Positions 1-64,000 of a stretch of DNA of 64,000 nucleotides are shown one piece after another. Both the position numbers and the translations under genes were made by a program. Within the stretch, counting starts at the first letter, position 1. Every line of letters begins with the position of its first letter. The notes below the pieces were generated by a model that searched no databases, was not told where the DNA came from, and saw nothing but the letters and a program-made list of their open reading frames with translations. Source of the stretch: Fibrobacter sp. UWH6 (GTDB taxonomy: Bacteria > Fibrobacterota > Fibrobacteria > Fibrobacterales > Fibrobacteraceae); contig NZ_FRAX01000001.1 of assembly GCF_900142465.1 (NCBI RefSeq), positions 62,001 to 126,000 on the forward strand, in the 5' to 3' direction.

Positions 1-1525
1 TTGTTTTTCTACGGAAATTAAAGGCGAAACCAAGGGCTATCATAACGATAAATACCAGGGGTGCCTTTTTAAGATTGTCGTTGACGATGTTGTTTTCTGC
101 AGTGTTTGTGTCCGCGGTTGCGGTGGCGGACTGATCTTCTTTTTTCTTGTTCAGTTTTCCCCACAAATTCATGAACTCGGCCTGGGTCATGATATTGTTG
201 GACGGGTAGTTAAGCTTTCTGTCGATTTCAATGGTGTACTGCTTGAAAACATCGTACAGCTTTTCTTCGGAGTACAGGGAAGGAATTTCAACCTGTTCCC
301 AGACGGAACTGAACATGGCGACAAATAACTGTTCCAGATCGCCCCATTCAGGGATGGCGACGTAAGTTTTGCCGGTTGCGAGTGCGTTTATCAGTTCGCG
401 GTAGTCTTCGTCTTCGGACCACTTTTCAAGCACTTTCTTGGAAGTGGGCAGGAAGCCAATCTGCTTGGTATAGGCGTCCTGATTTTCGTCTTCGACCAGG
501 AACTTTAGCAGGGCCTTTGCCTCTTTACGTTCGTTTTTGGCGGGAATGGCCAGGTTGCTTCCGCCGATGAAGCTGACAGAACCAGCGGAACCTCTGGGGA
601 TAGGAACCACCATGACGCTATCTGTGCCGATGCGGGCGTTGGATAGACCGCCTTGGGTGCCGTGGATTCGGGTCTGCATCACGATTTCGGAAGTGCTGAT
701 GATAAAGGCCAATTCGCTATTGTTGAACTGCTGGGCGATTTGGGCTGTGTTGGCCTGAAGGGCTTCGGTTTGGACCAGGCTGTCCAAGATGAAGTTCAGA
801 TAGAGGGAAATGCCGTGGAGAGTTTCCTTTGAGAGAATATTGGCGTGCCACTTGCCGTTATTGTCTTTTTCGATGAACGATCCGCCGTTGCTCCAGATCC
901 AGGGGGCGAAGTTGTGGGGGATGTTCCAGTCGCTCTTGCCCGGGAAGGCGTAGCCGCGGATGGTGGAGCCGTCGTCCTGCACTTCCTTGGCGGCATTGAC
1001 TTCACGGATTGCCTTGACAAAGCCATCGTAAGTGGCTAAGTCGTTCTTGGAAATGTTGTGCTCCTTGAGGATGCGCTTGTTGGCGAGAATGGGGCGAATA
1101 TCGATAAACCAGGGCACGGAATAGATGGTGGTATCACCGTCTATATGGGTGGTATTCCAGCTAACAGAAACGAAACGGCTAGGGTCTACTTCGTTAATCC
1201 AGTCGTTTAGGGGCTTGATTTCGTTGCGGGAGGCAAAATAGGGAATCCAGGTGGTGCCCAACTGAAGTACGTCGGGGGCATCCTGACCGGTTGCCAGAGC
1301 CTGTGAAATGCGGTTCCAGGCTTCTCCCCAGTCTAGGACCTGAACTTTTGTGGGAATACCGGTTTTCTTGGTGAACTGTTCAAGTCGTTGCTCAAGTTTT
1401 TCCTGAGGGGTGGCTCCGTTCGGCATGATCCACACGGTAAGGGGCTGATTAGCGGCCCAGACTGCGGTAGATGTTACCATTGCCATGATCGTGGCTGTAA
1501 CGGTTTTTTTGAGATAATTGAACAT
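1..1525 (-). CDS. ABC transporter solute-binding protein (family 1), 3' end outside window; possible fusion to a membrane domain
   Basis: Reading leftwards from ATG 1525, the frame stays open to the window edge (508 codons visible). A signal peptide (KK, hydrophobic stretch, AVWAA) is followed by a sugar-type family 1 binding-protein fold. Recognisable pieces are LTVWIMPNG near the start, DAPDVLQLGTTW, ADP-rich hinge regions, and a FIGGSNLAIPAKN segment before a helical end. Such proteins capture oligosaccharides in the periplasm for ABC permeases. After the usual end of the domain there is a polar linker (about residues 455-480) and then a hydrophobic helix (APLVFIVMIALGFAFNF, about residues 483-500) followed by RRK. 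A plain binding protein would not have this helix. It suggests either a C-terminal anchor or the first segment of a fused MalF-like permease, as known for MalE-MalF fusions. RBS AAGGAGTT lies just upstream of ATG. Confidence 0.85.
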   Translation of the reverse strand, partial: MFNYLKKTVTATIMAMVTSTAVWAANQPLTVWIMPNGATPQEKLEQRLEQFTKKTGIPTKVQVLDWGEAWNRISQALATGQDAPDVLQLGTTWIPYFASRNEIKPLNDWINEVDPSRFVSVSWNTTHIDGDTTIYSVPWFIDIRPILANKRILKEHNISKNDLATYDGFVKAIREVNAAKEVQDDGSTIRGYAFPGKSDWNIPHNFAPWIWSNGGSFIEKDNNGKWHANILSKETLHGISLYLNFILDSLVQTEALQANTAQIAQQFNNSELAFIISTSEIVMQTRIHGTQGGLSNARIGTDSVMVVPIPRGSAGSVSFIGGSNLAIPAKNERKEAKALLKFLVEDENQDAYTKQIGFLPTSKKVLEKWSEDEDYRELINALATGKTYVAIPEWGDLEQLFVAMFSSVWEQVEIPSLYSEEKLYDVFKQYTIEIDRKLNYPSNNIMTQAEFMNLWGKLNKKKEDQSATATADTNTAENNIVNDNLKKAPLVFIVMIALGFAFNFRRKT

Positions 1526-1779
1526 TCCAACTCCTTGACAAACACTCAAAAACGGGGGGGGTGTGTGTACCACCCGCAATGTTAAAAGTATATTATTTTT
1601 ATAATAAGATGGGCGTTTTGTGCATAAAAATGGATTTTTTCGCCGGTTCTTCGAGGTCCTCTCCGTGAGCCAAATCAAGGTGAAAAAAAAATACCGGACT
1701 GATGACGAAAATCTTATTTTTTTACCTATATTTTCTTATGTCGAACCTAACCGACAATTTCTTTACTAAGGAGTATACA

Positions 1780-2217
1780 ATGAAAAAAGGTCTCATTACC
1801 CTTCTCTGCGCAGGCATGATCGTTCTTACCGGTTGCTATGGCAAGAATGCTTGCTTCAACAAGATTCACCAGTGGAACGGCACCCTCGGTGACAAGTGGA
1901 TCAACTCCATCGTCCACTTCTTCCTGATGGTTATCCCGGTTTACGGTATCGCTCTCGGCCTGGTTGACGGTCTCGTTCTTAACACTGTTGAATTCTGGAC
2001 TGGCTCCAACCCCCTCGCTGCTGACGACAACTACTATGAAAAGGATGCTCAGGGCAACGAAATTGCAGCTGTGAAGAACGCAGACGGCACCATGTCTGTT
2101 GAAATCACCACCGCTAAGGGTGAAAAGGCTAACCTCATGCTCCAGCGCGATGAAAACGTTGTCCGCGCTCTCGCTGCAGAAGGCAACTTGGTTGCTCAGT
2201 ACGATATCGCTAAGTAA
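1780..2217 (+). CDS. DUF3332-type small membrane lipoprotein
   Basis: A 145-residue protein beginning at ATG 1780, preceded by a clear RBS (AAGGAG, 1768-1773). An upstream in-frame start at 1702 would put an unrelated leader before the signal peptide and is not used. The N-terminus is a lipoprotein signal ending in the lipobox LTGC. A hydrophobic segment (SIVHFFLMVIPVYGIALGLVDGLVLN) and the phrase VEFWTGSNP follow, which is the pattern I associate with DUF3332 proteins. The C-terminal half is polar and alternates short strands. The function of this family is not known. A -10-like TATATT lies at 1727-1732. The gene is monocistronic, with a strong terminator 25 bases after the stop. Confidence 0.8.
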   Translation: MKKGLITLLCAGMIVLTGCYGKNACFNKIHQWNGTLGDKWINSIVHFFLMVIPVYGIALGLVDGLVLNTVEFWTGSNPLAADDNYYEKDAQGNEIAAVKNADGTMSVEITTAKGEKANLMLQRDENVVRALAAEGNLVAQYDIAK

Positions 2218-2242
2218 TTCTTAGTTATAACGAGCTTAAAAG

Positions 2243-2275
2243 GCCTCCCGCCATGGCGGGGGGCTTTGCTTTTAT
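2243..2275 (+). terminator. Rho-independent terminator of the DUF3332 gene
   Basis: GCCTCCCGCC pairs with GGCGGGGGGC (one G-U pair) across a short ATGG centre, then TTTGCTTTTATT follows. It sits 25 bases after the stop codon at 2217. Confidence 0.85.
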
Positions 2276-2290
2276 TATCTTAGAGCTATA

Positions 2291-3013
2291 ATGTTAGGGC
2301 GTGTTCATAAAAATGCAGGTTGGGTGTCTGCAGTTCTTGCCATGGTCGCTTTGTATCTGGCGGCCTGCGTGGACGATTATGTCGCCCGCGGCAATGCGGC
2401 CCTGCGTATCGGCGACTTTGAACGGGCCATTTCCAATTTTTCGAAGGCTCTTGACGAAGATCCGGCTAATCGGGATGCCCGTTATGGCCTGGCTCTATCT
2501 TATTATACTACAGCTGAAGATGGGGAACGTCTGCGGCTTCCGTCTTTTGACCTGTGGAGTCGAGCCGCCCGTGAATTCAAGATCCTTTCTAGAGTGGATA
2601 GCAGCGGACGGATTAACGCTAACTATTCGACCTGCCTTTTTTACCTGGCCCGTGCGACCTTGGCCCAAAACGAGGGGGCCAATGTGCTTCCGTTGTTGGA
2701 CCAGTCGATTCAGCTGGATAGCGTCAACTACTTCAGCTACAATCTGAAGGGGCTGATACTTTCCCATCGGGGACGGGGGAACGATTTGGAACAGGCCAAG
2801 AAGATTTTTATCCATATCGTGACACACGACCCGGATTTTATTTCGGCCTATGTGAACCTGGGCAATGTCTACTGGGAAGAGGGCGATGTGGAATCGGCCT
2901 GGGATATCTGGTCTATGGGGCTGGAGAAGGCTCCCAATCATGAGGATTTGCTGCGCTGGACCCGGGTGGCTGAAGACTCTCTGAAGGCCATGGTCTTGTC
3001 TGGGGAACTATGA
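2291..3013 (+). CDS. TPR-repeat lipoprotein
   Basis: A 240-residue protein with an N-terminal hydrophobic signal ending LYLAAC, a plausible lipobox, so it is likely an envelope lipoprotein. The mature part holds tetratricopeptide repeats: one clear repeat at about residues 30-63 (GNAALRIGDFERAISNFSKALDEDP), and two more toward the C-terminus (NYFSYNLKGLILSHRGRGNDLEQAKKIF; AYVNLGNVYWEEGDVESAWDIWSMGLEKAP). TPRs bind proteins, so a scaffold or sensor role is inferred. Its TGA overlaps the ATG of the following kinase gene (ATGA, 3010-3013), which indicates translational coupling and shared function. No strong RBS is visible before ATG 2291. Confidence 0.8.
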   Translation: MLGRVHKNAGWVSAVLAMVALYLAACVDDYVARGNAALRIGDFERAISNFSKALDEDPANRDARYGLALSYYTTAEDGERLRLPSFDLWSRAAREFKILSRVDSSGRINANYSTCLFYLARATLAQNEGANVLPLLDQSIQLDSVNYFSYNLKGLILSHRGRGNDLEQAKKIFIHIVTHDPDFISAYVNLGNVYWEEGDVESAWDIWSMGLEKAPNHEDLLRWTRVAEDSLKAMVLSGEL

Positions 3014-4116
3014 CCGAGGTGAGGTTCCCTAAAAAGTCCCTGTTGGATTCGGCGACCAGGTGCTTCTTGCTTCATGAGGGCGGGGAGGCCTGCGTCTATG
3101 GGCTTTCGGTGGAGGGCCGCGGCAACCTTGTGCTGAAATGGTACAAGTCCCATGCCCGCTTTGACGGGAGCGTGATTTCTTCGATTGCAAACAGTCCTGT
3201 GGACGGTCTTTACCGGATTCTGGAGTTTGGAGAGCGGGAGGGTACGCCCTATGTTCTCTATGAATTTATTGATGGGGTGGCATCGGCGGAGTTTGATGTA
3301 ATTCCTGTGGCGGAGGCGCTAGTGGCCCTGCGGCAGGTGGCAAAAACCTTGTCTGCGTTAAGCGAAAAAGGCTCCCATCATGGAGACCTGAGTCCGTCTA
3401 ACGTTCTTTTGACTGCAACTGGAGATACTGTCCTTATTGACTTTGGGCTGGTGGGTCTTGGGGCGTATGCCTATGCGGCGCCCGAACGGTTCCGCGGTCG
3501 AACCTCAGATGCCCGATCCGACATGTATAGTCTTGGCTTGCTGCTGTACCACTGGATCTGCGGAAGGGACTTGGTTGAGACGGATGTTGTCTTGAAGACG
3601 ACAGGAAAGTTGGACAGTCTCGATCCATTTGTTGAGTTGAAACCTACCGAAAAACTTTATGAAACCGGGATTTTTTCTCCTGGAGAACTGGCGGCTCTCG
3701 AACCGATCTGGACGGGACTTTTGCGGAATAGTCCGGAGGAACGCTTTGAGGATTTTGACGAACTGGACGAAGTCCTTGAGATTGCCCTTTATAAGGTATG
3801 CGGTGGTGAAATTGCGATCCTAAAGAACAAGCAGAATCTTGCCGGACGAGTTGAAAAAATGCTACAAAATGTTCCGGCCTTTTCGGAACCCTCGGATTTT
3901 TGCCCATTTCCCTATCATGTTGCCCAGGGAGTGGGAAAAAAATTCCCAGTGAAACTATCGGTTTTGTGCGGCTTAGGACTTATATTATTGATTGTAGTGG
4001 CTGTCCTTGTTTTGGGGGACCGGAATCCAGATATCGATGATGTGGCTTCCATGGTTCTTGAAAATTCCAGGAATCTGGAACTGAAGGATCTGCCTGCTTC
4101 GGAAGTTAATCCATAG
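3010..4116 (+). CDS. membrane-anchored Ser/Thr protein kinase (PknB/Hanks type, non-RD)
   Basis: A 368-residue eukaryotic-like kinase. Visible subdomains are a glycine-rich loop (HEGGEACVYG, about residue 21), the ATP lysine in LVLKWYK (K43), the catalytic loop HGDLSPSNVLL (about 124-134, catalytic Asp kept, no Arg before it, so a non-RD kinase), the metal-binding DFG in LIDFGLVG (D144), and an APE-like AAPERFRG followed by the DMYSLGLLLY helix. The activation loop is very short, only about ten residues between DFG and APE. A single transmembrane helix lies near residues 313-336 (LSVLCGLGLILLIVVAVLVLG) with about 30 residues beyond it. The gene overlaps the upstream TPR lipoprotein gene by 4 bases and lies 15 bases before the sigma-54 activator gene. 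Phosphorylation of that activator or of an envelope partner is plausible but inferred. Confidence 0.88.
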   Translation: MTEVRFPKKSLLDSATRCFLLHEGGEACVYGLSVEGRGNLVLKWYKSHARFDGSVISSIANSPVDGLYRILEFGEREGTPYVLYEFIDGVASAEFDVIPVAEALVALRQVAKTLSALSEKGSHHGDLSPSNVLLTATGDTVLIDFGLVGLGAYAYAAPERFRGRTSDARSDMYSLGLLLYHWICGRDLVETDVVLKTTGKLDSLDPFVELKPTEKLYETGIFSPGELAALEPIWTGLLRNSPEERFEDFDELDEVLEIALYKVCGGEIAILKNKQNLAGRVEKMLQNVPAFSEPSDFCPFPYHVAQGVGKKFPVKLSVLCGLGLILLIVVAVLVLGDRNPDIDDVASMVLENSRNLELKDLPASEVNP

Positions 4117-4131
4117 CTTATAGAGGTGCTC

Positions 4132-5586
4132 ATGAAATCTGAATCGATGCTTGCCACGGAAAAAATGTTGGATGTGGTGAAGACTCTTTTAGATGAGGAG
4201 CAGCCCGAGAGTCTTTTCCCGAAAATTCTTGAAGTGGCCCGCGGGGTCCTTCATGCCGATGCCGCTGTGCTGGATATTGGTGGCGAAAAGCCGCTCCACC
4301 TGAGCAACCCGGAATCGGTGGCTATTTCTATTTCTGCCGTAAGGCTGGCCAAGGCCGAAAAGCGGGCCGTGGTGTGGAACCAGCTGGATGACGAAAACGC
4401 TGACCTTTCCAAGTCCATTGTGCAGAATCAGCTGACCAGCATTATGGTGTCGCCGTTCCGCACGCCTGAATCCGAGGCGGGATATCTGTACTTGCAGCGT
4501 GCTGCCCGCGAGGAACCTTTTACGGAAGACGACAGTCAACTTTTTGACTCCTTTGTGGCGGTGTGCGAAAAGTTTGCCTTTGCCATGTTTGACAGGCTCC
4601 GCGATAAGGAATCGCTGGATGTCTTGAAGAATGTTGTTCACAAGGACGGGGTGGTGTACTCCAGCAAGGTCATGTCGGACCTGATTGCCCTGGCCGATAA
4701 ATTGGCCACTTTGCCGTTGCCCGTGATTGTCCGTGGCGAAACGGGTACGGGGAAGGAGGTCATTGCCCGCTATATCCATAAGCATAGCCCCCGCAGCGAC
4801 AAGCCCTTTATTGCAGTGAACTGCGGCGCCATTCCGGAGCACTTGATGGAATCTTTGCTGTTTGGACATGCCAAGGGTTCCTTTACCGGAGCTATTGAAA
4901 CTCGCAAGGGTTTCTTCGAAGAGGCTGACGGCGGCACGATTTTCCTGGATGAGATTGGCGAGTTGCCTATGAACATGCAGGTTAAACTTTTACGCGTTCT
5001 GCAGGAAAAGCATATTACCCGTGTAGGTGACAATCGCGAAATTCCTGTAAATGTCCGCGTGATCAGTGCGACCCACGTAGACCTGGAAACAGCCGTCAAG
5101 GAAAAGCGCTTTAGGGAAGACTTGTATTTTAGAATCCAGGTGATGCCTGTGGTGATGCCCGCCTTGCGTGATCGCGAACAGGATGTGGTTCTGCTGGCAC
5201 AGGAATTTCTGACCCGATATGGTGCGGAATATGGCCGCGGTAAGTTCCGTCTGAGCCGTAATGCAGAAAAGGCCATGCTCAGTTATTACTGGCCGGGCAA
5301 TGTCCGCGAACTGGAAAACAAGATTCAGAAGGCCTTGGTGCAGGCTGTTCATGGCGTGGTGCAGCCTAAGGACCTGGGATTGGACGACATGCAGGCTCAA
5401 GTCAAGGATTCCCCCAGATCTCTGAAGGAGGCCCGCGAGGCGGTGGATCGTGAAGTTATTGGCAGGGCCCTGCGGGATAGTAACGCAAACCTTACCCTGG
5501 CCGCATCCATTTTGGGAATTGACCGCAAGGTGTTGCGCGAAATTATGGAACGTCTGGGAATGCATAAGGAAGACTTCAAGAACTAG
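4132..5586 (+). CDS. sigma-54-dependent transcriptional activator (GAF - AAA+ - Fis-type HTH)
   Basis: A 484-residue bacterial enhancer-binding protein. I chose ATG 4132 because AGAGG lies 5 bases upstream; a GTG at 4126 is the alternative. Residues about 20-165 look like a GAF sensory domain. The AAA+ domain follows, with Walker A GETGTGKE (about 202-209), the sigma-54 contact loop as GSFTGA (about 248-253; the usual form is GAFTGA), Walker B GGTIFLDEIGELP (about 266-278) and the arginine-finger region FREDLYFRI. The C-terminal helix-turn-helix is LTLAASILGIDRKVLREIM (about 453-471). There is no receiver domain, so activation is probably through the GAF ligand or through the adjacent kinase, as in NorR- or NifA-type regulators. 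A consensus sigma-54 promoter lies 50 bases after its stop. Confidence 0.93.
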   Translation: MKSESMLATEKMLDVVKTLLDEEQPESLFPKILEVARGVLHADAAVLDIGGEKPLHLSNPESVAISISAVRLAKAEKRAVVWNQLDDENADLSKSIVQNQLTSIMVSPFRTPESEAGYLYLQRAAREEPFTEDDSQLFDSFVAVCEKFAFAMFDRLRDKESLDVLKNVVHKDGVVYSSKVMSDLIALADKLATLPLPVIVRGETGTGKEVIARYIHKHSPRSDKPFIAVNCGAIPEHLMESLLFGHAKGSFTGAIETRKGFFEEADGGTIFLDEIGELPMNMQVKLLRVLQEKHITRVGDNREIPVNVRVISATHVDLETAVKEKRFREDLYFRIQVMPVVMPALRDREQDVVLLAQEFLTRYGAEYGRGKFRLSRNAEKAMLSYYWPGNVRELENKIQKALVQAVHGVVQPKDLGLDDMQAQVKDSPRSLKEAREAVDREVIGRALRDSNANLTLAASILGIDRKVLREIMERLGMHKEDFKN

Positions 5587-5635
5587 TTGTTATATTTTGG
5601 CAGACCTATGAAAGGGTTTTGCCTAAACGGATAGT

Positions 5636-5650
5636 TGGCACGGATATTGC
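5636..5650 (+). promoter_or_regulatory. consensus sigma-54 (-24/-12) promoter
   Basis: TGGCACGGATATTGC matches the established consensus TGGCACRNNNNTTGC at every fixed position, with GG and GC ten bases apart. It lies directly after the gene for a sigma-54 activator and before the gene at 5660. The predicted transcription start (about 11-12 bases after the -12 GC) falls at about 5661, on top of the annotated ATG. Confidence 0.7.
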
Positions 5651-5659
5651 GAAAGTAAG

Positions 5660-6082
5660 ATGATGAATAAGAACACTTTCATTTCGATACTGATGATGGC
5701 TGCGGCGCTGAGTTTCGGTGCCGAGTCTTCGATGCGTCCGATGTCTTCTGTCCCGACCCCCGCCGAAAGAGCTGAAATTTCGAAAGAAACGCCAGATTTG
5801 GGTGCGAAGGAAAGTGAAGACTGGCAGAAGATGCGTGCCGAAAGACGTAAGGCCCGTGAACAGATTCTCTCTGATTTGCGAGGTCGTTCTTCAATGGAAA
5901 AACAAAATTTCCGTCAGAACACGGTGAAAAAGCGGGACGAAAATGCTCACTTTGAGGGGGAATTCCCAAAAAATCAATCTCGCGAGCGCAACCCTTTTTA
6001 TGAGCGTCCTGAGTCTCAGTACGGTTATCCTCAGCGAGAAAATCGCGGTCCCGGTTTTGAGGGGGATCGCCACCGCTATTAA
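5660..6082 (+). CDS. small secreted Arg/Glu-rich protein, unknown function
   Basis: A 140-residue protein with a signal peptide (MMNKNTFISILMMAAALSFGAES). The mature chain is hydrophilic and very rich in Arg, Glu and Lys (for example WQKMRAERRKAREQILSDLRG), predicted helical in the middle and disordered, Pro/Gly/Arg-rich at the end (YPQRENRGPGFEGDRHRY). I do not recognise a family. It sits right behind a consensus sigma-54 promoter and its TAA overlaps the ATG of the next gene (TAATG at 6080-6084), so the two are translationally coupled. The predicted transcription start nearly coincides with ATG 5660/5663, so the mRNA may be almost leaderless, or another promoter is also used. Confidence 0.7.
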   Translation: MMNKNTFISILMMAAALSFGAESSMRPMSSVPTPAERAEISKETPDLGAKESEDWQKMRAERRKAREQILSDLRGRSSMEKQNFRQNTVKKRDENAHFEGEFPKNQSRERNPFYERPESQYGYPQRENRGPGFEGDRHRY

Positions 6083-7464
6083 TGCGTTCGCTGGCGGTAG
6101 TTGTTCTATTGCTTGTGTCTGCGCTTTGGGCCGAGACTCAGCAGGCGGCATATTACCGTGCCATGCAGGCTGAGGAGGCTGGTAATCTAACCGAAGCCTT
6201 GACAGCCTTTGAAGAGGCCGTACTTATACCTGGTCCCTATACCGAAGAAATCCAGGAAATTATAAATCAGTATAAACTGGCGCTGGACTTTACTGATTCG
6301 TCGGAAGTACTTGTTTCTGACAGAAGTTCTTCTTTGTCGTTCCGTTTTTTGGGAGACCTTGGTTTTTACGGTCTTCATTACACAGAGAGTGGCTGGGTCG
6401 AAAAAATAAGCGAAGATGGCGGTGACCTGTTCTTTACCCTTTCCTCTTTTGCCGATTATGCGGTTGGCGATTATATCCATTCCCTTGGCGTTTCCGCTAT
6501 GACGGACTGGTTCTTTGATAATGAGGATATGCCCGCTCTGGATACCAGCGACTGGAAACTGACTCTTGGCTTGGAATATGTGTTGGTGGCGCCAACTTTT
6601 GTTCTTGATATGGGCGTGGATTTTAATACGGCCCCAAATGAAAGTTTTTCCCCTTCTTTTTATTCCTGGTTAGAAAAGGATTTCTTTAAGTTTGAAAAAC
6701 AGCGGGTAGGGGCGGCTCTCTGGGGATACTACGATACAGATGGTCCCCTATCTTTCGCCGTATATGGATCTTGGCATCGTTCTTCTGTGTACGGATGGAA
6801 TGGAAATGTCTACCTGGGCGTGCGCCTTGAGGCAGACTCCGTTGTGGACGTCAAACGTTACATGGCTGATTGCGAGGCGGCGTACAATGCTGCTTACGAT
6901 GAGATGGACGGTTTCAATAATGAGGTCCCCTTTAATGGCGGATTCAATAATTGGGAATCTTCTGATGGGTGGAATGCTCCGTCTTATATGGGAGGCTATG
7001 GCGGTTATAACGGTTATGGCGGATTTTATGACAATGAAAATCCTTGGGGGAATAATCCCTTCAATGGAAACCCCAATGGATGGGGGTCGTTCGAGGAAAA
7101 CTTGGGGGACTCCTCTTCTACGGTATCTATTGATGTTCCCATGTACAAGTCTTATGGCAAGTGGATTGGACCTTCCCTGCGTTCAAAATTATCCTATAAG
7201 TTCCGCACAAAAATTACGCTGGAAGGCGTAATGAACCTGTACTATGGTGTTGTGGTTGCCGGTCCAGACGATGATTATGAACAACTTAAAAAGTTCAGTG
7301 GGGTGTGGGGAGCGACCTTGTCTTGGACTCCCAGTTGGCTTACGGTCTACCTAGGTATGGAAATGCTTTACCGTTGGTATGACTTGCCGATCTACTATAA
7401 AGGCATTTACGCCAAGAGCGGTTTCCTTTCAGAAATCAAGACTGGCGTTAAATGGAATTTCTAA
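6082..7464 (+). CDS. secreted/outer-membrane beta-barrel-like protein with N-terminal TPR-like segment
   Basis: A 460-residue protein with a signal peptide (RSLAVVVLLLVSALWAET) and an early helical repeat (AAYYRAMQAEEAGNLTEALTAFEEAVLIPGP) resembling one TPR. From about residue 85 it alternates amphipathic strands rich in Tyr, Trp and Phe, and it ends in a terminal Phe (TGVKWNF), typical of outer-membrane barrels recognised by Bam. Residues about 293-343 form a Gly/Asn/Trp/Tyr low-complexity loop, probably surface exposed. No named family is recognised. It is coupled to the small Arg-rich protein upstream and both appear driven by the sigma-54 promoter at 5636. The stop codon directly abuts the 3' end of a convergent tRNA gene. 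Confidence 0.72.
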   Translation: MRSLAVVVLLLVSALWAETQQAAYYRAMQAEEAGNLTEALTAFEEAVLIPGPYTEEIQEIINQYKLALDFTDSSEVLVSDRSSSLSFRFLGDLGFYGLHYTESGWVEKISEDGGDLFFTLSSFADYAVGDYIHSLGVSAMTDWFFDNEDMPALDTSDWKLTLGLEYVLVAPTFVLDMGVDFNTAPNESFSPSFYSWLEKDFFKFEKQRVGAALWGYYDTDGPLSFAVYGSWHRSSVYGWNGNVYLGVRLEADSVVDVKRYMADCEAAYNAAYDEMDGFNNEVPFNGGFNNWESSDGWNAPSYMGGYGGYNGYGGFYDNENPWGNNPFNGNPNGWGSFEENLGDSSSTVSIDVPMYKSYGKWIGPSLRSKLSYKFRTKITLEGVMNLYYGVVVAGPDDDYEQLKKFSGVWGATLSWTPSWLTVYLGMEMLYRWYDLPIYYKGIYAKSGFLSEIKTGVKWNF

Positions 7465-7537
7465 TGGAGATAGTGGGAGTCGAACCCATGACCTACTGAT
7501 TGCGAACCAGTTGCTCTACCAACTGAGCTATATCCCC
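7465..7537 (-). tRNA. tRNA-Ala (anticodon CGC)
   Basis: On the minus strand the 73 bases fold as a full cloverleaf: acceptor GGGGATA/TATCTCC with a G3-U70 pair (the alanine identity element), D-stem GCTC/GAGC, anticodon stem ACTGG/TCAGT with loop TTCGCAA (anticodon CGC, reads GCG), and T-loop TTCGACT. The outermost T-stem pair (49-65) is A-C, a mismatch. CCA is not encoded. It starts 20 bases after the stop of the upstream gene on the same strand, and its last base is adjacent to the stop codon of the convergent gene ending at 7464. Confidence 0.93.
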
Positions 7538-7557
7538 AGGTTTTGCACAAGATAAAA

Positions 7558-8136
7558 TTATTTCTTCTTGCGTGATTTGAAGTCTTCGACAATCGGTCTG
7601 ATGATCGAGGCTAGATTCATTGCCGTTCCGATAAGAATCAGGGCTGATGCTGCATGAAGGCCGATTCCCGGTTCTACCTTAAGTAGGGGAATGCCCATGG
7701 CTGCGTTTAGTTTACTTAGCTGGGCGACAAAGGCCCACGAGGCGACCATGGTAAGCATGCCGATTGTGATGGAGCCTAGCGGGGTAATCAAGGCGAACGC
7801 TGCTGCCAGGACCGCTCCGACTAATAAGGCGTAAAGTACTGGCATGGTAGGTAACTTTGGAAACTCGGGTATGGTCTCCTTGAACTTGTCCATAGCCTTG
7901 GGATTACCGGCCTGCATTTTCTTCAGGGTGCCAAGAGCCGGTTCTTTCAGTTCTTGTTCCAGGTCGAGACCTGTGGCAAGCTCATAGAGGGTCGGCTCTG
8001 CGATGACCTTGTCGTCATTGCAGGATACGTTAGCCATAGGCATCAGAAAGGCAAGGATCACCAGCAGGTAGGGGATGGCTGTGATCTTCTTGAAGAATCT
8101 CATCTCTCTGCTGTTGCGAGTTTCAGACTTTGTCAT
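7558..8136 (-). CDS. small multi-pass membrane protein, unknown function
   Basis: A 192-residue protein with about four hydrophobic segments: residues about 18-36 (ITAIPYLLVILAFLMPMANVSC), 98-118, 120-142 and 158-180. It ends in a positive tail (DFKSRKKK). Between the first and second helices is a polar loop of about 60 residues. No family is recognised. The start at 8136 is supported by an ATGA overlap with the stop of the upstream gene (8133-8136), so it is translationally coupled to the PEGA/FGE-fold protein. An internal ATG (MRFFKK, residue 12) is a weaker alternative. tRNA-Ala lies 20 bases downstream on the same strand. Confidence 0.7.
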   Translation of the reverse strand: MTKSETRNSREMRFFKKITAIPYLLVILAFLMPMANVSCNDDKVIAEPTLYELATGLDLEQELKEPALGTLKKMQAGNPKAMDKFKETIPEFPKLPTMPVLYALLVGAVLAAAFALITPLGSITIGMLTMVASWAFVAQLSKLNAAMGIPLLKVEPGIGLHAASALILIGTAMNLASIIRPIVEDFKSRKKK

Positions 8137-10460
8137 TTACTACCTGCGAAAGGTGTCCAGGAGGTTTCTCCGCCTAGAGCGTTATTCATGGTCTTTTCGG
8201 GTTCGGTTGCGGCGGGGGCTGCATCGACTTCGCGCATATCGAAGATGCTTCTGGAAAATGCGCAACGGAAACCGATTGCGTCAGACCAGTAACGGGGGTC
8301 TTCATCATCGCGTTCGGTCAGGTTCAGAACGGATTCCTTGTCTTTCCAGGAACCACCCTTGTAAACCTTGTTGGAGCCCATCATGGAACCGGTGGGGTTA
8401 GAATCCTCAACCCAGAACGAGAACATGGAGTAGCTGTCGAGAGTCCATTCTGCCACGTTACCGGACATGTCGTAGAGTCCCCATTGATTGGGCTTCTTGG
8501 AACTGACCGGCTGGGGACCGTAGTCAAAACTGCTCTTGCCTTTCTTGTAGGAATTGTCGCGATAGACAGCATAGATGTTCACGTTGGGATTTTCATCTAG
8601 ATTCCACAGGGAGCCCTCGTTGTTGTCGGCTCGGCCTGCAAATTCCCACTGGGCTTCAGTGGGCAGGTCACCACCAATAGCCTGGCAGAACTTGCGGGCG
8701 TCTTCCCAGTTGATGTTGTGTACCGGTTTGCGGGGGGCCAGGAAGGTGGAATGGTCTTCAATTCTCTGGGTGGAGTCGATCTTGGCCATGACTTCCTTGA
8801 ACATCTGCTGCGTCACTTCAGTGGTGTGGATGGCGAAAGGAGACATGCTAACGACTTTGCCGTAATAACGAAAGGCCCCCGAGTCAATGAGTGCCACGGA
8901 GCCACGGATCTTGTCTCTGATAATGCGGGGAGCGTTGGCGTTGACTTCTAGATGGAAGCCTTCGTCAGCCTTGGCGGTTTCAACCTTGCGTTCCTCGCTG
9001 ATTTCCTGAGGAGGAGGTTCTATGGGGCGGTTGAGCCAGTCCTGGACTTCGGTCATATCGAAGATGTAGCCCGGCAGTTCAAAACTACCGTGGCTGGGCA
9101 GGATGTTCTTATCTATTTCCAGTTCCAGCTTTGAGTAGCGATACTGGTAGCGACCTTTGAGCAGGCCTTCCTGGTAATGCCAGACGGGCTTGTTGTTTTC
9201 GAGGGTGATGATGGCGCGGACGCTGGCGCCTGCAACGATCATGGCGTAAAGAGAATCGGGAGTGTATCCGTCTACATAGCCGTTCCAGGAAACGTCGTAA
9301 CGTTCATGGTCCTTGCCCAGAAAAACTCGGATGCCCACGACGGCCTTTTCGTTTGTTGCAGGGTCAATTCCGTAAACCGGTTCCATTTTCGAAGGGATCA
9401 TGGCTCCTCGAAGAGGGAGGGCCTGCAGGCTGTCCAGCTTACGACGGAGGGCCTTGTTTACCAGTCTAGCGGGACCCATCTTGCTGGAACGCCATAAGTC
9501 TAGAGCTTCAAGACGCTTCTGCTTGAATCTTACCATGTAGTCGTGGTAGGGCTGTTCGTCTTCGGCGATGTTCAAGGTCAGGGGACGCCTGGGGGTGGGG
9601 TAAATCTTTGAAAATTCGTTTGTGTCTACCAGGTCTACGTTACGCTGCAGTTCGTATGTGAGCTTATCGTACAGGTATTCAGTCTGTTCCAGAGTCCTGG
9701 CTGCGGCAACGCTATCTAGGGTGACGGTTGTCTTGGGCGGATTGATGGCTGTGGTATCAACTGCGATCAATTCCGGTTTCAGTTCCACAACACTTCCGCT
9801 AGGAACATAAACGGCGTCTACATAGGGGAGGTAGTCCGGAGCGCTAAAGGCGAAGGCGTACATACCCGGCTTGACAGGGTAGATTCTGGAAGGTACCGAG
9901 TCCACCATCTTGATGGTGATGGATGTGGTCTGCAGGTCCTTTATTGGAGAGCTGATATTGATTACGCCGGGAAGGTCCGTTTCCTTGAGCATCTGCCAGC
10001 GGTCATTCTTGCGGAAGAACAGCTTGGGGACGCGGGGAGAGTATATGTATTCCTTGTCAAAGTAGATGTCTGATTCATCCTGGAATGCCTTGGTGTTGGA
10101 AGAACCGTAAAAACGCATACCGATGACTTCGGAGGATTTCAGGTAATTTTCCTTAAGGCTGAAAGCGTGGAGTCGGGTAAAGTTGTTGACATCCAGCTGA
10201 CCAGAGAACCAGTGGTATTCCTTGGGACCCTTTTTCTGACGGAGGTAGATGGTGTTGGACTTAAGAGGAATGGTCGGCGTTTCAGAAATGGAGAGCCCGC
10301 CTTCACGCACGATGGGCATGTCTGCCACTTCATGCATTCCTACGCCTTTCTTGAACAGGTTGGGAGCAATCTTGTAGTTGCGGTCACTGTCTGCCATGGA
10401 GAGTGCTGGGAGCAGCATCAAGAGCGGCAAACAGCGGGCGCACAGGTGTGAAAACTTCAT
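8133..10460 (-). CDS. secreted protein with PEGA-like and formylglycine-generating-enzyme (FGE) fold domain
   Basis: A 775-residue protein. ATG 10460 is chosen because GAGGAG lies just upstream; the frame opens 6 codons earlier without an RBS. A signal peptide (LLMLLPALSMADS) is present and there is no lipobox. Around residues 205-240 a PEGA-like module is visible (YPVKPGMYAFAFSAPDYLPYVDAVYVPSG). The C-terminal region, about residues 520-735, is an FGE/SUMF1 fold: TTEVTQQMF, PVHNINWEDARKFCQAIGGDLPTEAQWEFAGR, YDMSGNVAEWTLD, KVYKGGSW and the terminal GFRC. The paired active-site cysteines of true formylglycine-generating enzymes are absent after KGGSW, so it is probably structural or a binding protein. 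GldJ/GldK of gliding/T9SS systems use the same fold, but no specific relation can be shown here. Confidence 0.82.
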   Translation of the reverse strand: MKFSHLCARCLPLLMLLPALSMADSDRNYKIAPNLFKKGVGMHEVADMPIVREGGLSISETPTIPLKSNTIYLRQKKGPKEYHWFSGQLDVNNFTRLHAFSLKENYLKSSEVIGMRFYGSSNTKAFQDESDIYFDKEYIYSPRVPKLFFRKNDRWQMLKETDLPGVINISSPIKDLQTTSITIKMVDSVPSRIYPVKPGMYAFAFSAPDYLPYVDAVYVPSGSVVELKPELIAVDTTAINPPKTTVTLDSVAAARTLEQTEYLYDKLTYELQRNVDLVDTNEFSKIYPTPRRPLTLNIAEDEQPYHDYMVRFKQKRLEALDLWRSSKMGPARLVNKALRRKLDSLQALPLRGAMIPSKMEPVYGIDPATNEKAVVGIRVFLGKDHERYDVSWNGYVDGYTPDSLYAMIVAGASVRAIITLENNKPVWHYQEGLLKGRYQYRYSKLELEIDKNILPSHGSFELPGYIFDMTEVQDWLNRPIEPPPQEISEERKVETAKADEGFHLEVNANAPRIIRDKIRGSVALIDSGAFRYYGKVVSMSPFAIHTTEVTQQMFKEVMAKIDSTQRIEDHSTFLAPRKPVHNINWEDARKFCQAIGGDLPTEAQWEFAGRADNNEGSLWNLDENPNVNIYAVYRDNSYKKGKSSFDYGPQPVSSKKPNQWGLYDMSGNVAEWTLDSYSMFSFWVEDSNPTGSMMGSNKVYKGGSWKDKESVLNLTERDDEDPRYWSDAIGFRCAFSRSIFDMREVDAAPAATEPEKTMNNALGGETSWTPFAGSK

Positions 10461-10490
10461 ATTTTCTCCTCTAATCAAAGCTCTTTTAGA

Positions 10491-10506
10491 GATGTTCTAA
10501 AACATC
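10491..10506. promoter_or_regulatory. short inverted repeat upstream of the FGE-fold gene
   Basis: GATGTT CTAA AACATC, a 6-bp palindrome 31 bases before ATG 10460 in the AT-rich region that must hold the promoter of this gene. It is a possible operator or leader hairpin. Confidence 0.3.
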
Positions 10507-10567
10507 GCAATTTTATTACATAAAAATAACTTTTTTGTGTAAAATCATAAAATGAGAGCTCTAATTT

Positions 10568-13500
10568 CTATTCATTAATGCCCATTTCCAACAAATGTCC
10601 GCCTTCAGATCCGCCTACGGGGCCCAATTCCACCTTCCAGTCGGCCAGACGGATAATGTCGGGGTGGTGCTCGATGACGATTACCGTGTCGCCACGGGCA
10701 GAAAGTCTGCGTAGCAGGTTCCATAGAATCTGGATATCTTTTAGGTGGAGGCCGGTGGTGGGTTCGTCTAACAGGTATACCATTTCGGTGGCGGGACGTT
10801 TGGCCAGTTCCGCTGCCAGTTTTAGGCGTTGTGACTCGCCGCCGCTGAGGGTGGTTACGGGCTGTCCTAACTTGACGTAGGGTAAGCCCACATCACGGAG
10901 GCATTCCAGCTTGGGCAAAATCTTGGGTTGGTCCTTGAAGAATTCACAGGCTTCGACCACGCGCATGTCCAGGACGTCGGCGATGTTCTTCCCCTTGAAA
11001 GTGACGGTTAGGGTTTCCTGGTTGTAACGCTTGCCACCGCAAACTTCGCAGGGTTCCCAGATGTCTGAAAGGAAGTGCATTTCTACGGAGATGGCGCCTC
11101 GCCCTTCGCAGGCTTCGCAGCGGCCTCTGGCCAGGTTATAGCTGAATCGGCCATAGTCAAAGCCCTTGACCTTGGACTGTTCCAGCTTGGCGAACAGTTT
11201 GCGGATATCGTCGAATACGCCGGTAAAGCTGGCGGGGGTACTGCGGGGAGTGCCCGAAATGGGGCTCTGGTCTACCAGAAGTACTTCCCCAGTTTGCTTT
11301 TTCTTTCCGCGGGCCTGGAATTTTTTCTTGAGGGCGGGGTAAATCTCGTCCATGACCAGGGAACTCTTGCCGGAACCGGAAACTCCGCAGACCACGCTGA
11401 CGGCGCTCTTGGGGAACTTTACGGAAAGGTTCTTGAGGTTGTTGTGGCAGAGACCGCTAAATGTATAGAATTCCGTGGAGTCGGTAATGCGGATGGGGGC
11501 CACTTCGTTGGCCACGGGGGTTTGGTGGGTTAGGAACTTTACGGTTTCACTGCGGGGGAATTGCTGCAGGGCGTAAGGCTTGGCCAGCAAGGTGGGGGAA
11601 CCTTCGGCTACCACTTCGCCACCGAAGTCACCTGCGCCAGGACCCATATCAATAATGTGGTCGGCGGCTTCCATCATCTTCTGGTCGTGTTCAACAACCA
11701 CCAATGTGTTGCCCAGGTCGCGGAGTCGGTACAAGGTGTCTAGCAGTTTTGCGGTGTCACTTTCGTGAAGACCGACGGTGGGTTCGTCCAGAACGTATAG
11801 CACACCTTCTAGGCCGCTGCCGATCTGGCTTGCTAGGCGGATACGCTGGGATTCGCCACCGCTCAGGGTGTCGCCGGCGCGGTCCAGGCCGATGTATCCC
11901 AGACCCACAGATTTCAGGAAGTCCAGGCGGCCGATGATTTCACGGAGCAAGGGCTCTGCTACGGTGCGCTTGCCTTCGGCGTTCTTGTCGTTGTCGAAGT
12001 TCACGTTGGCGAACCAGTCACGGGCATTGGCGATACTCATGTGATGAACGTCCATGATGTTCTTGCCGTTGATTCGTACGGCAAGATATTCCGGCTTTAG
12101 ACGTTCTCCATGGCAGCTGGGGCATTCCTTGGGGGAGTCCTTCTTGCCGTCTTTTAGGTAACCAAGGCCAAGGCAGGTTTCGCAGGCACCCCAGTGGGTG
12201 TTGAAACTGAAGAACTTGGGATTCAGGGCGCTGTCCATGTACCAGCCGCATTCAGGGCAACCCGGTTTTTCGCTGGCGGAAAGACGTTCTTCCCCTTCGC
12301 AGTCCATGTACAGGATGCCGTTCCCGTCGCGGTAAGCCCTTTCAAAGGCTTCGACCAGTCGGGCTCGGTTATCTTCCTTGACGACAACCTGGTCCACAAT
12401 GGCCAGCACCTGTTTTTCGCGGGTGGGAATCTTGGGCAGCGGCAATTCTACCAGCTGGTCGCCCATGTACACCTTGCGGTATCCCTTTTCTGTCAAAATT
12501 TTTGAAAGTTTCAGGATGTCCTTTACCTGGAAGGGGGCGAGGACGGTAACCATCTTGTTCAGGTCGCGGCTGAAGGCCAATTGGATCAAGTCGCCGGCGG
12601 CATAGGAATCCACGGGCTTGCCGCAATGGAGGCAGTGGGGCGTACCTGCGCGAGACCAGAAAATACGGAAGTAATCGTAGATTTCGGTGAGGGTGGCCAC
12701 GGTGCTGCGAGGGCTCTTGCTGGCGCTTTTCTGGTCGATGGCGATGGCGGGGGCGAGACCTGTAATGGAATCGATGCTTCCGCGGTCGGGGCGGCCCAGG
12801 AATCGTCGGGCGTAAGTGCTGAGGGTTTCCACAAAGCGGCGCTGGCCTTCGTTGAACAAAGTATGGAATGCCAGGCTGGATTTTCCGGAGCCGCTAACGC
12901 CTGTTACCACCGTCAGTTTGTGGCGGGGAATGGTAACGTCAATGTTCTTGAGGTTGTGCTTGCGGGCGCCTCGAACTTCGATGTCAAGGGAAGGGCCGTC
13001 AACTCCCGCCTTCTTGGCGGCTGCGTTATAGATGGCGCGGTTTTCGGCGACGGCTCCCATCTGGCTGACAGGAACGTTCTTGCCGTGTTTTTTTGCCAGT
13101 ACCGGAGCCAGGTAGCGGCCTGTTTCTGACTTCTTGCATTTGGCGATTTGTTCCGGTGTGCCGGTGGCGATAATCTTTCCGCCGTGAATGCCTGCATCGG
13201 GGCCCAGGTCGATAATCCAGTCGGCGCACTTGATTACGTCAAGATTGTGTTCGATAATGATGACGCTGTTGCCCAGGCTGCGCAAGCGGTTCAGACATTC
13301 CATGAGCTTGCGGATGTCTTCGAAATGGAGACCTGTGGTCGGTTCGTCTAACAGATAAAGGGTCTTGCCGGTACCGGGCCTGCGCAGTTCAGAAGCGATC
13401 TTGATACGTTGTGCTTCGCCGCCGCTCAAGGTTGTGGAGGGCTGTCCTAAGGTCAGGTAACCAAGGCCCACTTCGCAAAGCAGATTCAGCGGCTGGGCGA

Positions 13501-15913
13501 TTTTGGAAATGTCCTTGAAAAATTCTGCGGCTTCGCTGATGCTCATGTCTAGAATTTCGGAAACATTCTTGCCCTTATAATAAACTTCGCGGGTGGCGTC
13601 ATTAAAACGCTTGCCGTTACAGACTTCGCAGGTCACCTGGACAGAAGGCAGAATGTGCATGTCCACTACTTTTACGCCGGCACCTTCGCAGGCATCGCAG
13701 CGGCCGCCTTTCACGTTAAAGCTGAATCGGCTCTTGCTGTAACCGCGGATCTTGCTTTCTTCCATGCTGGCGAAAAGGTCGCGGATGTCGTCCCAGATTT
13801 TTGTGTAGGTGGCAGGATTGCTGCGGGGGGTGCGGCCAATGGGTGTCTGGTCGATTTCAATGACCTTGTCGATATTTTCGAGGCCTTCCATGTGGTCGAA
13901 CTTTCCCACAGGTTCTTCGGAGTTGAAGAATACGCGGGCCAGTTCACGACGCAAAATCTGATTAACCAAGGTGCTCTTGCCGGAACCCGAAACGCCGGTT
14001 ACCACCGTGAGGGCGCCGTCCAGCGGAAATTCCACATCGATGTTTTTCAGGTTGTTCTCGGCGGCTCCGCACACCTTCAGTTTCGGGGTGTCCTTGGTAA
14101 TTTTCTTCCGTTCTGCAGGAATCTCGATTGCCTTACGTCCGCTCAGGTATGCGCCTGTGAGAGAAGCTTTATTCTTTTCTAGTTCATCAACGGTTCCTGC
14201 GGCGATGATTCGTCCGCCTTCTACACCGGCGCCGGGGCCCACGTCAATGACGCAATCGGCGTGACGCATGGTGTCTTCGTCGTGTTCCACCACAATCAGG
14301 CTGTTGCCCTGGGCTCTCAAATGTTCCAGCATTCCCAGCAGCTTGTCGTTGTCGCGGGGGTGCAAACCGATACTGGGTTCGTCAAGAACGTACAGCACAC
14401 CTTGAAGCCCGGCGCCCACAGCACTGGCCAGGCGAATTCGCTGTGCCTCGCCACCGCTCAAGGTAGAGGCCTTGCGAGAAATGTTCAGGTAACCAAGACC
14501 CACCGCATTCAAGAAACTCAGACGGCCGCGAATCTCCTTCAGCACTTCCTTGCCGATTCGCAATTCCTTTTCGCTCAACTTCAAATTGTCGAAAAATTCT
14601 ACAGACTTTTCTACAGACCAGTCGGTCAGTTCCGTAATGTTATGACCGTGAAAATCTACGGCGTTGGCGATGGGGTTAATGCGGGTGCCCTTGCATTCGG
14701 GGCAGACTCCAATTTCCATGAACTTGCGGAAGTGGAAAATATGCCACATGTCCCACAGTTCCTGCATGATGCTGATGACGCCTCGTTCGCTGCCGCTAGG
14801 AGTGCCGTACAGAATGGCATCCTGCTGTTCCTTTTTCAGCTTGTTCCAAGGCGTGTCAAACGTAAACTTCATTTCGTTGGCGATGGTTCGCAAGTTGCGC
14901 CAGCCGAAATCGCTAAAGATGATATTGCCATCGTCCTTCTTCTGGCAGGCTAGGGCTCCCTGCTTCAAGGACAATGTCTTGTCGGGAACTACCAGATTTA
15001 CGTCGAACTTGCAGCTTTCTCCGAGACCGCGGCAAGCGGGGCATTGCCCCTTGGGATCGTTAAAACTGAAGAATCGCGGTTCCAGTTCCGGGATGGAGAT
15101 GTTGCACTTGGGGCAAGCTAGCAGCGTACCCTGCAGACGGTATTCCTCGGCGCCGTTCGCACCAGAAACTTCTGCAGAACCCGTTGCACCGGTAGCACCG
15201 AACAAGAAACTCACCAGTTTACCTTCGGTCAACTTTAACGCCCCTTCCAGGGCTTCGCGGAGGCGGCTCATGTTCTTGCGTTCTAGAACTAGGCGGTCAA
15301 TCACCGCTTCGATGGTATGCTTCTCGTATCGCACCAATTGCGGCACTTCTTCAATTCTATAAATCACCCCGTCTACACGGGCGCGAACAAAGCCCTTCTC
15401 CTTAAGCTCTGCCAGCTCCTTGCGGTATTCGCCCTTACGTTCCTGTACAATGGGGGCCATGACTGTCAGCTGTTTTCCTTCGTCCCCGGCATAGAGATTA
15501 TCAACAATCTGGTCTACCGTTTGCGCCTGGATCACGCGTCCACACTTAGGGCAATGAGGCACGCCAAGGCGTGCAAAAAGTAGGCGGTAATGGTCCAGGA
15601 TTTCTACCACTGTTCCCACGGTACTACGTGGGTTTCGGTTCACCGTTTTCTGGTCGATGCTGATGGTGGGAGAAATGCCGCGGACACTTTCCACTTCGGG
15701 GCGCTTCATCCGTCCAATAAACTGGCGGGCATAAGCTGAAAGGGATTCCACGAAACGACGCTGCCCTTCCTGGAACACCGTATCGAAGGCCAGGCTGGAT
15801 TTTCCCGAGCCCGAAACGCCGGTGACGACTACGATGGAGTCGCGGGGAATGGATAGACTTACATGTCGGAGGTTATGCTCGTGAGCGTCGCGGATGTCGA
15901 TGGACTTTGTCAT
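10568..15913 (-). CDS. uvrA: double-length excinuclease ABC subunit A (tandem UvrA)
   Basis: A 1781-residue protein about twice the usual ~940 residues, made of two complete UvrA copies. Copy 1 spans about residues 1-935 and copy 2 about 970-1781. UvrA scans DNA for bulky lesions and loads UvrB. Four Walker A motifs (GVSGSGKS, near residues 33, 641, 1006 and 1509) and four ABC signatures ([10 protein letters not shown] twice, [20 protein letters not shown]) are present, each followed by a DEP Walker B. All zinc-binding CxxC pairs remain in both copies (HCPKC, ACPKC/QCPAC, GRCDAC/TCEVC; HCLHC, GCPEC/ACETC, GRCEAC/PCEVC). No frameshift or decay is seen, so both halves look functional. Tandem UvrA is known from chlamydiae. 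The start ATG 15913 has TGAGG upstream. The gene appears monocistronic. Confidence 0.95.
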
Positions 15914-16036
15914 ACCTCAAATATAGTGAACATTTGAATAGAAATCAATGACTTGTGGGCTAAATAAGCCATATTGGATAATGGAAATTGAAGACTTGAT
16001 GGATCATTTTAATTGTTTGAATGTATCATTAGTATT

Positions 16037-18037
16037 ATGGATAATGTAGAGCAGAACAACGAACGTGAAATGCTGGAGCTGGTCTTGCAGGCGACGGCGT
16101 CTTCTTACGTGTCGATGCATATCTTGAACATGCTGGACTTTACCTTTGAACCGGTTAAGACCACGCCGAATATTGATGCCATTATTCAAAAATTCGGTAA
16201 TCAAGATATTCGAAGACTCCTTCCCTTTGTTCTGGGTATTTTGACAGACCCGATTTCTAGGAACGAGGTGTCACTGTTTAGTGATATTGAAACCTTAGAT
16301 GAAAGGTTGAAGGACGTCAATCAGATTGCTCTTGAGTTTCTTAGCAGTACCATGGGTTGGTGCCGTTGTCGATTTATTGCGGTGACCAGGCAGGCTAACG
16401 GACTTCTGGAAAAGGTTCTGTGTGTTGTAGAAAATATTGACCAGACCCGAAGGGAAAGCTACCTGCAGGTAGGAATCATCAACGTTCTGGCTGAAAACTT
16501 TACCAATATCTTTACCGTAAATGCCAAAACCCGTGAGGCTCGAACCTTCCGATATTCTGAAAAGGCCGTGGGTGTTCAGCAGACCATACAGAATGCTCCC
16601 CTTTACGAAAACATTATGGGGGCTTACATCCAGAACAATGTCTATGAAGCAGATCGAGAAGACATGCTTAAGACATGCGAGTTCAGCAACCTGGTAAGAG
16701 TGATGCGTGAGGAGGGAACATTCTCCTATCATTATCGTATGGTGTTGAATGGGGAACCGCACTTCTACCTGTTCAAGGCGGTTCGACTTGGCAACGCCGA
16801 AAATTTTGAAGTGATTGTCATCGGTGTCGCTTGTGAAGACGAAGCAAAGAAGCAAGAGGCTTTGCTAGAAGAGTCCTTGAGAGTTGCAGAACAAGCCAAC
16901 AAATCCAAGAGTACCTTCCTCTTCAACATGAGCCACGATATCCGAACGCCCATGAATGCCATTCTGGGTTTTGCAAACCTCTTGGAAAAACATAGCGACG
17001 ATCCTGAATTGATCAAATCCTATGCCAATAAGATCAAGGGCGCTGGGTCCTATCTGCTGAACCTCATTAATGAAGTTCTTGAAATGGCGCGAATCGAAAG
17101 CGGAGCCACATCCGTGAACGAAAAACCGACAAATCTTTTCGACATTGCGTCGCAGATTAGAGCGGTCTTTGATGAAGAATATCGCAAGAAAAAGATTGTG
17201 GTGACAGATGAAATTTATCCCGATCATCCTTACGTTCTTTGCGATATGACCAAGATTCAGGGAATTCTGCTGAATGTGATCAGCAATGCCGTCAAGTATA
17301 CTCCCGAAGGGGGCCGTATCAGGATTTCTGTCAGGGATTACCCCCATGAACAGGAAGGGATCCGCCTGTTTGAAACTATTGTGGAAGATTCAGGAATTGG
17401 AATTTCCGAGGATTTTATTCCTCATATTTTTGATAGTTTCTCTCGCGAAAAGAGCGTTACCGAAAACCGTATTTTGGGCACTGGCCTGGGAATGGGCATT
17501 ACCAAGAAATTGGTTGACCTGATGAACGGATCCATCGACGTGGAAAGTCAATTAGGTAAGGGTACAAAAATATCGATCAAGGTACCTCTAAAGGTTATTG
17601 ATAAATTTGAATGCTCGCAGAAAGAAAATGCAGACCTTGATGTATCTCGCCTAAAGGGAATGCGAATTCTTGTGGCTGAAGATAACGAACTGAACCGTGA
17701 AATTGCCGGTGAGCTGTTGCATGAAATGGGCTTCGAAGTTGATTTTGTAGAAGACGGAGTCAAGTGCGTTTCTGTTGTTCAGAACCTAGAGCCTTTTAAT
17801 TACGATTTTATCTTGATGGATGTTCAGATGCCTCATATGGATGGCGTCGAGGCGACTCGACGTATCCGCAATATGACGAATCCTGCCAGGGCGAGCATCC
17901 CCATTATCGCTATGACCGCAAATGTCTTTGACGAAGACCGTAAAAAAGCCTATGATGCGGGTATGAACGGCTTTACCTCAAAACCCATTGAGTTGGATAA
18001 ACTCTACAGAGAAATCGTAAGAGTTCTGGGCAAGTAA
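16037..18037 (+). CDS. soluble hybrid sensor histidine kinase with C-terminal receiver
   Basis: A 666-residue protein from ATG 16037 (a TTG at 16013 opens the frame earlier; neither has a good RBS). No transmembrane helix is seen, so it is probably cytosolic. The first about 270 residues are an unrecognised sensory region with PAS-like stretches (FSYHYRMVLNGEPHFYLFKAVRL). HisKA follows with H-box FNMSHDIRTPMNAI (His300), then an ATPase domain with N-box LNVISNAVKYTPEGG, G1 EDSGIGIS, F-box FDSFSRE and G2 GTGLGMGITKKL. The receiver has the acidic pair AEDN, phospho-acceptor Asp595 (FILMDVQMPHMDG), the Thr in IAMTAN and Lys in SKPIE. No response regulator gene is adjacent, so output is unknown; ligand and target cannot be inferred. 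Confidence 0.92.
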   Translation: MDNVEQNNEREMLELVLQATASSYVSMHILNMLDFTFEPVKTTPNIDAIIQKFGNQDIRRLLPFVLGILTDPISRNEVSLFSDIETLDERLKDVNQIALEFLSSTMGWCRCRFIAVTRQANGLLEKVLCVVENIDQTRRESYLQVGIINVLAENFTNIFTVNAKTREARTFRYSEKAVGVQQTIQNAPLYENIMGAYIQNNVYEADREDMLKTCEFSNLVRVMREEGTFSYHYRMVLNGEPHFYLFKAVRLGNAENFEVIVIGVACEDEAKKQEALLEESLRVAEQANKSKSTFLFNMSHDIRTPMNAILGFANLLEKHSDDPELIKSYANKIKGAGSYLLNLINEVLEMARIESGATSVNEKPTNLFDIASQIRAVFDEEYRKKKIVVTDEIYPDHPYVLCDMTKIQGILLNVISNAVKYTPEGGRIRISVRDYPHEQEGIRLFETIVEDSGIGISEDFIPHIFDSFSREKSVTENRILGTGLGMGITKKLVDLMNGSIDVESQLGKGTKISIKVPLKVIDKFECSQKENADLDVSRLKGMRILVAEDNELNREIAGELLHEMGFEVDFVEDGVKCVSVVQNLEPFNYDFILMDVQMPHMDGVEATRRIRNMTNPARASIPIIAMTANVFDEDRKKAYDAGMNGFTSKPIELDKLYREIVRVLGK

Positions 18038-18051
18038 AAAATGAGGCTGGA

Positions 18052-19083
18052 TTACCACCAGTCCTCATCATCGTCGTCATCTGAAGTTGTGTTGGCGGCA
18101 GTATTTACTGCTGGAATAGAACTTGCTGCAACGGGAGTGTGGGTTTCTGAGCTATCGGCTTCTTCGCTGTTGGTTGCGGTGTTGCCTGATTCCTCGTCGT
18201 TTTGCACTTCGATATTCGTATCTTCGTCGTTGTCTTCTGTACTGGGAGTTTCTTGAGATTTCTCCGCTTCTCTTAGGGCACGGATTCTGGCAGCCTCGAT
18301 TTTTTTACGGCGTCTTTCCCGGATTTTGGCCTTGACGAATTTCTTTGCCTTGTTGGCTTCTTCTATCTGGACTTCGCTGACGGTAGAGTCGGCCTTGGCT
18401 TGATCAACTTGTTCTATGGTGGACCTGGCGTTCTGACCAAAGTCTGGCTTGATGTTTCCTGAAATGGCGTGTACGCAGAAAATGATGAATAGGGTGGCTA
18501 CCACGTAGAATACGAAGCTGTGTCTGTGGGGAATGTTTTCTGCATTCCTGCTTCTCTTGGTGGTAAAGATGTTCATGAATTCTGTAATCACGTCTAGGAA
18601 CAGACTTTGGTGTTTGGCGTTGACTTCACGGCATCGCTTGTTCCAAACGAAACCGTCTAGGATGAGGGAGGCGAATACGGCGATGGGAATGACCCAGGTG
18701 GCTTTAGAATAATTGATGAATAGGGTGGTGAAGAGAACTGCCAAAGCGATCTTGATGCAGTTTAGGAACGCTACGAAATTTCGGTAGAAATCAGGAATGG
18801 AGGAGTCTGATTCTCGACGTAGAGCCCATTCTAATGTTGTGAGAGTGACTGTAAGAAATCCTAGAACCGCAATGACGCCTAAAATGGCGAAGTATAGGAT
18901 TTCCATGGTGAAGCAGTAACCTACGGCGTTGGCGTCGCAGACGGCTCCAGTATTCTGGAAGATTAGTTTTCCCGTAGCATCGACAGTGTGCAGGAATACA
19001 TAGGCCAGAACCATGAAGATGCTGAACAGAATGGCAAATAGCTTTAACAAAAGGGTGGAACCCTTTTCTTCTTTAATGAACAC
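18052..19083 (-). CDS. membrane protein with basic coiled-coil and acidic tail, unknown function
   Basis: I chose the GTG start at 19083 because GGAGG (19092-19096) lies 8 bases upstream; the open frame continues to a TTG at 19122. The 343-residue protein has about five hydrophobic segments in its first half (TLLLKLFAILFSIFMVLAYVF; MEILYFAILGVIAVLGFL; IKIALAVLFTTLFI; WVIPIAVFASLIL; SFVFYVVATLFIIFCVHAI). A soluble C-terminus of about 130 residues follows, with a Lys/Arg-rich helix (KAKKFVKAKIRERRRKKIE) and then a Ser/Thr/Glu/Asp-rich stretch ending in DDDDDEDWW. No family is recognised. A perfect GTGA-N6-TCAC palindrome lies about 60 bases upstream. Confidence 0.72.
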   Translation of the reverse strand: MFIKEEKGSTLLLKLFAILFSIFMVLAYVFLHTVDATGKLIFQNTGAVCDANAVGYCFTMEILYFAILGVIAVLGFLTVTLTTLEWALRRESDSSIPDFYRNFVAFLNCIKIALAVLFTTLFINYSKATWVIPIAVFASLILDGFVWNKRCREVNAKHQSLFLDVITEFMNIFTTKRSRNAENIPHRHSFVFYVVATLFIIFCVHAISGNIKPDFGQNARSTIEQVDQAKADSTVSEVQIEEANKAKKFVKAKIRERRRKKIEAARIRALREAEKSQETPSTEDNDEDTNIEVQNDEESGNTATNSEEADSSETHTPVAASSIPAVNTAANTTSDDDDDEDWW

Positions 19084-19137
19084 TCCGACTACCTCCAAAC
19101 AGGTTTGTTTCAATGATAGCAAAAATACATATGAAAT

Positions 19138-19151
19138 GTGATTTTTATCAC
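19138..19151. promoter_or_regulatory. CRP/FNR-family-like palindrome (GTGA-N6-TCAC)
   Basis: GTGATTTTTATCAC is a perfect match to the core of a CRP-type operator, preceded by T as in TGTGA. It lies 54 bases upstream of the GTG start at 19083. No CRP-family gene is in the window, so the regulator is inferred. Confidence 0.4.
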
Positions 19152-19380
19152 TAGTTTATGCAAAACAAAAGTAATTTGTAAGAAATGGAGCCTAGGGGCT
19201 GGATGTCAGATATAAGTTGCCTGATGTTAGATACAAGATGTGAGTTGTCATAATCGCGCCGGAGGCGCTAGAGATAGATATGAGTTATTAGATATGAAAT
19301 ATTGGATGTTTGGTATGAAACTGCTAACTATAAACGAATTGATGAATTCAATTAATTCATATTTCGTATTTCATAATTGA
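19152..19380. repeat. non-coding stretch of degenerate short AT-rich repeats
   Basis: The interval between the membrane-protein gene and ychF holds no gene. It is built of variants of AGATATGAG / AGATACAAGATGTGAG / AGATATGAAATATTGGATG around a GC hairpin (GCGCC GGA GGCGC, near 19257-19269), followed by AATTCAATTAATTCAT-type repeats. It resembles low-complexity intergenic filler rather than a mobile element with ends. Confidence 0.45.
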
Positions 19381-19411
19381 AAAAAGCCCGCAGTCGAGAA
19401 ACTGCAGACTT
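19381..19411 (-). terminator. Rho-independent terminator of ychF
   Basis: Read on the minus strand, AAGTCTGCAGT pairs with ACTGCGGGCTT (two G-U pairs) over a six-base loop, then a T run follows. It lies 33 bases after the ychF stop codon. On the plus strand the same stem has two mismatches, so the minus-strand use is favoured. Confidence 0.75.
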
Positions 19412-19443
19412 CTTTAATCTTTCAGCTATGCGCTTTAAGCTAA

Positions 19444-20541
19444 CTACACGTTGAAGCGGAACAGCATGATGTCGCCGTCCTGCACCACGTATTCCTTACC
19501 TTCGGTGCGGAGCACGCCTGCTTCCTTGGCGGCGTTCCAGCTGCCGTACTTTTCGAAGTCGGCGAAGGAGAGGGTTTCTGCACGGATGAAGCCGCGTTCG
19601 AAGTCGGAGTGGATGACTCCTGCGCACTGGGGAGCCTTGAAGCCAGCTTCAAAAGTCCATGCACGGCATTCCTTTTCGCCTGCGGTAAGGAAGGTACGGA
19701 GGCCGAGAATTTCGTAACCCTTACGGACAACGGCGTCCAAACCGGATTCCTGGAGACCCAGATCCTTCAGGAATTCCACCTTGTCGGCGGGATCCATCTG
19801 AGAAAGTTCTTCTTCGATCTTGCCGCTGATCATGATGACTTCGTGACCGTTCTTGGAGGCGTAATCCTTGAGGGCGTCCACGTAGGCGTTGCCGGTCAGG
19901 ATGTCGTCTTCCTTCACGTTGGCACAATAGAACAGGGGCTTTGCTGTGAGGAGTGCCAGATCCTTGATGACCTGGTCCATTTCTTCGCTGTCGCCGATGA
20001 GACCGCGGGCGGCCTTACCTTCCTGGAAGGCGTCGCGGAGCTTTTCGCAAGCGGCCAGACGTGCCTTGGCTTCGGCACCGCCCATACGGGCGTTCTTGGC
20101 TTCGGTGGCCAGGCGTTTTTCAACGGATTCCAAATCCTTCAGGATCAGTTCGGTTTCGATGATTTCAACATCGCGGACCGGATCCACGGAACCATGGACG
20201 TGAACGATGTCGCCGTCGTCGAAGCAACGAATCACTTCCATGATAGCCTGGCATTCACGGATGTGGGTCAGGAACTGGTTGCCAAGGCCTTCACCCTGGG
20301 CGGCGCCCTTTACGAGACCTGCGATATCGACGAATTCGGTAACGGCGGGAACGATAGACTTGGGATTATAAACTTTTACCAGGGCGTCTAGACGTGCGTC
20401 GGGAACGTTCACCATACCTACGTTGGGATCGATGGTGCAGAAGGGGTAGTTGGCGGCTTCGGCGCCGGCGTTGGTGATTGCGTTAAAGATGGTGCTCTTG
20501 CCCACGTTGGGAAGACCTACGATACCACATTTAAAACCCAT
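19444..20541 (-). CDS. ychF: ribosome-associated ATPase/GTPase YchF (OLA1 family)
   Basis: A 365-residue protein of standard length for this Obg-related family. Visible motifs are G1 GLPNVGKST (residues 8-16), the switch region [11 protein letters not shown], and G3 [21 protein letters not shown], which is characteristic of YchF. A helical coiled-coil insertion follows ([20 protein letters not shown]), and the C-terminal TGS domain includes [31 protein letters not shown] and ends FRFNV. YchF binds ribosomes and hydrolyses ATP; it has been linked to stress and translation control. The gene is monocistronic, with its own terminator downstream and a leader hairpin upstream, and diverges from the MATE exporter gene. 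Confidence 0.96.
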
Positions 20542-20561
20542 GATGATCTCCGTTTATAACT

Positions 20562-20577
20562 GCCGGAATGTTCCGGC
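20562..20577. promoter_or_regulatory. perfect hairpin in the ychF / MATE divergent region
   Basis: GCCGGAA TG TTCCGGC is a perfect 7-bp palindrome 20 bases before the ychF start. In ychF mRNA it would form a leader hairpin just upstream of the RBS (CGGAG). On the plus strand it is followed by TTAATTTTTT and could act as a terminator. Confidence 0.4.
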
Positions 20578-20663
20578 TTAATTTTTTGCGATGTAAAGTT
20601 AGTAAAAAGGGGATGCCGAGAGGTGGTTAAAAAGCTAAATTTGCGGGCCGAAAAAGGTGATGT

Positions 20664-22022
20664 ATGGCTACTGCTAAAAATATGGATTTGCTCTCGGGCT
20701 CGATTTGGGATAAGATCCTGAAGTTTGCCGTGCCCTTGGCTGCCAGTTCCATTTTCCAGCAACTTTTTAATTCTGCCGATGTGGCAGTTGTGGGTAAGTT
20801 CGCTGGCGATGCGGCCCTTGCCGCGGTGGGTGCCAATACCTTCGTCATCAACCTCATGGTGAACCTTTTCGTGGGCCTCTCTATCGGGGCCAACGTGGTG
20901 GTGGCCAACGCTCTTGGAGAACGCAGCTCCCGATCTGTTTCGCGAGGGGTTCACACCGCGGTGGCGGTTTCCGTGGTTTGCGGTATCCTGCTTGCCTTGA
21001 TAGGGTTGTTCTTTGCCCGACCGATTCTTACGGCAATTTCTACTCCGTCAGACATCCTCGATGATGCCGTTTTGTATTTCCGGATTTATTTCGTGGGTAT
21101 GCCCTTCATCATGCTGTACAATTTCTGTGCGGCGTTGCTCCGTAGCAAGGGGGATACCAAACGGCCCTTTTATGTGCTTCTGGTGGCCGGTGCCATTAAC
21201 CTGCTTTTGAACATTGTGTTCGTGGTGGGGCTCCACATGGATGTGGATGGGGTGGCTATCGCAACGGTCATTTCCAACGTGATTAGTTCTGTTACGTTGT
21301 TGTATTTTTTGAAGACGGAAACGGGACCTTTCAGATTCCAATTCTGGAAACTTAGGGTGACTCCCTTTGTGCTCGGCCGCATGATCCGTATCGGGTTGCC
21401 GGCGGGTGTGCAGGGAGCGGTATTCTCCTTCAGCAATGTGTGTATCCAGTCGGCGATAAACACCTTGGGTTCTACGGCGGTGGCGGCTTCGGCGGTGGCC
21501 ATGAATCCGGAGCTGATTGTGTATTTCTGGCTCAATTCCTTCGGCCATGCCTGCGTTACTTTCGTGGGACAGAATTACGGCGCCCGCAACTTGGATCGTA
21601 TCCGCAAGACGGTTCGCTGGACCTTGTTGCTGTCGGGACTTTCCACTTTTACCCTTGGTGCCTTGGTTAGCATTTTTTATCACCCGATTCTTTCCATTTT
21701 TACCAATGACGAAAGTATTGTGGAAACGGGAGCCTTCCGCGTGTATATCGTAATTGGTCTGGAATTCATCAACGTGCTTATTGATGTGTGCTCCGGAGCC
21801 TTGCGTGGCATGGGCAAGTCCATGTTGCCTGCGCTAATTTGCGTGTTCGGTATTTGCGGTGTGCGTATTTTTTGGGTGTTCGCCATGTTCCCCAAGTTCG
21901 GTACTTTTGCCTCCCTTATGGTGTGCTATCCCTTGAGCTGGATCACTACGGGGACGATTTTAGTGCTTGTATACCTGCGTTTTATAAGGAAAACCAGACT
22001 AGAGTGGTCTAAGGATAAATAG
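20664..22022 (+). CDS. MATE-family multidrug/sodium antiporter
   Basis: A 452-residue inner-membrane protein with about 12 hydrophobic helices arranged as two homologous halves. The N-terminus (GSIWDKILKFAVPLAASSIFQQLFNSADVAVVGKFAGDAALAAVGAN) is diagnostic of the NorM/DinF/MATE superfamily, including the conserved FNSADVAVVGKF helix. The second half repeats the pattern (LGRMIRIGLPAGVQGAVFSFSNVCIQSAINTLGSTAVAASAVAMN). These proteins export cationic drugs or metabolites using a sodium or proton gradient; the substrate cannot be read from sequence. Start ATG 20664 has AAAGGTG upstream. The next gene begins 23 bases after the stop on the same strand, but there is no obvious functional link. Confidence 0.93.
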   Translation: MATAKNMDLLSGSIWDKILKFAVPLAASSIFQQLFNSADVAVVGKFAGDAALAAVGANTFVINLMVNLFVGLSIGANVVVANALGERSSRSVSRGVHTAVAVSVVCGILLALIGLFFARPILTAISTPSDILDDAVLYFRIYFVGMPFIMLYNFCAALLRSKGDTKRPFYVLLVAGAINLLLNIVFVVGLHMDVDGVAIATVISNVISSVTLLYFLKTETGPFRFQFWKLRVTPFVLGRMIRIGLPAGVQGAVFSFSNVCIQSAINTLGSTAVAASAVAMNPELIVYFWLNSFGHACVTFVGQNYGARNLDRIRKTVRWTLLLSGLSTFTLGALVSIFYHPILSIFTNDESIVETGAFRVYIVIGLEFINVLIDVCSGALRGMGKSMLPALICVFGICGVRIFWVFAMFPKFGTFASLMVCYPLSWITTGTILVLVYLRFIRKTRLEWSKDK

Positions 22023-22045
22023 GCAGTTTTATATATTTCTCCTTG

Positions 22046-23239
22046 ATGAAGAAATTTATACTCACCGCATTTTCGGCCTTTATGGGCCTGACCGCCTGTG
22101 TATACGAGCCCGAACAATTTGACGGAGACTCGGGTAAGAAGTCGTCTACGGCAACTTCCGATATTGGAAATCTGTACCCTATTAACGAGGGAAAGCAAAT
22201 CTGTAACGCCTCTGTTTCGCAGGATACCGTCAATTATCCAGGTTCCATGTTGTGGCTGAACTTTGGTGGCAAGCTGAACGTGAGTGCGCCGGACTCCCAG
22301 TATACGACTTCAGGTGTGGTGCAGCACGACCGTCTTACGGTTTCCGATACGTCCAATACGGTTCGCTGGTACTTGATGCGTGATACCGCTGCAGGTGAAT
22401 GCCAGTTTCAGGACCCCGAATGGAGTACCCATGCTAACTTTATCGTAGCTCTCCGCGCTTACGACAAGAGCGGTAGCAAGTCTTGCGAAAATCTAGATTA
22501 CGGCATCTTTGCCGCCCGTATGCAAGACAAGAAAAAGTTCTGGTTCTACGAAAAGAATATCGGCGAATTTGCAACGCCCCATGTGTGGGTCTCTCCGGAT
22601 GCCGTGGTAGATACTACTGCTGATGCATCTACGATAAAGGGATTCTTTGGCACCGACGATGTGCGTCTTGTCTATGTCAATGGCAACAACGAAATCGTAT
22701 TTGTAGATCTGTCTTCTGGTGATTTGAAGAAGGCAGTTTCTAAGGCCAAGACCTTGAAGAAGCCCGCTGGTGTGGATGGCTGGATGATGGATAGCCCCCT
22801 GATTTCTCCGGATGGTCGCTTTGTCGTTTATAACGTAGTGAATTCTTCTATGAATGGTTGGAATTCCTATGTGCAGGAATTGTCTGAAGATTCTAAGCCT
22901 ATCCAGATTCCTGTGACTGAAGGTATGATGGGTTCTCCCGCCCAACCTCATTGGTTCAAGTACGGAGAACGTGTTTTCGTGACTTGGGCAGAGTTCCCCC
23001 AGGGTGCTCAGTTTGTGAACAAGAATGACTTGACCGATGTTTCTGCCCAGGATGGTTCCGCAGGCCGTACAGCCATGCGCGAGGTTTCCTTGAATGCAGG
23101 CGCTCCTGCAGACTTGCAGATTTTGTGGGGTAATGACATTTACGAATTGACTTCGGTTCCCATGATTGGCGGTCGTTCTCCTGATGGCTACTTCCTGACT
23201 ACAGGAACGAACCGTGCCTATGTCTTGCAGCTTCCGTAA
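22046..23239 (+). CDS. lipoprotein with TolB/beta-propeller-like repeats, unknown function
   Basis: A 397-residue protein. ATG 22046 is used (a TTG directly before it also opens the frame). The signal peptide ends LTAC, a lipobox, so it is likely an envelope lipoprotein. In the C-terminal two thirds there are TolB/WD-like blade phrases (DVRLVYVNGNNEIVFVDLSSGDLKK; SPLISPDGRFVVYNVVNSSMNGWNSYVQEL; GGRSPDGYFLTTGTNRAYVLQL), consistent with a beta-propeller reading of stored structure or binding of a partner. I do not recognise a named family. The beta-barrel gene begins 9 bases after its stop, so the two are probably one surface unit. Confidence 0.72.
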   Translation: MKKFILTAFSAFMGLTACVYEPEQFDGDSGKKSSTATSDIGNLYPINEGKQICNASVSQDTVNYPGSMLWLNFGGKLNVSAPDSQYTTSGVVQHDRLTVSDTSNTVRWYLMRDTAAGECQFQDPEWSTHANFIVALRAYDKSGSKSCENLDYGIFAARMQDKKKFWFYEKNIGEFATPHVWVSPDAVVDTTADASTIKGFFGTDDVRLVYVNGNNEIVFVDLSSGDLKKAVSKAKTLKKPAGVDGWMMDSPLISPDGRFVVYNVVNSSMNGWNSYVQELSEDSKPIQIPVTEGMMGSPAQPHWFKYGERVFVTWAEFPQGAQFVNKNDLTDVSAQDGSAGRTAMREVSLNAGAPADLQILWGNDIYELTSVPMIGGRSPDGYFLTTGTNRAYVLQLP

Positions 23240-23248
23240 GGGTTCCCT

Positions 23249-24376
23249 ATGAAGATGAATTACAGAAACATTTGCGGAATGGCTTTTGCCGTGGTGGCGG
23301 GAATTGCCGCCTTTGGTCTTGGTTTTAGTGGACCTGTAGAAGTTGCTACCCCCTGGGAATCCATCGGCGGTTGCGGTGCTGGCGGTTCTGGCGGCGGCTC
23401 CGGTGATGGTATCAAGTGGATTGGCCAGGGAGTATCTGGTGGCTATCTTGAAACGGAAGTTTTTACCAAATATAATGTGGGACAGAACTTCTCCGGCATG
23501 ACTGTGTCCCCTCACTTTTCCATTAAACCCACCTGGTCAACTAAGTTGGGTGTGACGGTTCCCTGGATGAGCCATCAGGGTGAAGTCCAGTATCGTAGCA
23601 ACCAGATTCCGACGGACCGTACCACGGGTGGTATGGGTGACGTTTCCTTTGACTTTAGCAAGACGATTGGTAGTGGTGGTGCCGCTTCCCTAAGTGCAAG
23701 TCTTACGATTCCCACGGGGCAGTACGACATCAAGCGCGGTACCGATGCTTCTGAGGAAATTCTGCCTAGCAGTTTCCAGAAGGGTTCTGGCCTATACAGT
23801 CTGACCCTGGGCTGGGATTATAGCCGTGATACCGACAAGGGCATCTGGCTTTATGGTTTGAGTTATACTCATCCTTTTGCCATGCATCCCTTCTCCGGCG
23901 AAAATGAATTTAACGATACCTATTGGAAGGATCTGGATCATAGCGGAAAACGTTTTGATTATCGATTCAAGTTCTACGGTGAAAACGATCTGGGCGCCTA
24001 TACACCGCCCTCTGTTGGAGGCTCTGTTGCCTATGGTTATCGTGGTCGCCCGGGAATTGTGCAGTCCTTCGGTATGAGTTTCTCTGTGCCTCTGGGCGTT
24101 GCCTGGATTTCTTCTGAAAAGGCAGGAACTTATGATCCTCGTCCCGATCCGGATCATCAGGCGTGGTCTGTGGCTTTTGCTTACGGCATTGAATTTTCGA
24201 ACTCGGATTTCCCGGTGTATATCGGATTCTCCCTGCCGCTCCATGACAAGAGCAATGCTGCCGATCCCAAGGATGAATACGACGAGAGCCCTATGAAAAA
24301 GTGGGACGCCCCTGACTGGGATGACTTTGGACAGCAATGGACTATTGCTGTAGGCATTAAAGGAAGTTTCTTCTAA
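23249..24376 (+). CDS. outer-membrane beta-barrel-like protein, unknown function
   Basis: A 375-residue protein with a hydrophobic N-terminal signal (GMAFAVVAGIAAFGLGFSG), a Gly/Ser-rich segment (GGCGAGGSGGGSGDG) and then regular amphipathic beta strands with aromatic girdles (LYSLTLGWDYSRDTDKGIWLYGLSYTHPF; SWSVAF-type strands), ending in GIKGSFF. The terminal Phe and strand pattern fit an outer-membrane barrel of 12-16 strands. MKMNY leaves two possible ATGs (23249, 23255), both close to AAGGGTT. Partner of the lipoprotein directly upstream; the pair may form a barrel-lipoprotein complex. A terminator follows at 24415. Confidence 0.75.
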   Translation: MKMNYRNICGMAFAVVAGIAAFGLGFSGPVEVATPWESIGGCGAGGSGGGSGDGIKWIGQGVSGGYLETEVFTKYNVGQNFSGMTVSPHFSIKPTWSTKLGVTVPWMSHQGEVQYRSNQIPTDRTTGGMGDVSFDFSKTIGSGGAASLSASLTIPTGQYDIKRGTDASEEILPSSFQKGSGLYSLTLGWDYSRDTDKGIWLYGLSYTHPFAMHPFSGENEFNDTYWKDLDHSGKRFDYRFKFYGENDLGAYTPPSVGGSVAYGYRGRPGIVQSFGMSFSVPLGVAWISSEKAGTYDPRPDPDHQAWSVAFAYGIEFSNSDFPVYIGFSLPLHDKSNAADPKDEYDESPMKKWDAPDWDDFGQQWTIAVGIKGSFF

Positions 24377-24414
24377 AAGACGCAAGGCAAACTTGCAAAA
24401 CACCGATTTACAAA

Positions 24415-24443
24415 AGTCCGCGCAAATGCTCGGGCTTTTTTTG
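24415..24443 (+). terminator. Rho-independent terminator after the lipoprotein/barrel pair
   Basis: AGTCCG pairs with CGGGCT (one G-U pair), with an inner GC-AAAT-GC stem-loop, followed by TTTTTTTG. It is 38 bases after the stop at 24376. Confidence 0.7.
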
Positions 24444-24509
24444 TGTGAAAAAGTAAATTGCCTACCCAGAAATTTCTGAGTATTAAATGCCCCGATATTT
24501 TTGAATTAC

Positions 24510-24532
24510 GCAAGGGGGAGTGCCCCCCTTGC
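24510..24532. terminator. GC-rich hairpin downstream of the recombinase gene
   Basis: GCAAGGGGG AGT GCCCCCCTTGC forms a near-perfect stem, 6 bases after the end of the recombinase gene (minus strand). It lacks a T run, so it may stabilise the 3' end rather than terminate by itself. Confidence 0.45.
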
Positions 24533-24538
24533 ATCATC

Positions 24539-25447
24539 TTACGCGCGTGGGTGTGTTTTTTTGAAGGCTTCGCGGAGGCGTTCTGCGCTAACGTGGGTGT
24601 AAACCTGGGTTGTGCTGATGCTTTCGTGCCCCAGCATTTCCTTGACGCTCATGATTTCGGCTCCGTTTTCCAGAAGGTGGGTGGCGAAACTGTGTCGCAA
24701 TACGTGCGGGCTGGCCTTGCCTTCCCATCCGATGTCACGGAGCAAATCGTGAATGTCCTTGCGTAAGATTACCACATGGATGGCGCCGCCGTTCTTGGAC
24801 TGGAATACAAATCCCGTAGGGGTAGGGGACATCCCGTTTTCAATTTCGGCTTGTTTGAACATTCCGATGTATTTGAGCAGAGATTCTGTGATGGGGACGA
24901 TTCGTTCCTTGCTACCCTTACCGATGACGCGTACCGTATGCTCTGTTTCTGAAATCTGGTTCCAGTGCAAACTTTGACATTCGGAAATTCGCAGGCCGGA
25001 ACCGTAAATCAGTTCCAATAAAAAACGGGCGCGAACTTGTTTGTAAGTCGGATTTTCAAGTTCAGGAAACTTGGTTTCGTCTAGATCTTTCTGACTCAGA
25101 AAATTTACCAGGCGTTTGGGCTTCTTGGGCATGGGTACATTTCCGGCAGGATTGGTCTTGAGGACCATGGAACGTACTAAGTATTTGCCGAAGCTTTTTA
25201 GGGCTGCGAGGTGTTCGCAGATGCTGGCGGGGGCTAGCCCCTGCTTCTGTTTCATGTCCCAGACGAACCCCTTGACGTTTATTTCTGTAAAGTCTTCTAG
25301 GGTAAGGTTTGCGTTTTTACCATTGGCGTCCAGGAACGTGCGAAATTTTTCTAGGGAATGACCGTAGGTTTCGACGGTCATCTTGGCGAACTTGCGCTGG
25401 TTTTCCAGATAATCCAAGAATTTGACGAAGTAATCCGAGAGGTTCAT
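24539..25447 (-). CDS. XerC/XerD-type tyrosine recombinase
   Basis: A 302-residue protein, the usual size for Xer recombinases that resolve chromosome dimers at dif. The N-terminal SAM-like DNA-binding domain (FLDYLENQRKFAKMTVETYGHSLEKFRTFL) is followed by the catalytic domain with all required residues: Arg153 (GSGLRISE), Lys178 or 180 (GKGSKER), His248 and Arg251 (HVLRHSFATHLL), His274 (LGHESISTT) and nucleophile Tyr283 (VYTHV). XerC and XerD cannot be separated without a tree. No integrase-like neighbours, att sites or cassette arrays are visible, so a housekeeping Xer role is favoured over a mobile element. Start ATG 25445-25447. Confidence 0.9.
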   Translation of the reverse strand: MNLSDYFVKFLDYLENQRKFAKMTVETYGHSLEKFRTFLDANGKNANLTLEDFTEINVKGFVWDMKQKQGLAPASICEHLAALKSFGKYLVRSMVLKTNPAGNVPMPKKPKRLVNFLSQKDLDETKFPELENPTYKQVRARFLLELIYGSGLRISECQSLHWNQISETEHTVRVIGKGSKERIVPITESLLKYIGMFKQAEIENGMSPTPTGFVFQSKNGGAIHVVILRKDIHDLLRDIGWEGKASPHVLRHSFATHLLENGAEIMSVKEMLGHESISTTQVYTHVSAERLREAFKKTHPRA

Positions 25448-25529
25448 GCCCTTGTTGTCCTAATGATCCCATTAAAGTGAGAAGTTCTTTGTCCGCGACA
25501 CAAAAATAATCTATCTTGTGTGTCAAGTT

Positions 25530-26858
25530 ATGGCAATGGCAAAAAAATATTCGTTCCGTGGTCTGGTTAGTGCTCTCCTGGTTGTATTGGGGGCGGTTTA
25601 TTCCTATGCTGCGGATCGTGTCGTTGGGGCCAATGCCTCCCTGGATGTGGAGCCCGGAGCTCGTTCTGCGGCGTTGGGTTCTGCGACTATGGCTGTGGAT
25701 GGCGACTACCTGGGTCTGCTTTCCAATCCGTACCAACTGGCCGACATGAATTATGCCTGGGGCAGTTTCTCCCATACGGAGTACTACGAAGATACCAAGT
25801 ATGATTTCGCTTCTGCCACCATGCCCCTAGGGAATGGTCTTGGCCTGGGTGTGGCTTTTGCCCGCTATGGCGCAGATGACATTCCTTACATCAAGGATGG
25901 GGAACCGCTGCCTGAAGGTTCGGACTACAATACCCTTTCTATTGCCGACTACGTCTTTTCTGTTTCTGTGGGTAAGCGCCTGACGGATAGGCTTTCTCTT
26001 GGTGTAAGTTTCCATGGTCTGTACCGCGAACTGGACCAGACGGGCTATGGCTTCCGTGGTGACGCGGGACTCCGTTACCGGGTTGTAGACAACTTTGTTC
26101 TGTCTGGACTTTTAAAAGGATGGACTTCTTCGGCGGCCTCCTGGGAATCCGGAGAATTCGAATACAGTGCGCCTGAACTCTACCTGGCTGCCAGCTATGG
26201 CATTGACGTGCCTTACCTGTATGGCAAGCTGAACTTCTATTGGCAGGGGGCAGGACTTCTGCATCATGAAGCTCGCGAAATGGATTTTAACGAAGATAAT
26301 GACGGCGATGGCCGTATCTGGGATGATCCTCTGGCTTGGCTCTCAGGTGGTCGCGGCGGTCTGGAATTTACCTTTGACTTCGGTCTTTCGTTGCGTGCAG
26401 GTCTTAGCAGCTTTACCACCTTCCAGAGTGTAACTGCTGGTGCAGGTCTTACAATTGCCAAGTTCCTTAAGGTGGACTACGCCTTTGAATCCCACCCGGT
26501 GCTTTCTCCTGTGCATCGAGTCAGCTTCAGCTTCAGCCCCTACCTGTTCTCTAGGAAGCCTAAGGACGGAACTCCCGAAGCCCAGATTCGCAAGCGCGCG
26601 GTCCTGACCGAGGAACCGGATGATTTTGTAGATGGTGCCGATGACGTGGAAGGTGCTGCCAGTGCTGAATCCTTGGCGGCGGAATCTGCGGGAACTGCAG
26701 TCGCTTCCGAGTCTCAGGGGGCGGGACTGACTGAAAAATCGTCGGAAGTATCTGGGCAAACTGCCGAGGAAACGTCTGCAGAAAAGCCTACAGAAAAAAG
26801 AGCTGGCGTTGAATCAAGGCCTGTTTTTGTAGAAACGGACGACGAAATTCTCGAATAG
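25530..26858 (+). CDS. PorV/PorQ-like outer-membrane protein with low-complexity C-terminal tail
   Basis: About 442 residues. ATG 25530 or 25536 is preferred over the upstream GTG at 25518, which has no RBS. A signal peptide (LVSALLVVLGAVYSYAADR) is followed by the hallmark N-terminal motif of the PorV/PorQ family (EPGARSAALGSATMAVDGDYLGLLSNPYQLADM), then FadL-like beta strands to about residue 355 (ending VSFSFSPYLF). In type IX secretion systems PorV is the outer-membrane shuttle that meets cargo sorting tails; other family members have other roles. A tail of about 85 residues rich in Ala, Glu and Ser follows (SESQGAGLTEKSSEVSGQ), which is unusual for the family. Several secreted proteins in the window carry sorting-like tails, in agreement. 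Confidence 0.75.
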   Translation: MAMAKKYSFRGLVSALLVVLGAVYSYAADRVVGANASLDVEPGARSAALGSATMAVDGDYLGLLSNPYQLADMNYAWGSFSHTEYYEDTKYDFASATMPLGNGLGLGVAFARYGADDIPYIKDGEPLPEGSDYNTLSIADYVFSVSVGKRLTDRLSLGVSFHGLYRELDQTGYGFRGDAGLRYRVVDNFVLSGLLKGWTSSAASWESGEFEYSAPELYLAASYGIDVPYLYGKLNFYWQGAGLLHHEAREMDFNEDNDGDGRIWDDPLAWLSGGRGGLEFTFDFGLSLRAGLSSFTTFQSVTAGAGLTIAKFLKVDYAFESHPVLSPVHRVSFSFSPYLFSRKPKDGTPEAQIRKRAVLTEEPDDFVDGADDVEGAASAESLAAESAGTAVASESQGAGLTEKSSEVSGQTAEETSAEKPTEKRAGVESRPVFVETDDEILE

Positions 26859-26882
26859 AGGGGTTCTAGGTATCATTTTTTA

Positions 26883-26896
26883 GTGAGTTAGCTCAC
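26883..26896. promoter_or_regulatory. CRP/FNR-family-like palindrome upstream of the STAS gene
   Basis: GTGAGTTAGCTCAC is a perfect GTGA-N6-TCAC palindrome. A -10-like TTATAT lies at 26915-26920 and ATG at 26929, so the site would sit around -37, overlapping a -35 position. The regulator is not in the window. Confidence 0.4.
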
Positions 26897-26928
26897 GGGC
26901 GTTTAAATTTTAGGTTATATTTTCTGTC

Positions 26929-27582
26929 ATGCCTCAGTTAAAGAATTATCGCGAAGTTGGAATTTTTGATTTGATCTCGGCCCCCTTGAATCCTATAGGG
27001 GCTTTTGACGCCGAACAATTCAAGAAAGACGTTCGTGCTCTCCTGGACCAGAAGAAGGATGAGCGGTTCCTTGCTGTGGATTTGACTGGCCTTGATTTCG
27101 TCTACAGCGATGCCTACAACGCCTTTATCCAGTTCCAGCAGGAAATGGCTTCCAATGGCGGTATGTTTGCAGTCCTTACTAGCAACCAGGTTATTGTAGA
27201 TGGTCTGAAGAAGGCCGGTCTCGACAAGACAATCCGCGTTTTCGCCTTCGAAGCCGACATGATGTCCTTCTCCTTGCATAAGGATGTTCCCGAGGCTGAT
27301 GCTGAACCGGTGGAAATGCTGGCCAAGCCCGCCCCTGTGGCTTCCCAGAACAACATTTCTCATATTGAGGTGCCCAGGACCGCTCCCCTGGATCGTCATA
27401 CTGGCCCTCACCGTCGCTTTACCAAGAGCTTCAATGCTATTGTCAAGGACGATAAGGATAAGCCCAAGAAAGGTCTCGATGTTCCTTTCGATGATGAACC
27501 GTCTTCCGCAAAGACTGTGGTGATTGTGGTTCTCCTTATGCTGGCTGCCATTGGCGGTACCCTGGCTTTCTTTACCTTCTAG
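26929..27582 (+). CDS. STAS-domain protein with C-terminal membrane anchor
   Basis: A 217-residue protein. Residues about 8-115 form a STAS (anti-sigma antagonist-like) domain: GIFDLISAPLNPIGAFDAEQFKKDVRALL, then FLAVDLTGLDFVYSDAYNAFIQFQQEMASNGG, AVLTSNQVIVDGLKKAGLDKTIRVF. At the usual DSxG phosphorylation site the sequence reads YSDA, so a serine is kept but the context is altered. A polar linker of about 75 residues follows, then one C-terminal helix (TVVIVVLLMLAAIGGTLAFF), giving a tail-anchored protein with the STAS domain in the cytoplasm. Membrane anchoring is unusual for a stand-alone STAS protein. The next gene, for a membrane-anchored periplasmic protein, begins 17 bases later. Confidence 0.8.
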   Translation: MPQLKNYREVGIFDLISAPLNPIGAFDAEQFKKDVRALLDQKKDERFLAVDLTGLDFVYSDAYNAFIQFQQEMASNGGMFAVLTSNQVIVDGLKKAGLDKTIRVFAFEADMMSFSLHKDVPEADAEPVEMLAKPAPVASQNNISHIEVPRTAPLDRHTGPHRRFTKSFNAIVKDDKDKPKKGLDVPFDDEPSSAKTVVIVVLLMLAAIGGTLAFFTF

Positions 27583-27598
27583 TTGGCTCTAGTTTAAG

Positions 27599-28519
27599 AT
27601 GGCCGCTGACTTTCAAGAGTACAAGGGCAAGCAAAAGCCTATAAACTCTACCCACAAGTTTCCTCTGTTGCGACTGCTGCTGATTGCCGTGGCCGCCTTC
27701 TTTGTGTACTGGTCTGGCTTGGTGACGAAAATTGCCGACACCCTTTCCCAGATCGGCAACGAGAGTGAACCGGCGGAGCTGAGTTGGGATGAGAAATGTT
27801 TGGCCTATGGCGGTACATCCTTCAATTTGGAACGCGGCCTGGGACAGTGCTCCTGGGTGATTGACGATTCTACTGAAGTCAGTCGTCTGCCCAATTCCTT
27901 CCTGCGCTATGTGTCGCAGCTCCGCCATTCTTCCAAATCAAAATTGCACTGGATCGCTTCCCGCAAGAATTTTAGTGATGCTTCTCTGGTTGTTCACGAC
28001 GATAGTACTCAGTCGATTTTTTTGCGTTACATGAAACCCGATTCCAGTTTTGTCTGGATTAACAAGGCCACCGGCTGCCGTTATCCGGGTGTGTGCCCCC
28101 GTCAGCCCTTGAAGTGGTCTGCTCTCCCCATTACCGAGGACTTCGACTTCGAAGGTCAGGAATCTCTGCTGGGAATGGACGTGTTCCGTGGTATTGGCGA
28201 GGCTCCTGTTCACCCGGTGCTTTCGGGTAAGGTCTTGGGAACGGGCAAGGATTCCCTGGGCTATTTCGTGGATATCGACCATGGCTACAATGTGATGAGT
28301 AGGACGTCTGGTCTAGGATCCCTAAACGATGAGGTCAAGGTCGGGAGCGAGGTATTCTTTGAAACCCGGTTGGGCAGTCTTCCTCCCCAGGATAGTGCAA
28401 CCTTCTTTTTGACGGTTCGTCAGAACGGTCTGTTTGTTCGTTGGACGGACTTTTATGAGGCAACCCATCCCGTCCAGGATGAACATATTCGTGCTTTCGT
28501 GAAGAGTTTGGGTTTTTAG
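27599..28519 (+). CDS. membrane-anchored protein with degenerate M23/LytM-like domain
   Basis: A 306-residue protein with one N-terminal transmembrane helix (LLRLLLIAVAAFFVYWSGLV, about 24-43), so the rest is periplasmic. A middle domain of unknown type contains four cysteines. The C-terminal part (about residues 205-290) follows the M23 peptidase pattern: APVHPVLSGKVLGTGKDSLGYFVDIDHGYNVMSR, then VKVGSEVFF and the position of the catalytic HxH strand. That strand reads FFLTVRQNGLFVRW, without the His residues, so zinc binding is lost. Such dead LytM domains (as in EnvC/NlpD) bind and activate other hydrolases. The assignment rests on pattern only. It is followed after 3 bases by a lipoprotein gene, in the STAS/Nudix gene set. 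Confidence 0.62.
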   Translation: MAADFQEYKGKQKPINSTHKFPLLRLLLIAVAAFFVYWSGLVTKIADTLSQIGNESEPAELSWDEKCLAYGGTSFNLERGLGQCSWVIDDSTEVSRLPNSFLRYVSQLRHSSKSKLHWIASRKNFSDASLVVHDDSTQSIFLRYMKPDSSFVWINKATGCRYPGVCPRQPLKWSALPITEDFDFEGQESLLGMDVFRGIGEAPVHPVLSGKVLGTGKDSLGYFVDIDHGYNVMSRTSGLGSLNDEVKVGSEVFFETRLGSLPPQDSATFFLTVRQNGLFVRWTDFYEATHPVQDEHIRAFVKSLGF

Positions 28520-28522
28520 TTT

Positions 28523-29650
28523 ATGAAGTGGTTGCGTTCGACAAAAATGTTGTTTGTAACCCTGTGTGCCATTTGGGTGCTGGGGTTCTATGTGGGTTGT
28601 GAAAAGGATACGGATGGCCCCCTGTCTGCAACCTACAGTGACGATGTCTTTGCGGGCAAGGGCTATTTCCTTTCGGCGTCCCTGGATTCCGGTAAGGCGA
28701 TTCATCTGGTGGGGGATACCCTTTATTTGCAACTTGGGAAAATGTGGACTTTTTCTAATTGTGCATTAAAGTCTATCAATCTTGGTTTTTCTCGTACTGA
28801 TTCTGTGGGCTGGATTAAGCCCGATATTGACATCCTGGTTACAGACAAGGATTGTTCCGCCCCCTACTACAGACCCGATACGCTCATTAAGCAGATTGTT
28901 CGCGATGAGGATGTTCGCGGGGTCGGTATGCTCAAGGTGCAGAACGATGCTGACTCCGTTTTGGATTCCATTCTGGTTCGTCGCGGATCGCTTTCCAAGG
29001 ATACGTTCTTTATTTACATGGATTCCAGTTTTGCCGACGCCCACAATTATCCGCTACGTACCAAGGGCAAGGATAAGCTGGGGCAGCCGACCATCATTCG
29101 TGTACTGGATTCCCTGACGCCTCGCGAATTTTATTGGCGTGCCATGAAATCGACTTGTACCTACCGCATCGACATGTGCAAGAACGTGGTGCCTGATACA
29201 ATCTATCCCACCAGCTGGAATTTGTCTGATACTAACTTGGTGCCGGTGCATTACGCCTGTGCCGATACGGATTCCGTGTACTGCACCAAGAACAAGTGGG
29301 AAAACGATTCCACGGATCTTGGGGAACTTCAGGTACGCCCTGATACCATATGGCATTACAGCACTTACTATATGGAAAAGATCCCCAAGTGCGGAACCTT
29401 CGCCGCCTTTGCCACGGCCTACTATGGAGTGGGTCAGCGAGTCCGTTTTATTAGACAGTTGTTTAGCCCTGGGGAAGACGAAACGTTTTGCGGACCTTCT
29501 ACCGGGAGTCAGTGGATGCTGTATAATTTGTCTGGAAACAAGATGGTGGTGGATTCCCTGGGTCGACTGGATAGTCTGATTAAGGTCTGGAAGAATGCCG
29601 ATATTGCTCCTGATACCCTGATCGTGGATTCCGCCGCTTCAAAAAAGTAG
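28523..29650 (+). CDS. lipoprotein of unknown function
   Basis: A 375-residue protein with a lipoprotein signal (MLFVTLCAIWVLGFYVGC). The mature chain contains many aspartates and about 11 further cysteines spread along the protein, plus repeated phrases such as PDTI/PDTL (RPDTLIKQI, VPDTIYPTSW, RPDTIWHYS, APDTLIVDS), giving a Ca-binding or extracellular beta-rich impression. No family is recognised. It starts 3 bases after the degenerate LytM gene, so it belongs to the same transcript, and precedes the Nudix gene by 7 bases. Confidence 0.68.
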   Translation: MKWLRSTKMLFVTLCAIWVLGFYVGCEKDTDGPLSATYSDDVFAGKGYFLSASLDSGKAIHLVGDTLYLQLGKMWTFSNCALKSINLGFSRTDSVGWIKPDIDILVTDKDCSAPYYRPDTLIKQIVRDEDVRGVGMLKVQNDADSVLDSILVRRGSLSKDTFFIYMDSSFADAHNYPLRTKGKDKLGQPTIIRVLDSLTPREFYWRAMKSTCTYRIDMCKNVVPDTIYPTSWNLSDTNLVPVHYACADTDSVYCTKNKWENDSTDLGELQVRPDTIWHYSTYYMEKIPKCGTFAAFATAYYGVGQRVRFIRQLFSPGEDETFCGPSTGSQWMLYNLSGNKMVVDSLGRLDSLIKVWKNADIAPDTLIVDSAASKK

Positions 29651-29657
29651 GCTTTAG

Positions 29658-30380
29658 ATGATCGAATATTCTTTTGCGGCAGAGATTGCCGAATCTGACA
29701 AGGAAGTTGTTCTTAATTCGAGAATTTATACGGACTGGCTTGCGGCTTCCGAAAAGAAGTTCAAGGTGACCAAGGTCCATTTTGCTTCTGTGGATTTTCT
29801 GAGAAAGGGCCGTCAACCTTTATTTATAAAGCTGGAGGCTACTGCTTTCTTGCCGGATGGACGTCCGGTTCACGGGATCGTACTGGTGCGCGGTAATGCA
29901 GTGGGCGTTCTGATTGTGCTCCGCTGCGAAGGTAAGCCTTACCTGCTGTTGGTTCGTCAGCCCCGTTTTGCAATTTCGGAACAGGATTCTCTTGAAATTC
30001 CTGCAGGCATTCTGGACTGGACTGGGGATTACCGCAAGGTGGCCCTGTCTGAACTGGAAGAAGAAGCCCAGATCAAGGCAGACGATTCTGAACTGATTGA
30101 CTTGATGGACTTCTGGTATAAGGGCAAGAGCGAAGGCTTTGCGGCCAGTTGCGGACTTCTGGACGAACGTATCCGCCTGTATGCCATTGAACGCGAGGTC
30201 ACTCCCGAACAGCTGAAGGCCATGGACGGAAAGGACCAGCAGTATACCGAAGAAATCGAATGGATCCGTACTGAAGTTCTGCCTTACGAAGAGGCCGCCC
30301 ATCAATTTATCGACGGTAAGAACTTTATCGCCATGTTCCTGTACGAACGTTGGCTGAAATCTCAGGGCCGAGAGGTTTAG
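29658..30380 (+). CDS. Nudix hydrolase with degenerate Nudix box (ADP-sugar pyrophosphatase-like)
   Basis: A 240-residue protein. The central Nudix fold is clear: VGVLIVLRCEGKPYLLLVRQPRFA, then EIPAGILDW and the helix ALSELEEEAQI. Against the canonical G-x5-E-x7-R-E-U-x-E-E-x-G-U it keeps the metal-binding E-x2-EE glutamates but has Gly for the first Glu, Ser for Arg and Gln for the last Gly. The preceding EIPAG resembles ADP-ribose/ADP-sugar pyrophosphatases, where EIPAG-like sequence precedes the box. The long inserted segment (LMDFWYKGKSEGFAASCGLLDERIRLYAIE) resembles the substrate region of plant-type ADP-sugar hydrolases. Activity may be altered. Likely co-transcribed with the lipoprotein upstream. 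Confidence 0.82.
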   Translation: MIEYSFAAEIAESDKEVVLNSRIYTDWLAASEKKFKVTKVHFASVDFLRKGRQPLFIKLEATAFLPDGRPVHGIVLVRGNAVGVLIVLRCEGKPYLLLVRQPRFAISEQDSLEIPAGILDWTGDYRKVALSELEEEAQIKADDSELIDLMDFWYKGKSEGFAASCGLLDERIRLYAIEREVTPEQLKAMDGKDQQYTEEIEWIRTEVLPYEEAAHQFIDGKNFIAMFLYERWLKSQGREV

Positions 30381-30393
30381 CGTATAGCGTAAA

Positions 30394-30442
30394 GCGGAAA
30401 GGTTAAAGAAATTTCCTTTAACCTTTAACCTTTAACCTTTAA
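30394..30442. repeat. intergenic repeat: inverted GGTTAAAG arms plus four tandem CCTTTAA units
   Basis: GCGGAAAGGTTAAAG, a short AT spacer, then CCTTTAA four times (30415-30421, 30422-30428, 30429-30435, 30436-30442). GGTTAAAG and CTTTAACC are inverted and form a hairpin. The last unit supplies the stop codon of the small membrane-protein gene on the minus strand. A similar segment lies inside truB at 36404-36433. Confidence 0.75.
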
Positions 30443-30645
30443 ACTATGTTATTGATCGTGAGGCCGACGAAGAAGATAATCAGGTATCCGTACCACAGGC
30501 CGGTGAGGACGTAGTTCATGCCGCGCTTGTAGGCCTTGGGTTCATTCTTATTCTTTTCCTTGATGACAATGATGTTCTTGCGGAGATAGAATGCGCAGGC
30601 TGCCAGGCCAATCAGGGATGCGAGAATAAGGAGTACGTACGTCAT
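30439..30645 (-). CDS. small two-helix membrane protein
   Basis: A 68-residue protein with two hydrophobic helices (YVLLILASLIGLAACAFYL, residues 3-21; GLWYGYLIIFFVGLTINNIV at the C-terminus) separated by a basic loop (RKNIIVIKEKNKNEPKAYKRG). Both ends are probably on the outside of the membrane, with the loop inside. No family is recognised. ATG 30643-30645 has a weak AGGG upstream. The stop codon comes from the heptamer repeat. The frame is short but the hydrophobic-polar organisation and basic loop make it a credible gene. Confidence 0.55.
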   Translation of the reverse strand: MTYVLLILASLIGLAACAFYLRKNIIVIKEKNKNEPKAYKRGMNYVLTGLWYGYLIIFFVGLTINNIV

Positions 30646-30687
30646 AGTGGCCCTAAAATAGCTTTTTTTACTGGATCATTCACAATT

Positions 30688-30711
30688 AGCGGTGTTTTAC
30701 CCGCTTTTTTT
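30688..30711 (+). terminator. terminator-like hairpin in the rimP upstream region
   Basis: AGCGG TGTTTTAC CCGCT is followed by T7. On the plus strand it could end readthrough from the Nudix operon or attenuate the rimP transcript; the region to 30855 otherwise has no gene. Confidence 0.5.
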
Positions 30712-30855
30712 ATCTTGGGTGGTTGAAACACCTCTTTAAAATTTCTCTATTTGTGCTGGTTTTAGACTATCCGTGGAAAACGCCTCGCCTCGAACTGAGT
30801 TTCTGTGCAAGGAGTCTTCCGTAAGCGGATGGCAATTTTTATATAAGAGGTCTAT

Positions 30856-31308
30856 TTGGCAGCCCCGAACTTAAAGTTGGATGCACTGATCGCCGAAGCT
30901 TGCGCTGCAGCTGGCGTTACATTGGTGGAACAGGATTTGTTCCGCGCCGGAAAGAGAAAGACTCTCCGCCTTTACATTGACAAGCCCGAAGGCGTATCTA
31001 TCGATGACTGCACTGCTGTCAGCCACCACCTCTCTGACGCTTTTGACTTGGATCCCGAGATTATTGAAGGTGCTTTCACCCTGGAAGTGTCTTCTCCCGG
31101 GTTGGACCGCCCCCTGAAGTCGGTCGCCGATTTTACCCGCAACAAGGGTCGCAATATCCGCGTAACACGCAGCACAGGTAAGCCTGTCGTTGGCACTCTG
31201 GTTGATGCGGATGAAGAAAATTTGACGCTAACCGTAAAAGGCAATCCCGAGAATGTGGTCATTCCTCGGTCCGAAGTGCTGGTAGCGAAAGTAGATGTAC
31301 AAATATAA
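30856..31308 (+). CDS. rimP: ribosome maturation factor RimP
   Basis: A 150-residue protein of typical RimP length, needed for 30S subunit maturation. The TTG start at 30856 is supported by AGAGG about 7 bases upstream. Family markers are LVEQDLFRAGKRKTLRLYIDKPEGVSIDDCTAVSHHLSDAFDLDP and the highly conserved FTLEVSSPGLDRPLK loop. The C-terminal SH3-like domain follows (GRNIRVTRSTGKPVVGTLVDADEENLTLTVKG). It heads the rimP-nusA-infB-rbfA-truB-ribF operon, with nusA 15 bases downstream, the usual order in many bacteria. Confidence 0.95.
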   Translation: MAAPNLKLDALIAEACAAAGVTLVEQDLFRAGKRKTLRLYIDKPEGVSIDDCTAVSHHLSDAFDLDPEIIEGAFTLEVSSPGLDRPLKSVADFTRNKGRNIRVTRSTGKPVVGTLVDADEENLTLTVKGNPENVVIPRSEVLVAKVDVQI

Positions 31309-31323
31309 TAGGAAGGTCATGTT

Positions 31324-32496
31324 ATGAAGAACGAACCGAAAGTTAATTTGCTCGAAGTGCTGAAGGGCGTTGTCGAAGCCAAGGATATGGAAGATTCCGT
31401 TGTCCTGAATGCTCTCAAGGAAGCCCTGGTCACTGCAGCTCGCAAGTACCTGCATATCGAGAAGAAAATCGATGTGGACTTCGATATGGAAACCAACGAA
31501 GTTCATGTGTTCCTTCGCGTGGCCGTCGTTGACGACTATCCGGATTACGATCCTGAAATGACCGCTGACGAAGTGGAAGAACTGGACAAGGGTTACATGC
31601 TGGTTGAAGAAGCTCGTGAATTCAACGAAGACGCTCAGCCCGGTGACTCCCTGGAAATGGAAATTCCTATTTCCACCTTCGGCCGTCAGGCTATCCAGAC
31701 TGCTAAGCAGCTCCTGAACCAGCAGATCCGCGACGTCGAACGTCAGAAGATTATGGACACCTATCGTAGCCGTATCGGCTCCATGGTCAGCGGCGAAGTT
31801 CTCCGTCTCGAACAGAGCAACATCATCGTCAAGCTGGGCAAGCAGACCGAAGCTATGATCCCGTTCCGCGAACAGATCAAGCGTGAACGCTGGACCCAGG
31901 GCGCTTCCATCAAGGCTGTTATCGCTCGCGTCGAAGAATCCTCCAAGACTGGCGCACAGGTGATCCTGTCCCGCGCTAACGGTGACTTCCTCAAGGAACT
32001 GTTCCGTCAGGAAGTTCCCGAAATTTACGAAGGCACTGTCGAAATGAAGGGTGTCGCCCGCGAACCGGGTTTCCGTGCTAAGATTGCCGTTTACTCCCGC
32101 GACGAAAAGATCGACCCCGTTGGCGCTTGCGTCGGCATGAAGGGTGCTCGCGTTCAGACTATCGTCCGCGAACTGGGCAACGAACGTATCGACATCGTTC
32201 AGTGGAATCCGGATCTGGATGTGTTCATCCAGCGCGCTCTCGCTCCGGCAAACGTCATTAAGTTGATTCACGTTCCTGAAACTCGCCGCACTGTCGTTAT
32301 CATCAGCGACGAAAACCTGGCTCTGGCAATCGGTAAGAACGGCCAGAACGTCAAGCTGGCTGCAGAACTCGTTCAGCGTAACCTGGATGTGTTTGGCGAA
32401 AAGGAATGGTCCGAAAAGGACGATGAGACCAAGGCTAAGATCACTTCTCCCTCTATGGCCGATATGCACCAGGCTGCAGGCCGTAAGGGTCGCTAA
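31324..32496 (+). CDS. nusA: transcription termination/antitermination factor NusA
   Basis: A 390-residue protein. The N-terminal RNA polymerase-binding domain covers residues 1-130, the S1 domain follows (MVSGEVLRLEQSNIIVKLGKQTEAMIPFREQ), then two KH domains (PVGACVGMKGARVQTIVRELGNERIDIVQW; NLALAIGKNGQNVKLAAELVQR). It lacks the acidic repeats of the E. coli protein, as is usual outside gamma-proteobacteria. NusA controls pausing, termination and antitermination. ATG 31324 has AGGAAGG upstream. It is the second gene of the translation operon. Confidence 0.97.
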   Translation: MKNEPKVNLLEVLKGVVEAKDMEDSVVLNALKEALVTAARKYLHIEKKIDVDFDMETNEVHVFLRVAVVDDYPDYDPEMTADEVEELDKGYMLVEEAREFNEDAQPGDSLEMEIPISTFGRQAIQTAKQLLNQQIRDVERQKIMDTYRSRIGSMVSGEVLRLEQSNIIVKLGKQTEAMIPFREQIKRERWTQGASIKAVIARVEESSKTGAQVILSRANGDFLKELFRQEVPEIYEGTVEMKGVAREPGFRAKIAVYSRDEKIDPVGACVGMKGARVQTIVRELGNERIDIVQWNPDLDVFIQRALAPANVIKLIHVPETRRTVVIISDENLALAIGKNGQNVKLAAELVQRNLDVFGEKEWSEKDDETKAKITSPSMADMHQAAGRKGR

Positions 32497-32530
32497 TCGA
32501 AGTTAGCGTAGATCGCTGAAGGTCAAAGGG

Positions 32531-32551
32531 GCCTGCACAAGGGGTGTAGGC
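32531..32551 (+). promoter_or_regulatory. hairpin in the nusA-infB spacer
   Basis: GCCTGCAC AAGGG GTGTAGGC forms an 8-bp stem (one G-U pair) between nusA and infB, without a T run. It could be a processing site or partial attenuator that adjusts infB relative to nusA. Confidence 0.3.
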
Positions 32552-32589
32552 TTGAAAGAATTGAAAAAAGGAATATGGAAAGCTAATTC

Positions 32590-35500
32590 ATGGCAATTGA
32601 AGATCAAATTAAACCTACAGATTGGGCTGAATCCCACGGCGTCAAGGTTGACGTTGTTATGAAACTGCTTCGCGACGCGGGCGTAACTGTCCGTACTCAC
32701 ATGTCCAAGGTTGCCGCCGCAGACTATGAGAAGATCGAAGCCGCTGCCGAAGCTGAAAAGCAGAAGGCCGAAGCTCGTAACAAGAATTTGAAGAAGAATA
32801 CGGCTGACCATGCTCCTAGCGCAAGCGCTGCCAAGAAGCCCGCTGCTCCCGCCGCTGGTGGTCGTACTCTGAAGGCAACTCTCATTAAGGGTGCCAAGGT
32901 CACCATCAAGAAGGGCGCTGCTGCTCCTGCCGCTGCGGTTTCTAAGCCCGCTGCTGCCCCTGTTGCCGAAGCTCCCAAGGCTGAGGTTAAACCTGTGGCT
33001 CCTGCCGCACCTGCTGCAGCTAAGCCTGCTGCCCCTGCCGCTCCCGCAGCTCCCAAGGTCGAAGCCAAGCCGGTCGAAGCTCCCAAGGCCGAAGTTAAGC
33101 CTGCTGCTCCTGCCGCTTCCGCTGCTCCTAAGGTTGAAGCCAAGCCGGTCGAAGCTCCCAAGGCTGAAGTTAAGCCTGTGGCTCCTGCCGCTGTTAAGCC
33201 TGCTGCACCGGCTGCCGCTCCCAAGGCTGAGGCTCCCGCTGCCAAGCCGGCTCCTGTCGCTCCCGCAGCTGCCAAGCCTGCTGCAGAAGCTCCCGCCATG
33301 GTTACTCCGGGTATGGAACTGAAGCAGCCTCCTATGAAGGCTCAGGTCTTTAAACCCGATGCAGCAATTCTTGCTCGTATCGAAAAGTCTCGCCAGATGG
33401 CTCAGCAGAACCGCGGCGGACATCGTGGCCCCGGCGGTCCCCGTGGAAACGGCAATGCCCAGGGTTACACTGGAACTTTTGGCCGCCTGAACAACAATGG
33501 CGGTCAGGACAACCGCAATGGCGGTAACCGTCGTCCGGGCCAGGGTGGCCCCGGTGGTGATCGCAATAACAACAATGGCGGTCGTTCCTTTACTGGCCGC
33601 ACCAGCGGCTTTACCGGCTCCTCTATGCAGGATGCCTTCAATGCAAGCAACAACCAGGCCTTTGGTGGCCAGGGTGGCTTTGGCGGTCAGAACCAGAATG
33701 GCAAGGGTGGAAAGCCCGGTCAGCAGAATGGTCGCCATGGTCAGAACGACAAGAACCGTCGTGGAAACAACGGTAAGGATCGCGACCAGCAGAAGGAACA
33801 GCAGCAGGAAGCCGTACGTCAGAACGTTTCTCGCGTGATGGCTGACCTTTCCAAGAAGCCTGTCAAGAAGGTTTACCGTAAGGAAAAGGCCGAAGGCGAA
33901 GTTTCTGAAGAAAAGAAGATTCTTAAGACTTCTGACTTCATCACCGTTGGCGAACTTGCCGGCCTGATGGAACAGATGCCTGCTCGCGTTATCGCAAAGT
34001 GCATGGAAATGGGCATGATGGTGACCATCAACGCTCGCCTTGACTTTGAAACCATCCAGCTCCTGGCCGACGAATTCGGTTTCGAAGCCCAGCTGATGGA
34101 AGAATACGAAGAAGAAGCACTGGGTGTTGAAGAAGAATCCACCGAAAATCTGCAGCCCCGCCATCCGGTGGTGACTGTGATGGGTCACGTTGACCACGGT
34201 AAGACTTCTCTCCTCGACTGGATCCGTAAGACTCACGTGGTCTCCGGCGAATCCGGCGGCATTACCCAGCACATCGGTGCTTACGAAGTTACCACCAGCC
34301 AGGGCAAGGTTACCTTCCTTGATACCCCGGGTCACGAAGCCTTCAGTGCTATGCGTGCTCGCGGTTCTCAGGTGACCGACGTTATCGTGCTGGTTGTGGC
34401 TGCTGACTCTATGGTCATGCCCCAGACTGTTGAATCTATCGAACTTGCAAAGCGCGAAAAGGTTCCCATGGTCGTGGCCATTACCAAGATCGACCTTCCC
34501 ACTGCTAACCCCGACAAGATTCGTGCCCAGCTGGCCGAACGCGGCGTAGAAGTGGAACAGTGGGGTGGTACTACTAGCTGTATCGAAGTCTCTGCCCGTA
34601 CCGGTCAGGGTATGGATCAGCTCCTCGAAACTCTGGCTCTTGAAGCCGAAGTTCTTGAACTTAAGGCTAACCCGGATGCTCACGCTCGCGGTGCTGTGGT
34701 TGAATCCAAGCTTGACGTGGGTAAGGGTTCCATGGCTACGATCCTCGTGCAGAACGGTACTCTCCATGTGGGTGACCCGTTTGTCTGCGGTATCTACGCT
34801 GGTCGTGTCCGTGCTATGTTCAACGAACGTGGCGAACAGCTCAAGGAAGTTCCGCCTTCTGCACCTTGCCAGGTGCTTGGCTTTGACGGTACCCCTCAGG
34901 CTGGTGATGACCTTATCGTTGTGGAAGACGAAAAGGCCGCACGAGAAATTGCTTCCAAGCGTCGTATGGCCGCCCGTGAACGCGACCTCCGCGCCCGTAA
35001 GACCGTTTCTCTTGAAAATACGTTTAACGAAAAGAAGGATGGTAAGCTCTCTGAACTCAACCTCATCGTCAAGGCTGACGTGGGTGGTTCTGCCGAAGCT
35101 CTTGCCGCATCCCTCGAAAAGCTTACCAATAAGGAAGTCCGCGTGAACATCATCCGTAAGGGTGTTGGTACTATCACGGAATCCGATATCTTGCTTGCTA
35201 CTACCGCTCAGGCTATCATCGTTTCCTTCCACTTGATGCCGTCTCTCGCTGTCCGCGAAATGGCCCAGAAGGAAGGCATCGAAATCCGCAACTACCGCGT
35301 GATTTACGACTGTATCGAAGATATTACCAACGCTGTGGAAGGCTTGCTCAAGCCCACCATGCGCGAAGAACTCAGCGGCGAAGCCGAAATTCGCCAGGTC
35401 TTCAAGGTTCCCAAGGTCGGTCTCATCGCCGGCTGTATGGTTACCGATGGTTCCGTGGACCGCGAAAGCCATGTCCGCGTATACCGCAATGGTGTAGAAC

Positions 35501-35724
35501 TGGGTACTACCGTGGTTCAGTCCCTCAAGCGTCTTAAGGACGATGTCAAGTCCGTTGCTCGTGGCTTCGAATGCGGTATCGGTCTTAAGGGTTACGACGA
35601 TATTCGTGAAGGCGATAGCTTGATCTTCTTCAAGGAAGTCTCCGTTGCACGTACCTTGAAGGATGTGGCCCGCGAAGAAGCCGAAGAAAAAGCCAAGAAG
35701 CAGGCTGAATCTTCCGAAGCGTAA
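32590..35724 (+). CDS. infB: translation initiation factor IF-2
   Basis: A 1044-residue IF-2. After an IF2_N domain (MKLLRDAGVTVRTHMSKV) there is a repetitive Ala/Pro/Lys region (about 70-245, repeats of EAKPVEAPKAEVKPAAPA) and a Gly/Asn/Arg-rich stretch (270-400). A second IF2_N follows at about 440-495. The GTPase has G1 GHVDHGKT (532-539), switch II DTPGHEAF (from about 578) and G4 ITKIDL, in which the usual Asn is Thr. The C-terminal domains that bind fMet-tRNA follow (EGLLKPTMREELSGEAEIRQVFKV). IF-2 brings initiator tRNA to the 30S subunit. ATG 32590 has AAAGGAATATGG upstream. The Pro/Ala repeats vary between strains, as expected. Confidence 0.97.
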   Translation: MAIEDQIKPTDWAESHGVKVDVVMKLLRDAGVTVRTHMSKVAAADYEKIEAAAEAEKQKAEARNKNLKKNTADHAPSASAAKKPAAPAAGGRTLKATLIKGAKVTIKKGAAAPAAAVSKPAAAPVAEAPKAEVKPVAPAAPAAAKPAAPAAPAAPKVEAKPVEAPKAEVKPAAPAASAAPKVEAKPVEAPKAEVKPVAPAAVKPAAPAAAPKAEAPAAKPAPVAPAAAKPAAEAPAMVTPGMELKQPPMKAQVFKPDAAILARIEKSRQMAQQNRGGHRGPGGPRGNGNAQGYTGTFGRLNNNGGQDNRNGGNRRPGQGGPGGDRNNNNGGRSFTGRTSGFTGSSMQDAFNASNNQAFGGQGGFGGQNQNGKGGKPGQQNGRHGQNDKNRRGNNGKDRDQQKEQQQEAVRQNVSRVMADLSKKPVKKVYRKEKAEGEVSEEKKILKTSDFITVGELAGLMEQMPARVIAKCMEMGMMVTINARLDFETIQLLADEFGFEAQLMEEYEEEALGVEEESTENLQPRHPVVTVMGHVDHGKTSLLDWIRKTHVVSGESGGITQHIGAYEVTTSQGKVTFLDTPGHEAFSAMRARGSQVTDVIVLVVAADSMVMPQTVESIELAKREKVPMVVAITKIDLPTANPDKIRAQLAERGVEVEQWGGTTSCIEVSARTGQGMDQLLETLALEAEVLELKANPDAHARGAVVESKLDVGKGSMATILVQNGTLHVGDPFVCGIYAGRVRAMFNERGEQLKEVPPSAPCQVLGFDGTPQAGDDLIVVEDEKAAREIASKRRMAARERDLRARKTVSLENTFNEKKDGKLSELNLIVKADVGGSAEALAASLEKLTNKEVRVNIIRKGVGTITESDILLATTAQAIIVSFHLMPSLAVREMAQKEGIEIRNYRVIYDCIEDITNAVEGLLKPTMREELSGEAEIRQVFKVPKVGLIAGCMVTDGSVDRESHVRVYRNGVELGTTVVQSLKRLKDDVKSVARGFECGIGLKGYDDIREGDSLIFFKEVSVARTLKDVAREEAEEKAKKQAESSEA

Positions 35725-35746
35725 GCGATTACCATAAGGAATATAA

Positions 35747-36100
35747 ATGAGTCGTAGAACCGACAGATTAGGCGAACAGTTCCGTGAGGAAATCTCCAAG
35801 CTCTTGCAGAAGGGCTTGAAGGATCCTCGCGTCAGTACGCTTTCTAGCATTACCCGTGTAACGATCACCGATGACCTGAGCTATGCAAAGATCATGGTAT
35901 CTGTCATGGGTTCCGATAAGGAAAAGCGCGATTCCTTGATCGGCCTCAACAATTCCGCTGGCTTTATCCGCGGCGTTTTGGGCAAGGCCCTCAAGATTCG
36001 CAAGATTCCCGAATTGAACTTTGTGCTAGACGAGAACCTGGAACACGCCATGCATATCGAAAGCATTCTTGCCGACTTGAAGCAGAAAGGGGAACTCTAA
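35747..36100 (+). CDS. rbfA: 30S ribosome-binding factor RbfA
   Basis: A 117-residue KH-like protein of usual length. Conserved features: RRTDRLGEQFREEISKLLQKGLKDPRV near the start, ITRVTITDDLSYAKIMVSVMG, then GFIRGVLGKALKIRKIPELNFVLDENLEHAMHIESIL. It binds 16S rRNA during late 30S assembly. ATG 35747 follows AAGGAAT after 5 bases; truB starts immediately after its stop codon, so translation is coupled. Confidence 0.96.
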   Translation: MSRRTDRLGEQFREEISKLLQKGLKDPRVSTLSSITRVTITDDLSYAKIMVSVMGSDKEKRDSLIGLNNSAGFIRGVLGKALKIRKIPELNFVLDENLEHAMHIESILADLKQKGEL

Positions 36101-37051
36101 TTGTCCAATTCTGGCTTCGTCTTATTAGACAAGATTGCTGGTGAAACTTCTTTTAAGGCCCTTTTCCCTCTGAAAAGGGTCTTTTCTACGAAGCGTGTTG
36201 GTCATGCCGGTACGTTAGACCTACGTGCCTCCGGCCTGATTATTGCCGCTACGGGTCGCGTCACCCGTCTGCTGCCTTTTGTAGAGGCCAAGGACAAGTG
36301 TTACAGCTTTAGACTCCATCTGGGTTACCAGACTGACACCTTGGAATGGGACGGCGAAGTGGTTATGAGCGATGAGTGCCGAGCCGTGAGTAGTGAGTCA
36401 AATGCGGAAAGTTTAAAGGTTAAAGAGATTTCCGTTGCGGATCTTGAGGCGGTATTGCCCCAGTTTACCGGCGATATCGAACAGATTCCGCCTAAGTATT
36501 GTGCGGTAAAAATTAACGGTGTCCGCGCCAGCGACCTGATGGAACGTGGCCGAGATATCGAACTGAAGCCCCGCAAGATTAACATCAGCTCCCTGAAGGT
36601 GCTGGGTGCTGTTGCCAACGATGCCACTGAAGGATGCTCTGGCAAGGCTTTTGCCACTTTCGACTTGATTTGTGAATGCTCCAAGGGTACTTATATCCGT
36701 GCCCTGGGCCGTGATATTGCCCGTGCCCTTGGAACTTTTGGCTGCGTTTCCCATATCCGACGTCATCGTATTGGCGAGGTTACCTTGGATAAGGCTGTCC
36801 GTGGCGATGATCTGACCCGCGAACACTTGCTGCCTGTGGACCAGGTGCTTGATTTCCCCGTGGTCCGTCTTGACGACGCGCAGCTGGCGGTCATCCGTCA
36901 GGGAAATTATCTGCCCTGGAAAACTCCCATTGAAGGTGTGGATGCCGAAGGCAACGTCTTTGTAGCCAACATGCAAGGCGAAGTCCTCAGTTTCTGTCAC
37001 TATGAACCTGGCCGCATCAGGCCCAAGATCTACCTAGCCGAAGATGAATAA
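36101..37051 (+). CDS. truB: tRNA pseudouridine(55) synthase TruB, with a repeat-derived insertion
   Basis: A 316-residue enzyme that makes pseudouridine 55 in the tRNA T-loop. The TTG start directly follows the rbfA stop, with AAAGGGGAA upstream. The catalytic aspartate is D40 in GHAGTLDLRASG; other TruB markers are GYQTDTLEWDGEVV, FTGDIEQIPPKYCAVKINGVRASDLMERG and SKGTYIRALGRDIARALG. Between DGEVV and DLEAVL sits an additional stretch of about 20 residues (SDECRAVSSESNAESLKVKE) whose DNA (36366-36433) matches an intergenic repeat elsewhere in the window. Its insertion keeps the frame, so function is probably kept. It overlaps ribF by 8 bases. Confidence 0.93.
   Translation: MSNSGFVLLDKIAGETSFKALFPLKRVFSTKRVGHAGTLDLRASGLIIAATGRVTRLLPFVEAKDKCYSFRLHLGYQTDTLEWDGEVVMSDECRAVSSESNAESLKVKEISVADLEAVLPQFTGDIEQIPPKYCAVKINGVRASDLMERGRDIELKPRKINISSLKVLGAVANDATEGCSGKAFATFDLICECSKGTYIRALGRDIARALGTFGCVSHIRRHRIGEVTLDKAVRGDDLTREHLLPVDQVLDFPVVRLDDAQLAVIRQGNYLPWKTPIEGVDAEGNVFVANMQGEVLSFCHYEPGRIRPKIYLAEDE
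36366..36433 (+). repeat. intergenic-type repeat fragment inside truB
   Basis: The DNA is made of GAGCGATGAGTGCCGAGC / GTGAGTAGTGAGT followed by GCGGAAAGTTTAAAG GTTAAAGAGATTTCC (36404-36433). The latter matches 30394-30415 (GCGGAAAG GTTAAAGAAATTTCC) except for one additional heptamer and one substitution. The repeat lies between conserved TruB blocks. Confidence 0.7.
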
Positions 37052-37952
37052 GAAACGTGCTGTTACCATGGGGAATTTTGATGGTTGCCATCTTGGCCAC
37101 CAGGCTTTGTTCCGTTCCCTTAAGGCTGTGGCTGAAGCTAACGGTTTACTCCCTACGGTTATCAGTTTCGAACCTCATTCCAACTACGTACTTCGCGGCC
37201 CGGGGAATCCGCTCCTGCTGACTACGACTGCTGAAAAACGTGATTTTATCAAGAGCCTGGGATTGGATTTTGTGGTGATCCCTTTTACCCGCGACCTGAT
37301 GCACTTGCCCTTTGATGAGTTTATTCGTACAGAGCTGATTGAAAAACTGGACGTGTGCTCCATGTTCTTCGGTCATGACCACTGCTTTGGCGCTGGTGGC
37401 AAGGGCAATTACGAATCCATTACGGCCGCCTTCCCGGAACTTTCTACCCAGATGCTTTCCATCGTGCTCCACAAGGGGGAACGCGTCAGTTCTTCTGCCG
37501 TGCGAACCGCTCTGGAAATGGGGGATGTTGATCGTGCCCAGACCTACCTGGGACGTCCCTATCGACTTTCCGGTCATATTGTTAGCGGTAAACGCCTGGG
37601 ACATACCATTGGGTTCCCTACGGCAAACCTGCAGGTGGAACAGTACAAGTTCCTGCCTAAGCGCGGGGTCTATGTGGCGACGGCCCGACTTCCTGAAGAG
37701 GACGGCTCTGAACGTGTTTTCCGTGCTGTGGTGAATATTGGTATTCAGCCTTCTACGGGGAATCAGCCTCTGGCCATCGAGGCCTATTTATTGGATTTCA
37801 GCGAAGATATTTACGGCAAACCCATGTATCTGGATCTGATGGGCTATCTTCGTCCTGAGCAGAAATTTGCCAGTTTAGACGATCTTGTACGTCAAATTGG
37901 TATGGATGCCGATACGGCCCGCAATTACAACGGCAACCACTGGGCTGAATAG
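37044..37952 (+). CDS. ribF: bifunctional riboflavin kinase / FAD synthetase
   Basis: A 302-residue protein of usual size that turns riboflavin into FMN and then FAD. The N-terminal nucleotidyltransferase domain has the signature TMGNFDGCHLGHQALF (residues about 8-23) and the GHDHCFGAGGKGNYE loop (in the ISSTxVR region, VSSSAVRTALEMGD). The C-terminal kinase domain has PYRLSGHIVSGKRLGHTIGFPTANLQ and RGVYVATARL, with the catalytic Glu region AIEAYLLDFSEDIYGKPMYLDLMGYLRPEQKFASLDDLV. Its ATG overlaps truB by 8 bases, marking the end of the operon. No clear terminator is visible up to 38105. Confidence 0.97.
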   Translation: MNKKRAVTMGNFDGCHLGHQALFRSLKAVAEANGLLPTVISFEPHSNYVLRGPGNPLLLTTTAEKRDFIKSLGLDFVVIPFTRDLMHLPFDEFIRTELIEKLDVCSMFFGHDHCFGAGGKGNYESITAAFPELSTQMLSIVLHKGERVSSSAVRTALEMGDVDRAQTYLGRPYRLSGHIVSGKRLGHTIGFPTANLQVEQYKFLPKRGVYVATARLPEEDGSERVFRAVVNIGIQPSTGNQPLAIEAYLLDFSEDIYGKPMYLDLMGYLRPEQKFASLDDLVRQIGMDADTARNYNGNHWAE

Positions 37953-38105
37953 TCTCTCGTTGTGATATTATCGTAAGGTTTAAATATATTTCAAGGCCAT
38001 TATAAAACAACTTTTTTGTGCTTAGTCACATTGTGTTTATAGGTGGTTGATAAAAGTTGCTAAACGCAGAAATATAACGTATCTTTGTTAAAGAGGTGTG
38101 TGAAG

Positions 38106-41100
38106 ATGCGTAAATTAAACTTTACTTGGATTGCCGTTCTGGTGGCTACCGTCATGGCAGCTGCACAGGATGCCGGTCTTTATTTGAATTTCTCAGACGA
38201 TGGCGCTGGAAATGGCGTCGTTTCTCAGTCTGTAGAGATGTGCGATCTCTGTACGACCTCTCGTCAGATTACCAATGGTAGTGTTTCCCATGAATTGAAT
38301 GATATTCTTTCCACTCTGTGGAGTGGTAAGACCGCAGGAAGTGGTACGCTGACCTTCAAGTCCGATATCGATTTCCAGGAAATTGGCGAAAACGGTGAAT
38401 GTGTTACTCAGCATGAACCCATCAAGATTCGCAATAAGGTCTCGATTGAGGGCAACGGCTACACCTTCAAGAATGTTTGCTACAAGAAGACCATAGACTA
38501 TACCGATAGGACTACTCTTATGAGTGGCCATGTTGGTGTTTTTGATACCCTTTTCAATGCTACTGTTTCTAATATCAGGATCGAAAACGTCGATATTGAA
38601 ATCAGCGCAAATGATACTGACGACATTCCTAGCGACGCCTTGAAATATTACTATGGCGTTGGAGCCTTGGTTGGTCATGTTGATAGCTCCGATATTTCTG
38701 GCATCACTCTGAAGAACGTCCGCGTTTCTAGCCTTGTTGTTGGTGGTGTTGCGGGTATTGCCCAGAGGGTAAACTTTGATGGCATTACAAGCGAAGATAT
38801 GCTGGACATTTCCAACACCATCCTGATGGAAAGGAACACTGGTGCCGTCAAGGGTACGAATAGGTCAGGTCGTTATTATGCCTGTGTTGGCGGTCTTGTG
38901 GGTTATGGTCTGAACCTGTCTGCCAAGGATGTGGATATCTCTGCAGAACTGAATAGTTCCAAGGGTGCTTTTGTTGCCATGGGCGGCCTTGTGGGCCAGA
39001 TGTTCATGGACAGCCGGAGGAGCAACAAGGTTCTAAATTTCCATAATGTGAATGTCGGGGCCGGATCTTCTATTAAGGGCGGCGCTGCCATGGGTGGCCT
39101 CTTTGGTGGTTTCTTCCCCAGTGAAACTAGTTATGGCCTGGAATCCTCTTTTGATAAGGTTTCCTTTGACGGTTCAATTTCGAACTCTAGCGCTATTTCT
39201 GACTCTGTATATATTGGCGGTCTGATTGCCCGCTCCTATCAGATTATTCGCCCCCTGAAGATTTCTGAAAGTTTCGTAAAACTTTCTGTTGATGATACCC
39301 GTTCCTCTAAGGCTATCTACTATAACGCTGGTGGTCTTGTTGGTGGTATGGGTGGTAATGAAAAGGCTGTTGATACTACCGGCTATCTGTCTATCTATAA
39401 TACCAAGGTCGATGGAAAAATCAAAGTTGTAGACAAGAACGCAAATAGCAGTTCTAATAAGGGCTATGTGGCTATGGGTGGCGTGGCTGGTGTGGGTTAC
39501 CTTGCAGCAACAGAAAAAGCTTTTGCGAATAACACCGTCAGAGTTTCTATGGATGCAGCCCTGAATCTTTCTGAAGCAGATTCCCTGGATATGGGGGGCT
39601 TCTTTGGGTATGTGGGCATGCGTGATGAATCTAATGCGGGACTGCGGTTAAAGTCTTCTGCTTATTATGGTTTTATCAAGGTTACCGGTGTAAATAACGG
39701 AAATTATGTTGGTGGAGCCGTAGGTGAGTTCCGTAAGGGTGAAAGTGGTAATCATATTGTTTTTGATCGTATAAAGCTTTCTGCAGAAAACGCAACGTCT
39801 CTGATTTCTATTAATGCGGATGATGATGCCTCTATGAAGCGCACTGGTTATGTGGGGGGCGTTTGCGGCTACTGCAGAAGTCCGTCTATGGATAGGGTTG
39901 CCGTTCATGGCGATATTGATGTACTTGGAAACGTTGATAATGTGGATGCCCTTTATGTGGGTGGTTTTTTGGCTTACATTTCTACTGGTGCTCCTGACCG
40001 TGATTTTTACATTACGAATTCCTATCTCAAGGGAACAATCCATGTGTCGACGCCTGCTACCACAGAACATCCGTTCTATGTTGGCTATATGGGCGGCATG
40101 CTGTCCTTGAATAATTCTACTGCAGCACATACTATCATGTCTAACTATCATTTGGGTAGTGATGCTTACGATGCCTTTGGATCTTTCGTTAGCGTCACTA
40201 TGAAAAGTTGGCTCGCCTCTGTTAAGTCCTGCTCTGGTGTAGAAAAAGTTTTTTGCTGGGATATTCAGTATAACGTTCGCAATGGTTCTAACAACCTGGA
40301 CGAAAACGAAAACGGAACTCTTGCCGCTAGTGACATGAAGTCTTCCTTGCTCACCACATTGAATATGCCTTACCGTTTAGGTAAAGTGGATGAAAAGATC
40401 TGGACTATTGATGAAACCGGTGTAACCAACGAAGGTTATCCCTATTGGATTGGTGAACCCGAAGGTGACGTTCCCGTTGTACTTGAACCGGGAAGTTCCA
40501 GTTCTAAGGATCTTGAAAGCTCCAGCTCCGAAGAAGTTGTTGAATCTTCCAGCAGCGCTGAACCCGAGTCTTCCAGCGAAGCCGAACCTGAATCTTCTAG
40601 CGAAGTTGAACAGTCTTCCTCTTCTGAAGAACCTGAAAGCTCCAGCTCTGTAGAAATCGTTGAATCTTCCAGCAGCGCTGAACCTGAGTCTTCCAGCGAA
40701 GCTGAACCTGAATCTTCTAGCGAAGTTGAACAGTCTTCCTCTTCTGAAGAACCTGAATCTTCTAGTTCCAAGGAACCGGAAAGTTCCAGCTCTGTAGAAA
40801 TCGTTGAATCTTCTAGCAGTGTGGCCGAACCTGAGTCCTCTAGTGCAGTAGAACCCGAGTCTTCTAGTAGTGAAGTGGAAGAATCTTCTTCTTCTGTTAT
40901 CGAGGTGGTTGAAGTGTCTTCTTCTAGCGAACCGCTGGTTTGGCGTGCTGGTGCCTGGAACATGGTTTCTCTGAAGGCTCTGAAGAAACATCAGATTATC
41001 CCCACGAAGGGCGATTACCTGTACTGGTGGGATGAAAGCGCTACCATTGGCGACTTCTGGCAATATCAGGCCTACGGATTCAAGGGTGATGAAAATGATG

Positions 41101-42107
41101 TTACCGGCTATTGGTATCAGAGCACCAAGGATATCGTAATCAATGGCAATGACCCGATTCCTGAAGGTGCAGAAATTGTTTGGGAAGTGGATAGCATCAA
41201 TAGCGGTTGGAACATGGTTGCTAATCCCTATGGTCAGGCAATCGATCTTTCTTGCGATGAATTGAAGGATGTTGCTATCTGGCGTAGAAATGCTGAAGGC
41301 ACAGACTATGATCCCGAGGTTAAGGTACTTGGCCCCTATGAAGGTGCTTGGATTAAGGTAAATTCTCCGAGAACGATTCGCTTTAGTGCAAAGCCGGTCG
41401 CTGCTAAAAAAGCACTGCAGAAGGCAAACTTTGCTGAAGCAGAAGGTTGGAGTCTGAAGGCAGTCCTGTCTGACGATTATGGTAGAGTTGATTCCTGGAA
41501 TGTTATGGGTGTTGCCTCTCGTGAACAGAAGATGGAAGAACCTCCTGCCGGTATGGGTGGCTATGTTCGCCTGTCTATCGTTGAGGATAATGTCTTGCTG
41601 GCAAAGAGCCTCAAGTCTGAATCCGATGAAATGAGCTGGACTGTTCGACTGAGTGCATCCAATAACCATGAAGGAACTCTTCAGCTTGAAGGTGTCGAAA
41701 AGGTAAGAGCGCTGGGCAAGAAGGTCTTTGTATCTGTAGATGGTCGCACTACCGAAATGACGGAAGGTAAATCTATCAAGGTGGCTCTCAAGACCAGCTC
41801 CAAGACGGCTACGGTAACCGTAACTTCTGGCAATAAGCCTGTGGTTGCATCCAATGCCATTCGCAATATCCGCGGAATCCGTTCTGCTGAGGGTCTGAAT
41901 GTGAACTTTGATGTGAACTCTGATCTGATGGGTCAGACGGCTCGAGTAGATGTGGTTAGCGTTTCTGGTAAGGTTGTGGCTACGGCTAAGTTTAACGCAA
42001 ATGCCGGTGCCAACAGCGTAAACCTGAATGTCAAGGACCGTGGACTTTACATCGTCAGCGTCCGCGTGGGCAGCCAGAGTTCTGTGAAGAACATTGCCGT
42101 CAGGTAA
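38106..42107 (+). CDS. very large secreted repeat (GLUG-like/beta-helix) surface protein with Ser-rich linker and T9SS-like sorting tail
   Basis: A 1333-residue protein. ATG 38106 has AGAGGTG 8-9 bases upstream; the longer TTG frame is not used. After a signal peptide (TWIAVLVATVMAAAQ) the chain to about residue 790 contains repeated GG-LVG phrases (YGVGALVGHVDSSDISGI; VGGLVGYGLNLSAKDVDIS; MGGLVGQMFMDSRRSN; MGGLFGGFFPS), as in GLUG-type adhesins and beta-helix proteins. Residues about 795-940 are a Ser/Glu/Pro linker (two 120-bp DNA repeats). Beyond it are beta-sandwich-like segments (WRAGAWNMVSLKAL) and a C-terminal module of about 75 residues (RVDVVSVSGKVVATAKF ... GLYIVSVRVGSQSSVKNIAV) of the type sorted by T9SS. 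Attachment or polysaccharide binding is inferred. Confidence 0.82.
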   Translation: MRKLNFTWIAVLVATVMAAAQDAGLYLNFSDDGAGNGVVSQSVEMCDLCTTSRQITNGSVSHELNDILSTLWSGKTAGSGTLTFKSDIDFQEIGENGECVTQHEPIKIRNKVSIEGNGYTFKNVCYKKTIDYTDRTTLMSGHVGVFDTLFNATVSNIRIENVDIEISANDTDDIPSDALKYYYGVGALVGHVDSSDISGITLKNVRVSSLVVGGVAGIAQRVNFDGITSEDMLDISNTILMERNTGAVKGTNRSGRYYACVGGLVGYGLNLSAKDVDISAELNSSKGAFVAMGGLVGQMFMDSRRSNKVLNFHNVNVGAGSSIKGGAAMGGLFGGFFPSETSYGLESSFDKVSFDGSISNSSAISDSVYIGGLIARSYQIIRPLKISESFVKLSVDDTRSSKAIYYNAGGLVGGMGGNEKAVDTTGYLSIYNTKVDGKIKVVDKNANSSSNKGYVAMGGVAGVGYLAATEKAFANNTVRVSMDAALNLSEADSLDMGGFFGYVGMRDESNAGLRLKSSAYYGFIKVTGVNNGNYVGGAVGEFRKGESGNHIVFDRIKLSAENATSLISINADDDASMKRTGYVGGVCGYCRSPSMDRVAVHGDIDVLGNVDNVDALYVGGFLAYISTGAPDRDFYITNSYLKGTIHVSTPATTEHPFYVGYMGGMLSLNNSTAAHTIMSNYHLGSDAYDAFGSFVSVTMKSWLASVKSCSGVEKVFCWDIQYNVRNGSNNLDENENGTLAASDMKSSLLTTLNMPYRLGKVDEKIWTIDETGVTNEGYPYWIGEPEGDVPVVLEPGSSSSKDLESSSSEEVVESSSSAEPESSSEAEPESSSEVEQSSSSEEPESSSSVEIVESSSSAEPESSSEAEPESSSEVEQSSSSEEPESSSSKEPESSSSVEIVESSSSVAEPESSSAVEPESSSSEVEESSSSVIEVVEVSSSSEPLVWRAGAWNMVSLKALKKHQIIPTKGDYLYWWDESATIGDFWQYQAYGFKGDENDVTGYWYQSTKDIVINGNDPIPEGAEIVWEVDSINSGWNMVANPYGQAIDLSCDELKDVAIWRRNAEGTDYDPEVKVLGPYEGAWIKVNSPRTIRFSAKPVAAKKALQKANFAEAEGWSLKAVLSDDYGRVDSWNVMGVASREQKMEEPPAGMGGYVRLSIVEDNVLLAKSLKSESDEMSWTVRLSASNNHEGTLQLEGVEKVRALGKKVFVSVDGRTTEMTEGKSIKVALKTSSKTATVTVTSGNKPVVASNAIRNIRGIRSAEGLNVNFDVNSDLMGQTARVDVVSVSGKVVATAKFNANAGANSVNLNVKDRGLYIVSVRVGSQSSVKNIAVR
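40542..40781 (+). repeat. two 120-bp tandem repeats coding for Ser/Glu/Pro linker
   Basis: The DNA from 40542 to 40661 recurs almost exactly from 40662, both coding for ESSSSAEPESSSEAEPESSS-type sequence; further degenerate copies continue to about 40930. Recent unit duplication inside the linker is likely. Confidence 0.8.
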
Positions 42108-42145
42108 TTCAGTTTAATTAAAAATTAGACGTTATAAATCAGCGA

Positions 42146-43072
42146 TTATACATCACTAGAATCGTCGGCGAACTTAGCAATTTGTTCGCCGATTTCGTCT
42201 GCAAGTCGGGGGTCTTCGTTATAGACAGCCACGATTTTTTTGCAACCCAATTCCAACAGTTTGCGGACCATGGCGTTGTCGCGCCTGGCTCGTAAATCGC
42301 GGATGGCCAGGTCTATCAGCTTGACGTCGGCCTGTACCGGGTAGCCCTTCATGAACTGGTAGAACTGCTTGATTTGCACTTCGTATTGTTCATCGGATTC
42401 CAGGGCTAGAAGGAACGGAATCACTCGGGTGTTTAGAAGTTTGCCCATGTCACCGACGAAGGTATTCAGGGTAACGCCCCTAGGGAACAGTTCCTCGGTG
42501 TCTTTCTGCAAATCGTCGGTATCCACAAATTCGCCAGTCTCGATCTGGGCCAGAGCTTCGTTCAGGAAATCCATTTCCTTGCGGCGGGCCTGTTCGCGGT
42601 AGACTGCCTGGTAATAGATGGGCAATGTGGTAAGGCAGTAATGAGCCTGACCTACTCCCATGAATTCGCCGATGTAGTAAATGTCGGCGTCCTCTTCCAG
42701 AATTTCGGATTCGCTAGTGAAATTTCCAATCCTTGCGGGAATGGGAATGACTTCCATGTTGGAAAGTTCGTGAAGGCGTTCGCGCATCTTATCTACGTCA
42801 ACGTTTTCGGGAATCTCGATTCCTTCGGATTCCATACGTTCCAACATATTGTCAAACTTTTCGTCCATGGCATCGGACAGGGCGCGGCGCTGGCTCTTGG
42901 TGGGCAGAGACTGTCTAAAGTCTCCTTCCAGAGTCAGGATGCCGTTCTTGATCATGTCATCAAAAGGCGAACCGCTAGTCTCGTTGTCGGGATTGGGTAA
43001 AATGCGGGCGTATGCGATCATGCGACCGCACAAGTTCTCATCATTGCCTTTTTTCTGTTCGATACCTAACAT
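42146..43072 (-). CDS. cytoplasmic protein of unknown function
   Basis: A 308-residue soluble protein without signal or membrane helix. ATG 43072 is used although a TTG 9 bases upstream also opens the frame; neither has a good RBS. It is mainly helical, with acidic segments (EALAQIETGEFVDTDDLQKDTEELFP) and a repeated theme of positional residues (KSQRRALSDAMDEKFDNMLERMESEGIEIPENVD). The C-terminal part (KLIDLAIRDLRARRDNAMVRKLLELGCKKIVAVYNEDPRLADEIGEQIAKF) looks like alpha-alpha repeats. No family is recognised. It is convergent with the surface protein and leads to the 3' side of the pectin genes; a monocistronic gene is likely. Confidence 0.72.
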   Translation of the reverse strand: MLGIEQKKGNDENLCGRMIAYARILPNPDNETSGSPFDDMIKNGILTLEGDFRQSLPTKSQRRALSDAMDEKFDNMLERMESEGIEIPENVDVDKMRERLHELSNMEVIPIPARIGNFTSESEILEEDADIYYIGEFMGVGQAHYCLTTLPIYYQAVYREQARRKEMDFLNEALAQIETGEFVDTDDLQKDTEELFPRGVTLNTFVGDMGKLLNTRVIPFLLALESDEQYEVQIKQFYQFMKGYPVQADVKLIDLAIRDLRARRDNAMVRKLLELGCKKIVAVYNEDPRLADEIGEQIAKFADDSSDV

Positions 43073-43139
43073 ACAAGGCAAATATACAAAATGTCTTGTC
43101 TTGTAATGTCTAGGATGCGTTTTGTCGCGTCATTCATAA

Positions 43140-43220
43140 CTTGTTTTTCCAAGTCTTCCTGAACGTGTTCGCCATATCATCTTGAACGTACCCAACGTCA
43201 TCCTGAACATGTTTCAGGAT
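43140..43220. repeat. intergenic 'CATCCTGAAC' repeats with hairpin after pectinesterase
   Basis: Three variants of (T)CTTCCTGAACGTG / CATCTTGAACGTA / CATCCTGAACATG follow in a row. The last makes an 8-bp stem (ATCCTGAA 43200-43207, TTCAGGAT 43213-43220, loop CATGT) ending one base before the pectinesterase stop. Such TCATCCTGA-type repeats are common between genes of many bacteria. A related copy follows icd near 49812-49848. Confidence 0.5.
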
Positions 43221-43221
43221 C

Positions 43222-45360
43222 TCACTGCACACGGATAACTTGCAGTTTCTTATAACCGGGCGCTACAATGCGTACCAGATAATTGCCAGCCGGCATACCA
43301 GACACGAATTTAGAAAGTTCATGAATGTCGGAAACGTTCATATTGCGAATAAACTTTCCTTGAATGTTGTACAGCTGGACGTTAAACGTTCCGTTAACCA
43401 GATTCATCTGGTGGTTTGCTATGCCGAGGGTTGTATCCGCAGGTGTTTCGCCGCCGTTAGGATCCTCTGGATCTTCTTCCGTGATGGTTTCTACCTTCAG
43501 AGGCGTCAGCACAATCTGATCCAGGTTCGGGCCGTCATTGTTTCCTACTACAGCAAACTGGATGTAGCTTGCTCCGCGGGGCAGTTCAATTTCGATTTCC
43601 TTGGACGGGTAGGTTTTCCAGTCTGCGGTCTTTTCGAAAGTGACCTGCTGGGCCTCGGCAGGATCTGCTGCCTTGATAATTAAATCACGGTCTGCGGAAC
43701 TTCCGTTGGCGTAATACATCTCCATCTTGTAGGTTCCGGCAGCTTCCACATAAACAGGAACGTTCACGTAGGAATTGCCTGCGCCGAAGTTGACATAGCC
43801 TGTACCAGCAAAGCCTGCATTGGTGCTTTCGTTGACGCCATTTTCGATAACGCCACTTTCGGCCTGGAATGTGTCTACGCCCTTTGCTGCAAAAGTGGCG
43901 CCGAGTTCAATATCGCCGGTGGCGGTAATCTCGAGGGGGTTGCTGGCAGAAGTGGCGGAAGCTCCGGTCCAGCCTTCAAAAGTCCAACCTTCGATGGGCT
44001 TGGCGGTGAATGTTGCCTTTTTGCCTTCTGCAACCTTGTTACCGCTGAGGGAACTTTCGATGGTTCCACCGATGCTGTTATTCAGGGAGACCTTGTAGTA
44101 AGTGGCATTGCTTTCTACAACGGAAACTTCGTTGGAGGTGGCGCCGAGACCGCCCATGGAGTTGGCTGCACGAACGGTAACTTTTGATCCTACAGAAACT
44201 CCCTCAAGATCAAAACTGTTGGAGGCGACGCTAGTCTTGAATTGTCCGTTTACGAATATGGCCCAGCAGCGAGCGTTTTCGTTGTCGTCCCAGACAATTT
44301 CATTTCCTTCCTGGGAAATTTTTGGGGCAGCCATTTGAACGGTCAACTTGTTGGGTTCCCAATTATCGGAACCGCCCATGACGTTTTTCAAGGTGTAATT
44401 TGCGGCATCACTGGCAGACCAAACTGTTTTCAGGGACTTGGCAGAGGAGGCATCCTTGCCGCCGTTGAAGTAAGTCTTGCGGCGGCTCACGTCAATGGCT
44501 CCGCCGTTGCCGTTCTTGCTGTTGTATTCACCGAAAACGGTGGGGGCAGAATTCATGTCGGCACCCCAACCTTCTGCTGTAGGCTGGGCGTACATGGTGG
44601 TGTTCAGGAAGGCCACCTTGGCGTGGTTCCAGGAACGTCCCAGATAGAAGGTGCCGTTATAGCTGCCATTGGAAACGTTAATCTTTGCGTTGTTGAAAAC
44701 GTAGCCCCATTCGGTAGAGGTCTGTGCGGCTGTAATGTACCCGCCATTGCGAGTCATTACAAGATTCGTTCCTTCGAAAAAGACGTCTCCATTACCGCAA
44801 ATGAAGTCTACGGTACCCTGGATTTCACCATCTTCCCAGTAGGTTCGGCCCTTGTTGGTATAATAGGTGTCCTGCCCACTGACCAGCTTGACGTTCTTGA
44901 AAATATTCTTGTCGCCGGAATTCTGCTGGATAGTCACCTGGCGGCATGCAGAGGATCCGCAATAGGTGCTCTTGTTCTGGATGGTCAGATCCTGCAGGTA
45001 CATGCCCTTGTTTCCGGAGAGGTACAAGGTGGCTGTGTGGCCGATGCTTTCGGTATCGGTCTTGTTGGCAATAATTGCCTTGTCGCGGGTCTGGCCAATC
45101 AGCGAAACGAATGAGGTGGAGAATGTGGTTTTTCCGTGACGGTCTGCCGTCACTTTTGTCAAGTCGTATTCACCATCAGGGAAGAATATGACAAAGCGTT
45201 TTGATTCGCTGGGGGAGGCGGCGCTGGCTGCGGCCATGGCGGCCTTGAAGTCTCCATCAACGCCCACAACGAAATCAAACTTTCTTTTTTCCACTGCCAT
45301 GGCTGTAGAGGCAAGCCCCAGACACAACGGCGCGATAATAAAGGTGAAATTTCTTTTCAT
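43222..45360 (-). CDS. secreted pectin methylesterase (CE8) with CBM35/6-like and T9SS-like tail
   Basis: A 712-residue modular enzyme that removes methyl esters from pectin. The signal peptide is residues 1-22. The CE8 beta-helix domain carries the key residues: Q163-D164 (SGQDTYYT), D185 (GTVDFICGNGD) and R242 (LGRSW). Following modules are a fibronectin III-like domain (about 345-420), an InlB-like repeat with GWTFEGWTG (about 425-495), a carbohydrate-binding module (about 500-620; NAGFAGTGYVNFGAG ... GTYKMEMYYANGSSADRD), an Asp/Glu/Pro linker, and a C-terminal sorting module (FNVQLYNIQGKFIRNMNV ... MPAGNYLVRIVAPG). PL10 pectate lyase is 27 bases upstream on the same strand, so the demethylating and cleaving enzymes are co-expressed. 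Confidence 0.95.
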   Translation of the reverse strand: MKRNFTFIIAPLCLGLASTAMAVEKRKFDFVVGVDGDFKAAMAAASAASPSESKRFVIFFPDGEYDLTKVTADRHGKTTFSTSFVSLIGQTRDKAIIANKTDTESIGHTATLYLSGNKGMYLQDLTIQNKSTYCGSSACRQVTIQQNSGDKNIFKNVKLVSGQDTYYTNKGRTYWEDGEIQGTVDFICGNGDVFFEGTNLVMTRNGGYITAAQTSTEWGYVFNNAKINVSNGSYNGTFYLGRSWNHAKVAFLNTTMYAQPTAEGWGADMNSAPTVFGEYNSKNGNGGAIDVSRRKTYFNGGKDASSAKSLKTVWSASDAANYTLKNVMGGSDNWEPNKLTVQMAAPKISQEGNEIVWDDNENARCWAIFVNGQFKTSVASNSFDLEGVSVGSKVTVRAANSMGGLGATSNEVSVVESNATYYKVSLNNSIGGTIESSLSGNKVAEGKKATFTAKPIEGWTFEGWTGASATSASNPLEITATGDIELGATFAAKGVDTFQAESGVIENGVNESTNAGFAGTGYVNFGAGNSYVNVPVYVEAAGTYKMEMYYANGSSADRDLIIKAADPAEAQQVTFEKTADWKTYPSKEIEIELPRGASYIQFAVVGNNDGPNLDQIVLTPLKVETITEEDPEDPNGGETPADTTLGIANHQMNLVNGTFNVQLYNIQGKFIRNMNVSDIHELSKFVSGMPAGNYLVRIVAPGYKKLQVIRVQ

Positions 45361-45387
45361 CTTTTATCCCTGTGTGAACTTGCAACT

Positions 45388-47217
45388 TTACTTGTTTACT
45401 CGTACCATGGAGTTCATCAGGACCTTTCCCTTTTGGGAAACTTTTACCAGGTAGGCTCCAGCCTTCATTCCCTGCATGTTCAGGTCGCGAGTTTCGCTAG
45501 TGTAGTTCTTGATAAGGTTGCCCTTAACATCGAGAATCTGGATGTTGTAAGAAGCAGATTTAACGTTCAGCAATAATGTGTTATTGATGGCCATTTCTTC
45601 CTCCTCATCGCTATCGTCATCTTCGTCAGGTTCTTCTTCAGAAATTTGTACCATGCCGGGCTTTAGATCGTCGCTCATCCAGCCGATCACATCGATATTG
45701 GCCATGCCATCCTTGCCAAGGCTGGTGAACTTGATTTCACTGTAGCCCACGGGCAATTCCACTTCGATAGGAATGGTCTTGTAGGTGGTCCATGCGCTGG
45801 TACTTTCCATGGATCCGCTTTCTACCAGAATATTGTCGCCGATGGAAAGTTGGTAGTCTCTTGCTGCGGAGCCGCCGTTGGCGTAGCGGATGTATAGGGT
45901 GTATGTGCCTGCCTTGGTGGCGGTAACGCCGTAGGTCACGTAGCTTCCGATGGCGTTTGTAACGTTGGCGTATCCTTCTCCTACGAAACCTGCATTGGTT
46001 GTTTCCTTAACGCCATCGATGTCGATGAAGTTAACACCGTCAACAACAGTCTTGCAGGAATCGTCACCGCACATGGCTACGGGAGGGGGAGGCGGAACAT
46101 AGGTGCCGTTCATCTTTTCGATGGCTTCCAGGTATGCCTTCTCGGTGCTGATTAATGCGGTGCCGTATTCGCCGGCCCATTGGTAACCCTTGCGGCGTTC
46201 TTCGCTAATTGCCATAAAGTTCTGGGTCTTGGTGCTGGCACCACCGCGGTCGCAGAAGAAGTAGTTGTCATTATTCACTTCGTAGAAACGATACCAAAGG
46301 ACGTTGCCGGCTCGTTCTTCAAAAACGCCCTGCTTCTTGTTGAAGTAAAGTCCTGTGACCTTGGTTTTCTTGTACCAGTTAATGGCGCTGGTAATAGACT
46401 TCTGGATGGCTTCTGTCTGGTCGGGCCAGTTCATCAGGAACCATACAACGCCTGCAGATTCGCTGCCGGACTTGCTTTCCAGTTCGTAAGCGCGGGCGGG
46501 GCGAGGGGCGTAATTGGCGGTGTCATGCTGGGCGCACCAGACGGTGGGCGTGCCATTATTTATGATCTGGGCTTTCAGCAAGTAGTCGATGGCTTTTTCC
46601 AGAGCGCCTTGCATCTTGCTGCGGGTGGCGTCATCGATAATATCGGAATCGAAAGGAGCAACGCCGTTGGCGATGTCCATCATGGTCACCATGGCGCGAA
46701 TCATGGCGTTGTCATTCAGGGTAATATGGTCGCTATAGTCGTTGCGCTTGGGCCAAACCTGAGGCAGACCACCGCTCTTGCGCTGCATAGTCAGCAGGAA
46801 GTTGACGGCTTTGTTAAAGCTGGACTTGAATGTGTTCTTGTAATTGCTGTTGGTGGTTTCCTTGTAACGTACAGCCAACAAGCGCATTTCCTGGACTGTA
46901 GCGTCGTTATCGATGGTGCCCACGTCGCCGCCGGTTGCAGAACGCCAACCGGATTTTTCACCGCCGGTGTAGGCACTCTTGTACTTGTCGGCCATAGCTT
47001 TGTAGAAACCGCCGTTGTCGATTTGCCAGGTGGTCATGTTATAGGCGTACTGGTCAATATCCATGCCCTTGGCGGCGGTGGTCAATTCAGAATAGCCACG
47101 GTAGCTATTCATCTTGCTCACGGCAGTTGACGGCGGCTCGTACGTGGCGCCAAATGCGCTGGTAACGCCTGCTGCAATGCCTGCAAATCCGATAAACTTC
47201 AAAACCCAATTCTTCAT
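45388..47217 (-). CDS. secreted pectate lyase (PL10 family) with CBM and T9SS-like tail
   Basis: A 609-residue enzyme that cleaves de-esterified pectate by beta-elimination. ATG 47217 has AAAGGAT upstream; GTG 47223 is an alternative. The signal peptide is residues 1-24 (ASGVTSAFGAT-type ending). Residues 25-370 match PL10: TIDNDATVQEMRLLA, LPQVWPKRNDYSDHITLNDNAMIRAM, TPTVWCAQHDTANYAPRPARAYELES. The ARAYE arginine is in the catalytic site of characterised PL10 enzymes. Polyproline (PPPPP) links to a carbohydrate-binding module (about 395-520; NAGFVGEGYANVTNAIGSYVTYG) similar to that in the pectinesterase. The end is acidic (EEPDEDDDSDEEEE) and carries the sorting module (ASYNIQILDVKGNLIKNYT ... 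GAYLVKVSQKGK). Confidence 0.93.
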   Translation of the reverse strand: MKNWVLKFIGFAGIAAGVTSAFGATYEPPSTAVSKMNSYRGYSELTTAAKGMDIDQYAYNMTTWQIDNGGFYKAMADKYKSAYTGGEKSGWRSATGGDVGTIDNDATVQEMRLLAVRYKETTNSNYKNTFKSSFNKAVNFLLTMQRKSGGLPQVWPKRNDYSDHITLNDNAMIRAMVTMMDIANGVAPFDSDIIDDATRSKMQGALEKAIDYLLKAQIINNGTPTVWCAQHDTANYAPRPARAYELESKSGSESAGVVWFLMNWPDQTEAIQKSITSAINWYKKTKVTGLYFNKKQGVFEERAGNVLWYRFYEVNNDNYFFCDRGGASTKTQNFMAISEERRKGYQWAGEYGTALISTEKAYLEAIEKMNGTYVPPPPPVAMCGDDSCKTVVDGVNFIDIDGVKETTNAGFVGEGYANVTNAIGSYVTYGVTATKAGTYTLYIRYANGGSAARDYQLSIGDNILVESGSMESTSAWTTYKTIPIEVELPVGYSEIKFTSLGKDGMANIDVIGWMSDDLKPGMVQISEEEPDEDDDSDEEEEMAINNTLLLNVKSASYNIQILDVKGNLIKNYTSETRDLNMQGMKAGAYLVKVSQKGKVLMNSMVRVNK

Positions 47218-49761
<2,544 letters not shown>

Positions 49762-49762
49762 T

Positions 49763-49804
49763 TAGCGGACGGCGCGGCGAATCTAGCGGACGGCGCGGCG
49801 AATC
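49763..49804. repeat. perfect 21-bp tandem duplication after icd
   Basis: TAGCGGACGGCGCGGCGAATC occurs twice in direct succession, starting 2 bases after the icd stop. It is followed by a TCATCCTGA...AGGATCC-type intergenic repeat. Confidence 0.85.
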
Positions 49805-49854
49805 ATTTCGCCGTCATCCTGAGAGGCGAAGCCGCGAAGGATCCAATGACGAAA

Positions 49855-49887
49855 AAAGAACCGGAATAGAATTCCGGTTCTTTTTTT
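49855..49887 (+). terminator. Rho-independent terminator of icd
   Basis: AAAGAACCGGAA, loop TAGAA, TTCCGGTTCTTT, then a T run; a perfect 12-bp stem. Confidence 0.9.
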
Positions 49888-49910
49888 ACAAGGAGAGAGA
49901 GAATCTGCGT

Positions 49911-51116
49911 TTAAGTCCAACTTGAGCAATAGCCTTTGCCTTTCCAACTGTTATTACCGCATTCGCTGGCTCGACGCCATTGACTGCAACCGGCCTTGCC
50001 GGTGTTTTGACCGGCACAAAGGACATCCACGTATCCGAAGTATGCCTTGGCTTCTGCTTCAGAATTGGTATAGCAGATTTCCTTGGCAGCCGGTTCTTCA
50101 GAACTGTTGTAGGCCTCGGTGCTGATTTCTTCGCTGCTCTGGCTGATTACGTTTCCGTTGATGGTGACGTTCGTGCCGGACTTATTGACCTTGCAGTTGT
50201 TCTTGTTCTTGCAAGTCAGCAGTCCCTGGTCTGTGGCTTCCTGGATAAGGTCCTGTCTGGCGTTGTAGCATTCGTTCCACTTGTGGCCGGCTTTACTCCA
50301 GCCGCCATGGTTTGAACTGACGTTGCCGTTCAGCTTGCACCAGCTCGGCGGACACTTGTTTCCTCCGGTGGTATACATTACACCGCAAGAACCGTCATCT
50401 TCTTCAGTCCAGTTTTCATCGGCATCGTAGAAGGTATTGGCTGTCTGAGTGTTAGACGAACTTGACGGAGTATTCTCATTTCCGTTATTTCCACTATTGC
50501 CGTTGTTTCCGGTGTTTGTGGAGCTAGAGGAATTGCTGCCGGTATTGTTTGCCGGTGAGGACGGATTCGAGGAGGCGTCTGCTACGACCATATCGCTGGG
50601 CGGAGTGTCCATAGAAATGGTGCTCTGGAAAAAGGCCCAGTCGCCCGAAAGGGGGGCGCATTCGGCTGAAGTCTCCTTTGATTCGATATACGGCTTGAAT
50701 TCAATTTCAGTGTCGCTGATTGCAATAGCCTTCAGTTTCCACTGGTTGCCTGCCTTGCATCCGCTCAGGCTTACAAAGTTTTCGGCCTGCCAGCTTACCT
50801 TGCCTGCACTCAGATCCTTGGAAATGTTGTCAGTTTTGATCGAGGAAATGACTTCGCCTCTGGTGTAGACGAAGGTGTCGGTCTTACCTCTTTTGCCCGG
50901 GGCTTCGTAACCGATCTTTTTCCAGGTGCCAAAGGACTTGTGTTCATACAGGTAGGCGGCCTGAAGCTTGGTGTAGGTTGCGGCGGCGGGAGTCAATTCG
51001 GTAGCCTTGGATTTGGAAATGGAGCTGGAAAGCTTAGGAACCGCCACGGCAGTAAGTAAGCCGGAGATGGAGATGGCTACCATCAATTCTGCGAGTGTGA
51101 AACCATGCTTTCTCAT
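49911..51116 (-). CDS. pilin-like (type IV/type II pseudopilin) protein with long Cys-rich C-terminal domain
   Basis: A 401-residue protein. ATG 51116 has GGGGG upstream; the frame extends to TTG 51128. The N-terminus carries a prepilin signal (MRKHGFTLAELMVAISISGLLTAVAVPKL) with G^FTLAE cleavage/methylation site and E5, so it joins type IV pilus or T2SS-type assemblies. Most pilins end near residue 150, but this continues. After a Ser/Asn/Gly-rich linker (about residues 185-235) there is a domain of about 165 residues with 11 cysteines (GSCGVMYTTGGNKCPPSWC; NECYNARQDLI; LLTCKNKNNCKV; GKGYCSSWT), probably disulphide-bonded and surface-displayed. No family is recognised for it. Divergent from a second pilin-like gene, 191 bases away. 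Confidence 0.82.
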   Translation of the reverse strand: MRKHGFTLAELMVAISISGLLTAVAVPKLSSSISKSKATELTPAAATYTKLQAAYLYEHKSFGTWKKIGYEAPGKRGKTDTFVYTRGEVISSIKTDNISKDLSAGKVSWQAENFVSLSGCKAGNQWKLKAIAISDTEIEFKPYIESKETSAECAPLSGDWAFFQSTISMDTPPSDMVVADASSNPSSPANNTGSNSSSSTNTGNNGNSGNNGNENTPSSSSNTQTANTFYDADENWTEEDDGSCGVMYTTGGNKCPPSWCKLNGNVSSNHGGWSKAGHKWNECYNARQDLIQEATDQGLLTCKNKNNCKVNKSGTNVTINGNVISQSSEEISTEAYNSSEEPAAKEICYTNSEAEAKAYFGYVDVLCAGQNTGKAGCSQWRRASECGNNSWKGKGYCSSWT

Positions 51117-51147
51117 AAGAACCCCCAAAGCCTTATCAAAAGTCTTG

Positions 51148-51214
51148 TTGTAAGTTTTTTGTCATAATTCGAATGTAATATTGTATTCTTACAATTGTTC
51201 TTTTTTTCTTACAA
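51148..51214. promoter_or_regulatory. TTGTAAG/CTTACAA boxes between the two pilin-like genes
   Basis: TTGTAAG at 51148-51154, CTTACAA at 51188-51194 and again at 51208-51214 (exactly 20 bases apart, about two helix turns). A fourth TTGTAAG is at 51299-51305, just before ATG 51308. A perfect GGGCATGCCC palindrome is at 51250-51259. Possible shared operator of the divergent genes. Confidence 0.35.
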
Positions 51215-51307
51215 TTTGACTTCCACTTTGGATTAGACTAAGTGATTATGGGCATGCCCAGTAAGAAAGTCTGATTTTAATGGGAATTTAGAGCTATATT
51301 GTAAGGT

Positions 51308-51883
51308 ATGAGCAATCCTACCGCACATAGAAATGTTTCTGGAGCCAAAGGTTTTACCCTTGTAGAAGTATTGGTGGTTGTGGCCATCATGGGCATTCTT
51401 TCTGCTATGGGGGTGGCGGGCCTTCAGGGTGCCGTAGAAAATAACCGCGTCAAGGATGCCGCTCTAAACACAGCTGCCTTCCTAGAACGTGTGGCCAGTG
51501 ATGCTAACAGAAGATCCGAGACGCTGTGCCTTAAGAAATCCGGCGATCGAAGGATTGAAGTGTACATCGGTGATGATTGTTCTAAGCCTACTGGTGATCC
51601 TGTTGACCATATGGATCTGGATCCGCCTTTGACGTTTGTTACTGACAAGACCTTTGATTTTACCAACGCGTTTGAGTGTGCGAGTTGCGAAGAAAATTGG
51701 CTGGCTGGTGCTGGTGTTTTTACACCTAGGCTTGGCCTTTCTGCGGCTCCCATTGCAGGATTTGTTGCCGCTCAGTATGGATCCACTTCGCACTATGCCA
51801 TTGCATTAAAGTCTCCCACAAAGAATAAGATTATGGCCATAGATGCAGATGATGATGGTGGATTTGATTATAATGAACTCTAG
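51308..51883 (+). CDS. pilin-like protein (GspH/FimT-type pseudopilin)
   Basis: A 191-residue protein whose N-terminus has 15 residues before the prepilin site (GAKGFTLVEVLVVVAIMGILSAMGVAGLQGAVENNRVKDAALNTAAFLERV), so a leader longer than usual but typical of class III-like or GspH leaders. E5 is retained. Two further cysteine pairs are in the mature chain (LCLKKSGDRRIEVYIGDDC; FECASCEENW). An acidic Asp-rich end (IDADDDGGFDYNEL) may bind calcium, as seen in minor pilins. No pilus assembly genes are in the window. The RBS before ATG 51308 is poor (AAGG directly before it). Confidence 0.85.
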   Translation: MSNPTAHRNVSGAKGFTLVEVLVVVAIMGILSAMGVAGLQGAVENNRVKDAALNTAAFLERVASDANRRSETLCLKKSGDRRIEVYIGDDCSKPTGDPVDHMDLDPPLTFVTDKTFDFTNAFECASCEENWLAGAGVFTPRLGLSAAPIAGFVAAQYGSTSHYAIALKSPTKNKIMAIDADDDGGFDYNEL

Positions 51884-51900
51884 GGTTCAAATCTAACGGT

Positions 51901-52932
51901 CTAGAGTGCCATCGTCCAGGCTATGGCGAATAAACCGTAATAGACGGCCAGACCGACAATATCGACGAATGTAACCGGTGTTCCCCAGCGGAGCGCCTTT
52001 TTCGTTGGAATCAGTCCGCAGAATAGGCCTGCGATGAATCCGTAGCCGTGTCCTAGAATGTCTGCATTTTCTCCTAGACCGAGAAATACGGCCAGGGAAG
52101 TGGCTCCACAGAGGGGTGCAAAACGGCGCAGGAGTCCGTGAGATTCCCTAGGCATCAGGCGGAACTCCATGACGGCCAGGCAGCCGATGGCGGCGAAAAC
52201 GAAGGTGGAAAATCCCAGGGCGCTGAAGTTTGTCTTGACGGTCATGGAAACGCAGATGTTGGCGACGGCACTGGAGATTGCCAAAAAGGGAGCTAGGCGC
52301 AACAGGGGGATGCGGTAGGTAATCATGTTCATGACAATGTATCCGCACAGGATGTTGGAGGCCAGGTGTCGCGCGTCGCCGTGGAGGGTGAGTGCGGTAA
52401 GGCTTCTCCACCATTGTCCTTTTAGAACTTTGCTTGCGTCGGATACGCCGGGTAAATGCAAGTTGACTACGTCGGCAAAATCAAGTAGGGTGGCGATGAG
52501 TACCGGAATAAAAATCCAGAGAGGCTGTAGGCTGAAACTCAGTGGCTGTGGCAGATTCTCTTCCTTGGGCGGATTTTCCTTTTGGTACAGGGCGATCTGG
52601 TCGCGGGCGAATTCTTCAAATTCCGGCAATACGAAAATCTGGAAGGGGCCTTCCTCGCTGCGATCTAGACGATGCTCTACGCCCTGGGAAAGAAGGACTA
52701 GGCTGTAATCGCGAATTTGTCTGAAAGTGCCTTCGGCAATGCAACTGGATTCGGGGAAGGACTGCTCGGAGAGGGACTGCTCTTCGTTGGCGATTTGTTG
52801 TTCGTTGGAGTCCAGGGTGTTGTTGGCTGGGGGGTGTGCCGTGCTGGTTATGGACGTGATTTTTATATGGGGGTGAATTTCCGAGGAGTCCCGCAAGTAT
52901 CTGGGGCGTAGTGGCGACATGAACCTTGACAT
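51901..52932 (-). CDS. rhomboid-family intramembrane serine protease with N-terminal soluble domain
   Basis: A 343-residue protein. ATG 52932 has AAGGAG 5 bases upstream; an ATG at 52959 and the open frame to 52968 are disfavoured. After a polar N-terminal region of about 140 residues there are about six helices. Rhomboid marks: His184 and His189 in LHGDARHLASN (the conserved HxxxxHxxxN), the catalytic Ser242 in ALGFSTFVFA (motif G-F-S-T, where GxSG is usual) and catalytic His295 in DILGHGYGFIAGLFCG. So the serine-histidine dyad is retained with an altered position after Ser. Rhomboids cut membrane proteins inside the bilayer; target is unknown. It converges on the pilin gene at 51883 with only 17 bases between. 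Confidence 0.85.
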   Translation of the reverse strand: MSRFMSPLRPRYLRDSSEIHPHIKITSITSTAHPPANNTLDSNEQQIANEEQSLSEQSFPESSCIAEGTFRQIRDYSLVLLSQGVEHRLDRSEEGPFQIFVLPEFEEFARDQIALYQKENPPKEENLPQPLSFSLQPLWIFIPVLIATLLDFADVVNLHLPGVSDASKVLKGQWWRSLTALTLHGDARHLASNILCGYIVMNMITYRIPLLRLAPFLAISSAVANICVSMTVKTNFSALGFSTFVFAAIGCLAVMEFRLMPRESHGLLRRFAPLCGATSLAVFLGLGENADILGHGYGFIAGLFCGLIPTKKALRWGTPVTFVDIVGLAVYYGLFAIAWTMAL

Positions 52933-53013
52933 TGAATCTCCTTGGAAAACCTCTGACATAATATACAAAGGTTTAGGTTTGATGCCTGAAGATTACGAAT
53001 TGTTGCGGAAAGA

Positions 53014-54660
53014 CTAGATGTTCTTTTTATGGATTGCCGCAGATGTTAACGCATACTTGTAACAAGAAGTAAGACATTCTGCACGGAGGTAAGCAAAGTC
53101 TTCGAAGGGGACCGTAATGTCTGTGGCGGGGCGGGCGGCCACCTGGCTTGCCAGGTGGAGCTCTTCCTTCGGAGCGAGCTTGCCGTTTAACAAACGGCGC
53201 CGCCCGTATATGCGGACATAGCGGAAGGCTTCGCCTGTCTCGGGCGTGCTGCGGGCATGGAACGTTACAGCGGATTCGCCCCGGTCTGTCACGCGCTCCC
53301 ACCAGAGGGCGGGTCCGTCAGTAATGTAACAGTTGTCGCCGCAGAAAGCTGCGTTCACGTCGTCAAGAGTCAAGGGCTGTTCCTTGTGGCATCCGTCTGC
53401 CTGGGGGATATTTTCTTCGGCGCTCGTCGGATTCTCGCAAGGCTTTTGCGCTAGGCGAACCACGGTTCTGACGTACCCGAATACGTGATGCCTGTTGTTC
53501 TTTAGTTCAATTAGCGGTAACCTGACTGCGGTCGTATCATTCATATCGCCGTGGGCATCGTTTCCGCCGATGGGCAACAGGTAGTTTTCCTTGCCCAGTT
53601 CCTGGATCCACCATTCTCGCCCCAGCTTGAATCCTTCGTCACGGATGCCGTTCCAGAATTGGATGCCGCGGATGGGGTGGGTGCTGCCGGTCTGCAAATC
53701 CACCGAGTGCCAGAAACCGCGCCGGAAGATGAACTTCTCCAGGCCGCTCATTTCCTGATAGGGGTGTGCCGCAAAGCAGTGGCTGCCTGTCATTTTCAGC
53801 AGGTCGGGAATCTTCAGGGTGGGGCGGTTCTGGAGCCAGTTTCGTCCGCAGTCCCCAAGGCCCGGCAAATAGCAGTCGGAGCCAAGGACGGTCATGTGGA
53901 CATTCTCTCCCTTGGAATTGCCTGCGGAAACTTCTTCGCCGGCGATCATCAGGGGCTTGTCCTCGGCCCTGTTGCACAGGTCCACTTCCTTCTGCAAGGC
54001 TTCGAAGCGTGGCATGGGGGAGGGAGCTGCCTGGGTGTAGTCTTCGGTGAGGAAGGCGAAATCGTAGGCGTGGTCCGTTAGACTTACGAAATCCAGACCC
54101 ACGGCCTTTGCTGCCTGCTGGAATACGGCGGGGGTTGCGCCATGTTCTACGTGGTCGGCGGAGTAGTGGGTGTGGCAATGCATTTCGCCGGCGATGTAGC
54201 CCTCGGGCTTGGGCAAGTCCTGTGCCAGCACCCGGATTTTTAGGGGGGCGGGCTTTAGCAGGGGGTGGTTCCAGCGGGAGAATTTTTTGACCTTGCCGTT
54301 TTGCTTACTGTGGACGGCGACCTTGCAATGGATGCTGTAGGTCCCAGGTGCAAGGTCTCCCAAGTCTACGGGGTAGAATCCGAACTGCTGGTTGGCCTCG
54401 ATTTGAAGGTTTTGCTGTCGCGGGGCGGATTCGTCTTGGGCGGTGGCAGGCTGGCAGTCTATTTCGATGTTTTCGATAACGACGGGGAACCGGTGGGCGT
54501 CCCTGACCACGATCCACAAGGTGGGCCTGGAACCCGGTACAAACTGGAAGGGGGCGTCTACAAGAATCTCTGGCCAGGGCCTGTAAAGCAGGGACCAGGG
54601 GAGTTTAAACTTGAAGTGGGTTTCTGCGTATTGCAGGGGCTCGCCGGGAATCAGACTCAT
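53014..54660 (-). CDS. PHP-domain metallohydrolase (CehA/McbA-like)
   Basis: A 548-residue protein. Its ATG overlaps the stop of the upstream gene (ATGA, 54657-54660). The first about 150 residues are beta-rich (PTLWIVVRDAHRFPVVIENIEIDC), resembling a binding domain. A PHP catalytic domain follows: HCHTHYSADH (metal-binding His cluster), SLTDHAYD, MIAGEEVSAG, HMTVLGSD, HPYQEM, and GGNDAHGD. These are the metal ligands of the PHP fold seen in CehA/McbA-type phosphoesterases. No signal peptide is apparent, although two hydrophobic residues groups are present. Substrate unknown. It is the last gene of the operon after BamD and an outer-membrane protein, so it may process an envelope-linked phosphoester. 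Confidence 0.85.
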   Translation of the reverse strand: MSLIPGEPLQYAETHFKFKLPWSLLYRPWPEILVDAPFQFVPGSRPTLWIVVRDAHRFPVVIENIEIDCQPATAQDESAPRQQNLQIEANQQFGFYPVDLGDLAPGTYSIHCKVAVHSKQNGKVKKFSRWNHPLLKPAPLKIRVLAQDLPKPEGYIAGEMHCHTHYSADHVEHGATPAVFQQAAKAVGLDFVSLTDHAYDFAFLTEDYTQAAPSPMPRFEALQKEVDLCNRAEDKPLMIAGEEVSAGNSKGENVHMTVLGSDCYLPGLGDCGRNWLQNRPTLKIPDLLKMTGSHCFAAHPYQEMSGLEKFIFRRGFWHSVDLQTGSTHPIRGIQFWNGIRDEGFKLGREWWIQELGKENYLLPIGGNDAHGDMNDTTAVRLPLIELKNNRHHVFGYVRTVVRLAQKPCENPTSAEENIPQADGCHKEQPLTLDDVNAAFCGDNCYITDGPALWWERVTDRGESAVTFHARSTPETGEAFRYVRIYGRRRLLNGKLAPKEELHLASQVAARPATDITVPFEDFAYLRAECLTSCYKYALTSAAIHKKNI

Positions 54661-55568
54661 TTTGCCTCGGGGGCGGGCTCTTCGGCGGGTGTGGCTTCAG
54701 CGGGCTCTATTTCTTTTTCTTTATCGTTTGCGGTCTCGTTTTCGACGTCCGTCCCTATCTTTGTGGATGCCTTGTTTTCGGTTTCCTCGACGGGTTCCGG
54801 TTCGTTCCACAAACCAAAGCTTACTCGTACCTGCATCATCAAGCCGCCGATGTTCCATTTAGCCTTTTCCTGGGGGCCGTCAGGTACGATGTCGGCGAAA
54901 GTCTTGTTGGATTCTACGGAGATACTGCTGAAGCCGATGTCTCCGTACACGTTAAAATTTTTCCAGCTGGCAATCAGGTAGCCGACTCCCACGCCGAATC
55001 CTGCACCGGTAACGGGTGTCTTGGCGTCTAGCTTGCCCCAGGTGGTGTAGATTTCCGTGCCGGGAAGTACCCAGTACCAACGGACCGAAATGCTGAAGAG
55101 GCTTTCGCCGGAAAGTGTCATCAGGTTTTTGGGGATGCCCAGACGGTATTCCAGGAACAGGGGCATGCCCTGGATGGTGTAGCTGTAGTTGTGGGTTCTG
55201 CCCTTGCGGTCGGTCAGCACCACGGATTCGTTATCGTAGATGAATCCGACACCTGCGCTAATGAACTGGTCCCTAAAAATCTGGAACTGCAGACCTGCGC
55301 TAACAGGGAAACAGAAGTTCACCTTCTGAAAATCCTGCTTGGCCACGTTCAGGGAATCGGTTTCGGTCTGGGCGTCTTCGCGGAAACTATAGTAGATGGT
55401 GTCGATGGCGTCCTGAAAGTATTTGCGCTGGTCAAAACTGAGGAACGATACGGAGGGCTGCAGGAACAGGGATAGCCTGGAACGGTCATGTTCCACCTTG
55501 TCTTCGTCTGCGAAGGCTGAGATTGCCATCAGCAAGATGGCCAGGGCTATATTCCGGTAGAACTTCAT
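54657..55568 (-). CDS. outer-membrane beta-barrel-like protein, unknown function
   Basis: A 303-residue protein with a signal peptide (NIALAILLMAISAFADE). The body alternates short strands with aromatic residues (LFLQPSVSFLSFDQRKYF; AGVGFIYDNESVVLTDRK; FSISVRWYWVLPGTEIYTTWG; NFNVYGDIGFSSISVES), consistent with a small eight-stranded barrel. It ends in an acidic, Pro/Glu/Ala-rich tail (EPAEATPAEEPAPEAK) without the terminal aromatic residue. No family recognised. bamD ends 2 bases upstream and the PHP gene overlaps its stop, so these three form one operon. Confidence 0.72.
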   Translation of the reverse strand: MKFYRNIALAILLMAISAFADEDKVEHDRSRLSLFLQPSVSFLSFDQRKYFQDAIDTIYYSFREDAQTETDSLNVAKQDFQKVNFCFPVSAGLQFQIFRDQFISAGVGFIYDNESVVLTDRKGRTHNYSYTIQGMPLFLEYRLGIPKNLMTLSGESLFSISVRWYWVLPGTEIYTTWGKLDAKTPVTGAGFGVGVGYLIASWKNFNVYGDIGFSSISVESNKTFADIVPDGPQEKAKWNIGGLMMQVRVSFGLWNEPEPVEETENKASTKIGTDVENETANDKEKEIEPAEATPAEEPAPEAK

Positions 55569-55570
55569 TA

Positions 55571-56422
55571 TCAGTTCTGCATATCCTTTTCTTCTTTTTC
55601 GATTCGCTTACTTTCGGAATCCTTCTTCATGCGCTTGGCAAAGGCGACTTCGGCCTTGTCGATTTTACCTTCGATCTTTTCGATGTCCTTGCGGAAGTCC
55701 TTGTCGTCTTCCTTCAGTTCGTTGCGGGCGATGTTCAGGTAAAGTCTTGCGGTTTCAAACTGGTCCAGTTCGATATAGGACTTGGTCAGGAAAATCAAGG
55801 CTTCTTCGCGACGCTTGGCGGTGGGGTAGGTTTCCAGGAATTCCTTGAAGTAGATGACGGCGGCCTGGTACTTGTCCATGCGCCAGTAAAGGCGGCCCTT
55901 CTGGAATTCCTTTTCTGCCAGACGGTCAATAAGCAGCTGGTAGTAATAGTTCACGGAATCGCGGAGGGGTGATTCCGGATAGTTGGAAAGGTAACGTTCG
56001 AAGTCCCTCATGGCCACGTTGGTGTTGGCTTCGTCGCGGTCCACACGGAATTCCATGTTGAAGGAGGAAATGGCCTTGCGGAATTCAGCGGTCTCGATGA
56101 AGGGGGAGCCGGGGAAGTTCAGGATAAAGCTACCATATTCTCCACGGGCTTCAATCCAGTCTTCCTGATTGAAGTAGCTTTCTGCCAACAGGAATTGGGC
56201 CTGTTCCATGAATCCGGTACCGGCGCAGGTAGAGAGGATCTCTTCCAACTTTTCTGTGGTACGGCCATACTTGCCTGCCTTGAACAATTCTTCTGCCTTG
56301 TCGTAGCGAACCTTACACCATTCTGTGTGTTTCATCTTGGGACCGCTGGAGGAACATCCGGCGATCAGTGCTGCGGTAGAAAAAATGCAGAGGAACAGGG
56401 GAATCTTTTTGAACAGCATCAT
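55571..56422 (-). CDS. bamD: outer membrane assembly lipoprotein BamD (YfiO-like)
   Basis: A 283-residue lipoprotein starting at ATG 56422 (the frame extends to TTG 56467, ahead of a poor signal; two adjacent ATGs are possible). The signal peptide ends with the lipobox LIAGC. Following TPR helices match BamD: YDKAEELFKAGKYGRTTEKLEEIL, AQFLLAESYFNQEDWIEARGEYGSFILNFPGSPFIETAEFRKAISSF and FERYLSNYPESPLRDSVNYY, with YFKEFLETYPTAKRREEALIFLTKSYIEL later. BamD with BamA folds outer-membrane barrels. The C-terminus is a Lys/Glu-rich helix (EKIEGKIDKAEVAFAKRMKKD). The gene is divergent from lptF, separated by only about 64 bases. Confidence 0.9.
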   Translation of the reverse strand: MMLFKKIPLFLCIFSTAALIAGCSSSGPKMKHTEWCKVRYDKAEELFKAGKYGRTTEKLEEILSTCAGTGFMEQAQFLLAESYFNQEDWIEARGEYGSFILNFPGSPFIETAEFRKAISSFNMEFRVDRDEANTNVAMRDFERYLSNYPESPLRDSVNYYYQLLIDRLAEKEFQKGRLYWRMDKYQAAVIYFKEFLETYPTAKRREEALIFLTKSYIELDQFETARLYLNIARNELKEDDKDFRKDIEKIEGKIDKAEVAFAKRMKKDSESKRIEKEEKDMQN

Positions 56423-56486
56423 TTTTTTTCTTTGGTTAATTCTAACTTTACCGCCGTAAATTAGCAAAAATTGGCAGTCCAGAAAA

Positions 56487-57899
56487 ATGATTTTAGTCCG
56501 CTATGTCTTGAAAGAGCTGATCGCCCCCTTCCTGGCGTCTCTTTTTGGCATTACGTTTCTATTTGTAGTGGATTTTTTGGTCAAAATTCTAGACAGTGTC
56601 TTGTCCAAGGGGCTTCCCACTTCTACGGTGGTTGAAATCTTTGTACTGAACCTGGCCTGGATGCTTTCCCTTTCTATTCCCATGGCCGTTCTTGTGGCGA
56701 GCCTTATGGCCTTTGGCCGACTGTCCGGAGACCAGGAAATTACGGCCTGCAAGGCCGCCGGTATTTCTCCCCTTTCCCTGATGAGGCCGGTGCTGATTGT
56801 TTCGCTCCTGGTGTCGGTGCTGATGGTGGTGTTCAACAACTGGGTCTTGCCCGAGGCCAACCACCGTTCCGTGGAACTGATGAGTGCTGTGTCCCGCAAG
56901 AAGCCCCATGCCTTTATTGATGCGGGTCGACTGATTACCCAGTTCCCGGGGGTCCAGCTTTGGGTAAACCATATCGATCCCACTACGGGTACCCTGTATG
57001 GCATTCAAATTTTTGAAATGGAAAAGAAGGGGGCGCCTCGTATTGTCTATGCCGACAGTGCCTCCATGGAATACGCTGACAATGGAGCAACTCTTATGCT
57101 CCGCCTGCGCAGTGGCGAAAACCATATGACAGACCCGGATAATCCGGAAAACTATTTCCGCATCCGATTCTTCAGTCAGGATCTGGCCATGAAGAATGTG
57201 GATGACCGTCTGGAACGCCGCAACCGCAGTTATCGCAGCGACCGCGAAATGCCCATTGAGATGATGCAGGATGTGGTGGATGACGCGCGAAAGAAGTACG
57301 TGGAGTTCCGTAAGGACGCCCTGGAAAAACGTCTGAGTACATTGGTGGCTCTCCAAAAGAATGTGGTAGGTGACTCCGTTGTCCCTGACATCAAGGAAAG
57401 TAATATCGAGATTGATTCCGTCCAACGCCGCCGGTCCCTGCAGCGCCTGCGAGTACAGGAGGTGTCTGCCCTCCGCACCACGGAACGTGCTTTTGGCCGT
57501 GTAGAGGCGGAATTGAAACGAGAGGCTCAATATACGGTCGAAATCCAGAAGAAAATCAGTACCGGCGTGGCCTGCTTTATCTTTATTCTGATTGGGGCGC
57601 CTTTGGGAATCATGGCTCGCAAGGGTGGTATTGGTACAGGTATCCTTTACAGTCTATCGTTCTTTGTGATTTACTGGATTTGCCTTATTGGTGGCGAAAA
57701 TCTGGCTGACCGTCTGGTCGTCAGTCCTTATCTGGCCATGTGGGCTTCCAATATCATTATCGGAATTTTTGGTATCTTCATTACGATCGCCATGGTCCGT
57801 GACCGCTTCTCGGGAGACTCCAAGTTCTTCAGGGGTGTTCGTGCGGTCAAGGGCTTCTTTGGTAGGGGCTTCAAGAAAGTCTTCGGGAGGTTCGGGTGA
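56487..57899 (+). CDS. lptF: LPS export permease LptF (YjgP/YjgQ family), with a long coiled-coil insertion
   Basis: A 470-residue inner-membrane protein with three N-terminal helices (ELIAPFLASLFGITFLFVVDFLVKIL; TVVEIFVLNLAWMLSLSIPMAVLVASLMAFGRLSGDQEITACKAAGIS; VLIVSLLVSVLMVVFNNWVLPEANH) and three C-terminal (TGVACFIFILIGAPLGIMARKGG and onward). It is a subunit of the LptB2FG exporter that extracts lipopolysaccharide from the inner membrane. The motif LSGDQEITACKAAGISP and GAPLGIMARKGGIGTG mark the YjgP/YjgQ family. Between them the periplasmic part is small and about 110 residues (about 250-360) of charged helix are inserted (LERRNRSYRSDREMPIEMMQ ...), making it longer than usual (about 360). 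lptG overlaps its stop by 4 bases. Confidence 0.93.
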   Translation: MILVRYVLKELIAPFLASLFGITFLFVVDFLVKILDSVLSKGLPTSTVVEIFVLNLAWMLSLSIPMAVLVASLMAFGRLSGDQEITACKAAGISPLSLMRPVLIVSLLVSVLMVVFNNWVLPEANHRSVELMSAVSRKKPHAFIDAGRLITQFPGVQLWVNHIDPTTGTLYGIQIFEMEKKGAPRIVYADSASMEYADNGATLMLRLRSGENHMTDPDNPENYFRIRFFSQDLAMKNVDDRLERRNRSYRSDREMPIEMMQDVVDDARKKYVEFRKDALEKRLSTLVALQKNVVGDSVVPDIKESNIEIDSVQRRRSLQRLRVQEVSALRTTERAFGRVEAELKREAQYTVEIQKKISTGVACFIFILIGAPLGIMARKGGIGTGILYSLSFFVIYWICLIGGENLADRLVVSPYLAMWASNIIIGIFGIFITIAMVRDRFSGDSKFFRGVRAVKGFFGRGFKKVFGRFG

Positions 57900-58981
57900 A
57901 GTTTACAAGGTACATGCTATGGAACTTCTTCAAGATGTTCCTTATTGTGCTTCTTGGTGCAGTCCTCATGTTCGTGGTTATCGACTTTGTGGGAAACATC
58001 AAGACCTGGTCTACCCGCGAGACCAAGGATGCAGTGGACTATTACGTCTGCTACTTGCCGTACATGGTGTATTTGATTACTCCCGTGGCCTGTTTTATTT
58101 CAATCCTGGCTTCCGTAGGCAATATGGCTCGCCACCTGGAAATGAGCGCCATGCAGAGCTCTGGACAGAGCCCGCTCAAGACATTGTTCCCCATTTTTGT
58201 TTTTGGAATTCTTGTGTCGGTGGGTTCTTATGAAATGAGTGAATATTGGCTTCCTGACGCTAACCATAAACGTCTGGAAATTATGGAAACTAACGCCCAG
58301 AAAAAGAAGAATCCCCGCATCAAGGAAAAACAGGAATTTACCTTTATCGACAGTGAGAAGGCTAGCTGGTTCTTTAGACATTATTCTGGCAAGAGCAAAC
58401 TGGGACGAGACGTGCTCCTTTTACTGCGCGACGAGGGTCGCCTCCAGGAACGCTTTGATGCCAAGGTGGTCCGTTGGCTGGAGGATGAAGGATGCTGGCA
58501 GTTTGAACGGGGACATCGACGCGTCTTCCAGAAAGATGGCTCTGTGAAAGTCTACAAGTTCGTTCGCGAAAAGGCCTGTGACCAAGTTTCTACCCGTCCA
58601 GAAGACCTCATTAATGAACGTCAGGTTTCCGATGAAATGGATTCCAAAATGGTCAAGAAGAGGATCGAGGTATTGAAGCGCTCCGGTGAAGATACCCGTA
58701 CCATGGAAACCGCACTGCACTTTAAGCGGTCTGCTCACTGGATGAACCTGATTGTGCTCCTGATTGGTGCCGCACTTTGCCATCGTTATAGCCGTTCTGG
58801 GGGGCTTTCCCAGAAATTTGGCATTGGTCTGTTGATTGTATTTAGCTATTATATTCTTGAACGAATAGGATTGAAAATGGGAGAAAATGGTGCGTTGTCG
58901 CCTTTCTGGGCGGCATGGATCAGCCACTTCGTCTATGGTGGCGTGGCGACAGTAATGTTGTACCGTTCCTTCCGATTATAG
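57896..58981 (+). CDS. lptG: LPS export permease LptG (YjgQ family)
   Basis: A 361-residue inner-membrane protein of usual length, GTG start overlapping lptF (GTGA, 57896-57899). Helices: RYMLWNFFKMFLIVLLGAVLMFVVIDFVGN; YVCYLPYMVYLITPVACFISILASVGNMARHLEMSAMQSSGQSPLKTL, with the family motif MQSSGQSP; FPIFVFGILVSVGSYEMSEYWLPDANH; and three near the C-terminus (MNLIVLLIGAALCHRYSRSGGLSQKFGIGLLIVFSYYIL; FWAAWISHFVYGGVATVMLY). It pairs with LptF to move lipopolysaccharide out of the inner membrane with LptB. The GGDEF gene starts 7 bases after its stop. Confidence 0.93.
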   Translation: MKFTRYMLWNFFKMFLIVLLGAVLMFVVIDFVGNIKTWSTRETKDAVDYYVCYLPYMVYLITPVACFISILASVGNMARHLEMSAMQSSGQSPLKTLFPIFVFGILVSVGSYEMSEYWLPDANHKRLEIMETNAQKKKNPRIKEKQEFTFIDSEKASWFFRHYSGKSKLGRDVLLLLRDEGRLQERFDAKVVRWLEDEGCWQFERGHRRVFQKDGSVKVYKFVREKACDQVSTRPEDLINERQVSDEMDSKMVKKRIEVLKRSGEDTRTMETALHFKRSAHWMNLIVLLIGAALCHRYSRSGGLSQKFGIGLLIVFSYYILERIGLKMGENGALSPFWAAWISHFVYGGVATVMLYRSFRL

Positions 58982-58988
58982 GGTGTCT

Positions 58989-60821
58989 ATGTCTGTTGCC
59001 GAAATACTTTTTATCGTGGCAGGTCTTCTGCTTGGCTTGGCGTTCCATGGTGGAATGCTCCTGTTCCTGATTCCCTTTGCCATTGTGGCCTTTGTACTGG
59101 CCTGGTTGAATCGTCCTCGTCTGGCAGGTGGTCCTAACAGCCAGAATCCGACTAGCAATATTCCCATTATCTCTATCGGGCCCCGATCTACCAACACTAA
59201 TCCTGTTGTGTCCCCCGATTTGATTTCCGAGTTCCGCAATGATCATGACAGGGCTAACGAACCTGAGGCCGCCTTCAAGGTGAGCCAGGTATGGGCCCGT
59301 GCCAATGCTGATATTAACCGTGCCATGACCGACATGCTTTGTGCGTTGAAGGTCATCGTTCCCGGAGTGAATACCGCCATTGTGTTTACCCAGCAGAATA
59401 ACCCCAGGGAATGGGGTGTTCGCAATTATGTAAACGACAAGGAAATGTCCGTGAATCCCAGCACACGGCTTTCGGAAAGTGGAAGCCTGCTGAGTCAGAT
59501 GTTCAGATCCGGTGTGAGCCGCATCCTCGAAGGCGATTTGCCTAGTAGCAAGGTTCTGTCGTTCTACCTGGACAATCCTCCGGTGAAGTCTGTGGTGGCT
59601 GTCCCTATGCTGGACCATAGCGGCAACCGCGTCGGTATCCTGGTTCTGGATTCCACTGCGCCTAACGCATTTACCGATAAGACGGCCCAGGCCCTGGTTT
59701 ATATTGCCAAGGCGATTTCCATGCTTGATTACAAGGGCTTCTACTCTGCCCAGAAGCATATCGCCCTGCAGCAGTACGCTGGTCTTTACAACTATCAGCG
59801 TAAGTTCTTCCAGACCATGACTGTGAAGGACATCTATAAGCAGATTATCAACTACGTGAAGGCTAACGTGGCCTACGACCGTCTGACGATTCTTGCCATG
59901 AATAAGGTGAATGAAAGTGCTGGACGTGTGGTGTACTGCGATGGTATCGAATCCAGTCAGTTCTCCGAGAAGCGTTTTACCCTTTCTGACAAGGGTATCT
60001 TCGTGCTGGCCATGATGCGCAACCGTCCGGTGGAACGCAGCTTTACTCCGGGTTACAACGAATATGTGCCCCGCCTTAGCGATAACGAAAAGCGTAACTT
60101 GAATTTGCGTCAGCTGTTCGTGATGCCAGTGGCTACCGAAACAGATGCGGCTACTGCAGATATGGCCATCTGCCTTGAAAGCAGCAGCTCCAGACCGTAT
60201 AGCGAACACGAAAAGGAACTGCTCAAGGCCTTCGCTGGCGTCGCAGGCTTCGCCTACGATCGCGCTCGAAAGTTCGAGCATGGCCGTGACCTGGCCATGC
60301 GCGACGGCCTCACCGGTCTTATCAACCACCGCACGCTCCACGAAAGTCTGCGCTCCGAAAAGGTTCGCGCCGACCGCAAGAAGTACAACATCGGCGTTCT
60401 CATGATGGACATCGACCACTTCAAGCGCGTCAACGACACCTACGGACATCCCATCGGTGACGTGGTTATCAAGAGCATCGCCGACACCGTCAGCTCCGAA
60501 ATGCGAAAGGATATCGACGTGGTGGCCCGTTACGGTGGTGAAGAATTCGTGGTGGGCATGGTGGAAACCACGGCTGAAGGTATGATGGAAAAGGCTGAAC
60601 GCATCCGCAAGGCTGTCGAAAAGCTGGCCATCGACGTTCATCAGACAAAGCCCCTCAAGGTTTCCGTCAGCATTGGCGCCTTCCTGGTCACTCCGGACTT
60701 CCACGACATGAAGAAGGCCGTGAACAACGCCGACCAGGCTCTGTATCGCGCCAAGGAAGGCGGCCGTAACCGCGTTGTCCGTTACGAACTTGACGAAGAA
60801 TCCATGGCTCCCAAAGCATAA
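58989..60821 (+). CDS. GAF-GGDEF diguanylate cyclase
   Basis: A 610-residue protein. ATG 58989 follows GGGTG; a GTG at 58983 also opens the frame. Two N-terminal transmembrane helices (SVAEILFIVAGLLLGLAFHGGMLLFLIPFAIVAFVLAWL) anchor it. A long regulatory region with GAF-like features follows (MAVPMLDHSGNRVGILVLDSTAPNAFTDKTAQALVYIAKAISML; a second GAF-like region to about 425). The GGDEF domain at about 440-600 makes cyclic di-GMP from two GTP: MMDIDHFKRVNDTYGHPIGDVVI and the active-site GGEEF (516-520). At the usual inhibitory site RxxD the sequence is KDID, so product inhibition is probably lost. Located after lptG and before the symporter gene. Confidence 0.93.
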   Translation: MSVAEILFIVAGLLLGLAFHGGMLLFLIPFAIVAFVLAWLNRPRLAGGPNSQNPTSNIPIISIGPRSTNTNPVVSPDLISEFRNDHDRANEPEAAFKVSQVWARANADINRAMTDMLCALKVIVPGVNTAIVFTQQNNPREWGVRNYVNDKEMSVNPSTRLSESGSLLSQMFRSGVSRILEGDLPSSKVLSFYLDNPPVKSVVAVPMLDHSGNRVGILVLDSTAPNAFTDKTAQALVYIAKAISMLDYKGFYSAQKHIALQQYAGLYNYQRKFFQTMTVKDIYKQIINYVKANVAYDRLTILAMNKVNESAGRVVYCDGIESSQFSEKRFTLSDKGIFVLAMMRNRPVERSFTPGYNEYVPRLSDNEKRNLNLRQLFVMPVATETDAATADMAICLESSSSRPYSEHEKELLKAFAGVAGFAYDRARKFEHGRDLAMRDGLTGLINHRTLHESLRSEKVRADRKKYNIGVLMMDIDHFKRVNDTYGHPIGDVVIKSIADTVSSEMRKDIDVVARYGGEEFVVGMVETTAEGMMEKAERIRKAVEKLAIDVHQTKPLKVSVSIGAFLVTPDFHDMKKAVNNADQALYRAKEGGRNRVVRYELDEESMAPKA

Positions 60822-60839
60822 AGCCCTTCAGGAGGGAAG

Positions 60840-62336
60840 ATGTTTACTTTAGTTGACTGGCTGGTCCTGGCCGCCTATTTGCTGTTTTCCCTCTTCATCG
60901 GCCTGTGGGTTTCCCGCGGCAACAAGAACTTGAAGGAGTACATGCTTGGCGGTGGATCCATGCCCTGGATTGCCGTTGGTATTAGCCTTATCGCCACCTC
61001 CGTCAGCGCCACCACATTCCTGGGGGCTCCTGCCGATGTGTATGGCGACAACATGACTTTCCTCATGTTCCAGATCGGCGCCTTCATCAGTATCTTCGTG
61101 GTGGGGAAGGTCTTCATTCCCCGATTCCAGAATTCCGGCATTAGTAGCGCCTACGAATTGTTTGAAGTTCGTTTCAGCAGGCCGGTCCGTCGTCTGGCGG
61201 CCATCTTCTACTGCATGCACTTGTTGCTCCGCACAGGAATTCTGCTGTACGCTCCGTCCCTGGTGCTCGCTCAAATTTTGCACATTGACCTGAAGGTGGC
61301 GATTATCGTTTCTGCGGCAGTGGCCATTTTCTACACCTGGTTCGGCGGTATCAAGGCTGTCATCTGGACCGACGTGATGCAGTTCATCGTCTTCTTTGGC
61401 GGTGGCGCCTTGGTGCTTCTCATCATTTCCAATTCTGTAGGTGGCCTTGGCGAAATGGCCCGCATGGCAGGGGAGGCCGGCAAGACAAAGTGGTTCGACG
61501 GTAGCCTGGATATCTCCAATGCCCGCACCCTGATTTCTGCAGGCTTTGCTTACGCCGTTCTTGAAATCGCCATCCGCGGTTGCGACCAGCAGTTTGTACA
61601 ACGCTACCTCAGTTGCAAGGACGTGAAGGCGGCTAACCGTTCCAGCGTGCTGTCCATGGTGCTGGGTGTTGTGGTTTCTATCCTATTCTACTGGGTTGGT
61701 GCCGCCCTTTATGTTTACTACCAGACGGCCCACGCGGCTCCTCTTCCTACAGGTCTCGGACAGAATGACGTCTTTCCTTACTTTATCGTAAATGGTCTGC
61801 CCCAGGGTGTAACCGGCCTGATTGTTGCCGCTATCTGTGCAGCCGCCATGAGCTCTCTTTCTGGCGCCATCAATTCTCTCAGCAATACTTCTGAAAGAGA
61901 TTTCTTTGGCTGGAAGGAAAATGAAGGCCTGGGCGGTCTCAAGCGCGCAAAGCTTTGGACGGTGCTGTGGGGTGTTCTGGGCGTGTTCGGCGCACTCTTT
62001 GCCGCTACCCAGCAGGGGAGCCTTTTGAAGAACGCCGTGTTCTTTACGGGCCTCTTTACAGGACCGCTGCTGGGCATGTTCCTGCTGGCCTTTTTCGCCA
62101 ATAAACTGTTCGGTGGCGATGATAGTCCCAAGAAACTTCGTGGCTGGTGCGTCATCATTGCCGTCCTCTGCGGTATGGGTAGCCTGATACTCGTTCAGGG
62201 AATCCCCGCTTTCGGTGTGCCTGCAGTTCTCGGCGGAATCTTTAGCTGGCCCTGGATGCCCTTGATCAGCATGACCACTACCATTGTGGTAGCCGTAGGG
62301 GTAAATTTCCTGGCTAATATGTTGAATCGCAGGTAA
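60840..62336 (+). CDS. sodium:solute symporter (SSS family)
   Basis: A 498-residue inner-membrane protein with about 13 hydrophobic helices, the usual layout of the SSS family (PutP/SGLT-like). Family marks are GLWVSRGNKNLKEYMLGGGSMPWIAVGISLIATSVSATTFLGAPADVYGDNMTFL near the start, then RFSRPVRRLAAIFYCMHLLLRTGILLYAPSLVLAQIL and GGIKAVIWTDVMQF and GLIVAAICAAAMSSLSGAINSLSNTSERDFFG, including the conserved sodium-site Ser region. It imports a solute (sugar, amino acid or similar; not decidable) together with sodium. AGGAGGG precedes ATG 60840, 18 bases after the GGDEF gene. Confidence 0.93.
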   Translation: MFTLVDWLVLAAYLLFSLFIGLWVSRGNKNLKEYMLGGGSMPWIAVGISLIATSVSATTFLGAPADVYGDNMTFLMFQIGAFISIFVVGKVFIPRFQNSGISSAYELFEVRFSRPVRRLAAIFYCMHLLLRTGILLYAPSLVLAQILHIDLKVAIIVSAAVAIFYTWFGGIKAVIWTDVMQFIVFFGGGALVLLIISNSVGGLGEMARMAGEAGKTKWFDGSLDISNARTLISAGFAYAVLEIAIRGCDQQFVQRYLSCKDVKAANRSSVLSMVLGVVVSILFYWVGAALYVYYQTAHAAPLPTGLGQNDVFPYFIVNGLPQGVTGLIVAAICAAAMSSLSGAINSLSNTSERDFFGWKENEGLGGLKRAKLWTVLWGVLGVFGALFAATQQGSLLKNAVFFTGLFTGPLLGMFLLAFFANKLFGGDDSPKKLRGWCVIIAVLCGMGSLILVQGIPAFGVPAVLGGIFSWPWMPLISMTTTIVVAVGVNFLANMLNRR

Positions 62337-62367
62337 AAAAAGCAAACTTTAAAAAAAAGTTGAAAAA

Positions 62368-62418
62368 ATGGCCCATATCCCTTTACAAGTGAAAAATAAA
62401 TAGCTATATATGGGCCAT
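62368..62418. repeat. 11-bp perfect inverted repeat flanking the tRNA-Gly promoter
   Basis: ATGGCCCATAT (62368-62378) and ATATGGGCCAT (62408-62418) are exact inverted copies with 29 bases between. They bracket the -35 and reach into the -10 and start of the tRNA promoter. Confidence 0.8.
62382..62410 (+). promoter_or_regulatory. housekeeping promoter of tRNA-Gly (-35 TTTACA, -10 TATATA)
   Basis: TTTACA at 62382-62387 and TATATA at 62405-62410 are separated by 17 bases, the optimal sigma-70 spacing. A G/C-rich discriminator follows. The expected start (about 62417) is 6 bases before the tRNA 5' end. Confidence 0.65.
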
Positions 62419-62422
62419 CCTC

Positions 62423-62495
<73 letters not shown>

Positions 62496-62504
62496 CTAAA
62501 ACAA

Positions 62505-62535
62505 AAGAACCACTCATTGAGTGGTTCTTTTTGTT
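62505..62535 (+). terminator. Rho-independent terminator of tRNA-Gly
   Basis: AAGAACCACTCA pairs with TGAGTGGTTCTT and is followed by TTTGTTTT; it lies 10 bases after the tRNA 3' end. Confidence 0.85.
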
Positions 62536-62589
62536 TTATCGTAAGAATGGAGTTGGGCGCGAGACCCCTCGGAGACTGCGGACGAACAT

Positions 62590-62602
62590 TCCCTTTTCCC
62601 GC
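62590..62602 (+). repeat. 13-bp copy of the tRNA-Gly 3' end
   Basis: TCCCTTTTCCCGC at 62590-62602 is identical to 62482-62494 in the T-stem/acceptor of tRNA-Gly, 108 bases further on. The rest of the interval 62537-62634 shows no gene; it is GC-rich in comparison to the intergenic regions around and contains GCGGAC/GTCCGC inverted words. Confidence 0.4.
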
Positions 62603-62634
62603 CTACGGTGTCCGCGGCTGCGTTTCGACATACG

Positions 62635-62666
62635 AAAAGAGGATCCCGTTGCCGGAATCCTCTTTC
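62635..62666 (-). terminator. Rho-independent terminator of the secreted-protein gene
   Basis: On the minus strand AAAGAGGAT, CCG, loop GCAA, CGG, ATCCTCTTTT form a stem with one bulge per side, followed by T; it lies about 22 bases after the stop at 62688. Confidence 0.75.
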
Positions 62667-62687
62667 TATTCTTTAAAGTATGACTTT

Positions 62688-63680
62688 TTACTTCAGAAGG
62701 ATCTTCTTGTTCATATTTACGGATTTGCCCGAAATACGAACCATGTAGATTCCTGCCTTGAGGCCTGCCAAGTTGATGGATGCTTCGACCTTGCCGCTCT
62801 TTACGACCTGGCCCTGGACGTTTGCAATTTCGTAAGAGGCGCTCTTGATTCCGCTAAAGGAAAGGATTCTGCCAGAAAGGCTTACGTTTGCTGCAGAGAC
62901 TGCCTTCTGAGAAATGGCGTCTGGGTCTGCGTGATGGTCACAGGAGTTTGCAGACTTTTCTTTCTGGGAAACAGCCTTTTCTCCCTTACAAGTTCCCTTG
63001 GGACCGACCTCGAAAATGCGCAATGCGCCCTGGGCGTCGGAAGCCTGTCCGTCAATTTGGAATTTGACCGCGGTTGCCTTTGCAAAAGCTTCAGCACAAC
63101 TGGAAACCTTCTGTGCTGCAGGTGTCCACGTGGGTTGGCTGAATTTGCTGAAGTCCAGATCGACCAAAGTCGGGGTGGCTGTTTTGGTTAGCTTGGCTGA
63201 ACAGGAGGCGTTGCCTGTGCCGTCTGCGTCAATCGTCAATGTGACGTCATCATCTGATGTGTATGTGGCGCAGAGACCCTCGGCGGAGGTTATGTCGAGG
63301 GAGGCCTGTGCTGCACCTACAAGGTTGAAGCCCATTCCGACGAAATTGTATGGGTATTCTTCATTTTGACCTGTGGTAGTTGGGTCCACAAGTACATACT
63401 TTACAAAGATGTAACCCAAACTGTCGATCATTGGCTGGATGAAAGAGCCGTAATTGCCGGTAGAATCGTAGAGGTACTTAATGTAGGAACCGCCTTTATC
63501 GTTGGCACGGTCGTCGTAATCATACCAGTAAGAGGGATTCTCGTAATTGGGTTCCAGGCTTTCTTTTGTGGTGTTGGCGATTTGACTTGTTCCGTTGAAC
63601 CAGATATCGTTGTTGACGGTTTCTGCCATGGAAACGGCGGATAATGCTGCGACTGCAGCGACAATGATTTTTTTATTCAT
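62688..63680 (-). CDS. secreted protein with T9SS-like C-terminal sorting module, unknown function
   Basis: A 330-residue protein with signal peptide (MNKKIIVAAVAALSAVSMAET). The mature N-terminal part, about residues 22-235, is probably a beta-sandwich with Trp, Tyr and Gly (IWFNGTSQIANTTKESL; YWYDYDD; FVGMGFNLVGAAQASLDITSA; VDLDFSKFSQPTWTPA; VKFQIDGQASDAQGALRIFEVG), the kind of fold that binds polysaccharides, though no family is recognised. A Lys/Ser/His linker (VSQKEKSANSCDHHADPDA) leads to a C-terminal module (LSGRILSFSGIKSASYEIANVQGQVVKSGKVE ... GLKAGIYMVRISGKSVNMNKKILL) similar to those of the pectin enzymes and the giant surface protein. An export role of the tail is inferred. Confidence 0.8.
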   Translation of the reverse strand: MNKKIIVAAVAALSAVSMAETVNNDIWFNGTSQIANTTKESLEPNYENPSYWYDYDDRANDKGGSYIKYLYDSTGNYGSFIQPMIDSLGYIFVKYVLVDPTTTGQNEEYPYNFVGMGFNLVGAAQASLDITSAEGLCATYTSDDDVTLTIDADGTGNASCSAKLTKTATPTLVDLDFSKFSQPTWTPAAQKVSSCAEAFAKATAVKFQIDGQASDAQGALRIFEVGPKGTCKGEKAVSQKEKSANSCDHHADPDAISQKAVSAANVSLSGRILSFSGIKSASYEIANVQGQVVKSGKVEASINLAGLKAGIYMVRISGKSVNMNKKILLK

Positions 63681-63948
63681 TTTTGTATCTCCTTAACCAT
63701 CCCTAAGGTTATACCCTGAGTATACTTTATTTTTGAGAAAAAGCAAAACTTTTGTAAAGAAAAAGTTTAATTTTAATTTGTAGAAAACTTACGAAAATGC
63801 TACTTTAGTCTAACTACTTATGATATAAAGAGTTAGCGATTGATGCGTTAAAAATATGCTGTGTTTACAGATTGTTGATAGGCTTGCCGTTGAGGAAAAC
63901 TCAGAAAATTTTTTGAAAATTTTAAGAAATAACATCCACAAGGGAGTT

Positions 63949-64000
63949 ATGTTTTATTATCTTGTAGGCCACATCTTGTGGTTGGGTGTGGTGCTTGAAC
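63949..64000 (+). CDS. start of a membrane or secreted protein, cut by the window end
   Basis: ATG 63949 has AGGGAG 2 bases upstream. The visible 17 codons read MFYYLVGHILWLGVVLE, a hydrophobic N-terminus that could be a signal or membrane helix. The 268 bases between 63681 and 63948 are AT-rich without other genes, and must hold the promoters of this gene and of the divergent one. Little more can be said. Confidence 0.4.
   Translation, partial: MFYYLVGHILWLGVVLE

Follow-up and report, generated by a model that had tools for sequence, protein, structure and literature searches.

Intergenic repeats inside bacterial genes

The STRR sequences of cyanobacteria are intergenic direct repeats of heptamers. 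Intergenic heptamer direct repeats with the unit TAACTGA have also been described in Beggiatoaceae (available part of PMC4679880). Within protein-coding genes of Rickettsia, RPEs occur in frame (Ogata 2000, 2002, cited in PMC10969869 and PMC3733652), and RPE-1 lies inside truB of R. conorii, as cited in PMC3733652. The RPEs form palindromic families of about 150 bp, and a 2024 review considered RPE-like protein change possible outside Rickettsia (both from the accessible sections of PMC10969869). Intragenic GTAG/CGTC REPs are short palindromes located in genes, many of which encode nucleic-acid enzymes. These REPs are recorded in truB of S. maltophilia, E. litoralis, and S. alaskensis, different REPs occupy about one recB site in two Xanthomonas species, and flexible linkers or loops have been suggested as neutral REP sites (PMC3733652, as far as its text is available). 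Fibrobacter is not named in the available portion of the main text of PMC3733652. For the comparison made here, a CGTC REP was defined by a CGTC tag and a stem of 8–9 bp. Among the REP-bearing species, E. litoralis and S. alaskensis are presumably an Erythrobacter and a Sphingopyxis. Among the open-licence papers listed, judged by titles and abstract starts, none reports repeat capture in Fibrobacter genes.

The locus described here lies in a 64,000-nucleotide stretch of Fibrobacter sp. UWH6 (the window; contig C1, positions 62001–126000, of the 3.92-Mb, 50-contig genome G000). It is best read as a fragment of a dispersed heptamer repeat captured in a tolerant loop of TruB, an event that recurs in the genus and needs no function of the insert. 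The probability assigned to this reading is roughly 0.82.

The truB gene and its variable loop

According to the ORF list, truB occupies positions 36101–37051 on the forward strand, starts with TTG, and encodes a tRNA pseudouridine(55) synthase of 316 aa. The full-length match to NCBIfam TIGR00431 (201.4 bits, cut-off 151.45), the Pfam TruB_N match, and the conserved GxLD motif place the protein in the TruB family, and the best PDB match of its fold is E. coli TruB (1k8w; E = 3.0e-28). The GTLD motif with D40, which we take to be the catalytic residue of the family, is invariant across 40 aligned TruB rows, indicating that the capture leaves the conserved motif intact. Whole-protein identity to MAGs named Fibrobacter is 81–88%. 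The neighbors of truB resemble infB, rbfA, and ribF, names that are assumed from their sequences and positions. The rbfA-like gene directly 5′ of truB (35747–36100, forward strand) provides a local control of constant length: its anchor was located in 39 of the 59 loci, and in each of these it is followed by 75 residues. A 1121-aa open frame antisense to the infB-like gene (32503–35868, reverse strand) is probably a by-product of the codon make-up of that gene.

Between the conserved blocks DTLEWDG and FTGDIEQIPP, residues 86–121 (36356–36463, forward strand) form a loop that is hypervariable in length over 59 loci. In the AlphaFold2 model of the window TruB (40 aligned sequences; mean pLDDT 89.5, pTM 0.85), residues 95–105 (36383–36415, forward strand) are the only stretch of at least three residues with pLDDT below 50 and are predicted to be disordered, flanked by a strand (87–90) and a helix (112–122). 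A homolog with a 69-residue loop (L106) gave a mean pLDDT of 85.1; there, only the loop (99–137) falls below 50 and the core is still modeled with confidence. The loop is probably surface-exposed, and in sequence it lies apart from the catalytic motif.

An in-frame heptamer array

Within this loop, residues 89–111 are encoded in frame by a degenerate heptamer array at 36366–36433 (forward strand), as defined by lag-7 identity and BLAST matches in the same genome. Its units read TGAGCGA, TGAGTGC, CGAGCCG, TGAGTAG, TGAGTCA, AATGCGG, AAAGTTT, AAAGGTT, AAAGAGA, and a terminal TTTCC. Lag-7 identity over the 68 bp is 31 of 61 positions, a value that none of 5000 dinucleotide shuffles reached, and the maximum over lags 4–12 gave 0.0002 against such shuffles; the longest lag-7 run taken alone is weaker (p = 0.024). 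The periodicity extends across all 68 bp, and the low-complexity and heptamer stretches that the initial annotation had distinguished thus form one degenerate array.

Positions 36404–36433 read GCGGAAAG-TTTAAAG-GTTAAAGAGATTTCC, and an intergenic copy at 30394–30416 reads GCGGAAAG-GTTAAAGAAATTTCC. The two differ by one heptamer unit and one substitution, as first annotated, but the intergenic copy ends at 30416 and not at 30415. Allowing up to two mismatches, GTTAAAGAGATTTCC has two matches within the window against 0.16 expected, and only one of 100 shuffles had as many. In the whole genome, GTTAAAGARATTTC occurs in two places, truB and the 30394 element, and the backward-read control gave none.

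Residues 86–96 (EVVMSDECRAV) still resemble EVVEQD-SRAV of the relatives when the peptides are compared by eye, so the securely repeat-derived part is about 36386–36433 (forward strand). This part has no recognizable likeness in the nearest relatives, again judged by eye from the peptides, and its left edge is approximate. The DNA alignment of the window loop with those of L010–L012, L087, L016, and L018 is loose inside the loop. The original estimate of about 20 additional residues needs to be revised: the window loop exceeds the 22-residue loops of Fibrobacter by 14 residues, whereas the repeat DNA spans about 22 codons because older loop codons were also replaced.

Heptamer repeats elsewhere in the genome

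The intergenic heptamer element of the window was delimited by TRF at 30378–30442 (forward strand; C1 92378–92442). It comprises ACGCTAT, AAAGCGG, and AAAGGTT units as well as TTTAACC units arrayed in inverted orientation, and it starts within the 3′ end of the upstream ORF. By eye, similar composites were seen repeatedly behind genes, and such elements may function as terminators or alongside them.

Further genomic copies of the repeat are present. With up to one mismatch, GGTTAAAGGTTAAAGG has 32 matches in the genome, some of them overlapping, and none in the backward-read control. A BLAST search with the 68 bp returned 39 other matches at E ≤ 1, and the 22 contexts inspected by eye are mostly behind genes or near hairpins, with some inverted pairs. 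The two best matches lie on other contigs (E = 1.9e-5 and 6.5e-5) and both keep the TTTAAAG unit; the 30394 copy (E = 0.036) is without it and is therefore not the closest relative of the truB array. A single recent insertion from 30394 was rejected in view of the better matches on other contigs and the many captures in relatives described below, and that copy is at most a candidate donor.

TRF found 55 period-7 arrays in 400 kb of C1: 29 between genes, 6 at gene edges, and 20 within ORFs, truB accounting for 2 of the last group. For arrays of other periods in the same stretch, the counts are 342 within ORFs, 70 between genes, and 5 at edges. The coding fraction of this stretch is 81.5% by simple gene calls. 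The 7-bp periodicity and the location of 35 of 55 arrays between genes or at gene edges are those of a dispersed heptamer repeat, bearing out the initial view that a normally non-coding repeat lies in frame within truB. That this copy is a rare coding one holds in part: of the seven AAAGGTT-unit arrays in the 400 kb, six lie outside ORFs and only that of truB lies inside one, but repeat-derived loops turned out to be common among the relatives. A search of the window loop against pooled intergenic DNA of three genomes (1.12 Mb) gave no match at E ≤ 0.001.

Segment 30385–30445 of the intergenic family copy forms a hairpin when folded (z = −2.68, matched in stability by 7 of 200 shuffles), and this would be compatible with inserts being kept for an effect at the RNA level, for example through a hairpin in the mRNA of the truB operon. 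The coding inserts do not fold in this way. That of the window folds no better than its shuffles (z = +1.03) and is thus not a palindromic element, and the values for stretches spanning the loops of two relatives are +0.74 (L019) and +1.13 (L022). Neither is the window insert a REP, since CGTC is absent from 36366–36433 and GAGTAGTG, which holds GTAG, forms no stable stem-loop. A hairpin role is unsupported for these three coding copies and loops differ freely among close relatives, which makes retention for an RNA-level effect highly improbable.

The loop across Fibrobacter

Of the 59 truB loci compared, 36 represent G000 and 35 relatives and 23 come from other records, partly of the same genomes; many are metagenome-assembled, and together they hold 49 distinct loop DNAs. 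Loops were located by requiring an open frame, and no stop is listed within any truB match. Among the 36 genus relatives searched, G008 has no truB match, and its infB match stops at a contig end. The loop sits at the same position in all 59 loci, with an upstream spacing of 53 aa throughout and a downstream spacing of 193–206, and its length ranges from 22 to 110 residues. Outside Fibrobacter, the 36 loci parsed (of 39) have short TruB loops of 21–32 residues, as measured with a loose anchor, and the longest value, 32, includes extra anchor residues.

The initial annotation held that conservation of the extra residues in all relatives, with no further genomic copies of the motif, would count against a capture. 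The residues are not conserved, since the window peptide is found in none of the other 48 distinct loops and shares no 6-residue stretch with any of them, and the further copies exist, so the result that would speak against a capture was not obtained.

A loop was scored as repeat-positive if it passed at least one of three tests, namely a GTCAT-type motif, heptamer periodicity at p ≤ 0.01, or a BLAST match (E ≤ 0.001) in the intergenic DNA of three genomes. None of the nine short loops (22–23 aa) was positive, compared with 29 of the 40 longer ones, and the reversed-sequence BLAST control gave 0/49. The GTCAT-type motif was found in 24 loops, heptamer periodicity in 8, and an intergenic match in 15; the window loop passes the periodicity test only. 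Several unrelated repeat families thus occupy the same loop, and the single capture first envisaged gives way to many.

The 11 negative long loops include L010–L012 (near relatives of the window), L015, L087, and L088, with L087 and L088 borderline in heptamer periodicity (0.024 and 0.012). They are decayed inserts or the result of non-repeat growth, and they count against the captured-repeat reading. These loops would agree with a fast-evolving low-complexity linker whose likeness to intergenic repeats is coincidental, and a coincidence may indeed apply to some of them. For most loops it is contradicted by the controls, namely the empty reversed search and the absence of any shuffle matching the periodicity of the window array. 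In addition, 28–46 bp of the truB loops in G004 and G020 are 93–95% identical to intergenic sequence of the respective genome. Coincidence is the least probable explanation considered. All five further genomes also hold relatives of their own loop inserts elsewhere (inserts joined as one query).

The GTCAT element reads GTCATTGC...GCAATC around a variable center that is often an inverted repeat. It is present in 37 of 41 genus genomes (0 or 1 in the backward-read control), with only three copies in this genome. The string CGTCATT was read in several of the GTCAT elements (L026, L030, and L091). Genes of the Y1_Tnp family, with RAYT and IS200-type members pooled, were found in 13 of the 41 genomes, with three matches in this genome; G031 has both Y1_Tnp and GTCAT elements. 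A link of the repeats to Y1 transposases was not found; several GTCAT-rich genomes (G008, G013, and G024) are without Y1_Tnp.

Turnover and orientation of loop inserts

A tree of the 49 truB cores, with the loop excluded, requires at least 15 changes among four loop classes (short; GTCAT; heptamer or other repeat; long without assigned repeat). The sisters L018 and L095 (support 100/100) are 96.0% identical in core DNA and have loops of 22 and 64 aa, respectively. Likewise, L035 and L044 (94.9% identical) have loops of 23 and 70 aa, and L043 and L092 (97.1% identical) have loops of 55 and 29 aa. Turnover is not always fast and inserts can persist, given that L013 and L014 have one 55-residue loop in common at 83% core DNA identity. 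One palindrome is translated in two frames, as CHCERSEAIS in L019 and VIASEAKQS in L026, which indicates separate captures. As judged by eye, L034 retains CGVPSVTR, the tail of an element that is whole in L102, and L041 retains the stub CCHP; these remnants are in-frame losses. Taken together, these comparisons show that different intergenic repeats have entered and altered the same loop again and again, with the reading frame intact at each locus found and the core still conserved.

In the 49 distinct truB loops, GTCAT elements are in forward orientation in 25 cases and in reverse orientation in one. Stop codons are not supported as the cause of this bias, because the reverse frames of 23 intergenic GTCAT elements are open about as often as the forward frames (40/69 vs. 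32/69). Between codirectional genes, 16 intergenic GTCAT elements have the same orientation and 11 the opposite one, a distribution that does not account for the bias either. Plain neutrality does not account for the 25:1 ratio, a count that shared ancestry inflates. The ratio and the identical position in all loci would be expected if the loop were a preferred target, supplied with repeats in one orientation by an activity that moves them or through some property of the truB DNA or mRNA, and truB also carries REPs in three other species and RPE-1 in R. conorii (available part of PMC3733652). However, heptamers, GTCAT elements, and other unrelated repeats share the one loop, which a single transposase would hardly bring about. 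Y1_Tnp genes have the patchy occurrence described above, being absent from GTCAT-rich genomes, the orientation counts are not independent, and other genes take repeats too. Preferential targeting is accordingly regarded as quite unlikely.

Repeats in other genes

Capture is not the rarity that it first appeared to be. In MnmE, two GTPase-domain loops vary among the 23 of 30 loci that could be parsed (loop A, 13–44 aa; loop B, 11–34 aa), and 13 of these 23 are repeat-positive, with none in the reversed BLAST control. The GTCAT test used for mnmE asked only for the five letters themselves, and L223, among the 13 positives, looks doubtful on inspection. Such peptides can also be seen by eye in four of the seven loci that were not parsed. 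In the present genome, mnmE (MnmE by NCBIfam/Pfam), which lies outside the window, contains an in-frame VILNPEGVKDPV from GTCATCCTG...GGATC at C1:174480–174510 (L156:14480–14510).

A comparison of three genomes yielded 160 reciprocal best pairs (260 proteins) with 74 internal indels of at least 8 aa. At E ≤ 0.001, 12 of the indels have a match in the intergenic DNA of the same genome, with none in the reversed control (15 vs. 3 at E ≤ 0.01). They fall in nine of the 260 proteins. TruB accounts for two of these and ambiguous N-terminal starts for three; the other four have an internal insert: priA of G020 (L193:17038–19323), a SNF2-type helicase gene of G004 (L182:5244–9320), a HAD hydrolase gene of G020 (L204:11996–13036), and the gene of a 565-aa, weakly CehA/McbA-like protein of G004 (L172:12520–14214). 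An rlmD-like gene (L177:68–1813) was rejected as a case of internal insertion, as its match lies in an N-terminal extension that may reflect a wrong start. Separately, a 562-aa ORF of G004 (G004:C1:267770–269458) has GTCAT elements at three places (residues 62, 333, and 348) and looks by eye like a type I restriction specificity subunit.

A broader proposal would make the TruB loop and the two MnmE loops favored sites of repeat insertion throughout bacteria, with truB serving as a natural recorder of repeat mobility through fast, genus-wide, in-frame loop-swapping. It draws on the repeats in truB of Rickettsia, Stenotrophomonas, Erythrobacter, and Sphingopyxis (species in PMC3733652), at whatever site of the protein, and on those throughout Fibrobacter with their bias to one orientation. 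This generalization is considered unlikely.

Origin and significance of the inserts

A tolerant loop combined with selection for the reading frame is the likeliest cause of the pattern. Under the preferred reading, repeats would reach truB in the way they spread through intergenic DNA, heptamers perhaps by slippage and recombination and GTCAT elements by template switching or some mobilizing activity. Arrivals that are out of frame or bear stops would be purged because truB is worth keeping, the surviving inserts would be neutral or nearly so, and later deletions would shorten them to in-frame remnants. Most likely, repeats arrive everywhere, and exposed loops of robust enzymes collect those that keep frame and fold.

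As far as the sequences indicate, non-coding repeats would thus have become part of a conserved enzyme time and again in one bacterial genus, each time at the same place. This provides dozens of natural experiments on what a loop can hold, and it makes the choice between neutral leftovers and targeted captures testable. Annotators should also be aware that peptides of the VILSE... or CHCERSEAIS... type in Fibrobacter proteins can be repeat-derived.

Comparison with known systems

In-frame repeats in genes and the intergenic heptamer class are already known. The new elements are the Fibrobacter lineage, the coding heptamer arrays, the unrelated families sharing one loop, and the genus-wide exchange. 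As described in the available parts of the sources, RPEs are comparable to the window insert in that an intergenic-type repeat lies in frame within a conserved gene. They differ in being palindromic, in belonging to an intracellular lineage, and in being spread over unrelated genes, whereas heptamers and unrelated short repeats are found here in one loop of a gut genus. REPs are likewise short repeats within genes, truB included (available part of PMC3733652), but the window insert lacks a fold above shuffles, and the Fibrobacter loop combines many families with turnover in one genus. Finally, the Beggiatoaceae heptamers (available part of PMC4679880) and the STRR sequences share with the present arrays the 7-bp tandem units, the mostly intergenic location, and the mixture of families; their units are different, and those of Fibrobacter are degenerate and include a coding copy in a conserved enzyme.
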